From: Ophioderma brevispina
Taxonomy: Eukaryota > Echinodermata > Ophiuroidea > Amphilepidida > Ophiodermatidae
Length of the DNA stretch: 64,000 nt
Reading direction: 5' to 3'
Assembly: GCA_023653785.1 (NCBI GenBank)
Contig: JAMKCH010078560.1
Coordinates: forward strand, 59,996-123,995
The notes beneath the pieces were generated by a model. That model ran no database searches. It saw nothing but the letters and a program-made list of their open reading frames with translations, and was not told the origin of the DNA. This document shows, piece after piece, positions 1-64,000 of this stretch (the stretch's first letter is position 1; the number at the start of each line of letters is the position of its first letter). The position numbers were made by a program, and so were the translations under genes.

Positions 1-469
1 TTCCTTTCCCACCAAAGAATTAGTGTCTTTTCGGCAAGACTTCCATTTCCATATGTGCCCTGCCATATATTTTTACAGGTTTATTCATATTAAAATTGTG
101 CTATTTTATTGTTTTGTCTATTGACAGCGGAAAATCAAAATTTCATCCTTTTTTTTTTATGAAAAAACCTTTTTGATGCGGCAGCAAGAAACAATGTGGG
201 TGGGGATGAGAAACTAATAATTTTTTTACTTGGCCTAAAGTAAGCCTATTTTAGTCTGGACTAGCTGTTAATCACCCCTAGTGTGTGTACGACTATGTAC
301 TTTGTGCTCTGCTATAAAAGTATTGGGCAAGTGCTAGCCCCTTTGAGAAATTATAACTCTGTCAGTGTCTTCATCTAATCTTTGTAGACACTGGTGTAGA
401 GGATGCAACCAGTATATCCTTTATCTTTTCAATAACCACATAAAAAAGAAAATCTATACTTTGTCTGTT

Positions 470-599
470 CTGAAGTATGAAGTGACGACGCGCGCATATA
501 CCCAGTACCGCCTTTCAGTTGCAGTGCGTTTGTGCTTTGACTACGCGCGCGCTGAAAGTCGGTACAATGGATATGCCCGCGTTGTTACTTCATACTTCG
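470..599. repeat. Foldback (palindromic) MITE-like element
   Basis: The two halves are imperfect reverse complements. The left arm begins GAAGTATGAAGTGACGACGC and the right arm ends in TACTTCATACTTCGG. The arms are about 60 bp, pair nearly throughout and are rich in CG dinucleotides. There is no coding capacity. It lies about 25 bp from another inverted-repeat element at 624-780. Confidence 0.7.
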
Positions 600-623
600 G
601 GCTGGGCAGAGTATATAGAGAAT

Positions 624-780
624 GGCCGGTATTCACAAAAGTGGGTTAACTTTAACCCAGTGTTAATTTTAACCTTGGGTTAAATATCCCATAGAGGATA
701 ACATGAATTTAACCCATGATCGTGAGTTAAACCCTGTTTAACCCTGGATTAAAGTTAACCCGCTTTTGTGAATACCGGCC
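624..780. mobile_element. Foldback MITE, GGCCGGTATTC family
   Basis: This is a 157-bp element with terminal inverted repeats of about 31 bp, starting GGCCGGTATTCACAAAAG and ending CTTTTGTGAATACCGGCC. The interior carries several GGGTTAA/TTAACCC motifs, so most of it can fold. It is flanked by AAT on both sides, a possible 3-bp target duplication. The same termini and flanking AAT occur at 53050-53332. Confidence 0.75.
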
Positions 781-1197
781 AATTGAGTTCTACATCTGCC
801 ATCTTGGAACCTTTCTTGAAGAAAAGGGATGAATAAGAAAAAAGAGGTCTACATATATCCCAAAGCACTCTCAATTCAATTTTCTCTAACCAGAGTATCT
901 TGTATGTTATCAATTTGTATGCTCTGATATTCTTATTAAATCCCCCTGACTCTGTGATACAAGCCCAGGCTGCAGTAATTGGTGCGTCTGATCTAATTTT
1001 GCAGGGTTTTGTATCTGGAGCTGGCAGATAGGGCTGGCAGGAGGAGGTGATTGGTGGAGGAAGTGAGTACTTCCAGTGTCAGGCCCCAGGAGGCACTTGA
1101 TTTCCTCCTCTCCATCCTCCCACTGCTTTGCTCATATGAGCGCTGCAAAACAACCCCCAACTCAAGTTTGATCGGTGCTAAAAAAGCAAGAAATATT

Positions 1198-1576
1198 TGA
1201 AAGAATAATTTAAAACTGATCATCAACACACACGTTTTTGACCGTATTATTTCGGAGTAACCATACTCCGTGATCAGCGGTGTTTTGCTGGAATGGACTG
1301 GTATAATTCTCTACCTTCTGAACAAAGATGGCCCGCTAGTAGGTGTTGCCAGTAGAGAATTATAGATGTTAGAGAGTTCCCTTCCCCCGTCTCTGTCCAA
1401 AGTGCTGTGCCGAGAGGAAAAACTTCTTCATAGGAAATAAAGGAGTCCATCTGTATCAGAAAAGAAACCGGCCCCCGTCCATTCCAGTAAAACACTGCTG
1501 ATGATGGAGTATGGTTACTCCGAAATATACGGTAAAAAACAGGAGTGTTGATGATCAGTTTTAAATTATTCTTTCA
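1198..1576. mobile_element. Foldback element with ~100-bp inverted arms
   Basis: The left arm (1198-1300) starts TGAAAGAATAATTTAAAACT. The right arm (1475-1576) ends with its complement, AGTTTTAAATTATTCTTTCA. The arms match with few gaps and include a shared TTTCGGAGTAACCATACTCC-like block. The interior (about 170 bp) is unrelated to known coding sequence. No clear target duplication was seen. Confidence 0.75.
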
Positions 1577-1612
1577 TGTCTACTACCAACATGTCTAAAA
1601 GTATTCATTTAA

Positions 1613-1946
1613 AGGGGCGTGTTCCGATCGTCTTTGGGACCCCCTTGATTTACCCGGAAGTAGTATCGATTTTGATATCAGATGAAAGGCCGTATTTTTC
1701 TCATTGTCGTCCTAAATTTGAGCCCTCGAGTCCATTTCATTCCCAAGATACAAACAAAAAACCACCGTCTTAGTGGTTAACCACTTTATTAGCACAGTAT
1801 TGAATAGGGCTTTGCAACATGCATTATTGCGTCTACCATCAAAACCGCAAGTTTGTTTCCCACGGTACTTGATGGGGTGTATGTGCTAGTGCCAGGCTCT
1901 CATATCAAGTAGAGAACACAATACACACAAATCGGAACAACCACCT
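1613..1946. mobile_element. TTAA-flanked MITE (T2/Kolobok-like)
   Basis: TTAA stands at 1609-1612 and again at 1947-1950. The left end reads AGGGGCGTGTTCCGAT. The reverse complement of the right end reads AGGTGGTTGTTCCGAT, so 11-12 of 16 terminal bases match. At 334 bp with no transposase frame, it is presumably mobilised in trans. TTAA targets with AGG termini fit the T2/Kolobok type better than classical piggyBac, whose ends start CCY. Confidence 0.65.
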
Positions 1947-3578
1947 TTAAGAAATATTTGATTTCATGGTTTTGGTGTTTGTTTCCGTTTTATAGGTCAT
2001 TCAGGAGGTATGTCACTTCTGCTTATAGTGACAAAAAGTACTTAAATTAATGAACAGAACTCATCCCAGTCTTGCATTGTAGTTACTTTTTGTTACTAAA
2101 ATCTTGCAATTTGTGACAACCAGTGCAAATATTGTATTGGAAGAAATGCATCATGGGAAGAACGCTTTTCCTCCTCTTGTTTATGCCGATGATTTCATGC
2201 GAAGTACAAAATGTGAGGGGAAAAATAGACCACCTTCCCATAAGGCTTGGTTCAAGTTTGTTCACTTAATGGTGTAGCTTTTCTCAATAGTCTGAAATAC
2301 CATGTTATCAATAGTCTAAAATACAATGGCAAAGTTTCCATCTGGAAAGTGTTATTTTGGATCTTAACTTGTAAACATGGTAATTTTGCATGAGCTTAAT
2401 TTGGTCATAAGTTATGGATTTTTAAACACATTTGCTTGTTTCTATATTCACTAAATGTGTTTTGAGGTCAATACACTAAGTCAGGGTTTTCATGCTTTGT
2501 CTAATTTGTACTTGCTTCTAATAATGAGAGTTTGAGAAATGTGAAAATTAATGTATAGCAAAATATTCCACATTTATACTATAAATTGGTCATCTTTTTT
2601 GCCTCTGTGGTAGTAATGAGTTAGGGTGATAATTAACATGATTAACTTCCAAAATTATTTCATACTCATTAAGGCAATCTGAGTACAAGTACTTTAATTG
2701 GTTGATTTTGTGGCTTCTTCCTACGTTTTTTGTTTGTTTGCATTTCGTTTTGTTTGGTTGTGGTTTTAGTCAACACTATTTTGTGACCCAATCAACTCAA
2801 ATTGGGCCAACGTCAGAAAATGTTAAATTCTAAATTTAGATTGTATCAGACCCCCAATCCACCAAAATTCCCTCATGCTCAACAATGCTCAAGCAATGTC
2901 GAATGTGACCGTGCCACAATAACAAGTTTCACCAAGCCCAAAAATTAACAGTTAAAACTCCCCATCACATGCTAGTCATGAGTCAGTCGGGGAAATTTCA
3001 CCAAACAATATTTGGGCTTTCTCTGCACGATTTCACAATCAGTGCACATCATCATAATAATAATGGTAGTCCTCCGCCAAATACCACCGCGTTGACTACG
3101 CATACTGACGGGCCAAAGAATAAAAGACATTCCCAATCTCTCTCATTTTTTGATTGGTGCACACTTCCTGCTCCATGAATTCCGCACGGCTGTGTACTTT
3201 TTTCTATATTTGGAGGTTCACTATATATTATCATTGTCAATGGCACAGTTCTTTGACCTTAATATTGTAGTGTCATTAAATATTGACCATTGGGGTATGA
3301 TGTTTACTACCATGAGTAGTGAAGGTGAAGTTTGTAGGAGATGATATGAAACTGTGTTCTCTTCTTTGGTGGATCTGATCACTTTAGCAAAATTACAGTG
3401 CTATGAAATGTGTGATATGTTGTCATATAATATCCACCAGGGAAGTCCATACATCACAAATTTGGGCTGATTGATTTATTAATTTGATTGATTGGCATCT
3501 AATTGTTTTATGGCTCAATGAAGTTAGTATCCTGGCATGGTTGATAATGATAATGATGATAGCTCAATAGTATTTGAG

Positions 3579-3814
3579 TGCTAGAAGGTCGGAAGTGCAA
3601 TGGCTGCCATTTGACCAATTCCCATCAAACAACTATTATGCCAAGTCTTTGGTCCAGTGCTCTTTAAATGCCTTGAAAAGGGTTTTTCAGGTACACAGTC
3701 ACCTGAAAAACCAATTTCAAGAGCACTGACTCAAGGAAAGCAAACTGAGTTATTTTATTACATGGCACACAGATGTATCATATGGCAGCTATTTGCACTG
3801 ATGATCCTTCTGCA
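3579..3814. mobile_element. Palindromic foldback MITE, copy 1
   Basis: This element of about 236 bp is an almost complete palindrome. Its ends are TGCTAGAAGGTCGGAAGTGC and the complement ending CCTTCTGCA; its centre is a TTTTTCAGG...CCTGAAAAA hairpin. It is clearly homologous to 53809-54041, with matching termini, arms and centre. No coding capacity. Confidence 0.75.
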
Positions 3815-3985
3815 CTTATACAAAGATTTTGATATTGGCACAGGAAGTTCTCTTTGACACACTGTATGTAACCGTCAGTAACTGTCTACCACATTCAGTG
3901 TGCTTTACAGATGTTGTTACAAAATTTGAAGGTGTGCTTGCAGGAGAGAAGCAATGTTTAATCCTTAGCATGCTGAGTGGTTGTA

Positions 3986-5055
3986 CCGGCTGTCCCAAAA
4001 AAATGTTAACACTCTAGACACAGCCATTTTGTAAAGACTAAAAGTACACAGGGAACTTTGTTTGGTATGCTCTTAAAACAACTAATAAGCTTTTATTTGC
4101 CGTTTATTTTCATTTCATCTATATGTAGAACAAAAGATATGCTTGGTCAAAAAGTAGAGTACAAATTCGGATTGGTCGGATTTGGCAATGGTTACATCTG
4201 TAAGATTGTGAAACGTGATTTTGTAACATACTCAAAATTGGGGTTTGATTGTGGTTATTGATTGGCATTGAGCCCCCACCTATTGAAATATTGACAACCC
4301 CTTTTGAACTTCATGGTGATCATTCAATGTGTGAGCATTGTCTTTATGATCATAATACTTTGTATTTTAAATAATTATCAGTCAGTTCACTTTCATAGCA
4401 AGTTAGCCCTATCGGTCAAAATTCCCATGAATGTTAAACTCAACTCAAACTAAACCACAATCATACACTTCCTTTTTTGATTCCCAGAAATCTATGATTC
4501 ATAGGCAAACAAACAACAAAACACTAAAGTAAACAAAAACCAAAAGAAAAGACACTCCTAATAAACCTACATGGACTAATAAAGCAGGCAGAATTCGAAA
4601 TAAAGACACGTGGCAGGTCATACAGATCCACGACACGAAGTGGCACAGAACTCAAGCCACATTTCTCTTGTTAGAAGAGCAGTTGTGGTATATCCAACGA
4701 TGAACGTTTGGTAAAACACGTGGCAGGAATCTCGAAGCTTTCCTTAATAGAAAAACACTACAAAATCTATTTGTGTTCTTTTTTTAAGATGGAAGAAGGT
4801 GTGCTATGAAGCCATGTGTATTCATGCTTGGCAGTCATGCCATTCTCCATTGTTCTAAGGCAATCGGACCAAGCTGATTTTGCCCTCTCATAATATGAAG
4901 CAATCTTTTTTTTCGTATCGGATTGGAATTAAATAAATGCCAACAATTAAGACTTGTTTTAATTGGCTCAAAGAATACCAAACAAGGACCCATTCGTACT
5001 TATCTTGTTATCAAAATCCCTCGTTTCGATGTTAACATTTTTTTGGGACAGCCTG
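3986..5055. mobile_element. TA-flanked transposon remnant, Tc1/mariner-like size
   Basis: TA dinucleotides at 3984-3985 and 5056-5057 flank a 1070-bp segment. The left end reads CCGGCTGTCCCAAAAAAATG and the right end in reverse complement reads CAGGCTGTCCCAAAAAAATG. Similarity continues inward for roughly 100 bp on each side (for example the TTTGGTAT motifs). The TA target and ~1-kb length fit a Tc1/mariner-type element, but no transposase frame or DDD/E signature is visible; the longest frame is about 67 codons. It is either a decayed copy or a non-autonomous derivative. Confidence 0.7.
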
Positions 5056-5690
5056 TAGTCAATCAAGTAAATGGTAAATTTCTGTGAAATTCTGCTGCAT
5101 AGGCTGTTTTTGTTTTGTGCTGTCTTTTCCAAGAATTTTTGTTACACATCAACCTGGGAGTATGGATTAAGGTACACAAAACAATGGTGAAATTGATATC
5201 AATTTTCAAAATTAAAATTAATCATAGAGTTTTTTTTTACTTTTTTTAAAAAAAAACACAGAAAATAATGAAAAATTATGTGCACAAAAAGTATGTTCTT
5301 AATAGATGGAATTTTGCATAATCAGTAGTACATGCATATCACAATATGAACTTTGGTCTTTGGTGCTGAGGTTGTACAAGACACCTAAGGTGGCAAGAGC
5401 TAGGGTGGAGTACAGCATGAACGAAGACCATTTTTCATGAGTACTTATTTTTGTGTTTCTCAGTCGGATAAGAGCCACCATAATAAAACAGCTTCCAATA
5501 AAGGGTAGTAATGACAACTTGCACCACTTTGGATGTATTATCATTTAAAAAAAAACATACCCAAAATAAGCGTTATAAATAGTGTTGTCAAAATAGCAAA
5601 AATACCAAAACCAGTTAAAAATGTTTACCACATGTAACAAGTGTTGCCATGAAAGTTGTTCAGGTGTGACAGGGCTTAAACAGAGCCATT

Positions 5691-5691
<1 letters not shown>

Positions 5692-5733
<42 letters not shown>
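5692..5733 (+). repeat. Poly-T tract, 42 T
   Basis: An uninterrupted run of T. Unlike the four 20-T runs near the end of the window, it has no duplicated flanks. Confidence 0.9.
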
Positions 5734-6619
5734 CTCCCCCGAACATCCAGCAGTGCCTTAATTTTAAGGAATACAATACGAAAGGAATCGAAACTTGTGT
5801 TCGCAGTGTTTTATGATCTATGCTATGGATGGTGGGGATCCAGGGATTGGATACACTTCATGGAATTTTTGAAATAAATATCAGGAAGCAGGGGATGGAT
5901 GTTCCGGGACTTGGCAAGTTTGTGATCCGGGGTCTTAGCGTTTCAGATGCATGACGTGATAAAAATAAAGAGAAATTACAGGACAACTCTGTGGGTGAAT
6001 GGAGGAGTGTGTTAATATTTTTTCTCCATTAGAGAAGATGAATTAAGGGTTGGCTTGTTTTAAAGTTTTATGTTACCCCTAACAAGTTTCTACATTTATT
6101 TAGGGGGCGGCTGACATTTTCTTTAAATGGAGCCCCAATTATTTAGGTCATGATAATGGGTATTAATAAAATAGGGGGTCATAAAATTGTAACACCAAAC
6201 TTGGAAGAATCTTTTTTTAGGTCAAATTGCATACTCAAAATGGCACCAATGGCACCTGGGCAAGACATACCAATAAATACCTTAAAATACATCTCAATTT
6301 AATTTACAAATGTTCTGGGTGTTATATCAAAACTGGCGATGTGGGACTATAAAATTGGGTTGTGATCAGTGGGCGAGTTGCAAAATTGAATCTGGGAGAT
6401 CTAAATATTTGGGACCCATTCTGAAGAAAATGACCAGGTACTGGTTGAGAAACCAAGAAGTAATATACCTGATTCAGTGTAACTTGTGTAGTGGAACATG
6501 ACCCCATTCTTTTGCCACTTATATGGATACATTTTGTAAGAGGAGAGGCTCCAGGTTGTGCTGCCAAAATACACTATAGCTACCATAGTATTTTTACCAT
6601 ATGGTGGATATGACCCCTG

Positions 6620-7105
6620 TCGTCATGGTGTTATCTTAATGTACTTTATCAAAGGTATGTACTATCTCATAGTGAACACACTTATAAGTAAAGTGTGAAA
6701 AGGCAGGGGAACTATGTACCCTTATTCCAGTAAAGGACAAACTCATCTCCAGCAGAGTTTGGGGGTGACGGCAGACGCGAATTTGCATTCGCTCCAGCGT
6801 TTGGATACGCGCCCTTTGTTCGTGTGCGTAAAGGCTGCAATCCAAGGTGGGGCAAAACAAACACGCGAAGTGACGTCACCCCCAAAACTTGAATCGAACA
6901 GATACTCTAGTGAAGGACCAACCCATCTCCAGCAGAGTAGCTTTGTGCATGACCGCACAGTGTTACCGCAATGTACTTTATCAAAGGTCTGGTTTCATCT
7001 TACAGTAAACACAGTATAGTAAAGTGTGAAAATAAGTGAGGCAGAGGGAATTTGTACCCTCATTCCAGTAAAAGACCAACTCATCTCCAGCAGAGTTGCT
7101 AAATG
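6620..7105. repeat. Direct repeat pair with an inserted MITE
   Basis: The segment around 6630-6765 recurs at about 6970-7105. Shared blocks include AATGTACTTTATCAAAGGT, GTAAAGTGTGAAAA and ACTCATCTCCAGCAGAGTT. A third partial copy of the CATCTCCAGCAGAGT block lies near 6925. The first unit is interrupted by the small inverted-repeat element at 6756-6889. Confidence 0.7.
6756..6889. mobile_element. Small MITE with GGGGGTGACG terminal repeats
   Basis: A 134-bp segment with ends AGTTTGGGGGTGACG and CGTCACCCCCAAAACT, and a CpG-rich interior. It interrupts the repeat unit described at 6620-7105. No unambiguous target duplication. Confidence 0.6.
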
Positions 7106-7669
7106 CATGACAGGAGATTGAGTTAATTTGTTTCCAGAAACAAAGAAAATGTTGATGACTTAATTCCTGTCATGAAGCACCTGTGTTGGCTATGGGGACC
7201 AGTGTGGGTAAACTAAAGCATTTACTGACCAATAGTAAAGAAGGTGTGAAATAATCTGGTTCCTTCCTTGATATGTAGTAGATTAATTAATTTATGTGTA
7301 ATTCAGTGCAAATTTTAGTGAACATTTTGATCTTCAAAAGAGTATCTTTCTTTCGGACACTTTTGAATACAAATTACACATTTATCCTTCTGCTTTATAG
7401 TTTTTAGCATATAAGAAGGTCTCATGATGCCTTTGATGTTTATACCCTTGTCTAACCAACATATTTTCTGCAACAAATCTGGGAGAGGGATAATTTTGAT
7501 ACCGAATAAGTACTAACACACCTTTTTGATGTTGTCATCTTAGGACTTCCCAAATTTCCCCATATTTGCTGAAAATAGGATGATTTTTCCATTTTCAGCC
7601 CAAAATTGTACAAACATGGGATTTTTCTGGTTTTCTCACTTTTTATGAAAGGAAATGGCTGTAGTGACC

Positions 7670-7924
7670 CAGGGGCAGATCCAGAAATTCTCAATGGGAG
7701 GGCGCCAGTCACTATTCGCTTGTCGACACAATTTGTGAAATTTTCCGGCTCACTGTGCTCGTCAGGTAAATACAATTTTTTTCAGCTGCTTCAAAATTCT
7801 GAGAGCTTCTGAGTTGAGGAGGGATAAGAACATTTTTCAAGCACTAAATAACACAAAAAGTGACGCTCTGCAAAAAATGGGGAGGGGGCAAGCACCAGGT
7901 GTGCCCACCCTGAATCTGCCCCTG
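7670..7924. mobile_element. Non-autonomous hAT element with perfect 8-bp TSD
   Basis: The 255-bp element begins CAGGGGCAGATCCAG and ends CTGAATCTGCCCCTG, giving 14 of 15 matching terminal bases. It is flanked by identical 8-bp copies TAGTGACC at 7662-7669 and 7925-7932. CAGGG termini with an 8-bp duplication are the hallmark of hAT elements. The interior has no transposase and must be mobilised in trans. Confidence 0.9.
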
Positions 7925-8415
7925 TAGTGACCTACAAAGTAAGTTTTATGTGTATCCATGTGTATCCAAAAACAGTGTTGGAGGTTGTACCAGTCCCGTA
8001 GCTTTGATGATGTACAGTACCTTACCCCCACCCCCAAGATTGTTGTGATTTTGCTTTGGTTATTTTATGCCCAGAAATGAAATACCTCAAAGAAATAAAA
8101 TATAAGACTGCCTCCAAAATGTTGGGTATTGGATGTCATTTTAATGTATCAATTGTTTGAACATGAAACTCCCTATGGATCACAAATCATACATAGAATC
8201 CAATAGGTCAGGCAGTCATGTCATTCACTGCACACAGGGGCAATGAACTTTGATGAGGGGTGGAGACTACGCAAGCTGGTAGTGATAAGCCAAATGTTAA
8301 TGTCTCTGACAGGTATTTAGGAGGAAAATAAATTGAAAGAGGAGAAACAATTAAGAGGAAGTCAGAAATATCTGGAGCACATTAAGGCCCCTTTTGTGGC
8401 CATGGGATGGAGTCA

Positions 8416-8666
8416 GAGGAGGCATTAGTCAATCCCACAATGCGCCAGTTTTTGGAAATTCACTTCATTAAGGTCATGTGATCTCACCAAAATCCTATTA
8501 ACAACACATAAACTGACTTTTACACCATTTTAGCCCACAAGGTGCTAGCTACATGTACTTAAGGAAAATTTGTGCATGAGCATGAAATGTCTTATGGTTC
8601 TTAAATCTCTGAAACACTTGTTATCCATAAGTACTGACATGTGTTTAGTACAATACAGTATGGCAC
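8416..8666 (+). repeat. Left arm of a long inverted repeat
   Basis: About 250 bp that reappears in reverse complement at 10682-10935. Shared blocks include GTACTAAACACATGTCAGTA (in complement), TCATGTGATC and AATCCTATT. The arms lie about 2 kb apart and may be the long terminal inverted repeats of a 2.5-kb element that has taken later insertions. Confidence 0.75.
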
Positions 8667-9392
8667 ACTTGCATGCATTGTGGATTGATTCAAAAGCACC
8701 CTCGGGATGAAGTCAAATTGGTGCAAATTCAAAATGAGATCATAACTAGACTCAGTGTGTTTTTCTCTCTCTCTTCTCTCTAGGTAACTTATCTTGTTAT
8801 GGCCAAAAGCAGGAAAGATTGAAAAGTGGGGGTTGCTGAGCTTTGCAGATAAGGGATTCTGATATTTTTTTTTCAAAAAATTGGTCTGTCGTAAGACAAG
8901 TTTGTGAGTTGCCATCCTGAAAAATATTGAAGTTGTTCCATAAAAATAGTTATCGTTTTGCAGTTTCTTCAAAAAGTGCCAAAGTGGGGGTGAGGAGTTC
9001 CTTTTATATATTAAAAAAAGGGAAAAACAAGAAAAATCTGTGTGATTGATATCCATAACCGTTCTAATCCTCAGTCTGTGGTGTTTGTGGAAAACGAGGA
9101 CTGTTTTTTAAGAACCTAAGGGAGTAGGCCCTCTACTCCCATTCCCCGAGTACCGGCAACACACTTGAAAGTGATAGCAATTACCTAATAAAATTCATTT
9201 ATGCCAAAATAAATGATTTTCTGAATCATTAGACCTACAAAATTCTCTGAATATTGAAAAAAAATGAAAATTGACCAAACCCTAGAATATTAGGCATGGA
9301 GCACAGACAAAATTAGGAGTGGAAAAGAGTAAACACATTCTAGCGAGCAAGCTATCAAAGACATGAAAAAAGTTTAAACGAGGGGTGAAGGT

Positions 9393-10282
9393 CAGGGTTC
9401 ACATTAGTGTGCGTTTGGCGTCTATGACGCACTTCCAAGGTGGATTGCCACTTTGGTTAGATAGAGTAAAATTTTGCGTCTTAAGTGCGACGCAAAAATA
9501 TAGCCACTTAAAACTATACAAAATCACAGAGTTTGCTCTGGCACATGGTCACAATATTGTATCATTTTCACTCAACCCAAATAATTATTTGTTACTAATT
9601 ACTTAATACAGGTGCAAATCTTGAAAATAAATATCGGTTTAAATTGACTGTGAGTTAGTCTTTTATTTAGTTTCACTAACCCTCTCTCACTGTCCCAAGG
9701 ATATTCAAGTAATCAAGATACTCCAGGTTCTTTGGGGTTTAAGGGTCATCAGGGTATATAATTTACAATATGCCCAGTCTAAGTTTGGAATTGGATGTGT
9801 ATGGATGTTTGCAGTTGCATTAAGGTGCAACAAGAGATTGCAATTCATCCATATTTTCTGTGGTGAATATGTAGTGGATTCACTAATTAGACACTTAATA
9901 GACTCCCTACCTTTTATTTGGTTACAAGAAATAACTATTAAAATGACAACAAACACTTGATGTGTATATGCTTATATCAATAGAAAACATAGGCTGGATT
10001 TCATATTGCTCCTATACAAATTAGTTTCACAATTATAAAGAAAACACTTTTCATCTTAAACCTTTCAGATGGGGATATTTTTGATAGAAAGCTTTAATCA
10101 GAATTTTCACATTTTTTAGGGATACCTGTTATTTGAAATCTCTCGTTGCACCTTTAAGTATTATCAAAGTGGTCAAACTTGACCACGCATATAATTCGGA
10201 AATGACCGCACTTTTTCAACCTCAGGGAAAACAAATTTGCGTCCAAGAAGACGCACTTTTTCACAACCTAGTGTGAACCCTG
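9393..10282. mobile_element. hAT-type non-autonomous element with nested insertion
   Basis: The left end reads CAGGGTTCACATTAGTGTG and the right end in complement reads CAGGGTTCACACTAGGTTGTG. The flanking octamers GTGAAGGT (9385-9392) and GTGAAGTG (10283-10290) match at 6 of 8 positions, which fits an aged hAT target duplication. The 890 bp includes a younger TTAA element at 9824-10153. No transposase frame is visible. Confidence 0.75.
9824..10153. mobile_element. TTAA-flanked MITE, GGTGCAACAAGAGAT family
   Basis: TTAA at 9820-9823 and 10154-10157 brackets ends GGTGCAACAAGAGATT and AATCTCTCGTTGCACCT. The same terminus appears at 42675-43001 and, as a right end only, at 49525-49544. It sits inside the hAT element at 9393-10282. 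Confidence 0.75.
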
Positions 10283-10681
10283 GTGAAGTGGGAAAAGGGG
10301 AAGAATGAAAAGGGTTGAGGGTCACATTGCATAACAAATTATTTCAGTGTTTGAACAAACATTAACATGATTAAGGTCAACAGACTAACCGAGTTTCATC
10401 AAGATACCAAAAAATCTATACCTTTTAATATTTTTTAAACTACCATTTTCTCCTCGTTTATAATTCACACTGCCAAATGCCAATACCGAAAAAGTTAGTT
10501 GTACATCATGAGACCTTAAATAGTTAATTATCAGGTTTATAAAGCAAATCCTTTTTCACGTCGGCACAGGGTGTTGCTCCCTCGAATGTTTTCCTCAGGC
10601 TCCCATCTTCATTAACAAACCCACATGATTACACTTAACGGTTAATCCCAGCAGGTGTTTTGAAGCAATACCCATACTGCA

Positions 10682-10935
10682 TGCCATATGCCTATACTGA
10701 ACGGTACTAAACACATGTCAGTACTTAGGGATTATAAAGTGTTTCAAAAAGTTTAAGGAACCACAAGACATTCATGATTATGACAAAACATTCCCTAAGT
10801 ACTAATGCTTGTGGCTAAAATGAGCCATAAAAGTCAGAATTTTTGGTTAAGAATAGGATTTTTGTGGGATCACATGACCCTAGTGAGGTGAAATTTCCCC
10901 AACTGGTGTCTTGTGGTGATGACCCAATCACCCTC
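10682..10935 (-). repeat. Right arm of a long inverted repeat
   Basis: Reverse-complement partner of 8416-8666, diverged by scattered substitutions and small indels. Between the arms lie about 730 bp of unique sequence, the 890-bp hAT element and a further ~400 bp. Confidence 0.75.
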
Positions 10936-11858
10936 TCGGTTAATCCCTAACTTCCCTTACAAAGTTCTAAATTGAAAACAGGGCAAAAAGAAAACAAATG
11001 GGAGAAAGTTTGGCCTCGCGAATGTATTATATTTATCATTTGCGTGGTCAAAAAGAACCAAAGGTGCCAGAAGGAGAAAGATAAAGACGACTTCTAGAGA
11101 TTATAATGACTTAAGTCTGGGAAGATACACAATAGAACAATGCTATTCGAGCTCTCTAGGAAGTTCCAAATTTAGAACTTCCAAACTTCCCATCTTGTTG
11201 TTATGATCCAAACACGCTGATGATTAGGCCCTCTATTCGCCGCATCCTCTCTCTTGGAACCCATTAAAAGTGAAACAGTCAAGGGTAGTGCGGACTATAT
11301 AGGCGACCTTGCATGTCCACATCACAGGGTCACAGCGGTGGCTGGTGCTCTTGTGCAGTGCATGGGCTAGTGAGTTAGCATGTCAGGGAAAGAGCTCTGT
11401 GGAGGCATGGCACCACCACTTGTTGATCCTGTGAAGTGTTGTTCATATATTAAGTTGTAATGATAAAATCATCAACTTCCTGTTGTTGACTTTGGCTTGG
11501 TTATGTGGCTAGTGATAAGACAAGATGCTTGTGAAGTAAGTTACTTCTTCAAATTACATCAATTTCTTGCTCATCGGGAGTTTAATTGATAACACTTTGA
11601 TGATTGGGCTTCATATTAAGAATCAGTTGCTATTTTATTCAATTTCATATTTGTTTGAACTTTATTTAACTTTTTTTTGAGGAGGTAATTTTTTGGCTGG
11701 TGGTAAGAATTGATTTGTCAAGGTTTATGTAGCTAGATTTTCTCCTCAAGGTTTGATTTGTTTCTTCCTCCCTGCATTTATAATTTCATCCACGGTTCTA
11801 CAAATTTTCAGTAAAAGTAAATTCACTTTAGTGTGAAAAAAGTAAAATAGCTGTGCAC

Positions 11859-12075
11859 CAGGGCCATACGCAGGATTTATTTATTTTTATTTATTTCTTG
11901 GGGGGGGGGGTGTGGGACTTCAAAAAAGTGGACCTTTTTGTAAAAGTGGACTTTCTTGTCAATATTTCTGTAAATTTTGGGCCTTTTATGCAAAAACTTA
12001 GCAAAAAGTAGATCTTTTGCCTCTTTTGTGGAATAAAAGGGTGCAACAAACCCAGCACCCCTGTGTATGGGCCTG
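11859..12075. mobile_element. Short hAT-type MITE with perfect 8-bp TSD
   Basis: The 217-bp element starts CAGGGCCATACGCAGG and ends CCTGTGTATGGGCCTG, with 14-15 terminal bases pairing. It is flanked by identical octamers CTGTGCAC at 11851-11858 and 12076-12083. The interior includes a G10 run. No coding capacity. A related right end (CCCCTGCATATGGGCTTG) is visible near 30738. Confidence 0.9.
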
Positions 12076-14311
12076 CTGTGCACAAATGAGTTGAAAATTT
12101 TTTTTGTGTAACAAAACAATGTTATCATTGAAATTAAATAGTAAGGGGATATGCAAATTAATTTTAGATCATTAAATGTGTTTTTAACCATAAGTAGTTC
12201 TCAAGTTTGGACTTTCTGATAAGCTTTAAAAATTGTCCACATTTTTTCAGCACAATTTTTTACTACCCATTTTTTTCTGGAAAAGAAGTAATGTGTAGTT
12301 GAAACACGTTTTTGAAGAAAAAAACCTGTAATCCGTTCCATTTTAGCTTCCACAAAGAGTTTCCTGCAGTGTTCATACAGGTCTTTATTTTCTGTTCAGA
12401 AAATTACCAGTTTTGATGAAACGAGAGTTCAAACCACAAAAAAGATGTAAAAGACCATCCCAAGGGCTCCCAAGTTCACCTGTGATAATGTCCGCACACC
12501 ATTTGCCTTGAGGGAGAATACATCACCTTTGATTAACCCAAAACTTATAATCTAAACTTCCACGGCTTCCTCCAGAAAAAAGAGAGCGGGAGAGAAGAAA
12601 TGCACAAAAGCACAGCCATTACAATCATGATCAAATTAAACCAAGGCCAGTTTAAAAATGGTTGATGACAAATCCTAAACCATACATGGTCATTAGCCTT
12701 TTATTAGGCCGAGTAAAAACATGTTTAGCATCCCCTCGTGCTTTCTTTTTTGAGGCCGCTTCAATGTTCATTTTATTTAAAAACTTTTCAGTCCTAACAT
12801 TAGTATAAGGATGTTTCAGAAGTTGAGATGCTCGGACTACATGTTTGCAATTGTACAGAAGTATTTATAAACAGGTTTTGTGATCAATAGAGGGGTCTAC
12901 CTGACAAAAGCAGGGGATTAAGAAGGCCTCATCTTTTTTCGGACAGTACAACCACCACAATATATACTAGTATAATAAAATATTTCCATTTCCAGAAAAA
13001 AAAAATATAAAAATTAAACCCCTCCTCCTCTCCCCTATTTTCATAGCCTCTGATGCTAACACATGTTTTATTTTAACTTGGCGTGATAAAATGCTTTCTG
13101 GCTGCCAATTGAGGTTGAATAATAAACAGATAAATGTTGATTTAATTAAAATTGGATAACTACTAGCTGTTATATAGAGACTGTGAGGTTATTGTTGGCT
13201 GAGGTCAGACATTGTGTTTTCTGTAAAATCTGGAGATTAAGGTGCAGGTTGTTTGGGCTGATAACTTAACAATATTATAATAACAGATGGATGGAATTAG
13301 ATGGATTTTCTCAGCATTGAAGTTAACTTATTTTATATTGCATTGAGATTTGGATATTGACAAAACAAAATACTAATTTTACAACAGGATTGTCCTTTGC
13401 TGTCATTTGTGCAAAAAAAGAAGCAATAGGGCCCTTGCACAGAGCTACATTATGTGAATGGACTTTTTTGTTTGTCCTCCGATATCCAAGCATGAGAAGA
13501 ATGCAAGACATGCAGAACTGTCACCTGAACATGTCAGCTATTTCTGCAGGTGATCTTGTTTCTGCATGGCGGGTTGTTTCTGGCTGGCAGGTCTGGGGCC
13601 AAGATAACCTATTGACCTGCGTTCCAAGTGCCCTATCTTTATCTAGTTATGAAAAAGAATATTGTCTGAAACTTTTGAGAAATTCAATATTGATGTGGAG
13701 TCGGTGGCCTGTGTTTTTTTTTACATTTTGTTCCAAATAACACTTGGGACCAAATGATCGACTTGCAATCAACCTAAGTTTGAGATATTTTTCTCCCCAT
13801 TTGAATAATGTGATATACGGATAGTATTAAAGTTTGGTCTCTAAAACCACAAGGACAATAAACAATTGATAATGTTTAAATTTATCCCCTTCCCTGTTTT
13901 ACATTAAGAGGGGAAAAGTGTTGATTGTCTTGCAAATTTGATGTTCATAAATGTGCATAAGCTTTTGAGGACAATCAGTACTAAAAAGGTATTACCAATT
14001 CTTAGCCTCAATCCCACCACTCACACCCATCGAAATTGAGGTTTTGATATCCTTAGAAAGCTGAATTTCTACACTTCATCGGCAAAATATTTTGGCTGAA
14101 GTCTTTACCATTAGATGCCACAAGCATAAATATGGGTTGTTTATACCTTTACGGTTACCGGAAATGAATTGTACATCATCTAACAGCATTACACAAAAAA
14201 TATCACTCACTTTAAAATATGTCGGATTCAAATGAAATTTTGGAATTAAGGTGTGTTGGGCTGATGACCTTTCATTAGGATTATATGTTGTAACGGAGGC
14301 GCTGTACTTAA

Positions 14312-14462
14312 AGGTGTGTTCATATACTCATTGTCAGACGTCTGCAGACGCTAGTCTTCGAACATGTTTTGTGCGCCGGATGCATGAACATGATACCGTT
14401 GTTTAAAAAGCATAGTTCGAAAGGTAGCAGCTGCAGACGCTGCCGATGAAGTATGACCCACC
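14312..14462. mobile_element. TTAA-flanked palindromic MITE
   Basis: TTAA occurs at 14308-14311 and 14463-14466. The arms contain CAGACGTCTGCAGACGCTAG and the partner GCAGCTGCAGACGCTG, with TTCGAACATG and its complement near the centre. The termini are AGGTGTGTTCATA and, in complement, GGTGGGTCATA. Total 151 bp. A related copy without TTAA flanks lies at 22768-22883. Confidence 0.65.
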
Positions 14463-14530
14463 TTAAAGCCTATGAGCTTGTTGACTCACATAATGAGGCA
14501 CAAAGGTTAATGTTGAAGAAATTAGCTATA

Positions 14531-15201
14531 AGCGTGTTTCTATTGAAGATCCTGCATTTTCACCGGTAAATCTCTTACGGTAAGAGCAATGAAAAGGTGG
14601 ATAACGGTCAGTTTCTATTGGCCGCTTTACCGGTAATACTACTGGCTGCTGTCCGATCAACTCCACATAAACTTTGCCGGCAAGGTCGTACACGATTGCC
14701 CCTGCCAATTATTGGTGGGTTTCCCTTTTCACAAAAATCTTGGTTGGACCTGCGATAGTCGGATTTATGTCGCTTTTTGACATTTTACCAGTCAAAATTC
14801 AGAGCAAATGATAGTTAGATAGGTTCAATGTTTCGTGATGTTCAGAGTATGGTTCGAACGTACACGGAGTTGTACAAGCGGCAAGAAGCGATGTACGTAA
14901 GATCGCCGGGCTCCTGGCCCTCTCCGCATCATCTACGCGTCCCCCACACATGGGCCTATGGTCGATCGTAATCACACAGTATTATCAATTTCCGTTTCTC
15001 CTGCCCTTCTCGCGCACTGTTGCTGACGGAGTGGTTTCATTGGAAATATACCGGAAGTGACTCCGTATTTTTCCTTCCTCGCTAAGGAAAATTTTGCCGG
15101 GTTATTTACCAGTAAATAGCGAGGGAGGTTAGATTCTATTGGGCATATTTAATCCCTTTTCTGTCTCTTTTCCGGTAAATGGTCCCAATAGAAACACACC
15201 T
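14531..15201. mobile_element. TA-flanked MITE with CGGTAAAT subterminal repeats
   Basis: The left end reads AGCGTGTTTCTATTG and the right end in complement AGGTGTGTTTCTATTG. TA is present on both sides. Inside, the motif ACCGGTAAAT or its variants recurs at least five times near both ends, like subterminal transposase-binding repeats. 671 bp, relatively CpG-rich in the middle, no transposase frame. The superfamily is uncertain. Confidence 0.65.
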
Positions 15202-15986
15202 TATGTATGTGGCCTTACCTTGATACAAGGTATTCACACCAGTAGTGGATCTATTTGCATATGCAGATAAGGAGGTCTAAACTTTGGCCATTGTGGTAAA
15301 TGCTAATTAGGGAGATGTTAGAAACCTTGGGTGATAATGTGTTATCAGTACAACCAGATGATGGATGTGTAATTACAGTGTTGAAAGCAGGACAACTTGA
15401 GAAGCTAAATGATAACTCGCAGGAAATGTCTAGACCATGGACCTAAAAAATCGAAACTCTGATTTTTGCACTGATTTAAAGCTTTCCATAAAAATATCTC
15501 CATCTAAGGAATTATGCTGAGGAATATTGCTTTGATACAAAAATTGTAAAATTTCTATATTCGTATTGGAGCAAGTACAAAATTCAGCCCGTTTTGTATT
15601 GAAATATTAGCAAATCAAAATCACCTTTTGTTTTCACTTTTAAGACATTTCTGTAGCCTAATAGTAATACAAGGTAAGAACTCTACTGAGTGTCTAATCT
15701 GTAAAGTCACTACATATGACACAATAGATGAATGGCTCAAGATCTGCACATTTAAAGAAGGGCAGTGGTTTTAACTGCGTGTAGAAAAGGGCAGGGACAT
15801 GTAAGTGCAGTTCCCAGAAAATCTTGAGAATTGGCAGAAAATAATTTGAGATGAATTGTAAAATGCAATAAAATTACCAAAATTGTCACAAAAGTTCCTG
15901 TATTTGTATTTTCCATTTGGTGTAATGCACAAATTAGTGCCTCCAAAGGCTATTTTGTAGCTCAAAACACTAGTAATTTTAAATAA

Positions 15987-16200
15987 CACTCAGTTTTAAC
16001 ATGCAGAAAATGTTTGACATTTGCTCAGATTTCTTTAGTTCAGAAAGGCAAAATTATTTCATTGGTTTAGGTTGTAAGGCCAATGTATGTGCTGAAACCT
16101 CAGTTCTAACACTCGTGCACACAGAAAATGTCTGACATTTGCTCAGGTTTGTTCTTTAGTCCAGAGAAAGGCAAAAATATTTCATTAGTTCAGGTTGTCG
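15987..16200 (+). repeat. Two-copy tandem repeat, ~115-bp unit
   Basis: The block GCAGAAAATGTTTGACATTTGCTCAG...AAAGGCAAAATTATTTCATT at about 16001-16063 recurs with substitutions at about 16120-16186. Each copy is followed by CAGGTTGT-like sequence. Confidence 0.7.
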
Positions 16201-18869
16201 AATATATGCTTTATAAATAGTTTGTATAGACCCAATTTGACCCCCCTTTGAAAACTAGGAGGAACTGGCCAAAACTGCATTGTTTAATTTCATTGAGCAG
16301 AATCAGTGTGATAAAGGAATGGTCTGTCTGGTTTCATCTATTTAAATGTATCGCTACTTCCTCCTATTTTAAGTGTATTACCATATGCCGATATGATCAT
16401 ATTTACCCAAAGCCAATTACGATGAAGAGCAGTTCTGTTTTCAAGTAAGAATTATGTTTAAGGAGAGTCGTATAGAACATAGGATGAATTGATGGGGCTC
16501 AAGGATGAACCGAATAGTCCGAGTGTTCATAGAAGGAATCTACACTGGATGACGGTGTTCAATGCTGAGTTGGATCAGGGCAGTTTGAGTGATGGAATTA
16601 GTGTATACACTAGAGGCATGTCTCGGACTAAAATGCTGATAGAAATACCAGCATCTTTTGCAGCAAAGATGGAGATAATTCCACCATAAGGATTACTAGG
16701 TAGCTTATTGCGCTGGTATCATCGGAGTATGGATGTTGTTGCTAGGGGTAATTAGGTATCTGATGATCTATTATAAACATCCAGTGTTTGTTTAATAAGA
16801 ACATTTTGCATGGTTGAGTCGGTTCAGTGATGGTATGCATGCATTCACAAAATCATTTTTTTTGTATGTTGGAGGTACTTTTTTTACTAATGTGAAGCTA
16901 TACACATTGAGATGATTGAACCATTTACTTGTGTCATCATGATGTCATCAATCATATCAAAGTAAGTTGTATGTGTTTATGTTAACAGTGTCTTCCTGTT
17001 TAGCAGTGTCTTCCATACATTTGACATTTCAGTCAATTTTTGTTGTTAGATTTTCTCCAAAACTTCAACAAAAGACTGTTGATTCATTGTGTTTATAAAG
17101 CATCAATACAGTCAGTCAAAAATCTAACATAGATTTGATTAGTCTTTGTCAAAGACGCCTCAACCAGGATCGCCGGAGGCATGTGTCGAAGGCGAAGCCT
17201 TCGGCCGTGCAGAGCACGACATCTTTGTGCAAATAGGGATAGTTCTGTGCAAGCATAATGTGTCAATTAAAGTATTATGTGGTCGTCATATGAGGGATTG
17301 TACCTACTAATTGATTGCTCGTGCCAAGATTATCTTTCAACTGAACCCTTTCTTTAACCACAAGACAAATGCCCGGCAGTAACATTAAACAATGCCACCA
17401 GACGGTAGTATTACAATTGTTTGATCGCAATATATTCATACGGCACCTTGCTATGTATTTGCCCAATCAGTTCCCAGGAAAGTTACGGAAGATTTATCAA
17501 AAAATAAAAAGACAAAATAAATGCGGAAAGGCGATGCGCAAGAGAATCGCCATGAGAGGGCGCTATATACCACATCGTGTACAGGGACTGTAGGAAATAA
17601 AAAATGAAAGTGCAACGCCTTGATGAAAGGCTAATATTTAAAGGGCTGAGCTAATAGAACTTTTGAAATCGACATTAGAAATGTTCGCAGCATAGTACGT
17701 TGCATGCAAGTGTCGTTTTATGCTTTTTACAGTGACACACACTACATAAACACCAGTTAGCATTTAGTGCTGCACCCAATAGTTGTGTGGGATGATGCGG
17801 AAATACTATAAACTGGACGCTTAATGGGGTCACAAACAATCAAATTTGGAAAACTGAGATTTGAAAAGGTCTATGGTTAAGGCTATTGAGCAAATTTAAC
17901 TTTTGAGATTCATAATGATAAAAAAATTTAAGTTAAATACAGCTCATTAGTGTCAGACTACATTTGCAGAAAGCAAAGTACACTAATATATAGTGTTATA
18001 GAGAAGTCTATGAACTGTGGCAAGGGATTGATGCTGTTGGAATTAGTAATGAAAAAAGAATCTTATCGATTTACCTAGATCTGGGTCTCTCCTCAGACAG
18101 CCAATTTATTACAAACCCTAATCTTGCCCACTAAAATAATAGCATCTTTGCCGTGGTTATTATTACAACTTCCATCAATAAATATTCCTGAATAGGTTGG
18201 GTTGGTTTGCAATGAGTTCTTATTGTACCAGGCCCCTCTCTGCTTTTGGAATAATTAGCCCTAGATGGTTACCAGGATCTTGTTGCCATGGTTATGAGCA
18301 TCTTTGGATACCACCCAGTGTAGAGATCATCACTGTGGCGTAACAAGTGATGCACTGTGGTCTCCATGGCAATATTGATGTGCTCTGTTATTCTCCTTGA
18401 AGTGATGGTATTTGGTAGACAAGTAGTGCAGGCGGTTTTCTTGGGCATTTTGCATTGGTAGACAACCTGTTGACTAATGGCTTGTTGGCTATGGACATAT
18501 TGCAAATATATTTTTTAATTAATTGGGAAATATGTTGGATTGTAAGTATAAGTATGGAAGTGTCTTTGTGAATAACAACATCATGATAATACCTGTATAA
18601 TGGGTGATATAGCATTACCAACGATAATACTGCGATAAAATTTCGATATTGTGATGTCGTCTTTAAAACAATTGCATGTAACCATGGATTTTGACTTTTC
18701 TGTATTCATTCAAACATTGTCAATTACATTATTGATTTGTGTTGAAATGGTTTACAATTTGTAATGTTTTGACTCCAAAAGACAACATGATTATCTAACT
18801 GTTGTATTTGTTTCTGCTTAATGTTTGAGATGATATCATAAAAATGTGTTTTCTTTTCTCCTTTTGCAG

Positions 18870-19983
18870 ATGGAGAAGATGGTGAGACACAACAGAAAAT
18901 GAGAAAAGGGTCTACCTCCAAGGAACAAGCAGCTTATCACAGAGATCTGAGGGTAACACCAGAGAGGCGAAAGAAACTGGAACAGCTGGTGATGGATCAG
19001 GAGGGTATGCGAGAGACGAGAAGTCGACGTAGCACGGCGGGCAAGAAACCAATGAGACTGCTGGACGCTGGTGTCCTGCACACCAAAAGACAAAGGAAGA
19101 CATCTTCAACAACGTCCACTTCGTCCATGAAGGACACGACAATGACATCCATGGAAGTTGTAGATGAGAAACCCAAACAGATTGTCCGGATGAGAAGACT
19201 GGGTGTCTTGAGGAGAATAAGTGATTCTCCTGTTAAAACAAGGTCCTTGTCAAGAGGGCGGCCTCCGAAGATGATTCACAGACGTGTTGAGATTGAACCA
19301 AATCTGGATGGCAACAACACGGACTATTCATCATTGGATGACGTTTTTGATAGTGCAGAACAGATGACTGGCAACGGAGTGGTGATGGGACTGAGGTAGC
19401 GGCTGTAGATAGAGTAACAACAAGCAGTGATACAGCAGATATGGCTCTACCCAGGGACGGGAACAGGAAGGAAATTACAGAGCACAGGTCCCCGCGAGAC
19501 ATCAATGAGGCCAATAACAGCATGAGCAGTAGAATTGGCGGCAGCGGTGGGAGCCCTGATGCAAACAGCTGTGAGAGAGACGCTGATGAAACCAAGGCAG
19601 CTCAACTCGCTGAAAATGGTGAGGCATCCGCGGAGGACATGGGCGATGACTCACACGCAGTACTCCATGACTCTGGTAATTCCAACGAGAGCCAACGAGG
19701 CCCAACAGGTGCCCCGGAGACGGCAACAGAGGATGATATCACCGGGGCAACTTCTCAAGGCCAGCCTGCCAGTGACCCGGGAGACTTGTGCAGTATTCAA
19801 GGCAGCGGTGAGGGGAGCATGGATGGTGTGGCAGAGGGGGGATCTGGAGGGGAAGGCAGCTGTGACTCAAATGGAAGTGACAGATGGGAAGCATTGCAGA
19901 GGGGACCAGGCGGACAGTTTGCCGTCGATGGTGGAAATGTGGCGTTGACAAGTGCGCAGCATTCACTCAATTCAAAACATAAG
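18870..19983 (+). CDS. RREB1: RREB1-like transcription factor, upstream internal exon (one frameshift)
   Basis: A polypyrimidine tract and CAG at 18856-18869 form a splice acceptor, and AAG|GTGAGA at 19981-19989 forms a donor. The exon enters with a split codon (18870-18871) and reads G-E-D-G-E-T-Q-Q-K from 18872. The first ~165 residues are very basic, rich in Arg/Lys/Ser/Thr, including an R-G-R-P-P-K AT-hook-like patch near 19255-19270. The frame then has to change by one near 19362-19380 and continues to 19983 as a Ser/Gly/Asp/Glu-rich, probably disordered stretch. The exon ends in phase 0, which matches the finger exon at 34820. There are no zinc fingers here, and my assignment to RREB1 rests on splice phase, strand and adjacency rather than on a recognised domain. 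An ATG at 18899 is in frame and could be a start if upstream exons are non-coding. The single frame change is either a consensus error or a real lesion. Confidence 0.65.
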
Positions 19984-20995
19984 GTGAGAATGATTGTTAG
20001 TTATATCGGGAGTTCATATTACCCTTTGATGGATGTCATGATACAATAAAAATAAAAGTTTCAAAGAGCAATGTATATGTGAAACTTTTTATAAAGTACG
20101 AAACATACAGAACAAAATGGCCAAATACAGTCAGAAATACAAGTGAATACTTTTGGATGTGTTCATGTTTTCCATTTGCATTGTTTTGGTGATTGCATTG
20201 TATCACATTTGATTCAGATTTTTAAAGTGGAGCAAAATGTTCTCTGGTTATTTTAAAAAGCTTAATTTTGAGGGGAGGAACAAACAGAAATTGTGCTATT
20301 GACCAATTACCAATTTCACGGAATCATACATTGCATATGTGACCTGATGATATCATGGCGACACAAATCGCATATCAACGCTTCTAGACGAGTGGTGAAA
20401 TTCAAACCCAAGGTAAATAACAACGCTTGAACTATATGGCGGAACGTTCCCCGAAAAAGATAATACATAGATGCAGAGGAATATCAAAGGCAAAAAATGA
20501 GCGAAGAGCCCCATGTGAAATTGACAAACCAACGCAAAGATGGCATTTCGTTGTGGTAACATTGCCTCTTATACTTGATGTGTTATCGCCATCTTGAATT
20601 TGAGACCCATGCGTAACTAGTGTTTGAATTTGACTTTCGTCAGTTAATTTCAGTGCAATCTAGGTAATCATTAATCTGTCAATTTACTGTACCAGTCAAC
20701 TAAATCTCTGTGAGGTGGATATGCTTCCATCACAAATATTGTCCGTCAAGAGTTCATGCATGCCCTGGCACAATGCTTTCACCAATAGTTCCCCCCCCCC
20801 CTTCATCAATATTCCCCTCTCCCTGAAGTTGGTTTCCCTACCATCATCCAGTCGCATCATATGTCCTTGAACAGCACTCTACTCCAGTATGGAACAACTA
20901 CTTAACTACGTATCATGGCATCCAGTGAAAAGTAAAGGGCAACCATATGGGCACACACCCTCCTTAACTCTTTCCACCCTTCTATATTCCTGTAT

Positions 20996-21097
20996 AGCCT
21001 AGTTTGTCTGTAGTCGAGTGTTTTCTGAGATGGCCGCACCAAATTACTGCTGTCATTTGGCGGCCATCTTAAAAAACACTGACCTAAGACTAGGGCT
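20996..21097. repeat. Palindromic hairpin with GGCCGCC arms
   Basis: The left arm GAGTGTTTTCTGAGATGGCCGC pairs with the right arm GGCGGCCATCTTAAAAAACACT. An outer AGCCTAGTTTGTCT pairs imperfectly with CTAAGACTAGGGCT. About 100 bp, non-coding, probably a small foldback element. Confidence 0.65.
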
Positions 21098-21810
21098 TGT
21101 TGGTGGACCCTTCATTCAAATGCATGTTTTCATGCTATTTTGGATATGATTCAAGCAATCTTGTAATTTTCTGGGGAAAAATGATTGTGTGCGACGAAAC
21201 ACACACCTGCTGATAGAGTTCACTGTGCATTGATTGGCCAGTAAAAGATTTTGGTGCTCCACATCTACTAATCTGGGTTTCTGTTTCCTTTGACCTACGA
21301 TTGAAAACTGTGATATGTGCTCATCCTTCCAATGAGTCTATACAGCATATATCTCCTTTATAACTAGTCCAAGTCCATTGTTTAGGCAAGGGGGCACAAA
21401 GTTCATGTAAATGGTCCAGATGTTTCTGTTAAAATTATATACATGTATATATAAATATATTATGCTTAACAATGGTAGTCTGAAAGCTGTGGTTGTGCAA
21501 TTGTTTCCAGAATATTATGAAGTTGATGTTCTCCCCTTTCCCCTTCATTTTTTCACCTCCTAAATGGATAAAAAAAATTTGCCTTAAAACCCTTTCTTTT
21601 TTTTTTTTTAAAACACTTAATTTTAAGAACTTTTCATTCTACATAAACTAAAGTTTCAAAGGTTTTGAGCAGTTCATTCAAGTTGAGTAAATTTGATTTT
21701 GGGAAAAGTATAAATGAATAAAAGTTTAAAACCGATGTGCATCAACATTGACTTGCTAATACCCTAAACAAGCTTCAAGACATTTAGCCTATTGAGGTTT
21801 TTTTGTTTTC

Positions 21811-22056
21811 GAGAGAGAGAGAGAGAGGAGAAAGGAGGGAGGGAGAGAGAGAGATAAGGAGGGGGGAGGGAGGGAGAGAGCCAAGAAAGAGATGATGTAG
21901 AGAGCGGAAAAGAAATACAGATCGGGAGGGAGGAAGGGAGGCGAGGATGTGAGAGGGGAGAGCAAGAAAGAGAGATCGGGAGGGAGAGAGATGGATGGGA
22001 GAGGACGGGAGGGGAAGGGAGAGATAGGAGGGAGAGGATGGAGGGAGAGAGAGAGA
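21811..22056 (+). repeat. GA-rich low-complexity tract
   Basis: About 245 bp of interrupted GAGAGA/GGGAGG purine repeats, a homopurine strand able to form triplex (H-DNA). It is intronic. Confidence 0.9.
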
Positions 22057-22767
22057 TTTTTTGGGTGTCAGGTTAGAACGAAACGGCTTGCACTGTCTTC
22101 AAAATCAAATGACGACTTTTGAGTAACCATTTTATTGCACATTTGGATCAGGGGATATACCCTACAGGCTCATCAATCATATCAAACTTAAAATGTTCAA
22201 GTGCTGACAATCTAGACTTCACAGTGCTTTACCATTGTATGCTCCTATCAATATTGGTAAAAAACTGACTTATGACAGGAGTGTGTGCCCCTCGCTTGGC
22301 ACCATCTTGCATCCCCATCTGGAAACCTTTGTCCTCAAGTTGTTTAACACACCTCATCAAAATTCTTCAAGGTCAACAAACCCTACTTACTATACATGGT
22401 ATGAGTTATTTTTGTTACCCTCTCCCCAATTCTTATTTGTGTAAGGAAACTTTGCTTGAAATGTACCAAGCAGGGGAGTTCCCAGACTATTTTCAATGGG
22501 GGAGTGCTTGTCACAAAACTCCCTATTTAGCATTACAATTTTAAACAATCCGGGAACAACATCAGTAACAAAATAAGTTATTAATTTTTTAATTAAATAC
22601 TGATATGTGCTGGCAAGTAAACATATTTGCAAAAAAGGGGAAATTTTGCCGACAAATTCTGTAATGGAGGGTCAACACCCCCAGGGACAAAACATGTCAG
22701 CAAGCAGTGAAGTTGCAATATCTGAAAGCCAAAAAATATGAAAACATCTGACACACCCCAGTAACGC

Positions 22768-22883
22768 GGGTCATACTTCATCGGCAGACACGGCAAACGC
22801 TAGTCTATTGAACATGCGTTGCATAATAAGCATGTTCGAAAGGCCGAGTTTCTGTAGACGTCTGCCGATAAAGTATGAACCCA
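22768..22883. repeat. Palindromic MITE relative of 14312-14462
   Basis: Arms GGTCATACTTCATCGGCAGA and CTGCCGATAAAGTATGAACC, with TTGAACATG and CATGTTCG near the centre. It is clearly related in sequence to 14312-14462 but lacks the TTAA flanks. Confidence 0.6.
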
Positions 22884-23397
22884 CTCTAAGGGTGCTAAGG
22901 ACGATTTACTGTTTTGAACAAGGCATAATAGAGATGCGGCATAAGAAAAAAAACCCTTACCCCTTAACCTTTCCACCCTGTAATCTGCGTATATAGTTAT
23001 AACACATAGTATTGGCTTTGAGAGGACACCCACTAGTGAATGGTTAGTGGGTGTTTTTCTCGGTATTCGTACCTTTTCCTGCATCTAAGTGGACTCCTTC
23101 CAAAACCTTTCAGTTCGTTGGTAATTTCTTGATGTGCCTAGCTGCCGAAGATGTTGTACAGGCTTCAGTGGATCGGTGGACTAGATATTGTGTGTGTTTT
23201 TAAACCAACCTTTTCTACTTGAAAAAGTTTTTCATAAGAGCTATAATGCTTCTGATTTTTGGGGGGGGGGTAGTGCAAAAGCTAAAAGGGGGTGCGTTTA
23301 GCCGCCTAAAACCAGGTGGATGAGAAATCCCAAATTTAGGCATTGTCATTGGTTTTAACTTACAATGCCAGCTGGTAGACAAGCCCCAAGTTTTTAA

Positions 23398-23774
23398 ATG
23401 GGGTGACCCGATTTAAGTGTTATAAAGATTTCATATGACAAATAACATTAACCAAAAAAAAACAACCGTTTAAAAAAAAAAAAAAAAAAAAAAAACAAAA
23501 AAAAACCCCCCCCAAAACTATGTAAAGTTTTGTGCTGTTCTCAACCAGTTTGATGTAAAGCTAAACATGTGCGTTTGTAATCCCCATAGAGAACGTGTAA
23601 TTAATATTGTGCCACCAAAAGAGAAATATTTTTGACTCATAACATCCAAATGCAACATCCTTTAGCCCTACTGATTCGAAGGCAAAGGAAAAAAATAGTA
23701 GCTTTTTCAGATACCAAAATTATGACCACTTCAAATAAATCTGGCTTCGGGCAAATAGCGATTGGACATGGCCT
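23398..23774. mobile_element. TTAA-flanked MITE, copy of the 52693-53039 family
   Basis: TTAA at 23394-23397 and 23775-23778. The left end is ATGGGGTGACCCGAT and the right end ATTGGACATGGCCT. Internal blocks match 52693-53039, for example AAATAGTAGCTTT, GATACCAAAAT and GACCACTTC. A 26-A run interrupts the first third. No coding capacity. Confidence 0.65.
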
Positions 23775-24059
23775 TTAAAATCAAGTATATCAAGATAATA
23801 TTTCTTATTCCAAACTGTTGGAGCGGAAGTATCAATCCAACATTCTTTTAGTACACCCAAAAATATAGAAAACCAGCAAAAATAGTCAAAAATGTTTTTT
23901 AATTTTTTAATGTTTAAGTTAAAAATTGGGTGAAAACATTGTCTTGGGTATGAGAAAGGGACTCCCTTTTGGGAAAAATGAAAAATTGTAAGATCCTATC
24001 ACACCTCACCCAATTTGTACCAAAACCAAATTGAGACCCCTTTTAACCGAATACACAAA

Positions 24060-24200
24060 AACATAAAACCAAAAACACCCCCCCTCACCCCCCCCCACCA
24101 AAACCAAACCCCCCCCCCCCTCAAAACCCCCCCCCCCCCCCCCCCAAACCCAACAGACCCCCCCCCCTCTCTCACCAACAACAAAAACCCACAAACCAAA
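24060..24200 (+). repeat. G-free, C-rich low-complexity tract
   Basis: About 140 bp made almost only of C and A with long C runs, including one of 22 C. The complementary strand has many G runs and could form G-quadruplexes. The near absence of G makes it atypical of its surroundings, and it may be partly a consensus artefact. Confidence 0.8.
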
Positions 24201-25849
24201 TGATGACTTTGAGATGACGAGAATGGGATACAGGGATTTGCACAAAGATGACCAATAAGTACAGTCCAAAATTAGCGTTAAAGACATGACATCTTGATAT
24301 TTGCATTGAGGAGGAGACGGCCAGTGGGAACAGATCTATAGTGATGACTATTATTTATCTCTGAATTGATAAAAGCAAAATATTAAAAATATTTTTCTTT
24401 TTAATATAAAGTAATTCAAAAAAGACTTTTTTTTGATGAAAAATATTGCATACCAAAAGATGCCTGTCCCCCTAAGGGGGTGAAGCCATTCAAAACCAGT
24501 CGTCGTCCGTGGGCCCGCTGACAATTTTGATATTGCACGGAATAATTATTATGTGGCGTGCTTGTATACACACAATAATGTCAATTCGATACAAACAATC
24601 CGCGAAAATATCAGTTGTTGGGATGTTGGGTGATATGGTGGTTAAATTTGTCCTACCCATGGCCACACACAAAGGCAAATGATATGACACATCAGTCGTC
24701 TGATTTAAATAAACCGCCCAATGAATACACTGTTACCTAAGCGCGCATTGCATTATGAGAAACAAAGACAATGCGCCACAATGATCCAGGTACACTATTA
24801 TTACACATGGACACCTCTAACACATCATCAATTTGTATCAATACCGATTGTTATATGCAAAGCGGCACCCACAGCAGGATGGAAGAAGCGGAGGCCACCA
24901 TTGTTTCTAATGTTGCGTACTCTTATGTTTTCTTGGTGGTCGGCAAAACATGCGAGACGATGAATTCTAAAGATTATGTAACGTTTTGCCACTCTATCTA
25001 TATAGAACCTCTTGGACTTCCCCCCATGCACTACAATATTTCCATAGGTTTTTCTCTTCATGTTTTGTTCCACTCTGCAGTAAGATCCATAATCAGAAAA
25101 AATTGCGACCTTGAAGAGGGGTAGTCCACACGGTAAGAGCAAGGGAGACTCGTCGAGTGTACAAAGGCTCTTAGTAGGACTTTTGACAAGGGTTGTGAAA
25201 GCGTGTTTTCAGGGATCATTGATTGAAAATTGGGCCTCGTTCATCAGAACTGGCGTGTTAGAGCAATGAGGGGGGGTTAGGAAGTGGAATGAGAGAGAAA
25301 AAAATCATCTTTTTGAAATCCAGAAGAGTACATTTTTGGAATTTTTGACGTGGACTATCAAAAGGAAATGTGTATGGTGGGGGGGGGGTGCACTTCCATT
25401 ACGGAAGTGGATCTAAGTTAACTAAAAAGTGTGATGAAATCTTTAAGAGACATTTACCATCAAAAGGTTGAGGGATTGTTTTTTTATTGAATGACAAAAA
25501 AATGGAAGGAAGGAAATTAAAGGGGTCTGTGTTTGACACTTATGATCTCTTAGAACCTGTCTCTCCAAATTCATATACTTTTTCAGCATAGTTGGACATT
25601 TGTCCTAACACTATGTGCTTTGCTTTGCTGGATGGATGTATAATATACTGCCAGAATCAGTCTATTCTTATCCTGAAATCTGTGTTGTTGTTTATCAATT
25701 GTCAATATATACAACAGGTAGATTTTGATGGCAACTAATTTTGATGGGTAGGGATTGATTTGCTCTGTAGCTATCCGGGAGATCATTAATTTCTTATTGG
25801 TGATGACTGGGGGGCACTTACCATTATAGAGAGAACCACATTGATGCTT

Positions 25850-26200
25850 CCTGGACCATAAGTTTTGACAATCTCTAGAGCTGAGCTATTCATGATTTTG
25901 TGTGCTGATCACAATAGCAGAATTGATTTATTCCGTAAATGTATCAAGGATTAGAATGCAAATCTGGCAGGCAATCATTGTTGATCAAGTGGTGAGGCAG
26001 TAACACATAATACAGTGGTTCTTTTGAGTTTTGAATTCAAATCCTGCTCTTTTTAAATTATAAAATTGTTAATTATTTCTTCAGGTTAGAAGGAAAATTA
26101 CAACTCCAAAGGGATAGAAAAAAAACAATAGCTGCCCTTTGAGCTTAGTGAAGGGCGAAGACCTGCTCCTGGAGCATGATTATGTCAAAAACTCCAGTGT
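25850..26200 (+). mobile_element. SINE-like repeat, copy on the + strand
   Basis: This ~350-bp unit aligns with the reverse complement of 40437-40745. Shared blocks include GTGCTGATCACAATAG, GATTTATTC, GCAAATCTGGCA, AACAATAGCTGCCCTTTGAG and GACCTGCTCCTGGA. The motif GAATTCAAATCCTGCTC near 26035 resembles a degenerate tRNA B box, so a tRNA-derived SINE is likely. Confidence 0.6.
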
Positions 26201-26464
26201 GCTGGATGGGTAGTATAGGCTGATTCGATTGGTTGTTCATATATTTGTATCATCCGATTAGGCCAATCAGAGCTGTGGTAAGAAAATCTTTAAGGGTCAA
26301 ATAGTTCTAGAAGATGTAGTTTCTTTGGTTACTTAGGGGGAATTGTCATTGATATCTTGTAATGAGCCCAATTAGAGATACTTGTAAGAACGGACCTCAG
26401 TGGTTATGGAGCAGTAGTAAATGATGGGTGTACCTTGTCCAGTTTCATGTTCATGGCGGGTTAC

Positions 26465-26570
26465 AGGACCCCGGGGAGGGGGAACTCACATATGAAATGG
26501 ATATAGGGTGATACAGGGAAACCGGGGGGAGGGGGAATTCAAATATGAAATGGATATGGGTGTAGTTGTA
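26465..26570 (+). repeat. Two-copy tandem repeat, ~55-bp unit
   Basis: CCGGGGAGGGGGAACTCACA...ATGAAATGGATATAGGG is repeated with small changes from about 26522. Both units share ATATGAAATGGATAT. Confidence 0.7.
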
Positions 26571-27849
26571 GGCTGGCGTTTCAAAACCCAGGCATTCAGT
26601 GACAGAAGGTGCAAAAAAAAGGGTCTTAGGGTGAGGGGGGACAGCCAAATTGCCAAACAGAGTTTGTGGGTGACAAATTTAAAATTTTTCCCAAAATAGG
26701 GTAAATTGGGTGGAATTTTGCGCAAACCAAGTTTTAAAAACTAGGGGGTTTGGGGTAAAATTTTAAAATGTTCCATAAAATTAGGGTGGGGGGGGGTCTT
26801 TGGGTAAATAGTGTTAAAAAAACTCTCAAAAATAAAAAAAATAAAAAAAATATGGTTAAATTTAAAAAAAAATATAGGGCTTTGGGTGGGATTTAAAAAA
26901 CAATGGGGTTTTGGGTGACAGCAATGCTGACAAGGGGGTCTTAACAACATTACATAAGTGTCGCATCCAAATGGGGTGCTCCCCCCCCCGATCTTAAAAA
27001 ATAAGTCTCCTTTATAAAAAACATGACAAGATTCCTCGGAAACTGGTGTTGTTGTGCTGAATGAGACTAAAGTGACTGCACTTCCTCAAACCACTAAGTC
27101 ACTTTCTGCAAGGTCATTGCCCTGTTCCACGCCAACCCTTGATTGTGATTCCCAATGTTGGTTGAGAGATAAAAAACTATTAATTAATTAAACACACATA
27201 TAGTTTTGCTAATGATCTAGATACCTTTGAATTTTGGAGTGCGCGTGTCCATGCAGACCCAGTCTGGGGTGGCCGGTGGTTTTTGAACCCACTCCAAATT
27301 ACTCTGTTAATACCCTCTAATAAAGAGTAAAATTTGAAATAGAGAAATTAAACTCAGAATCAACTCTTTCCCAGTGGAATTTCACTCTTTTTTGAGTGGA
27401 ATTTCACTCTTTTCATGACCTTCATTTTTGAGGACTCAATTGGTCCTACGCCTCGTGCCACTGTCTTTCAGGAGCTCAAAAATTGAGCTCCTTATGACTT
27501 GAAAGCTATTTTTGATTATGACATGTTTAATTGAGCCACTTGTTGAGCTCCTAAATGAACCCAGAAGTTATTAACAAGATCCTTTTATTGTAATGAAGGC
27601 CCGTCTTTTGAACTTTAGAGTGAAATTATTCAGGCTTTTGCATTTTGAGTAATTTTTACAAGTGTGATGGTCATCTAAATATCACTGGAAATGAATGTTT
27701 TTGGCACTCATAATATCTCTTAACTGCGCCCCCGACATGCCTACATGCAATCTCATGGTGTCAACTTTTGGCAGGGACGGTGACATTATAGAACACACCA
27801 CATATATCCGAGAATTACTATTATGTTATATGTTCAATACCGTATATTA

Positions 27850-27950
27850 AGGTACAGTATGTGTACGTGTCATAGTTTCAGTATGTGCCTTGTACAGAAT
27901 GTGTTTTTGTACAGTATATGCCTTGTACAGTATGTGGATTGTATAAAATA
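27850..27950 (+). repeat. Degenerate tandem repeat of TTGTACAGTATGTG
   Basis: Variants of a ~20-bp unit, GTACAGTATATGCCTTGTAC, occur four to five times in 100 bp. Intronic and non-coding. Confidence 0.7.
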
Positions 27951-30311
27951 TTAGTGTACATTGCATTGGCACTGGGTGAGGTCCGGACTGTTATCACACT
28001 CTATGTGAATACCCAAGGGAGACTTCGAACTTATTTGTCAACTCATGTCGGGTTGCCAATCCTTCGTGCCAACATGCCTTATTTTTGTGTACATGATAAA
28101 ACCAATAAACCGCTGTGACCACAGTATTGGTGGAAGCGAGTTGGAGACACTCTGGAAAAGTGTAACGATTTGACGGTCTGAAATAGCCGATTTTGTTAAA
28201 AAAAGAGAAACTGTTGTGGCTGTCGGAAAGTCAACTACCAGCAGTAGACATGTCTTAAGATGGTCTAATTTTGATTTTGGATAAATGTTTTTTGGATCAC
28301 AACGAATTTTAAATGCTGAATTCATGTTTGGAAAAAGCGTGGTCTATGTAGGTATAGAATTCCTGGTAAATTTTAAAGCATATCAAATCATTAATTATTT
28401 GCTTCAAAGAAGTCTCACAAGTGTTCTGTACGTATTTATTCTATACCTGTTTTAGAAAGCAATGACATGGGCAGAGCCCTGGGCCACTGACCTTATGACG
28501 ATAACAGGTATGTGTGTAATCAAGACCAACAGTTGTACCTCTTCTGCAGTTCTTTGACCCCTTGTTCAAGTTCACTTCAGTTCTAAGGGTCGCAGTTGTG
28601 ACCTGTGAAGTTTCGAGTATCTATTTTGGTTGGTAAACGTTTGCAAATATTAATTAGTGTATGTAAAAGTACATTCTAGAAAGAAAATTGGACGATGAAC
28701 CCAGATGATGGCATCAAGATTAATGTAAAATTTTCAGTAGTTTGGGAGGAAAAATACTAAAAAACACGATTTTGCCCCCAAAATTTTCAGACAGCATCAC
28801 AAAAAACAAATTTTGGAAAAATTTTTTCAGATTCTTATGTTATTTTTTGAAACAAAAATTTGGTCCTAGGACGGTTTTTCTCATTTTTAAAACTAGAGGC
28901 ACTTTTCGAAATATAAGGAAAAATGTCAAAAAAGTGTGATTTTTACTTTCTTTCCACAAAATTTGAGTATATATTGGAGAATATCTTAGTTAGAATCGAA
29001 AAAAATGAAAAAATTGAGCAAAACCGTCCCCCCTAGAAGAAAGACCGATTGCTATCGTCGGAAAGTTAAACTTACCTTTTACATCGGTATTTTTTGGTAG
29101 TTATCTTGTCTGAAAAATTTGCCAAAATTGGCGAAAATTGAAATTGAGAAAATCTGTGTTTTAGTAAAAAAAAAAAAAAAGGTGACTTTCCCGCCATTTC
29201 AAGCTGTCTCTTTCTCAATAACTTGATCTTGACTTCAAAATGGAGTATGTTGAGCAAGTGATTGAAAATAATTCTTTATGCACTATTGATCAAACATATT
29301 TTGTCTCTAACTCCAGAAATTAGAAGAAATTGAAAGTTCATCTGGTCTAAATTATCGCTTGTTACATTTTCAAATATTTATGTTTAGTTTTTCCAAGAAG
29401 ATGCGTTGTCGCGCATAATAGTACATTAAAACACGCATACGCTTCATTACGCAGCAAAAATTCACCGCGCGACGCGATGGGTGCGTCTTGGGCCTGACGG
29501 CGTGAAATGTGCTTAATTCCCCGCTTTAGACCATTTAGCAGTTTTTGTGACTTTATTTACTGGTCAAATAAGCTGTTTTAAATCGGCAAAAATACAGCTC
29601 ATGTGATGTCTGCAGGGGATAAACCTTTGTGGGTAATATAGAAACACAGATTTGATGTTTAAAATGGTGCAAATATCAGAAATTCGTGTTTCGTTGTTAT
29701 TGTAAAACAAAAGTTACTACCAGGGTTGACAATGCCCTTAAGACCCCTATTTTGCCACAAAACTTAAACATTTTTTGAAAATTTTACCAGTGTTGACTCA
29801 ACAACATTCTAATTTTGAGTTAGCCCCAAAAATTGTATTAAATCAGTTCCAAAAGACACTACTTTCACCAAAATTAAGTTCTTCAAGATCCCAAGTTCAG
29901 CAACTCACACCGCACCAACCACCTACCCAACCAAGTTGAGTTTCCCCCGAGAGGGGGGAGAGAGAGACAAGGATAAATGTATAACTTTACATGATGGCAT
30001 CACAGAAGTGACTTCTAATATGTTATTAAATGGGTCTGATTGTTGACAGATTTGCACTACAGACCCTAGTGCGGATATATGGACAATAGCAAGGCTGTTT
30101 GCCTATTGTATTTGGGAATACATGCCAGATGACCCTTTCCCAGAATTATCAAGGGTGACCTGATGACTATAGGGGAGATCACTCAGCCTGTAGATCACAG
30201 TAGTTTTCATGTGGAACATAATACTACTGAGGATGACATCCCTGATTATAACTTGACCTATTGGACCACAAAGAGGGATATCATCTAAGATCATTTAACT
30301 TTGCAACAACA

Positions 30312-30458
30312 AGGGTTTACTGCAAGAAGGCCCCATCTGCAATTGCTGGTTTTTTTTGGGGGGGATGCCATTGTAGTTGTGTGCTTATTAAGTGTTCTAA
30401 CTGCCAAAATCGAACACCTGGCAGGCTATTGCAGATGGGGCCTTCTTGACCAAACCCT
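30312..30458. mobile_element. MITE with 21-bp perfect inner inverted repeats
   Basis: CAAGAAGGCCCCATCTGCAA at 30323 pairs exactly with its complement ending at 30448. The outer AAGGGTTT and AAACCCT extend the terminal repeats. About 147 bp, with a T8G8 run inside. Confidence 0.7.
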
Positions 30459-31299
30459 CGACAAGTAAAGGGTAGCTTTGATGGAAAGAGACTTTTATGG
30501 TGACAAATTTTTGGTGAGCAAAGGCGGAGAGATATAAATAGGTCATATTTTTGCAGGGAGGTGAATTTTAATGTTGTGACTGAAAAATGGCATTCTACCT
30601 AGGTGCTATTTGGTGATTTTTTTAGGTGTTCTTGTTATAGGGTGCAGAATGCATAAAGGAAATGTAGGCTTATTAAAGTGGATCCTTTCCCCTTTTTTGT
30701 AAAATTGGATTGGAAAACTAGGGTGACTGCACCCCTGCATATGGGCTTGATTGGATCCAAAATGGGGGTGGGCCAAATCTCCTAATTTTATACTGCATAG
30801 GTTCGTTTAGGCACTCCACCGATGTAAAAGCCCATGATATAGGGCCGACTCAGTTCTCGGTGAGCGATTGGCGTGCCGCAACACCGGAATTTGACCCAAG
30901 ATCAAGTTATTACACATGATCATGAGCAGAAAATCCCTCATTGCAACTGGAAGTTTCATGGGCCTTTAGTTACATCATCATTACCCGTAACAGGGAGCAA
31001 TTTCTCACCTGTAGACCATACGGTGTGCCTACCCTGAAAGCTTCCTTATCTTTTTAAACAGGCCATAGGTTTCATTTCTGTTTCAAAAGATTCCAAATGG
31101 GGTTACACAGGTTTCCTTACTGATGGGGCAAGTCAGAGCAATGCCATCACCCAATGTGCAACTATGGACCCCATGTGGACCTTTGACTCCATTCAAATAT
31201 TAATTGCAGTAATCAAGTGTGTTTAAAATTCCAGTGGTTAAATGAATCCCAAGCTTGAAAGCATAGCTAGCAGACAAACAGGATCGGTAGGTATGCAAT

Positions 31300-31445
31300 T
31301 TTAACTAAAGTTGCACGAGTGTTGAAAACAACCCATGTGCGCTTGGCCGGATTCAAACGGGCGACCTCCGTATAACTAGAACGGCGATCAAGCCAGGGTT
31401 GGTAGAGGAGCGATAGATATTATCTATAGGTGTTATTAGATCCAA
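31300..31445 (-). mobile_element. tRNA-derived SINE fragment
   Basis: Read on the minus strand, the segment CGGAGGTCGCCCGTTTGAAT followed by CCGGCCAAGCGCACATGGG matches the tRNA-like head at 45440-45500. GTTTGAATCC is a B-box-like motif. The following GTTTTCAACACT block is also shared. Confidence 0.6.
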
Positions 31446-32140
31446 AAGGTGTCCTTTGCTTTCCTAGCAGATAGCATCAGAACGGTATATTTACATATAC
31501 AATTTATATTTGATAGTGGGTGGTGGTCAACCAACCCCCCCTCCCCCATCAGCAAAATGGTAAGTATGGTGGAAGGGCTGAAGAGGGCAAGAGCTTAAAT
31601 ATTTGGAAGCTGCATTTCAACTGGAAATGAATACATGAAGGTTATTAAAATGCTGTATGAAAGGTATCTCAGGTAGTGCTGGGGGTTAATGTTATTTTTT
31701 ATTAAAATTGCATTTATTATGGCACATTTTGTTGTAAAATCCAATTTTTGTGCTTTCTGCATGTATGCACTCTTTACAAAATTATGCCATTTTCAGGCCT
31801 TTTTCTCATTATTTTTTCTTTTCTTTGGTCTCGGGACCGTATCAACTTTTTGTGGCCTGTCGCCGTGTCGGGGATGCCTTCCAATTTTGGCGTCCTTGGA
31901 AATTTGGCTCGTTTATCCGTATTCACTTCCCCATCTTGTCATGTAGTAAATAGAGCACCACATGTTTCTGTTATTCAATCATGTCAGTTATGCCCTAATT
32001 ACATCAATCCAAGCTTGGGATGGCGTATGTACGGCGATCATTTGTTTTTATTTTTTACCAAAGTTTCAAACACAACTTTTTAAGTGGTTAGAAATCGCTG
32101 ACAAATCCTAACCAGGGTTAAGTTTTCAATAGAACAGCAT

Positions 32141-32324
32141 CCATAATTGGTCTTTTCCTGCTTTGATGGTGCAAAACCAGTGTAATGTCATCACCAACGT
32201 GGAACTAGTCAATGTGCCTCTTTTTCAAGATAACGAAAGCAAGGCAGATTGATCAATAGCCATGGAATCGTGACAGTGCTCACACCAATTTTATCCTGAC
32301 ATTGGCAGGAAAAGACCAACTGTG
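32141..32324. repeat. Small MITE-like inverted-repeat segment
   Basis: AATTGGTCTTTTCCTGC near 32145 and GCAGGAAAAGACCAACT ending near 32321 are reverse complements at 16 positions and bracket about 180 bp. No target duplication was recognised. Confidence 0.5.
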
Positions 32325-32355
32325 GATTTGGTCTAAACAACATACTCTCTGAGAG

Positions 32356-32460
32356 TGGTTTGGTAAGATTGTTCAAATGCAATTTCAGATCAATACCTTG
32401 AGTTTACCTGGTTTGGCAAGATTGTTCCAATTCAATTTCAGATCAATACCTGAGTTAACC
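32356..32460 (+). repeat. Tandem duplication, 53-bp unit, two copies
   Basis: TGGTTTGGTAAGATTGTTC...GAGTTTACC at 32356-32408 is followed directly by a similar 52-bp copy at 32409-32460. The copies differ at about six positions. Confidence 0.85.
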
Positions 32461-33613
32461 ATCTAAATTAAAAAAAAAAAATAAGCACTAAGTTCTCATT
32501 ATGTAGCAGTTATTTTTGATTAGGACCAATTCGCATAATTACACGTAATCCTGCTGTATTCTTCAAATCAACACCTATATCTTAGACAGTCCCAAGTTTT
32601 CCTGAAATTAAAATTGATAAAATATAACCAAGCCAATCATAACCCTAAAACTTTGTTTCTAGCTAGCCCCAGGAGGAAGGGTAGGGGTAAAGGGATATAA
32701 GCTAAAGAAGGGTGGGATTTGAACCAGGGTCCCCTGGCACTCCAGTCCCATGACCAGGGATGGCAAGCCATGAGGGTGTCGCTGGCCCAGCCAGTGATTT
32801 TGTGCCCATAAGTGTGTTCGTACGATGACGTCATCGCATCTTTTTGGACTTAGTGCATTTTCTAGTCTCAACTCAGTGAGTTTTAGTGAGTTTTGGTTGT
32901 GATAGGGTTAAGCTATGGCACTTTGTAACAAATTTCACAGATATCTAGGAGAAAACATATTAAGCGGTGGTTTACTTTCCCAACATAAATCGCTATAGCT
33001 TGATTCATTTAAACCTGATGCAGTCAAGAAAAAGTTCAAACAAACCAAAGAGCAAAAACGACACAAACCAGTCATTCTTTACTAAGGCAGATGATCCCGG
33101 TTCTCTATCTCTCTGAGCCAAAGTGGGCCTCAGCGAGGGGTATTTATCATTGGCTATTTCCTGTTCTCCGCCATGGGTTTGTATCCCGACTCTTCGTGGT
33201 GATGTGATCATTTCTAATTTCCTCGTTCTCACGTTATGCACCGGGATGCTTGCAAAAGGAAGTGAGCTCACTGATGAAACATCATGATGCAGTACAGGGT
33301 TATTCGCTCAAGGCAGGGGATGCCAAGTGGCTGGGCTTATGTCGTTATGCAAAAACCATGTTTGTTGCCTTATTAGGGAGGAAATTTCCCAAACTAGTTA
33401 AGAGAGAATAAGCGTCAAGATGTTTGAGACTGTATGTTTGACTCGCTGATTTTAATTGGTGCGTAATGACGTGTTGTCAGTGCTGATGTAACCTTCTTTG
33501 TGTCTGCTTGTCATTTTGTTGGACTTGAGGCCAAATTCATGAAACATTTACAACCATGTGGGGCCTTATCCCCTTCCTAAGCATAATGCGCTTAATACTG
33601 AGAAAATCGTCTA

Positions 33614-33717
33614 GGTCATGATATGCTAAGAAAGTTTTCCTTCTCAAATGTGACATCTTCCAGGAGTATTTTAATACTCTTGGAAGATGCTTTAGCTAGA
33701 ACATATCATGACATGTG
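33614..33717. repeat. Palindromic hairpin
   Basis: CATCTTCCAGGAGTATT and AATACTCTTGGAAGATG abut at the centre with one mismatch. Outer GTCATGATATGCTAA and TTAGCTAGAACATATCATGAC pair too, giving a ~100-bp imperfect palindrome. Confidence 0.7.
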
Positions 33718-33889
33718 CTTTAGATAACTTTGGAATCCAGCCACTGATCATGATTTTGTTGAATGTGTTTTTTTTAAATTGCTTTATTAGTTCGCACAAT
33801 ATCTGTGCCAAAAAAAGGTTAGATAGTATTTCATAGGAAATTATGAGGGAGAAGTAAAAAAATTGCAAGGATGTTCAGGTCAATCTTGC

Positions 33890-34275
33890 AGGTGGTGTGT
33901 GTCTGTGAGCTACGTATGCTTTGTGGCATATGTACATTTGTGTGTGTTTGTGTGTGATGTATGCGCGTGCCCGAATGTGCACTTGTGTGTGGTGTATGTG
34001 TGCACGGATACGTGCATGTATACTGATGTGCATGTGTGTGTGTGTGTGTTTGTGGCCATGTATCTTGTGTGGGATATGTGCACATGTATACTTGTGTGTG
34101 TGTGTCTTTGCCTGAGCATGTGCACTGTCTGTGGTGTATCTGCACCCCGGATCTGCACATGTATACTTGATGTGCCTACCTATGTACACCAGTGTGTGCC
34201 CATGTGTGTGGTGTATGTTCATATGCATACAATGCATGTGTGTATGTGTGCGAATGTCCACGCACTTGTGTGTGG
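33890..34275 (+). repeat. Degenerate GT-rich microsatellite
   Basis: About 385 bp of interrupted TGTG repeats (TGTGTGTGCAC, GTGTATGTG and variants). The open frames inside, which are Cys/Val-rich or His/Thr-rich, are by-products of the dinucleotide repeat. Confidence 0.9.
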
Positions 34276-34510
34276 TTAATTAGTGGGTGTGTAATTTAAG
34301 CATTAGCTCTCTCTAATTGAATGAAGGACATTGTAGGGCATTATTTTAATGTGCTGTATTTCATAATGCAAATTAGAATGATTGGGCATTTCAAGAACTA
34401 ATCCATAGTTTCTGGTGCCTTAAAAAAACATTTTACAAAGTCCACAAAGAAAAAAGTATCCCCATGTGGTTATAATAGGTTAGGGGCCTAAGTCATATAG
34501 TTCCAATCTT

Positions 34511-34578
34511 ACACAACACACATGCACATACATACATACCACTCACCCACATACACACACACACACCCTCAACACACA

Positions 34579-34621
<43 letters not shown>

Positions 34622-34633
34622 ATCACACACACT
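34511..34633 (+). repeat. AC microsatellite
   Basis: A nearly pure (AC)n tract interrupted by CCC and TACAT. It ends about 190 bp before the splice acceptor of the finger exon. Together with the GT tract at 33890-34275 it forms a divergent pair of alternating purine-pyrimidine tracts. Confidence 0.95.
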
Positions 34634-34819
34634 ATCTTTAATTGACAAAAGATGTACCAAGACAGATAGTATAATGTGGTACATCTGTTTGATGTACACA
34701 GTTATCTGTCTTTTTCACTTGCCCCATAATCAATATCACATGTTACAATCAAACACCTATTAGTTTATACTCCTCCACTAATGTCCATCTTTTATATCGT
34801 TTGAATTGTTTTCTTGCAG

Positions 34820-35751
34820 GACAGACGACGGCGACGTCCAATGGAAGGAAGTGACAAACGTACCTGCGATGTCTGCATGGAGTCATTGCATCTTCCACAT
34901 GAGCTCACCCAGCACATCCGTAAACCCAACTCAGTCAATCTCACAACTGCAAGGTCTGTGGAAAGACTCTTAGCTCAGCCAGTTCATTGGACCGTCACAT
35001 GATGATCCATTCTGGCGAAAGGCCATTCAAATGTACTTTGTGCCCCATGGCATTCACAACCAATGGTAATATGCATAGCACATCTCACACCCCGAAAAAG
35101 AGTGCCTGGACTAGAAGATTAGTAGTACGGGATGATTACAGTAAACCTCGCAAACGTTGTTCCGTCAAAACGACTGTTGGATTCAAATGATGATATGAGT
35201 GTGTCACCAACAAAGAAGATGACTAATGCGGAGAAGAGGGTAGTGTATTCGCCTGTCGAGGACATGAATGTAAATGAGGTGAATCCCTCCTTCATTGTCC
35301 TGTGCAGCAAGTCTTTCTTATGCAAGTATGGGCTACAGACTCACATGGATTTGCATCCTAATCTGGCCCTCAGATGTTCCATGTGCGATTCCTTGTTCCG
35401 CAACCACCGCGGATTACGAATGCATGTCCACATGGCTCACAAAAGAAACTCAGTGACCCACAGAGATGAAACAGATTCCACTTGGTTTTCAAGATCTGAG
35501 CTTCATGGAATTTTCTTCCAGTAAGTTTCCTCTGGTGGCGCAAGTTGGTGCGAGCAGAAGTCCGCAGGATGCAACAGCATCGAGCACCGATTCATATGTC
35601 CTGTGTGTAATAAAGCATTTCCCATGCAACAGTGCTCTAGATCTTCACATTAAAAATGCTCATCCCAATGATGAGAGTAAGTTTGCTGGATCTCCTAGTA
35701 GTGATAAGGAAATGTGGTTAAACAGTGCTATGCAGCATTTTGCTGTGTTGA
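34820..35751 (+). CDS. RREB1: RREB1-like protein, 5' part of finger exon, six frame changes
   Basis: The exon opens in phase 0 after TTGTTTTCTTGCAG with D-R-R-R-R-R-P-M. Six C2H2 fingers homologous to the amino-terminal fingers of vertebrate RREB1 can be read in order. They include C-D-V-C (34867), [16 protein letters not shown] (34951-34999), F-K-C-T-L-C (35029), C-K-Y-G-L-Q-T-H (35320), L-R-C-S-M-C (35370) and [12 protein letters not shown] (35590-35626). No single frame carries them. The reading frame must change near 34938, 35168, 35440-35475, 35545, 35626 and 35752-35765. Finger 3 has lost the normal His spacing (near 35077) and finger 4 its first Cys (near 35295). The RREB1-specific linker [12 protein letters not shown] and its W-C-E motif are still readable. 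Either this stretch is an uncorrected low-accuracy consensus or this copy is decaying. Confidence 0.8.
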
Positions 35752-38700
35752 TTATACCCTACTGAGGTGGAGAAAGAAGAATGCCAGAGAGAGTTCATGG
35801 CAGCATTGCAGCTGAAGCCAGTGAAGAGAGTCCAGAAGGTTATCCCTGCAGCAGTCACACCTAGCCCAGGTCTTCTGATGGTTCAAGGAGGTCCTTTGGA
35901 GAGAGGCATCACGGTGCGAGAATTCAACTACAACCAGGCGATGAAAGAAGGATCGGTGGCCAATCCTCTACTGGGTGCTAAAGCTAAAGTGATGGATTTT
36001 GCAGATGTTCAGCAGATTCTGAAGATGACATCAGATTCTGGCAACCCTCTTTCTCTGTTATCTCATCAACCAGGTCAGTCCAAAAGATCACCACTAAAAG
36101 GGTCGACACCAGGAGCCATGCAAGCAGGGGCTATGCCAGGAGAACTTCAATCTGCGCGACTGCCTACTTTACCTCCTGCACCACGAGTAAACCCAGGTTA
36201 CAGAAGCGAACCACTCTCTGGTGATGTTGCCATGGAAATGCATGTTCCTTCAGAGGATGCTAGCAGTCACCAGCTACAGATGACTGCCGATCAGCCAGAA
36301 TTAACAAATGGTATTGAGGATGATTCTTTATCACAACCTGGAAGTGAATCGGATAATGATTCTTTGTATGGGTTTAAGAAATTGAAAGGCAAACACCACA
36401 CATGCAAATACTGTGACAAGACATTCCCATTTGCAAGTACATTGAAGGTCCACATGCGAAGCCATCTTGGGCTTACTCCGTACAAGTGCATGTTGTGCAG
36501 CTATTCTAGTGCCGATAAGAGCACCTTGGTGAGACACATGAGAACACACAGTGGGGAGAGACCGTATGCATGCAAACTTTGTAAATTTCCTTTCACAACA
36601 AAGGCAAACTGTGAGAGACACATCAAGAAACGACACAACAAGGACACCAAGGCGGACATTGAACTTTGCATTGAACACTGCCAGTTTTCCAACACGGGTC
36701 TTGATGGAAAGTTCTGCTCTCCAGATACTGTCTGCAAGATCTGCAACCGAGATTTCAAATTCTTCCGAGATCTTCAAAATCATTTACGGGTCCATGAGCG
36801 CACTCCAGCAAAGCCTTTTGTGTGTCAAAGATGCCAGATGGGGTTCTCTTCACGAGGAAACTGCGCGAGACACATAATCAAGAGCCATCCTGAAGTTGGT
36901 GAAAATAACATTGAGAAAACAATTGTAGTTCATGAAATGGCTTTCTCAGACACGCAGAGTATTACCACCGATGATTCCTCATATCTGGATGATGTGATGA
37001 GCACAGACAGTCCCCAGTCAGAACCGTTGGACTTTAGTATGAAGGGTGTAAATAGTAGATTGGGTAATTCTTATCGCAGCACTGACAGTCCAATGCTGAG
37101 CTTGATTCCAAGTCCCACATCCTCCATCAGCTCATTCAATTTTGATGGGCCAATAGATCTCAGCATGCCAAAACCAGGTAGCGTCGTGGGGAAGCTTCGC
37201 TTCAAAAGAGTGTACCATAAATTTTACAGTAGATTAGTTGATGCTCTTGTGTGTCCCCACTGTTCCCAGGCATTTGCTCATGGCAGCTTGTTCAAACAGC
37301 ATATCCGCTCACATACAATGGAAAGACCACACCGGTGTTATTTCTGTGCAGCTGCTTTCACGATGAAAGAAAATCTCGATAAACACATTGAAAAGCGCCA
37401 CTCCATCAGCACAGTGACAGACAGACCAGCGCAGGCATTCATTCCTAAGATTGCTACACCCATGCAGTTCAAGCTGAACGTGGCTCGTACAAACCAAGTA
37501 CGACAACAATCACCATTTGACCAGTCAGAAGGAGCTGCCACACCCCCACCACAACAACCTGAACTATCAGTGGTGACGGACTTGATGACATCACTCCCTC
37601 AGAATCCTCACCAATCTCCCGTCATTGTCAATACCAATTACAACAGTACAGACTCAAGTGTCGAACTATCAAGCATCTCAAAAATACTTGCAAATACTAG
37701 CTCCAGCAACTTCCAAAATTTCTTGACACCTCCATTGATGACCACTAATGCTTCTCCACTGCTAATGACTGCATTGTCAACAAATCCTATAACAGTAAAT
37801 GCAGAGATGATGCCTAAGGAGCTTCGCAATGTCCCTGTGATTGTGAAGCCAGTTGAGCGCAGATCAGGCAACCAGGACATGGTCTTTATAAAACAGGAGC
37901 CACGGAGTGATTCGCCAGCAGTAAATCTAACATCAAGGCCTCAACCAGTTTCTGATATGAACAATTTACCAGAAATTGTAAGAAATGATCAAGTACAGGA
38001 CTCACCTGGTGAGCAGGATCCAACTGAGGAGTCAATTCCTCTGGAGAAAACACCAGCTGGAAAAGAGCTGCTGCGTAAACAAACATGCCCCTATTGCTTC
38101 CGCAAATTTCCTTGGATCAGCTCCTTGAAACGCCACATTCTGACCCACACCGGACTAAAACCATACCAATGTCCGCAGTGCGGATCAAGCTTCTCCACCA
38201 AGTCCAACTGTGAACGCCATATTGTACGCCGCCATTGCGGTGGAAGTAGGGAATCTAGTCGTGACAACAGCCCGGCTGTGACACCAAGTGGAGCGCCACC
38301 ATTGGAACAGCTGTTCATATGCTTGGAGTGCAAAGAGGTAGCATTTTCCACTAAGCGCAAACTAGAGAAACACTACGACACGCACCATCCCACAGAACCA
38401 TTTCCAGAATGCTACAAAGAAGCAACAAAATTAAACCCAGATGGTGCTGTTCAGCAAGTCTCTACTGCATCTGCTTTGGACTTGTCAGTAAAATCTCCTA
38501 TTGCTCCTAGAATGCGCCTACCAAGCTACCATCACCACCAGTCGTCAACTGTTAAGGAAGGTAAGCGACTTCTTAAGAAAGCAGCTGCCGTGAAGATGAA
38601 GAAGAGAGCTCACGAGTATGGTCAAATCCATGAAGATGACATAATCCCCCAGGACCCCAGTTGCCAGTATGAGACCTCTCCTACCAGCAGTTACAGTAAT

Positions 38701-39825
38701 CTTGTAATGAAATTCACCATGAAGCCATCACAGCACTCATGTCACATGTGCTCAAAGCGCTTCAAGAGCAGTACGGCCCTGAAGCGCCATCATAGAGTTC
38801 ACACCCTCGAACATCCATTCCAGTGTCTCAAATGTCAAGCGAGTTTCACCACCAAGTTCAACTGTCAGCGACATATGCAGAAACTTCATGGTATGAGTAA
38901 AGAGGAGGTGGCAGCAGTAAAAGAAGCGGAGGTCAGCAGGGGTCACGACCTTCCGACCATGGTTGCGATACGTGAGCCTGGTCAGCTTCCATTGCAAAGT
39001 GTAGATAGTATTGGACATGGTTTAACAGAAAGTGAAGGTGGTCAGACAAAAGAACAGGTTGAGAGGGAAGATTTTACTAACACAAATGGCGATAGCAGAA
39101 AGTTAACCACTGTAAAAGAGATCCTTGAAGGCCATACAGAATCTACCAGAAGTGCACCTCCAGACAGTTTAAAAGAAACCCACCTTAACCTCACCAAGTC
39201 AGCTGATAATGATACCTCAAAGAGTGAGATGGTCTCCAACATCTCTTCATCTACTCATGAAAATCATGACACTTCCAGTAATTCTCTGACATTGTCAGTA
39301 ACTGTTGAAAGCAAAGACAATGCCACAAAGAAACAGCTGCCTACTGCTGCTGCTATAGAGATGATTGCATCAGAAAGAAGTCAATCAAACAGCCCCCAAT
39401 TACCACCTACCAGTTTAGCAGCTAGGAAAGAAGTTTGCACCACCCCTGTTGGTGATGACGATGAAGAAAATGAAGACATCAAGAAATTCAAAGAACTTGA
39501 TCCCGACATTACTGTGGTGAATCCCAAAACACCTTCAGAAGAAGGTGACGAAGGCAACAACATGACCTGGACTCTCGATTCTAATGTAACCGCATCACCA
39601 GAAAGAAGTACCTACGTGGAGGATCGCTCGATGCTCATGAACCAGAGTCCGGACAATAGCGGTGATGTGTTCTCAACACCAGCAGATGATATGATCTCTT
39701 CAGGGATGGACAACTCAGATATTATCCAGAACTTACTTGGCATTCAAGACTCCTCGGTGATTGATCAGATGTTGGATACTGGTGACTCTTCAACAGCAGC
39801 TAAATTGTTAGGTGTTAGGGAGTGA
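35752..39825 (+). CDS. RREB1: RREB1-like zinc-finger transcription factor, intact 3' part of last exon
   Basis: The frame is open from just after a TGA at 35749 to the TGA at 39823-39825. Numbering residues from 35767, twelve C2H2 fingers begin near 36403, 36484, 36568, 36733, 36823, 37249, 37333, 38083, 38167, 38317, 38737 and 38821. Many second fingers of pairs end in the family-typical N-C-E-R-H. The pair with F-P-W-I-S-S-L-K-R-H and F-S-T-K-S-N-C-E-R-H (38080-38235) is diagnostic of RREB1/Hindsight. CtBP-binding motifs P-L-D-F-S (37024, residue 420) and P-I-D-L-S (37150, residue 462) occur in the same order as in vertebrates, and A-L-D-L-S follows at 38473. I-K-Q-E (37888) is a SUMO consensus. 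The tail (39541-39825) is acidic and finger-free. The known role of the family is nuclear regulation downstream of Ras/MAPK and in epithelia, with CtBP recruitment. The true start lies upstream: GTG at 35767 is not a eukaryotic start. Confidence 0.93.
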   Translation, partial: LYPTEVEKEECQREFMAALQLKPVKRVQKVIPAAVTPSPGLLMVQGGPLERGITVREFNYNQAMKEGSVANPLLGAKAKVMDFADVQQILKMTSDSGNPLSLLSHQPGQSKRSPLKGSTPGAMQAGAMPGELQSARLPTLPPAPRVNPGYRSEPLSGDVAMEMHVPSEDASSHQLQMTADQPELTNGIEDDSLSQPGSESDNDSLYGFKKLKGKHHTCKYCDKTFPFASTLKVHMRSHLGLTPYKCMLCSYSSADKSTLVRHMRTHSGERPYACKLCKFPFTTKANCERHIKKRHNKDTKADIELCIEHCQFSNTGLDGKFCSPDTVCKICNRDFKFFRDLQNHLRVHERTPAKPFVCQRCQMGFSSRGNCARHIIKSHPEVGENNIEKTIVVHEMAFSDTQSITTDDSSYLDDVMSTDSPQSEPLDFSMKGVNSRLGNSYRSTDSPMLSLIPSPTSSISSFNFDGPIDLSMPKPGSVVGKLRFKRVYHKFYSRLVDALVCPHCSQAFAHGSLFKQHIRSHTMERPHRCYFCAAAFTMKENLDKHIEKRHSISTVTDRPAQAFIPKIATPMQFKLNVARTNQVRQQSPFDQSEGAATPPPQQPELSVVTDLMTSLPQNPHQSPVIVNTNYNSTDSSVELSSISKILANTSSSNFQNFLTPPLMTTNASPLLMTALSTNPITVNAEMMPKELRNVPVIVKPVERRSGNQDMVFIKQEPRSDSPAVNLTSRPQPVSDMNNLPEIVRNDQVQDSPGEQDPTEESIPLEKTPAGKELLRKQTCPYCFRKFPWISSLKRHILTHTGLKPYQCPQCGSSFSTKSNCERHIVRRHCGGSRESSRDNSPAVTPSGAPPLEQLFICLECKEVAFSTKRKLEKHYDTHHPTEPFPECYKEATKLNPDGAVQQVSTASALDLSVKSPIAPRMRLPSYHHHQSSTVKEGKRLLKKAAAVKMKKRAHEYGQIHEDDIIPQDPSCQYETSPTSSYSNLVMKFTMKPSQHSCHMCSKRFKSSTALKRHHRVHTLEHPFQCLKCQASFTTKFNCQRHMQKLHGMSKEEVAAVKEAEVSRGHDLPTMVAIREPGQLPLQSVDSIGHGLTESEGGQTKEQVEREDFTNTNGDSRKLTTVKEILEGHTESTRSAPPDSLKETHLNLTKSADNDTSKSEMVSNISSSTHENHDTSSNSLTLSVTVESKDNATKKQLPTAAAIEMIASERSQSNSPQLPPTSLAARKEVCTTPVGDDDEENEDIKKFKELDPDITVVNPKTPSEEGDEGNNMTWTLDSNVTASPERSTYVEDRSMLMNQSPDNSGDVFSTPADDMISSGMDNSDIIQNLLGIQDSSVIDQMLDTGDSSTAAKLLGVRE

Positions 39826-40381
39826 TTTACTCTTACTCCCTGAGCACTACCTGCCTTTCATACAGCATTTCTGATTGACTAATTACATCATATATTCATT
39901 CCAATAACCAATTGAAAGGCTGCATAACAAATATTTTGGTTCTCATTCCCCGCCTTTTTGTCTGGAATCGGTCTCAACTTTAAAAATCCAAAAAAACTCC
40001 AAAAACGAAAACAATTCCTTCCTCATCAATTCATGAAAACTCTTCGGATGAGAAACAAATGGATTTTTATGTGGCCTTAAAAAAGTTGAGTGAATTTTTT
40101 GTGTCTGAAATGGTTCTCCTCTGATAAGATGTTCACATCATCTTTATCTTAGAGGTGAGCCATGAAGAAAAGCTAAAGGTGAATACAGATATAGAAGGTC
40201 TGTTTTGATTGGTTACTCAAGGGGTTGTAATCATGTGATGCACCAGTCAGAGATGCTGTTAGAAAAAAGGTAGTCCTCAGGGGTGAAAAGAGAATACATG
40301 TAATTTGCACCTACACACCTGTGTATTATGATACTGTAGTAGACCCTACGCAATAATTACACAATTTGCTCTTGCCTCGTT

Positions 40382-40387
40382 AATAAA
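40382..40387 (+). terminator. Candidate polyadenylation signal AATAAA
   Basis: First canonical AATAAA downstream of the RREB1-like stop codon, 557 bp away, in AT-rich sequence. Motif alone is weak evidence. Confidence 0.35.
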
Positions 40388-40436
40388 ATTGAATAGTGAA
40401 TTTGTATGATGTATAATGTACACAGTTTTTGACCAC

Positions 40437-40745
40437 CAACCATGTTCCAGGAGCAGGTCTCCCTCACTAATCTCAAAGGGCAGCTATTGTTTTTTTTTCT
40501 GGTGGTTTTAGACTTTCCCCCCTCTACCTGAAAAAAATAATGAAAATTTTATAGATTTTAAAAGAAGCAAGAGTGAGATTTAAACCCTAGACCACAAGAT
40601 TGGTGTGCCAGATTTGCAATTCAGTCCTTGATAATATTTACAGAATAAATCACTTCTCCTATTGTGATCAGCACTAGATATAATGAATAGCTCCACTCTG
40701 GAACAGTTGTCACAACTTATGCTCCAGGAGCATAAGTGGTGGTCA
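40437..40745 (-). mobile_element. SINE-like repeat, copy on the - strand
   Basis: The reverse complement aligns over about 300 bp with 25850-26200. On the minus strand GTGGTCTAGGGTTTAAATC resembles a tRNA B-box region. TGCTCCAGGAGCATAAG at the edge is a short palindrome. It lies in the 3' flank of the RREB1-like gene. Confidence 0.6.
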
Positions 40746-40883
40746 AAATCTCACCTGTGCAATGTACAACAAGGGTGAGTGTGAGAAGGTTGTTATATAA
40801 TAGTTGCCTTGTGTCAAGTTATTTTTTGTTAAGTTCTTAACCCATTGGGCTTAGAAGGTGATTATATTATACAGCCTAACAGG

Positions 40884-41280
40884 CTGGTATTCTCAAAGAG
40901 AGTCTAACTTTAGACCCAGGGTTTAAACCAGGGTTAGTCCTACATGAGTGGACCCTTTTCCTTCTAACATACTGTGAAAATGTGCTGTAACTGGTGAGAA
41001 AATTCTTCATGGATGGGCCATTCCAAGAGATTTCTGTAGCTTCCCACAATGCATTGCTTCCAGTGGAGGTTTTTGTACAGGTACTGATGTGAATCGTTAG
41101 TGATGAAACATGGCTAAATTGACGGTACTGATCACAAACTTGCATTTTAAGGGTGTTTCATCTCTAACGATTCACATGACTACCTGTACAAAAACTTCCA
41201 ATGGAAGCAATGCATTGTGGGAAGCTACTGATATCTTCTCTTGGCCATTCCAGCCCTCCCATGAGGAATTTCCACACCAA
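40884..41280. mobile_element. Composite foldback element
   Basis: The inner part, 40991-41280, is an imperfect palindrome; CTTCCCACAATGCATTGCTT pairs with AAGCAATGCATTGTGGGAAG. The outer left 107 bp (CTGGTATTCTCAAAGAGAGT onward) is homologous to the left arm of the element at 53050-53332, but its right-hand partner is missing. It is therefore a truncated or recombinant member of that family. Confidence 0.65.
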
Positions 41281-41390
41281 ATTGTAGACATGACAAAATA
41301 ACACTCGGCAGCTATTGCAGAGGTGACATTCTCGTACTTGCACTGTAAATTGTTTTGTAAACATGTAGAATCTTGTCCAAATTGAAAAGT

Positions 41391-41745
41391 GCCATACTCA
41401 TAATCATGTGCCACTCGAATAATACATCCTGTTGCCTTTTGTAATACTTTTTATGCAAAAATTTCCTGAAACAAAATGGTGTAAACAACTACTATTTTTT
41501 AGTGAATTCACAATGTGCCAGTTCTGTCAAATTCATCTCTTTTTCTACTCTTGATATTTTGTAATAAATACTAGTGATTCAAACTGAATTTAAATATTTT
41601 TCCAATTTGTGGAATATAACAAAACAGCATTGGTCAATGATCAAAATATTTGCTGTTTTTTTCTCCAAAAATGTCAACAAATTTTCAAGTGCCATACCAA
41701 GAACATTGTGCCACTCGAACAAAACATCTCAATGCCTTTTCTTGA
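41391..41745 (+). repeat. Direct repeat pair about 300 bp apart
   Basis: GTGCCATACTCATAATCATG and GTGCCACTCGAATAATACAT at 41391-41430 recur with changes at 41691-41730 (GTGCCATACCAAGAAC, then GTGCCACTCGAACAAAACAT). Both are followed by a TGCCTTTT block. Confidence 0.65.
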
Positions 41746-42674
41746 GACTGTAATACAACTTGGTCTAAACTAAGTTCATAATAATGTGTTAATCCTCATG
41801 AACAATATTTAACAGCAATAATTTTTGTTTTATATGTATGTAATAAAATCAGCCAATTTATATTTGCCTTTAAGGACATAATTTGCAATGTTTTATAATC
41901 TATTGTACATATGTTAATGTTGATACAAAGGTACTTCGTATCTGTGCCTCTTATAATGCAAGATGATTCTCTGATACTGTTGTCGTCGAAGAAGTCATTT
42001 TGTTGCATTCTTGTGCCTTCTTAATAGAGTAATTCTACATTTGGTTGGTGTGCCATAATTATTGTGTTGGTTATTTCAGCAGTAATAATTCAAACTTCAA
42101 AGATTTCACTTTCAGAGATTTGCCTGGCAGTTCAAAGAAAATGCCTTGTTTAAAATCCATTCTGGTACGTAAAAGCATCTTGTTTAAAATGCATACTGGT
42201 TACTAGAAAATACAACTTCTCAAAAAAGCTGCAGTTGTGATTTTTAAGTGTGAGAGCTGAATATGAAATGAAATCAAATTACGATTTCTGAGCAAGTAAA
42301 TATGGCACCCTTCTCATTTGACTAATTAACTCTTTTGTAGTTAGTGTCTTTTCTTCTACATTTATTATTTTGTGTTTGATATGCATAATTTAAAAAAGCA
42401 ATACTAGAATTAAAAAATATACAACATTGTAGTAAGATACAAGTTTATTTTGAAATTGTTATATCTGTGCATCTATGCAACTATTTTTGTTTGAGAATTT
42501 GAGTTTGATTTATGAAATATTAGTAATTTTGTATTTTATGATAGTAATTTTTGTTATCAAAATGCGTTTATTCAGCTTGCCAATGTGGCCATATTGTAAC
42601 AAAAAGTGCATAATGTTAGGAAACTTAAGTGCAATGTACACTATTTTGCCGTATTAGCCGGCCAACAAATGTGA

Positions 42675-43001
42675 AGATGCAACAAGAGATTTTGGAGCAT
42701 TCATATATTGTGTTATATGTAGCGATTTCATAGAGATAAGACCCCAATAGATTTACTTTGTATTTGGCTACAGAAATGCCTTGAAAGTGAAAACAAAATC
42801 TAATTTGGATTTGCTTGCTTTCAATATTAAACTGGCTGAATTTAGTATTTGCTCCAATAGTAAATTAGTAACCAAGAAAATAATTCGCAGCTTACTCCTT
42901 TCATGTGAGGATACGTTTGGTAGAAAGCTTTACATTAGTGCAGAAATCAGAATTTTCATATTTTAATGGACAACTGTTATATGGAATCTCTTGTTGCACC
43001 T
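42675..43001. mobile_element. TTAA-type MITE, GGTGCAACAAGAGAT family
   Basis: The left end AGATGCAACAAGAGATTTTG and right end GGAATCTCTTGTTGCACCT pair. The right flank is TTAA (43002-43005); the left TTAA is degraded to GTGA. Interior blocks (CTACAGAAATGCCTTGAAAG, GTGAAAACAAAA) also occur in complement near 49440-49500 and 15620-15660, marking further related copies. Confidence 0.65.
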
Positions 43002-44699
43002 TTAAACAACATATATGCAGTGGTATTGTACAAAATTATATAACACAGTCAGGATTTTTTGTGTGAAATTAGCCGCAATTGTGATCTGTGTTAAGAATCC
43101 TGTTTGCAAATTAGAAGTTTTTTCCTTCTGAAAATTTGTGTTAGGAAATTTTCAGGCAATAACATCATTTGCCACAAGTTTGTGAAAGTTTACAATGAAT
43201 AAGGTTGGGTAAGATTTTATTTTTGGGTGTAGCTGTAAAGACTACATTCAGTATTATTGTTATGATGTAAAAATTCTTGTGGTTTCACCAATATCCCAAA
43301 ATAGGTCCACCTCGACAGAGTAAAGTATACGGCGCTAATCTGGTTGAGTAGAATGCTTTCGAAATAAACACAGAAAAAGTGTTAATATATTATGTCAAAC
43401 AAGCATATATTGTATCAGTTTATAACAACGGACAATTGCGGGTAATTATGTTCGCTGTGTAGCGTTACACAGTCAAGTGTTCTTACAAACAACTCAAAAA
43501 CGCAACAATGTACAACGTTGCTTATGTAGTGATAGCATTAAGTTACCACGGTTACATCGATTTATCAGTGATAATGTTAAGTGGTACTTAGTTCTTAATG
43601 TAGAATTGTTACTAGAGTTTAGTATGAAGTATATTCAAATTACATGAAATACAATAACTTTTTAGTCAAGTTTTTAGAAAATAGTAGCCTTAGTATTCTA
43701 TGCACTATACTCTGATGCCCAAGGTCAAAGTTCCATGTCCTACGCTTGTAAGTGCACTCGCCAGACATTTACCAATATTGGGTACTACCATTCAACAATA
43801 TCAATATGGAGTAAATTTTCTTAGTATATTTTTTTATAATGGTCAAAGAACTTGGCCCTGGGATGAATGGTAGCACATTTTAGGAAATTTACTTGCACTA
43901 GTCTATAGTCTGTCTGGAATTTGATAGGCCATACCAATAAAGTAACACAATTAACCTGTGGGTGCATTTTTATATTTTCAGAAATGCCACAAGCCCTCAC
44001 ATTTGCACAAGATTGTCATACTCTCCAAAAATCAAATTTGGTTAAATTTGTTCAAAAAGAACATTATTTGGGATGGAATTTTAAAATCTTCCTTGCTTAA
44101 AAATGCCTTTCTTTGCCGGATAATCCCCAATTTACATCACAATTTCATCAAAATTTCAACTCTTAACTGGCTGCTTGTCAAGTTCCAAACATGCTTTATT
44201 TATTAGAGCATTAAATAAGGTGACCAAAAAACCTGTTCTACGGGCAAATGGACCTTTCAAGTATGGTCATTCTGCCAAAATTTTGTTTCCTTTTACTCTA
44301 AAATCACCATTAACTTGAAAAAAATGTGATTTAGCTCACTTTGCTCATGTTTTAAAATAAAAAATTCATTCAAAAAAGGAAACAGCTGATAATATGATAT
44401 ACATATATACATCAAATTGAAAAAAATGCCAAATTAGGGTTGGTCAGGCCTGTAGAACAGCATTTTTGTTCATTAAGAAGAAAATCATTTTATGAGTAAT
44501 TTTAGCCAATAGGATTTTAGCACAGGGTAGCATTGGATTATGTGTACAAATCAAATTGATGTTATATCAAGTTTCAAATGCTTATTTTTATTATGAATAT
44601 ATGGATGTTGAAAAATTATATTATGTGCCATGTTTGGAGGACAATTTGTGTTCTTGTTAAAGTGTATATTTTAAAAATGAATTTTTATTTACTGCATGG

Positions 44700-44870
44700 T
44701 GTTTGAAAGCTGTTTTGAAATAACTTATTTTAATAAGTTTTTTATTTAAAAACAGCTTACAAACAGTTCACTAACAGTGGGATTGTTTGTAAGCTGTTAT
44801 TAAACAGTTCATAAAACAGCCTACAAATAATGTGATTGGAAGCTGTTATTAAACAGTAGGAATAAAGTGG
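44700..44870 (+). repeat. Short repeats of AGCTGTTATTAAACAGT
   Basis: AAGCTGTTATTAAACAGT occurs twice (near 44793 and 44844) and related AACAGCTTACAAACAGTT forms lie between, in both orientations. No further structure recognised. Confidence 0.6.
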
Positions 44871-45144
44871 TAATATTTTCAGATATATTTACAAGGAAGA
44901 GGCAATCACTCATTAGTTGGGCAGTTGTGTTGCAGAGATATTCTCGTAATCAGTTGGTTCTAGCCTTGTTCTTTTTTGGATCTTTTTGTTAGGTTTGATC
45001 ATTTCTGTTTTTGGATATGTTTCAGCTCTTTTTTAGGTGTTTTACAGCACCTTTTATTCAGTATCCATTTCACCAACCCTGCATATTAATTTTTAATGTG
45101 GATCAAAAACCCAAGAACATTAATTGTCATTGTATATATTACTC

Positions 45145-45540
45145 TTTCGCCTGGAGATGGCCAGCGCACAAGTGTTGAAAAAACCCATATGCACTTGGCC
45201 GTATTCCGAACCGCGGATCTCCCGGGAAAGGATTTTTAAATACCCATTCCTTGTATACCTGGAGAACTAAGTAAGTTAAAATTTCAAAACAAATAGTAAT
45301 GTATATTTAAATATACCGTTCTGATGCCATCGCGCTAGAACTCGATGGACCCCTTTCTAACCTAACACCTATGATGATATCTAATCGGCTCTTCTACCAA
45401 CCCAGTCTTGTGCTTCAGTTGGTAGAGCGCGGTCCACTATAAATCCGGAGGTCGCGGTTCGAAATCCGGCCAAGTGGCCAATATGGGTTTTTTCAACACT
45501 TGGTGTTTGCTGCCATCTCCAGGAAAGATTTTAATATATA
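45145..45540. mobile_element. Inverted pair of tRNA-derived SINE sequences
   Basis: At 45415-45480 (+) the sequence has a D-arm-like CTTCAGTTGGTAGAGCGC and a B-box GGTTCGAAATCC, a tRNA-like head. The tail CCAAGTGGCCAATATGGGTT and TTTTCAACACTTGGTGT, ending GCCATCTCCAGG, appears in reverse complement at 45150-45225. The ends therefore form a ~85-bp inverted repeat around a ~230-bp core. The tRNA part does not fold as a full functional tRNA. Confidence 0.65.
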
Positions 45541-48500
45541 ACCATCCTTGTCTACCTGGAGAACTAAGTAGTTTAAAATTTCAATTAATTTTCATTTTTA
45601 GCAGGAAAACCAAGCCCAATTCCACACGATTCTACATACTCCGATTGTCAGATTGGAAGTGGATTTCTGTCAATTTGCCCAGTTATCCCTTAAAAAAATT
45701 TTATTGAACTGGGAGCTACTTTTTTCTTAAAATTGTGAGCATTTAATCCAAAAATGACAATCTTACTCCAAATCAGGAGCTTTTGAAGTTTGTAGAAAAT
45801 ACAGTAAACTATAAACGTAGTGTACATGTAGTATATATTTACCTGTTTAGAGCATGGTGAATTGTTGCAATAAATGGTATAAATGGTATAGCTTGATGGC
45901 CATCAAAAATTAGGCAACAGTAAAACACAGCAGTTATAAAAGTTTCACTATGAGCCAAGATGTTAATTCTCATATGGCACAGCTCAGTCATTTTTATATC
46001 ACACCCTAAATAGATCCTTGTCATTTGATTAGGAGGATTCTCGGTCCGTGTCATTAAATAATTGATATATTGCTGCTTACGTCACATACTGTGCATTTTT
46101 GTTCCCTTTGGCTGCATTTTGTTCCATTCGTTGTTCTATTGCATAGCCTCGTGCGCTTCACAAAACGCGTCACCTTATGCATAAATGATATACGGACTTT
46201 GCCGCTACTATGGGTGCTATTAATGACAGCATTGATTGCGGTGCAGCAGCGAGTCTTCGGAACTTGCGGTCTTTGTTTGAGTGAACAATGGACGCACGCT
46301 CTTGTTGTTTCTGTTGTTTTTTCCTGCCCGTCTAAAAGTAGGTGTTTTCAGCAGGATCTACGTAGAATTCCCGGACAGAGTGTCTTCAAATGCGTTACTA
46401 TATAGTAGAAGGTAATTTAAAAGTCAACATGTAGGCCTAGCCCTGCAGATCTAGGCCCTGGTCCGTAGCAACTTACTTGACAGCGGCACACAGCCCAGGC
46501 TAGGCTTAGCCGTAGTGTAGTCAAGCTAGTCTGAGCCTTTAAATACTAGAAGACAAGGATCTACTTAGATGTTATATAACAAATTGAAATGTTTTTGTCA
46601 TTCGTGCAATGGAAAAATATTTCATTTCGTTGAAAGATTAAATGTTCCATTCAACTCGGCTAACGCCTCGTTGAATGGAGGATTTCATCTTTCAACTTAT
46701 GACAATATTCTTACCATTGCACTCATAACATTCATTATTTGTATACCATTCAATTATGTACTACCAAATACACCCTGGCTTTGTTGATTATGATACCCAG
46801 AATACACAAGGTCAATTCATATTAATGCCTAACTTGAAACTATCTCACTGAACTGTGTCCTTAGTTGATGAGCATGCCATAGCTCATAGTGGTTTTATTT
46901 ATAAGTTCCCATTGATGCAAATGAGGTTTAATTTCTCTTAACAACTGCTGCGTGAGGTGTCGATGTGCGTTAGAGCTTGAGTTCTATTAAAAAGCTAATT
47001 TGCATACTTGGACTTCATAAATGAACTTCTACCAGTTATGAAAGTAATCTGCATAATATTCGTTGTAATCACTGTTTTACCAGACAAAACCGACTGGATT
47101 TGGCCAAGATCTGTGATCGGGGGTTTTTGTTTTTATGTATTTATGTGCATATTGCAATTTTAATTGTTGATACATGCACATATTAAATTTTGTATAAATT
47201 TGAACAAGAAAGTCCAATTTATGAATTTTTGTCCGTTTTAATTCATAGTGATTTAGGTAATCTGGAGAAGTGATGTGAAATTGTGTTTGTATATACATTT
47301 CTTACCATGTCCATTTAGTAAGTTTTAGAGTGTAGTTAAAGGTTGAATCACATATGGTGGTATTTATGTGGTCGAAATTAGAAATGTAGGAATTTACAAC
47401 CAAGTAAAAGAAAAACAAATTTGGCCAAATTTTTGGGAATTCATGATTTGTGTGAGCCAACTCAAATTTCAAACGCCCTCAAAAACTCACTTTTAATATG
47501 TATGAAAAGTAAATATTCTGAATTTGATTGAAGTGTATGTTCATGTGTAGAGTTTAATAGACAATAGAACAAATTTTTGGGGCCAGGTTTGGATGAAATT
47601 AGAGACCCATGGCATCGAAATGTGCATGTTGTCAGCCGCTATTTTTTTAATAAAGGCCATAAAGTAATTATGAGAAACAAGAAAATTATGTAATTTCTCA
47701 TATTTTTGAAACTCAACCTTTGATTTCAAAAGAATTGTATCGTTTAATTTTTTTTTTGTATCGGTTAACCCATGATTAAATCTATATTTTGTTGGAGTAT
47801 CAACATGGACATTTCAATGTACACGTCCTGAATGAACATTTTTAATATTCTGCTTAAAGTAAGACAAGTTTTTCTTGGTACTCATTAAATTGAATCAAGA
47901 ATAATTGAATGGTGACCAGGGAGGGCCAATGACTCTTACTTTTTTAATTGGGAAGGCTTTTCACTTCCCTTCGAAACGGCAACAATGACTTATTGTCCCT
48001 ACACTTTCAGAATGACTGTAAGAAGTTCATTTAATACCTCCACATACTTTCATAAACATTCCGATATCTTGATTAAAACATAAGTTGTCGGGTTGGCAAT
48101 TACATTTCAGCATAAGGGATTTGTGTACATAACTTCCTAATACAAACCATTCCACAAAATGCATTAATGATACAGACAGTTATTGGCTTCTGAAACTTTT
48201 CAGTCTTCCAAGATGCTCTTCCACAAATTCCATGTGTCATTTGGCTCTTTTAATAATTGGTAACAAATGTTTTTTTAATTGGGTAGTATTATTACCCAGT
48301 TCATTTTCCTAAGGAATGTTATGCAGAAAATGTATTTTAAATAATATCTAGGTGATGTTTTTGTATTTATGGTGAAAATAATGTTGGAAATAAAATACTT
48401 TTTGACAAAAAGTTAAGTTCATATGGTTTTTGTTCTCATGGTATTCAAGTAAATGCGTTTTTTTATAAGAACCAGAAAGAAACCATTCACATCAGTTTGT

Positions 48501-48576
48501 CCATGTCCTTATCTAGGCTTGCTTTATATTTAGTTTGCTACAGTTCCGAGTCCCCAGTGCACGATCATAAACCACA

Positions 48577-49013
48577 CCAAAAGTAACTCCCCACCCCTGA
48601 ATTGGCAAGTTCAAACGATGCATCAGATTATACATTAAGGGATAATTTGGAAGCAGTGTTTTATTTACGCAAATTTGACACATCATTTGTGGCCATCGAT
48701 TGGCCGGAGTAGTGTTTAGTTATTGACTGAACCCAACCCAGGATTTAAAAGTTGCAGTAAAACCTATTGACAATTACAGTTTCCCTGAAGTCAGTGCAGT
48801 CCACTTCTTCTCTGCATTACTATTCTCCTCTATCGGATTTACTGCAACTTTAAATCCTGGGGTGGGTTCGTCAAGTGGACTTCAACAATACTCAGTCGAT
48901 CGCTACAAATGATGTGTCAAAATACATAACTAAACATCACTTCCAATAATCCCATAATATATAATCTGATGTATTGTTTCAACTCCCTATTTGGGGTGGG
49001 GAGTTACTTTTGG
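48577..49013. mobile_element. Large foldback element, 437 bp
   Basis: The left arm starts CCAAAAGTAACTCCCCACCC and the right arm ends with its complement, GGGTGGGGAGTTACTTTTGG. The arms align for about 125 bp (including CATCAGATTATA and GACACATCATTTGT). A second inner pair, GGATTTAAAAGTTGCAGTAA / TTACTGCAACTTTAAATCC, is near the centre. No coding capacity. Confidence 0.8.
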
Positions 49014-49229
49014 GGGCGTTATTTAAAAGCCGAAGGCTAGGTAAGGAAACGTGCCAATTTGTGATTCCACCGTACCCATTGCACTTGCCTCAATATGCAG
49101 CTAGTACCAAATTACACGCGGACTGATCAAATGAGGTGAGTCCTTCAAAGCAAAACTGATACTGTGCTCAGTCCGTGTTCAAGCCACCCAGGTTTGTGGG
49201 GTACTCCGGGGATTGTTGTTGCCGACCTT

Positions 49230-49544
49230 AATGCAATATTAAATGTGCACGAGAGATTTCACAAACATGTGTCCCTAAAATGTGAAATTTTGATATACAT
49301 TTAAAAGCTAATCAAAAATAATCCACCAAAAGGATACTCTGAAATTATTTCTTTTGTACAGAATTGGAATCCTATGTTAACTAAAGAACAAAATAACTAA
49401 CTTCAGCCCCTTTTTATATTGAACACTTGAAAATGAAAATTGCCTTTTGTTTTCACTTTCAAGCTTTCTGTAACCAAATACAAGAAATCTATAGAGCTAT
49501 ATGAAATCACTACATATGGATGCCCCACATCTCTTGTTGCACCT
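49230..49544. mobile_element. Diverged copy of the GGTGCAACAAGAGAT MITE family
   Basis: The right end CATCTCTTGTTGCACCT is followed by TTAA at 49545-49548. The interior shares GCCTTTTGTTTTCACTTTCA and a CTGTAACCAAATACAAG block with 42675-43001 in complement. The left end could not be placed; the start is approximate. Confidence 0.5.
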
Positions 49545-50559
49545 TTAAATCGGGATATTCCCTCCCCTTCCCATCGTCATAACCATGCCGCTTCAGTCTA
49601 TACCCAAGTTATAGCAGGTGAAAAGGGGGATCAGGATTGTCCTATCAACATTCGGCTGCAGAGCAGGCGACCATAAGTTACTCCAGCCAAGACGGTCATT
49701 AGCCATTTTTAACATTGACTTTACTTAACATGTTTCCATGTCCCCCCCCAGCTGAGACTCTGGATGTATTTTAAGAACAGTGGTTCCTTGCAGTCTAGCA
49801 AAGTTACATTGTTGCCCTGCACCCCCTTAAACTAAATTCTAACTGAATTTTAGAATCTTCTACGACAGTTACTTGAATAATTTTGATGTTACCAAAATCA
49901 AATATGTCCCCTCATGGTCATTTGGCATCCATCTTGGATCCAAAGAATCAATCGTATAAAATATTTGAGTTTGAAAAGTATCCAAATGATTCGTCTTATC
50001 AGAGGTATCAGAAAAATATACTTTGGCGCCTTTGTGATATTCATTGCAAGAGATGGGTAAACTAGATAAAGGTCATGGCACTTTTGATTCGTCATTATCC
50101 TGATCTTGACAAATTTGGTATACATGTATGTTATGAGCATGAGCAACTCCAGAAAAGGTCTAGTTTGCACTATCTAGGATGTTTAGTTATTTTGGTAAAA
50201 TTCGGTGGAAGTTCCTATCAAGTTTTGTGTTGTGTGTGTCCTACCCGAAAACAAGATGTACAAATGTGGAAACTATGCATTTCCCAGATTTTCTCAGCTC
50301 TTACCCCAATTTTACACAAATTTTTGTCACGATTGAAGCATTTTTGAAAATTTGGCCCCCCCTGTACAACGACCAATCAAAAGGTTCAACTACCTTTCTC
50401 AATTTCCACCCAAACTGACAGTGAACATCACAGATAGCATTACTAATATTTTCTGATTCCTTGTGATGAGATGAATCATTTGAGATACTTTTCCACTAAA
50501 TTGAACTATTTGAGATACTTTTCACTAAATCAACGGAAACCATGTACACATCCTAGCAG

Positions 50560-51090
50560 GAATTGCTCCACCAGACCAGACATCCGTCGTAAGCGTAGCG
50601 ATCATGCAAGAGCGTAGCTGCAAGTATCCAATGTGAAGCACCCTATGTCTTGAAAGATACCTGCTGCCAACCGTCTTAATCCAGAGATAGATCTTCTTAA
50701 GCAAAGTCCCACCTCTTGAAAAACAGTCTCTAAGGATGTTAAGAGAGTCGCCTTGGTGGAAGAAAGACTGCCATCAACCAATTAACATTCTATGGTATTG
50801 ACCTGGTAGCAACCTCCACCTGAGCTGACTCCTCATGGCTGATGCGATGCCATCATAGATTGAGAAACCAGAACTGCGATCGAAGATTTCCTTGCAGAAG
50901 TGGGGCAACATGGAAGCAGATCATGACTGCCTGTGGTTGTGGAACCGCACCACAGACAAGAACACCTCTTGGTCGCCCACTTCTGGCAACAATGCAAACA
51001 AACAAGGACCTTGCGGATTTCAGTGAATCAGCCAGACATTGTACCTACCTTTGGCTGGATCATATTGAGAACCACAGTGTTTGGACACGA
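50560..51090. other. GC-richer stretch, possible transposon coding remnant
   Basis: This ~530-bp stretch is less AT-rich and more coding-like in texture than its surroundings, but no frame is long and I recognise no protein motif on either strand. A decayed retroelement is one explanation. Confidence 0.25.
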
Positions 51091-52129
51091 TAAGAAGAAC
51101 TACAATTGAAACACTTTGTACAATTAATCCCGCTTAATTCAAGACAGCCACCACACCAAACGGACCCCTTGGGACCATATTTAATTTTGGGAACATCAGA
51201 ATTCTTGAAGATGTCATACTTGTTCAAAAGTCATGTTAGAATTTAATTTTAAGGGAGGTGCATGAGACCTATAATCTCTACAACAAAGGTTTGTGGGTTA
51301 AAAACAACGATCAAAGCGATTAATTTTAAGTTTTTGAAAAAGTGTGGTCTCTGACGTTATGAAATCCCAAACACTTTTAAAAGCATTCCAATCATTAATT
51401 GAATTGTGTGCTACAAAAAATCTGTGTACGTATTACTCTGTTTTAAGAAGCCAAAGCCCTCGGAAAATGTGTAACCTGGCATTTACTGTCATCACGGAAT
51501 TGAATTCTCATATGCTATCACATGGGCCTGATTTTCATCGATTTGAACTGCAAACGTGTGCAGGGAATGTGGACAATAGCAAAGTCGTTTTGCCTATTGT
51601 ATTTGTGAAAGCCCATGTAAAATGACCCTGTCCAACAATTTTCGCTGTGAACAATAGTACTTGGGTGACCTGCCGACTAACTGTTTATGTTATATAAAAT
51701 AAATATTGACTGCTCTATATTCGTGAAATGGTTCAAAATACCTCCCCTTGGTGTTGAATTGGTTGATTTGGTGCCCTCTCAAAATGAAACCCGGGGCATG
51801 TTCCCTCCCTTGAGTCAACTTCACGCATGTCAAAAAAAGCCGGGATTTTGGGTCGGGACAAACAGAAGCACAAGTTTCTACAAAAACGTATAAACGTAGT
51901 ACGACAAAGCTACAATACACAAGATTGAAAGCAGCATAATCAAAAATGAATCACACAATTGGTTTTGACGCATTTTGACGCTTTTGCCCGGCTAGCAGGG
52001 GTCGGAACTTGGCCGGGGTTTGACATAAAAATGTTGCCCCGCAGGGCCGGGACATGACCGGGGAGTTTAATTAACATTTAAAAAACACACCTTGTGTGTA
52101 AGTCCGGGGCATTTTTTGATAAATGCATT

Positions 52130-52317
52130 ACCTCGCTTGTCTCTCTCCACCCAGGTGCTAAATGGGGAGCTGTTAGGAATATTGTCCATTGAGTGCCATC
52201 CAAAGTTATGAGTATGCCTTGGGCTTTTGTAAGGCAGCCGACATATTCCAGTGGCAGTGGAATTAATGTAAAGCGCTTTGATACATTGTGAAAGGCGCTA
52301 CATAAATGTCGACATTT
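52130..52317 (+). mobile_element. Retroposon 3' tail, L2/SINE type
   Basis: GTAAAGCGCTTTGATACATT followed by GTGAAAGGCGCTACATAAAT at 52270-52308 is the stem-loop tail shared by L2-clade LINEs and the SINEs that use them. The 5' limit is a guess. Confidence 0.6.
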
Positions 52318-52692
52318 TATTTATGGTGCATTTAGATGCTATGAACAAATGTTTGAATCACGGTGTGATATAGGCCACTGGGCTGTAATTTTTTTTCTTC
52401 CAGATCAGATCGCATCTGCACATAAGCTATGTTTGCCTCTACAATTAATTTCTTGAAAGCATCTTCCAAGAATGATAGCTTTCAGAATCAAAGTATATAT
52501 GGCAATCAGATGGAGAACAGTTTGTCTAGCTTGACAATGACAGATAAACACAACAAAACCAGTAAGTCATGGCAAAAACAAGCAGCACATACAAATCACT
52601 CTTGCTTTTTAATATTTGGTCATCGATTTTAACAATAATAATGTTTGCTCACACTGGCTCAGGAACTTGGCTGGTCTACTCATGCACATTAA

Positions 52693-53039
52693 AGGGGGAT
52701 GGCCCGATTTAAGGTTATTAACTTTTCATATTGATAGATTGGCCTTCACTCCAAAACCCCATCTGTAAAGTTTCGCGCCGATATTTCAATCAGTTTTGAT
52801 GTGAGAGCTAAAAACGTGATTTTGTAAGCCCCATATGGTACTGTGCAAAATTAATATTGGTCGACCAAAATGGGGCACATTTTTGCTCATAACTTCCAAA
52901 CCAAACAGCCTTTGGCTCTAAGATTTCACAGGGTAAATGAGAAAAATAGTAGCTTTCTTCTGATACCAAAATGTTGACCACTTCCGGTAAAATCTGGGGC
53001 TTCTGGGGACGAGGCTATTAGCGATCGGGCCATGGACCT
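52693..53039. mobile_element. TTAA-flanked MITE, GATGGCCCGAT family
   Basis: TTAA at 52689-52692 and 53040-53043 brackets 347 bp. The left end is AGGGGGATGGCCCGAT and the complement of the right end AGGTCCATGGCCCGAT (13 of 16). It is homologous to 23398-23774. No coding capacity. Confidence 0.8.
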
Positions 53040-53049
53040 TTAAACATAA

Positions 53050-53332
53050 TGGCTGATATTCTGAAAGGAAGTCTAACTTTAGACCCGGTTTTAAACCAAG
53101 GTTAGTCCTACATGAGTGGACTTTTTTCCTTCCACCATACTCTAAAAATGTGCTCTAACGGGTGAGAAAATTCCTCATGGACAGGACGGAGCAGCCCATC
53201 CATGAGGAATTTTCTCACCCGTTACATTTAACTTTCACAGTATCATGAAAGGACAAAAAGGTCCACTCATGTAGGACTAACCCTGGTTTAAACCCAGGAC
53301 TAAAGTTAGACTCTCTTTCAGAATACCAGCCA
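53050..53332. mobile_element. Foldback MITE, GGCYGGTATTC family
   Basis: Ends TGGCTGATATTCTGAAAGG and CTTTCAGAATACCAGCCA; almost the whole 283 bp pairs with itself through GTCTAACTTTAGACC, GTTAGTCCTACATGAGTGGA and GAGGAATTTTCTCACC blocks. AAT lies on both sides, as at 624-780. It starts only 7 bp after the TTAA of the preceding MITE. Confidence 0.85.
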
Positions 53333-53689
53333 ATGACAATAACATTAACTTACAGAAAATAACTTCAGTAGCTTACCTAGAAAAAATAAAACATCCTTTA
53401 CCCAGAAATGCCAGTGGAGGAGAACATTGAAAACAAACAAACAAAATAAAACCATATGCAACTAACTGGGGAGTTCTAAACACAATGACCATGCGGTAAT
53501 GGGTCTCACTTTCAGCCTCCTGGCATATGAATGACCCTCTCTTTTGATGCCAATTTTGGTATGGAGATGGGTCACTTTTTCAATGCTCTCAAATTTGTCA
53601 GAAAAAATGCACCAATTTCCTCAATCTTGAACCAAAATTTCCCAAAACGTAGACTCAAAACAACTTCCATGTTGCCAGTGGATAAAAAA

Positions 53690-53735
53690 ACAAGAGGTTG
53701 TTGGTTCGAGTCCAGTCAGGTGCTACATTTTTCCT
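53690..53735 (+). other. Possible tRNA-derived SINE fragment
   Basis: GTTGGTTCGAGTCC contains a good B-box sequence, but no A box or tRNA fold is evident around it. Confidence 0.3.
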
Positions 53736-53808
53736 TGTTTGTTTCTTGTTTGTCAGTGCTCCCATGCACTGGTCTCTCTCACGAAAGATTACAATTTGCC
53801 ATTTGAAT

Positions 53809-54041
53809 GCAAGAAGGTCGTATGTGCAATAGCTGCCATTTGTCAAAAATTACCATCAAACATACTATTATGCCAAGTCTTTGGTCAGTGGCTTTTGAAA
53901 TGGTTCTTCAGGCGACACAGTCGCTTGAACCATTTCAAGAGCCACTGACTCAAGAAAAGATAAAATTAAGCCATCTTAATACTTCAGCACACAAATGTAC
54001 ATGTATCACATGGCAGCTATTGCACTTACGACCTTCTTGCA
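53809..54041. mobile_element. Palindromic foldback MITE, copy 2
   Basis: Ends TGCAAGAAGGTCGTATGTGC and GCACTTACGACCTTCTTGCA pair almost perfectly; the centre is TTCAGGCGACACAGTCGCTTGAA. Homologous throughout to 3579-3814. Confidence 0.85.
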
Positions 54042-55328
54042 CTCACATGACCAATTATTATTCATAGTCCACCCAGAGAACTTGTACACCATTTCTCTAC
54101 GTCTGTGTAGTGATGTCATAATCATTACCCACTTTTACATATGAATCAAGATGTGCCGTCTTTGTGAGTGTTTCCATTGAGTCGGCATGCGCACGTAATA
54201 TCGCTGACGTCGGGAAATGGAGTATTGTAGCATATTCAAAACACAGCTGCTTAAATATTCAGTGTACATAATTACTACCAATAATACAAAATAGTAAAAA
54301 CAATTACTGCATTGAAAATACAATATGCTGGCAAGACTTACAATTTCAATTCATTATTGTAAATTTGTAATGATTCTAAAAAAAATGTCTTTTTCAAATA
54401 AAATATTGTGTAACTTCTCAGGACTTTTTCCCCCAATTTCTGGGGAAGAATATATGTGTGGAATATTATAATCTAAGTGATAATAGCATTGTACACTTGG
54501 CCAGCTGCCACCTCGGTGAAGCAAAATGATTGTGACAATTACCTGATAGCAACATAATTTATAACAGGCAACAGCACTTTGAGGCATGGTGGAAATTGCT
54601 ATACAAAAGCTAATTATCATTATTGGGTTTTAGTGGGGAGTTTCCCTAACCTGACACTTTTTTTCTGACACACTTATGAATTCGGAAACCCTTAACAGAA
54701 TAAAGCACAGTTTTTTTTTCCATTATTAAAGGTTTCCGAATACTTAAGTGTGTCAGATGGGTCAGGTTACGGAACTCCCCTTTTAGTGTCTGTTGACAAA
54801 GACCATGCCTAAAAATTTGGTAAACTGCATAAGGCAGTATGATGAGATTTCAAATGCTGGGAAAATGTGAAATCCATGAACTTCAGAAGTTCCTTCACAG
54901 GAAATTTTGTCATTTGGAAAGTTTTGATTTTTCAAACACAGAACAATGTACTGGGAAATGTGTCTCCCTGTCTGGTAAATGTAATTCATCCTCCTTAAAA
55001 GTAACAAAAATATGTGTCATCAAGCTATTAGCAAAATAACCCATATTTTGCTTCATCAGGACTAATCCCTGTTCCAAAACAAAAGAGTACTAATTTGTCC
55101 AAATTTAACAAATACAAAAGATGATACTTTTCAAAAGCAATGATTAGCAACCATTTGTTAAATCTAACTGGGAATGAAGGTCAAATTTCATGATCTTGTC
55201 AATGCTTGAAATAAAAACGGCAAAAATCACTTCAAATGTTTTTTAGATTAACAGCCATTAAATTCACATATTTGCCACAAGTACCCATTCTTTATAGCTT
55301 GAAGTATATATGCTTAAGTACTTGTCTT

Positions 55329-56445
55329 TAGTGTCCAACCGATCACCCCAAGTTCTGAATATGCCGATTTCCGATTGATTGCTCTTTTAATCTGCCGATC
55401 CGATCCCGATTTCCGATTTTTAAAAATTGCATTATTCAAGTCTACTACGAAGCCGGAAGCCCATAAAATAACAAAACGCAATCAATAAATCTACCTGTGT
55501 GTTGTGTAGTGTATATACGTATTAACTCACCTTGTTGTTTATTAGATTGAAAAAGTCGGAAATGAGAATTGAGATTCTTATCGTAAACCAAAGTTGAAAT
55601 AGCCGTCCTTAATCCTTGACACATATTCAGAGATAGACCATACAATCTGAGAACACATTTGTAGTGTTCATATTAGCCAGATAAATCTTAATTTACCTTT
55701 ATTTTGTTAAGTATTCCCAGTACTCGAAAGTAATATATTACTGCATATTCCCAAGTCTAATAGCCATTGTACAATTCAAGTGGCATTACTTGCAGTCCAG
55801 CTGAAATCTACAAGATTATGCAAATACCAAGAGTCCCACCAATGTTATTACAACATTCAACATACCACTGCAGGGCACAGCTGTAAGCTTCTAAAGCACG
55901 TATTGGCCATAGAATGCTGTGCATGACTTCTCTGACTATGCCCCGCCCACAACGGGAGGCTTGGCTAATGGGAAAGAAAGAAGTGACCTGATTGTCGGTG
56001 ACTGGGTCACTGACAAGGTGAATAAACCTGGGGAAACACCCATATCACCTAGACACTATACTATGCCCTAAGGGGTGAGTGACTGGCTATGATGTAACTT
56101 TCCCACGCTGTAAATAAGCAAATTAACAGCGCTAATTATGTCAAATACAATGTGTGTTGAAAACATTGAATTTGTACTTGAGTTTGACCATATTGGAGCA
56201 CTAAAGATTTGTGGTTAGAAAATGTAAAGGTTGGGAAAAGTGGATTGCTAACCTATTACGTAAAGTAGGCAAGGTTGAAAGGATTGTGAACCTAAAAATG
56301 AAGCCAGACTATTGCTTTGTCATAATAAGGATTGATCGGTTCATCAGATCGGTAAATGAAGGAAATTTCACCGATGCCGATTCAGATTCGAAAAGCTTAT
56401 TATCGGTCCGATTCGGAAACTACCAATGCGATCGGTTGGACACTA
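55329..56445. mobile_element. Non-autonomous hAT element, 16-bp perfect TIRs and 8-bp TSD
   Basis: The left end TAGTGTCCAACCGATC and right end GATCGGTTGGACACTA are perfect complements, and CTTGTCTT flanks both sides (55321-55328 and 56446-56453). Subterminal CCGAT/ATCGG motifs cluster inside both ends, typical of hAT transposase-binding repeats. The 1117 bp contains no transposase frame. A second copy of the right-hand 830 bp, with end and TSD, occurs at 56850-57689 within the duplicated block. Confidence 0.9.
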
Positions 56446-56710
56446 CTTGTCTTGTACTCTTTTGTCCTTATGAATAATTAATAGTTGTAGAAAATGGGAA
56501 ATGTGTTTGTTAGAACTCAGAATATAAATATTAAAATAAGTCTGTAAAAGTTTTTTAGCTTGAAAGTGGATGACCCGATCATGCTCCAATTTTGCATGTG
56601 ATATTTTCTTCCTCACATGGAACTCATTTAAAATTTTGAGTTAATCAGTCTAGCCATTTGCATAGTAGTAGAAAAGATGTATACTAAATTGGCACATAGG
56701 AAAGTGTGTA
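55615..56710 (+). repeat. Duplicated block A, copy 1
   Basis: About 1.1 kb nearly identical to 56850-57938, with scattered substitutions and small indels of the kind seen between alleles. It starts inside the hAT element and runs past its right end. Sequence after 56710 diverges from sequence after 57938. Confidence 0.9.
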
Positions 56711-56829
56711 CACAGCAAGATTCCTACTCACGGTGTAACCCAGAGCTTAGGCTACTCCATGTGTACTCTTAGCTCTACTCGAAGGGTACCCCCTTGATAC
56801 ATTATTGATGCAGTGCCAACAACTAAGTA

Positions 56830-56849
56830 TTTTTTTTTTTTTTTTTTTT
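56830..56849 (+). other. 20-T run at a duplication junction (1 of 4)
   Basis: Exactly 20 T. Immediately after it the sequence restarts as a copy of 55615 onward. Likely join padding or a gap placeholder. Confidence 0.65.
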
Positions 56850-57938
56850 CTTGACACATATTCAGAGATAGACCATACAATCTGAGAACACATTTGTAGT
56901 GTTCATATTAGCCAGATAAATCTTAATTTACCTTTATTTTGTTAAGTATTCCCAGTACTCGAAAGTAATATATTACTGCATATTCCCAAGTCTAATAGCC
57001 ATTGTACAATTCAAGTGGCATTACTTGCAGTCCAGCTGAAATCTACAAGATTATGCAAATACCAAGAGTCCCACCAATGTTATTACAACATTCAACATAC
57101 CACTGCAGGGCACAGCTGTAAGCTTCTAAAGCACGTATTGGCCATAGAATGCTGTGCATGACTTCTCTGACTATGCCCCGCCCACAACGGGAGGCTTGGC
57201 TAATGGGAAAGAAAGAAGTGACCTGATTGTCGGTGACTGGGTCACTGACAAGGTGAATAAACCTGGGGAAACACCCATATCACCTAGACACTATACTATG
57301 CCCTAAGAGGTGAGTGACTGGCTATGATGTAACTTTCCCACGCTGTAAATAAGCAAATTAACAGCGCTAATTATGTCAAATACAATGTGTGTTGAAAACA
57401 TTGAATTTTGTACTTGAGTTTGACCATATTGGAGCACTACAGATTTGTGGTTAGAAAATGTAAAGGTCGGGAAAAGTGGATTGCTAACCTATTACGTAAA
57501 GTAGGCGAGTTTGAAAGGATTGTGAACCTAAAAATGAAGCCAGACTATTGCTTTGTCATAATAAGGATTGATCGGTTCATCAGATCGGTAAATGAAGGAA
57601 ATTTCACCGATGCCGATTCAGATTCGAAAAGCTTATTATCGGTCCGATTCGGAAACTACCAATGCGATCGGTTGGACACTACTTGTCTTGTACTCTTTTG
57701 TCCTTATGAATAATTAATAGTTGTAGAAAATGGGAAATGTGTTTGTTAGAACTCAGAATATAAATATTAAAATAAGTCTGTAAAAGTTTTTTAGCTTGAA
57801 AGTGGATGACCCGATCATGCTCCAATTTTGCATGTGATATTTCCTTCCTCACATGGAACTTATTTAAAATTTTCAGTCTAGCCGTTTGCATAGTAGTAGA
57901 AAAGATGTATACTAAATTGGCACATAGGAAAGTGTGTA
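56850..57938 (+). repeat. Duplicated block A, copy 2
   Basis: Near-identical to 55615-56710 (for example AGAGGTGAG for AGGGGTGAG, GTCGGG for GTTGGG, and an ~8-bp deletion near 57872). It contains the right end of the hAT element (57666-57681) with its TSD but not the left end. Confidence 0.9.
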
Positions 57939-58305
57939 TTTATTAAAGTGGAGATGTTTGTGTTCATAACATTAAAAGGAAACATTTCCTGGACCTTAAA
58001 TTTCACCGGGTTAATGACAAAATATAAACTCACTTCTGACACCAAAATCTCTATTTTGATGGAGTAAAGCATGGGAATGAGGTTGCTGATCGGGTTGCTG
58101 ATGTTGTAGCATAGAAAAGGGAAAAGAAAAGAAAATACAGGTTTGGCCCTTTCTCTCACAGATTGGATCTTAATTTTTATTTCCAATCATGTCTAAATGA
58201 AGGATGATTTTGCTGCGATTCATTTGGCAAAACAGAAAAATAATGCTGCATTTGTTTGGAATCCAGATTAGTTTTATAGTGGGTGAATATATGTGAAATA
58301 TTTAA

Positions 58306-58880
58306 AGGGATTAGCAGCGATAATGCGAGAGAATCCAAAAAATGTGGAAATGCATGTTTTTAACTTATAAATCAGGGATAAGTGTGTACAATTCCATATA
58401 ACTGCTTTAATGTACAAACAAACCACCAAATAGTAAAAAAAAAGAAGTATTTGAAGAAATTTGTCATACCGTCTCCCGCAAATAGACATACAGCGACGGT
58501 GTCTCAAAATCTGCACTAAACAGCTGATTGTGGTTTACACCAGTACAGAATGAACAAAGATCAACAATGTTTGTGTTTGAGGTCAAACTGTATCGATCAT
58601 GGTGCACAATATCACGCTGAAAATCTGTGATATTCACTGAGAGGCTTTTTTGATCACAAGTCGGAATTTTGATACGCATGTATAGAAATTACAGAATCAG
58701 ATAAAAGGTACTGCCTTGCCTTTAATACATGGATTTCAAGCCAACCATTTGCAGGTTATGTTCACATATCCATGCCAGTAACATTTTTTTTTTTTTTTTT
58801 TTTCCAGTAACAAAAATATAAAAATATGAATTTTGATGATTTTTTCGATGTTTCGGATTAGCAAATCGCTGCTAATCCCT
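58306..58880. mobile_element. TTAA-flanked MITE, AGGGATTAGCAGCGA family
   Basis: TTAA at 58302-58305 and 58881-58884 bracket perfect 15-bp ends AGGGATTAGCAGCGA and TCGCTGCTAATCCCT. The 575 bp includes the 20-T run at 58784, which may inflate the length. No coding capacity. Confidence 0.85.
58784..58803 (+). other. 20-T run at a duplication junction (2 of 4)
   Basis: Exactly 20 T, flanked on both sides by CCAGTAACA, a 9-bp overlap. Confidence 0.6.
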
Positions 58881-59470
58881 TTAAGTGTGCACTTCTGAAA
58901 ATGGCAATTTGTATTAGGTTTTTTTGAGTATGTTGATTTTGTTAATTGCGGCACTGAAATGGTTCCCCAGGAGTGGATAATGAAGTTTGTATAGGGGTTA
59001 AATATCAAATTGATTGCATTGTCTTAAAAACCCTACCAATGCATTCCGTTAGCCATAAGGATTCAGAAAAGTGTGTTTGTCCAAACTAAGCCATTTTTTA
59101 AAAAGTTATTAACAAAAAGGTCAAAGGTAAAATTTGAAGCCCACAGGGGTAAAAAGGTCAAAAATACAAGTGATCTCAAAATGACCATCTTGATAAAGCA
59201 AACTATACCTTATCTGAATTCCTATCGCTAGAGGAATGCATTAGTACGATTTTTAACACAATGCGCTTCAATTTAACATTTGACCCCTGCACAAACTTCA
59301 ATGACCCCTTTCTGCAGGAACTATTAGAGTGATCTTATCTTAAAAAATCTGAACATGGTGATAAAATCTTTAAAAATGGTGTGAAAATGACCAAAATGAC
59401 CCCAAAATGGGCTGAATATAAAAATAAAATTGTGTGAATTTTGGCAACAAATAAAATCTGAATTGATTTT

Positions 59471-59652
59471 TACGCAACAAAAAAAAAATCGGAATTCAGA
59501 TTTTAATCTGAATATGACCATGCCTGCATTGCGATTTCCACCATTTTTGAAATCAGCATACTCAAAAACTCCCTTGTACATATTGCCATGTTTCCTTCAA
59601 GAGGTGCACCCCCTAACACATATCTGCCCTGCTATTAAGTAATAAATTAAAC
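59471..59652 (+). repeat. Duplicated block B, copy 1
   Basis: Near-identical to 60397-60570, starting at the same A10 run and running through CTGCTATTAAGTAATAAATT. The sequences after the two copies differ. Confidence 0.9.
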
Positions 59653-60376
59653 AAGGCGAACTCGTATTTACGCGATGCGTAAAATATGTCCTCGCCGAAT
59701 ATCGCAATCACTAAGTGACGACTAAAACTGCACCAGTCCACCCTTAATTTTGGCCACCACTAGCTCACCAAAAATAACTTGAAAAAACTTGTTACCTTTT
59801 GGTGAAATGACTCGAGAAATCTTAAAATTCATCATGCAAAAATCCCTGAAAATTCACTAGATTTAGTAAAAATATGATAATTCATTCAATTTGGCAACAC
59901 TATTTATTGAAAAAATCATGTGACCAAATTTTAAATTTGGGACCCAAACGAGGTCTAGAAAGGGGCAAAACACCGAATTGTACGTATTTTCACATTTTCC
60001 AAGAAATGTAAACAGGCTGGCAACCCAAAAGACTGACCACATGTAACAACCAAAACTAATACCTTTCAGTGAAAACATGGGTACTACATATATTGTTAAT
60101 ACCTTTGTTGTGGTATACTTTGCCCCCCCCACCTAGCAATTATGCTGATATTTGCAAATTAATTAGCTCATTTGCATATTTAATTTGCCCGAAATACGCC
60201 CACAATCTAATCAGGTCGAGAACTTTTTAGCCCGCTTCCTTCCACCAAGTTAAATCATTATACGCCTTACAGAACTCCAGAAAACTTGTACACAAGTCTT
60301 GCGGGGAAAATTTTCATAAATTATGCAAATTAGATACTTAATTAGCATATTTTACACCCAAAATCTAATCAAGGTC

Positions 60377-60396
60377 TTTTTTTTTTTTTTTTTTTT
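60377..60396 (+). other. 20-T run at a duplication junction (3 of 4)
   Basis: Exactly 20 T, followed directly by the second copy of block B beginning at its A10 run. Confidence 0.65.
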
Positions 60397-60570
60397 AAAA
60401 AAAAAATCGGAATTCAGATTTTAATCTGAATATGACCATGCCTGCATTGCGATTTCCACCATTTTTGAAATCAGCATACTCAAAAACTCCCTTGTACATA
60501 TTGCCATGTTTCCTTCAAGAGGTGCACCCCCTAACACATATCTGCCCTGCTATTAAGTAATAAATTAAAT
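60397..60570 (+). repeat. Duplicated block B, copy 2
   Basis: Copy of 59471-59652 placed directly after the 20-T run. After it the sequence continues TAATACTTAAAAC instead of the CAAGGCGAACT seen after copy 1. Confidence 0.9.
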
Positions 60571-60709
60571 AATACTTAAAACTTAAACTACTTGTAGTGG
60601 CACTTTTACTTAAGAAATTAAGTAATTTCAGGTATACACAGGTTTAACCAAATCCTCCAGTGAGGCCAAATCATCAGCAGTCCAACAAAACCAAACAGAG
60701 AACCTTTAA

Positions 60710-61064
60710 AGAGACATGAGATTTCCAGAAACAAGCGCTCCCAATTGTTCTCGAACCCCGGTTTTTCACATATTTGGAATGCTTACCAATGTATTAGATC
60801 ACACCTGAAGTAAATAAGCCGAATACATTGTCTTTATGTAATAAGATGATTATTTAGTAGTTTCTGTCGTGCACGACAGAAAGTCGAAGCATGGCTTTCT
60901 ATGGGGAATGATTACGATAGCAGACAAGTTCAAAACAAGGTTTGCGGTTTTCTTTTGCACCTGTTTGTCCAATATACCTTCAAAACGTTCTCGGTAGGTG
61001 GTCTACAACCGATCCAGTGAAATTTGAGAGAAATTCGTATCCTAAAAAATCTCCTCCTGTCACT
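60710..61064. mobile_element. TTAA-flanked MITE, AGNGACANGAG ends
   Basis: TTAA at 60706-60709 and 61065-61068. The left end is AGAGACATGAGATTT and the complement of the right end AGTGACAGGAGGAGATTT. Inside, TTTCTGTCGTGCACGACAGAAA (60860-60881) is a perfect palindrome. 355 bp, non-coding. Confidence 0.65.
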
Positions 61065-61106
61065 TTAAATTAACTATCATTGATAGTCTATTACATCATT
61101 GGTCAA

Positions 61107-61372
61107 ACACCAATGTAATACATTCCTGTATTCCTTGCATCATTAATTGTTATACGCTGATGAGCTGTTATTTGGCGCTACATGCGCTCATCGACATGCA
61201 CATAATACTTCCCACATTCCATAGTGTGTAACACTACCTAGGATATATTACATTGGTCATCAGTATCATTATTATGATTATTACCCCCAGTTCCTACCAT
61301 GGAGTGTTAAAGATGATTGGTTTTATATCCCAAAGGATAAATTTGTTACCTGGCTGCTTGCAGTGTTCTTAA
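61107..61372 (+). repeat. Duplicated block C, copy 1 (left flank of the 623-bp insertion)
   Basis: Matches 62237-62501 base for base except for rare substitutions, such as GTTAAAG for GTTGAAG. It ends with the TTAA where the 623-bp element is inserted. Confidence 0.9.
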
Positions 61373-61995
61373 AGGAAATATGTCAAGATTCTGAATATTT
61401 GGAAAATTTGGTATGGATGGAAAGCTTAAGTAACGTAGATTACATATGAATCAAAATAAGTTGAAAATTGTCCACATTTGTTGAGTATTTTGCCCTTTTA
61501 ATTTTCCGCCAATAGCTTACTCGAAAACGATTCCGACAAATCCACATCGCAGGCAAATGGTGACGTCAAAGTGATGACCATCCATAATTTACGTCGTTGT
61601 GACCATCATATCGCAGTGTTGCCACTTCAATAATAATTAAAACACAACGAAATGAAACAAAATATGTCATTCTGTAACTTATTTTCAAATTTTATTATTA
61701 CTTTCATTAATCCATCAATATTACAGTGTCAGCAATAACAATTCGAGTCAACACGATGTTTTGGTCATCACTTTGACGTCACGAGGAGAGCAAAATTGGG
61801 CGCTTTTGATCAATGAAGCCGTGGCGAAAAATCCGCCCGTTTTCTTCGTATGTCAAAAAAGCAAAAATTAAAATGCCTCTATTTTGTTAATTTTACATCA
61901 AATTGTATTATTTTTTCGGGAATTCGTGATGTATGTACATATATTTTATGAATGTAAGTCAAACTGAGCTTGACAAAAATCTTGACATATTTCCT
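61373..61995. mobile_element. TTAA-flanked element with perfect 18-bp TIRs and an empty-site allele
   Basis: AGGAAATATGTCAAGATT at 61373-61390 is the exact complement of 61978-61995, with TTAA on both sides (61369-61372, 61996-61999). The second copy of the flanks reads straight through TTAAAGGCCGACTC at 62498 with no insert and a single TTAA, which shows a precise insertion or excision. Inside, TGACGTCAAAGTGATGACCA (61560) and TGGTCATCACTTTGACGTCA (61760) form an inner inverted repeat. 623 bp, no transposase. Confidence 0.92.
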
Positions 61996-61999
61996 TTAA

Positions 62000-62216
62000 A
62001 GGCCGACTCAGCGATTTCCAACATATCATTTTTTTTGCATATACATAATGTTTGTCTGCATACTAATCAAAGTGTGAAATAGCCAAGCTCAAATCGATGT
62101 CCTTCACAGAAAATCATGACTTTGTTATAAAATTCCGGATCCAGAATTTTGGTTATACACAGTATAAATTGGTTATACACAGTATAAATCCTCACACAGC
62201 CGTGTTGCTGTGAATG
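62000..62216 (+). repeat. Duplicated block C, copy 1, right part
   Basis: Matches 62502-62719. It is the left part of the TTAA element described at 62502-62964 and is cut off by the fourth 20-T run. Confidence 0.85.
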
Positions 62217-62236
62217 TTTTTTTTTTTTTTTTTTTT
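62217..62236 (+). other. 20-T run at a duplication junction (4 of 4)
   Basis: Exactly 20 T, followed directly by a copy of 61107 onward. Confidence 0.65.
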
Positions 62237-62501
62237 CACCAATGTAATACATTCCTGTATTCCTTGCATCATTAATTGTTATACGCTGATGAGCTGTTAT
62301 TTGGCGCTACATGCGCTCATCGACATGCACATAATACTTCCCACATTCCATAGTGTGTAACACTACCTAGGATATATTACATTGGTCATCAGTATCATTA
62401 TTATGATTATTACCCCCAGTTCCTACCATGGAGTGTTGAAGATGATTGGTTTTATATCCCAAAGGATAAATTTGTTACCTGGCTGCTTGCAGTGTTCTTA
62501 A
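62237..62501 (+). repeat. Duplicated block C, copy 2 (empty site)
   Basis: Copy of 61107-61372 that continues directly into the next element at 62502 without the 623-bp insertion. Confidence 0.9.
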
Positions 62502-62964
62502 AGGCCGACTCAGCGATTTCCAACATATCATTTTTTTTGCATATACATAATGTTTGTCCGCATACTAATCAAAGTGTGAAATAGCCAAGCTCAAATCGAT
62601 GTCCTTCACAGAAAATCATGACTTTGTTATAAAATTCCGGATCCAGAATTTTGGTTATACACAGTATAAATTGGTTATACACAGTATAAATCCTCACACA
62701 GCCGTGTTGCTGTGAATGTGAGGTGAATCCGGCCACCCCCGTTAGCGGGGACAAAACCGGATTTAAAACTTTGGTTTTACTACTACTACTACAGTATCCT
62801 ATGGTACTGTAATACTACACATAAGAGCTTACTGCATCAAAATGGAAAATCTGATTCATCTCAAACTGGAATTTAGCATTTTAGGAGACTATCTTTAGTT
62901 CTAGTTCACAATTTGCAATTCATTTTAAAAAACAATATATATTGCATAATCTCCGAGTCAGCCT
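62502..62964. mobile_element. TTAA-flanked MITE, AGGCYGACTCRG ends
   Basis: TTAA at 62498-62501 and 62965-62968. The left end is AGGCCGACTCAGCGATT and the complement of the right end AGGCTGACTCGGAGATT (14 of 17). 463 bp, non-coding, with a direct TTGGTTATACACAGTATAAA duplication inside. The 623-bp element in the other copy used this element's own left TTAA as target. Confidence 0.75.
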
Positions 62965-62968
62965 TTAA

Positions 62969-64000
62969 CAAAACACAAAAATATTTATGGTCTGGTGCCA
63001 TATTTCATACGGTAAATAAATAATTTGGCACATTCAATCTTCTCTACAAATTTAATTCATTACTTTTGGCATTTCTATCATGCCACGTACATTATTAAAT
63101 GTTTACCTGATAGTAGCTCTAGCTATTGTGTCATTTGAGCACATTTCAATTTGACCTTTGACCCTTATAAAGTCACTATTTTCCATAATTTTCTGTCCTT
63201 TTAGCATACATTTCTGCTTCACATATTGATAAATTATATCAAAATTAAGTTTTTTGAATAAAAAGTAAGCCATGTTTGACAAACAACATCATAACGTAAC
63301 TGATTATGCCAGGGTCGTCTGCTCATGATTGCATGCCTTGTTTCTGAATTTGAGAATCATGATACTCAAAAGATGTCGCTGAGGGCTCAAATCCTGTCAA
63401 TTTTAAGCGCATCATGGGAGGTTAGGCAAAAGCTCCTGAGGAAGGCAACTTGCATTATGGAAAGAAATCATTTCAATATTAAAGATTTAACCTTTGGTGA
63501 TGACCTTTGACATTTGATGATTTATGTCTTATACCTCCAAAACCATTTGTTGTAGGTAATACAAACTATTCCTTTTTTAATCCTTGTAACAAGACAAACA
63601 CTTTAGTTACATTTTTTACAGCAATCCAAGCATTTCTCATTTTTGAATTATGAATTTCCCCCTTCCTGGATTCTGCCCATACTTTCACAAGGAGCACCCC
63701 CCTTCTAAATTTGTTCATTAACCTTCACAGAAGACAATCCACTGAGAAATGATGCTCTACTCTCCACGGTCAAGGAATTGCTCCAAATGACCCAACTATA
63801 CTTGTATGCAAACTGTGTAATTTTTTTGTTTAATTGCTCAACCTTCAACTGATGTTAAGTGTAAACATATTGCTGGCAGAAGTGAATTCTAAAAATCCAA
63901 AGGTTGAAAAATAAACCTCTGCTGCAAACATTGGTGACAAACAATGATAAGTACCACTTATTTTGGTTACTATCTATATCTGTGGGTTGGCTGCAAAGCA
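62969..64000. other. Non-coding flank, nothing recognised
   Basis: AT-rich sequence without a recognisable gene, RNA or delimited element. A 61-codon frame at 63325-63510 has no recognisable motif. Confidence 0.5.

Follow-up and report, generated by a model that had tools for sequence, protein, structure and literature searches.

In a stretch of 64,000 nucleotides from the brittle star Ophioderma brevispina (the window, from contig JAMKCH010078560.1), a TTAA-bounded element of 623 bp stands close to a second version of its own flanks from which it is missing. Two questions follow from this arrangement: to what kind of transposon the element belongs, and whether the filled and empty sites are two alleles of one locus or two loci lying side by side. 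The reading that I favour, with a probability of about 0.83, is that the element is a young member of an abundant, non-autonomous MITE family of the T2 type, moved most likely by a Kolobok transposase, and that its site is both filled and empty in the sequenced animal or pool, the two haplotypes having been laid in a row in the assembly with a 20-base filler between them.

The element and its empty site

The element, a candidate non-autonomous TTAA transposon of T2/Kolobok type, spans positions 61373–61995 of the window on the forward strand, and is bordered by the target-site duplication TTAA at 61369–61372 and 61996–61999. Its left terminal inverted repeat, AGGAAATATGTCAAGATT (18 bp, 61373–61390, forward strand), recurs as an exact reverse complement in the right terminal repeat (18 bp, 61978–61995, reverse strand). 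When the window was scanned for pairs of TTAA separated by up to 2.5 kb, this was the only one with an 18/18 match between its ends, and the best value per sequence in 30 dinucleotide shuffles was 12–14/18. The perfect 18-bp repeats and the TTAA duplication described in an earlier note on this DNA, made from the sequence alone, are therefore present as claimed. Within the element lies a further inverted repeat, also perfect, with arms of 21 bp at 61560–61580 (forward strand) and 61762–61782 (reverse strand). The longest stop-free stretch is 71 codons, and the element has the traits of a MITE in being short, non-coding, high in copy number and homogeneous among its copies.

The flanks do recur without the element and with a single TTAA (62498–62501), as the same note had stated. 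When the element and one TTAA are removed from the filled block (61108–62216, forward strand), the remainder aligns to the empty block (62237–62718, forward strand) over 482 bp with two mismatches, A at 61309 against G at 62438, and T at 62057 against C at 62559. Exactly 20 T (62217–62236), on which the note is silent, part one block from the other. The two blocks are probably alleles; the filled block would be a left contig end that carries haplotype 1, the empty block the start of the contig to its right, carrying haplotype 2, and the run of T a putative contig join of fixed length.

On its left, another repeat with AGG ends, at 62502–62964 (site 62498–62968), seems to be bordered by the very TTAA that is the target of the element. 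The ends of this repeat match at 14 of 18 positions, a value that was reached in 4 of the 30 shuffles as well. Parts of it match several of the loci that were fetched, and the family copy in one of these, L030, adjoins a similar end.

Runs of exactly 20 T and the order of the two blocks

The window contains four runs of exactly 20 T, at 56830–56849, 58784–58803, 60377–60396 and 62217–62236, and only two other T runs in it reach 13 bases or more, with lengths of 13 and 42. A single exact 20-T run is found in the 258,357 bases of the other loci (L009–L068 without L048), at 3260–3279 of L062. After each of the five, sequence already present upstream of the run restarts, in a check confined to runs of 19–21 bases. 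At the first join, 55615–56710 is repeated from 56850 with 98.45% identity, at the third, 59479–59651 is repeated from 60397 with 100% identity, and at the fourth, the sequence from 61108 onward is repeated from 62237. The repeat from 58804, at the second join, spans 9 bp, and this overlap is weak evidence when taken alone. At 62217 the overlap is strictly dovetailed and ends precisely where the dovetail of two contigs would. At 56830 and 60377 there is no clean dovetail, the left side ending in 119 and 725 bp respectively that are absent on the right; these ends are presumably allele-specific sequence.

L062 presents a filled and an empty site once more. The left side of its join has an empty TTAA (2850–2853), and on the right side the same site is filled (3405–3954) by a shorter member of the family, of about 550 bp. 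The overlap otherwise agrees save for two substitutions and two indels, and the join is a dovetail. Among the other loci, a run of 19–21 bases occurs once more, as 21 A in L052, and here too upstream sequence restarts after it. A pair resembling filled and empty sites lies across it, at 2092–4190 of L052, but with flanks about 92% identical and without a clean dovetail, and the copy is older, at 88% identity to that of the window. The L052 pair may be a genuine duplication, and true duplications containing the element family may accordingly exist.

It is on account of the exact 20-T joins and the dovetail overlaps that the window pair is read here as haplotypes and not as a tandem duplication. 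Most likely the 20 T are a gap filler of fixed length, and the pairs in the window and in L062 are in each case two haplotypes laid in a row. Had about 0.5 kb first been duplicated in tandem, with the element then gained (or lost) in one of the copies, both blocks would belong to one chromosome, and the assembly does place them in tandem on one contig, with L052 perhaps an older instance of just such an event. However, the blocks meet at a run of exactly 20 T, a feature with four instances in the window and one in the 258 kb of other loci, each ahead of a restart; the overlap at 62217 stops at the dovetail point; and L062 shows the same arrangement with the same family. A tandem duplication is thus rejected as the main reading, and I consider it quite improbable. 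The earlier note had left open either recent activity or an allelic polymorphism caught by the assembly, and the joins, the dovetail and the L062 pair give the second option the better support.

If the blocks are alleles, the empty one could still have arisen by precise excision, with one TTAA restored. TTAA elements such as piggyBac are known to excise without leaving a footprint (PMC7351741), and the two haplotypes are close relatives, with 2 SNPs in 482 bp. Set against this, it is simpler to take the empty site as ancestral, and at two substitutions from its consensus the copy is young. Nothing in the data separates an insertion from an excision history, but I regard excision as rather unlikely, and the empty allele as probably ancestral.

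With filled and empty sites at two loci, the window and L062, the evidence points to a TTAA MITE family that is segregating in a brittle star. There is also a practical side to the joins. Since an exact 20-T run apparently marks the overlap of unmerged haplotypes, apparent tandem duplications that lie beside such runs in this assembly should not be trusted.

A second TTAA element in the window, at 58302–58884, has AGGGATTAGCAGCGAT ends that match over 16 of 18 bp, and is broken by the 20-T join at 58784.

A dispersed family of near-identical copies

The whole-genome search with 61373–61995 that the earlier note proposed was carried out on 2,514,598,782 bases in 65,844 contigs. TTAA followed by the exact 18-bp end occurs 1149 times (552 + 597), while the reversed control gives 0. 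With the complete element as query there were 1456 candidates, the best 40 of which were scored, all at 96–100% and on 40 different contigs. TTAA stands on both sides in 31 of these copies and on one side in the other 9, and no two of the 40 are similar in their 30-bp flanks. The mean pairwise difference is 2.5%, among copies that are the best-scoring ones and hence biased toward the young. Compared with the consensus of the 40 copies, the window copy shows two substitutions and one 1-bp deletion, which supports the claim of a TTAA transposon with recent activity; only one of the 40 copies (L010) has fewer substitutions, and one (L009) has an equal number. At 61386 the window copy has A, a base found in 6 of the 40 copies, where the left end of the consensus has T, so that the perfect 18-bp repeat is common to just 5 of the 39 other copies. 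Both arms of the 21-bp inner repeat are matched exactly in 33 of the 40 (L009–L048), and the remaining 7 have a match to one arm, or a changed arm.

Twenty more loci, corresponding to the first unread entries in the list of 1149 exact ends, all contain the family, in pieces 86–100% identical to the window copy. The family is one that has been active over a long period and until recently.

Variants that have both ends in common measure 623, 655 (L065 and L068), 785 (L066) and 1091 bp (L049). The two of 655 bp have about 32 bp extra near position 255, and L068 matches the window copy without a difference over its right 369 bp. The interior of L049 has 4690 candidate places in the genome, of which 40 were scored, at 84–100%. 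An older element of roughly 1.1 kb seems to have given rise to the short forms by shortening, the direction of change being inferred. The earlier note had also envisaged a longer autonomous relative with the same 18-bp ends: longer relatives were found, namely L049 and L066, but no autonomous copy with these ends was identified in the loci read. L063, which spans 3.3 kb and is one of the 20 loci selected through their right end, was considered as such a relative and rejected, as its extra sequence is mostly a separate dispersed repeat with a sharp start, nested in an L049-like copy, and has no transposase of the family as far as seen. This dispersed repeat, at 4345–6611 of L063 and inside an old family copy, is at least 2 kb long, and as a query it gave 6481 candidate places.

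Probable assignment to the T2 MITEs and Kolobok

The window copy has ends of the form AGGAA...TTCCT, and both ends of the consensus do likewise. They therefore agree with the AGGRR of T2 elements and with the RR...YY of Kolobok, and the TTAA duplication common to both is seen in the window copy, against its empty site, and on both sides of 31 of the 40 copies. In Xenopus, T2 MITEs are recognised by a TTAA target together with AGGRR ends; they are placed in Kolobok, and insertion polymorphism within species has been reported for them (PMC6004289). Kolobok termini are given as 5'-RR and YY-3', unlike those of piggyBac (PMC9587614). The statement of the earlier note that no named family has these ends hence fails at the level of kind, for TTAA with AGGRR has been published as the signature of T2 MITEs, which are attributed to Kolobok (PMC6004289, PMC9587614). 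Judged by its ends and target alone, the family most likely belongs to Kolobok.

The resemblance to the Xenopus T2 MITEs extends to short length, high copy number, young members and insertion polymorphism, whereas the host and the sequence inside the AGG end are different, and the likeness is one of published description and not of alignment (PMC6004289). Kolobok elements, including the XKol of Xenopus, share the TTAA duplication and the RR...YY termini, and several XKol ends begin with AGGA (PMC6004289, Table 5; PMC9587614); unlike the 623-bp element, with no reading frame above 71 codons, they are described as encoding a transposase. In corals, the CMITEs are likewise TTAA MITEs whose alleles with and without the element occur in sequence data, but they are about 100 bp long and have piggyBac-type CC[C/T]T ends (PMC2872659). 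As far as these descriptions go, the element clearly exemplifies a kind already known, and both that kind and its insertion polymorphism have been described from Xenopus.

Among the TTAA elements described, the solo long terminal direct repeats (LTDRs) of the KolobokP composites come close to the element, and it might be one of these and not a simple MITE. Such repeats measure about 450 or 660 bp, with inverted ends of their own of up to 18 bp and RR...YY termini, and they are recorded from three echinoderm classes and found alone (PMC9587614); variants of 655–664 bp are present in the family studied here. The paired direct-repeat arrangement of KolobokP, however, was not seen. The 40 scored copies are on 40 different contigs, and a second direct copy was present in 0 of 20 loci of 5.7–8 kb, where a partner 3.4–4 kb away could lie outside some of the stretches. 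This is a partial test, and autonomous copies are perhaps rare or partly outside the stretches read; I regard the KolobokP solo repeat as very unlikely and have set it aside. A piggyBac MITE would have the TTAA duplication too, but its ends would be expected to show the CC[C/T]T motif (PMC2872659) where those of the element start with AGG, and the Kolobok termini that the element does show are distinguished from those of piggyBac (PMC9587614). This assignment is highly improbable, and was rejected on the end motif.

A literature search on Kolobok, on TTAA and AGG-ended elements, on T2 MITEs, and on echinoderm and Ophiothrix spiculata transposons showed, among the papers listed, no title or opening of an abstract that describes the family, Repbase lying outside this search. 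A single full-text search gave no paper that combines 'brittle star' with 'Kolobok'.

Movement and target preference

The ends, the TTAA duplication and the precise empty sites suggest, from anatomy, that a cut-and-paste transposase acts on the MITE in trans. This would be a Kolobok transposase encoded elsewhere (PF20700 is, I presume, the domain that covers Kolobok), which would recognise the AGGAAATATGTCAWGATT ends and cut the element out. Insertion would duplicate the TTAA in which it takes place, preferably one within CTTAAG. In the sequenced animal (or pool) the site would be both filled and empty, and the assembler would have left the haplotypes unmerged, placing their contig ends one after the other, overlap included, and joining them by 20 bases of filler written as T.

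The preference for CTTAAG as a target follows from an excess of outward G: the first base outside the TTAA is G on 45 of 106 sides (60 copies), compared with 16% of the 4816 sides that served as background (p = 1e-10). Insertions next to other AGG ends show only a weak excess, at 5 of 106 sides with 1.8 expected (p = 0.03). Only tentatively can it be proposed that this Kolobok-type MITE family is still mobile in a brittle star living today, and that its extended CTTAAG preference also makes the TTAA at the edges of other elements with AGG ends a favoured place of insertion. If this were true, elements with AGG ends would accumulate in end-to-end series, and the window copy does stand exactly at a TTAA that seemingly borders the repeat at 62502–62964. 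The CTTAAG preference and the repeated filled and empty pairs are modestly useful additions.

Other features of the window

A TTAA pair at 1210–1564, with ends AACTGATCATCAACACAC that match at 17 of 18 positions, is possibly another TTAA element. At 35767–39825, an open frame of 1352 codons encodes a C2H2 zinc-finger protein resembling RREB1. For its residues 500–800 the top match is at 72%, and the best named match, which points to a probable ophiuroid host, is from Amphiura filiformis at 68%, with sea stars and sea urchins ranking lower.
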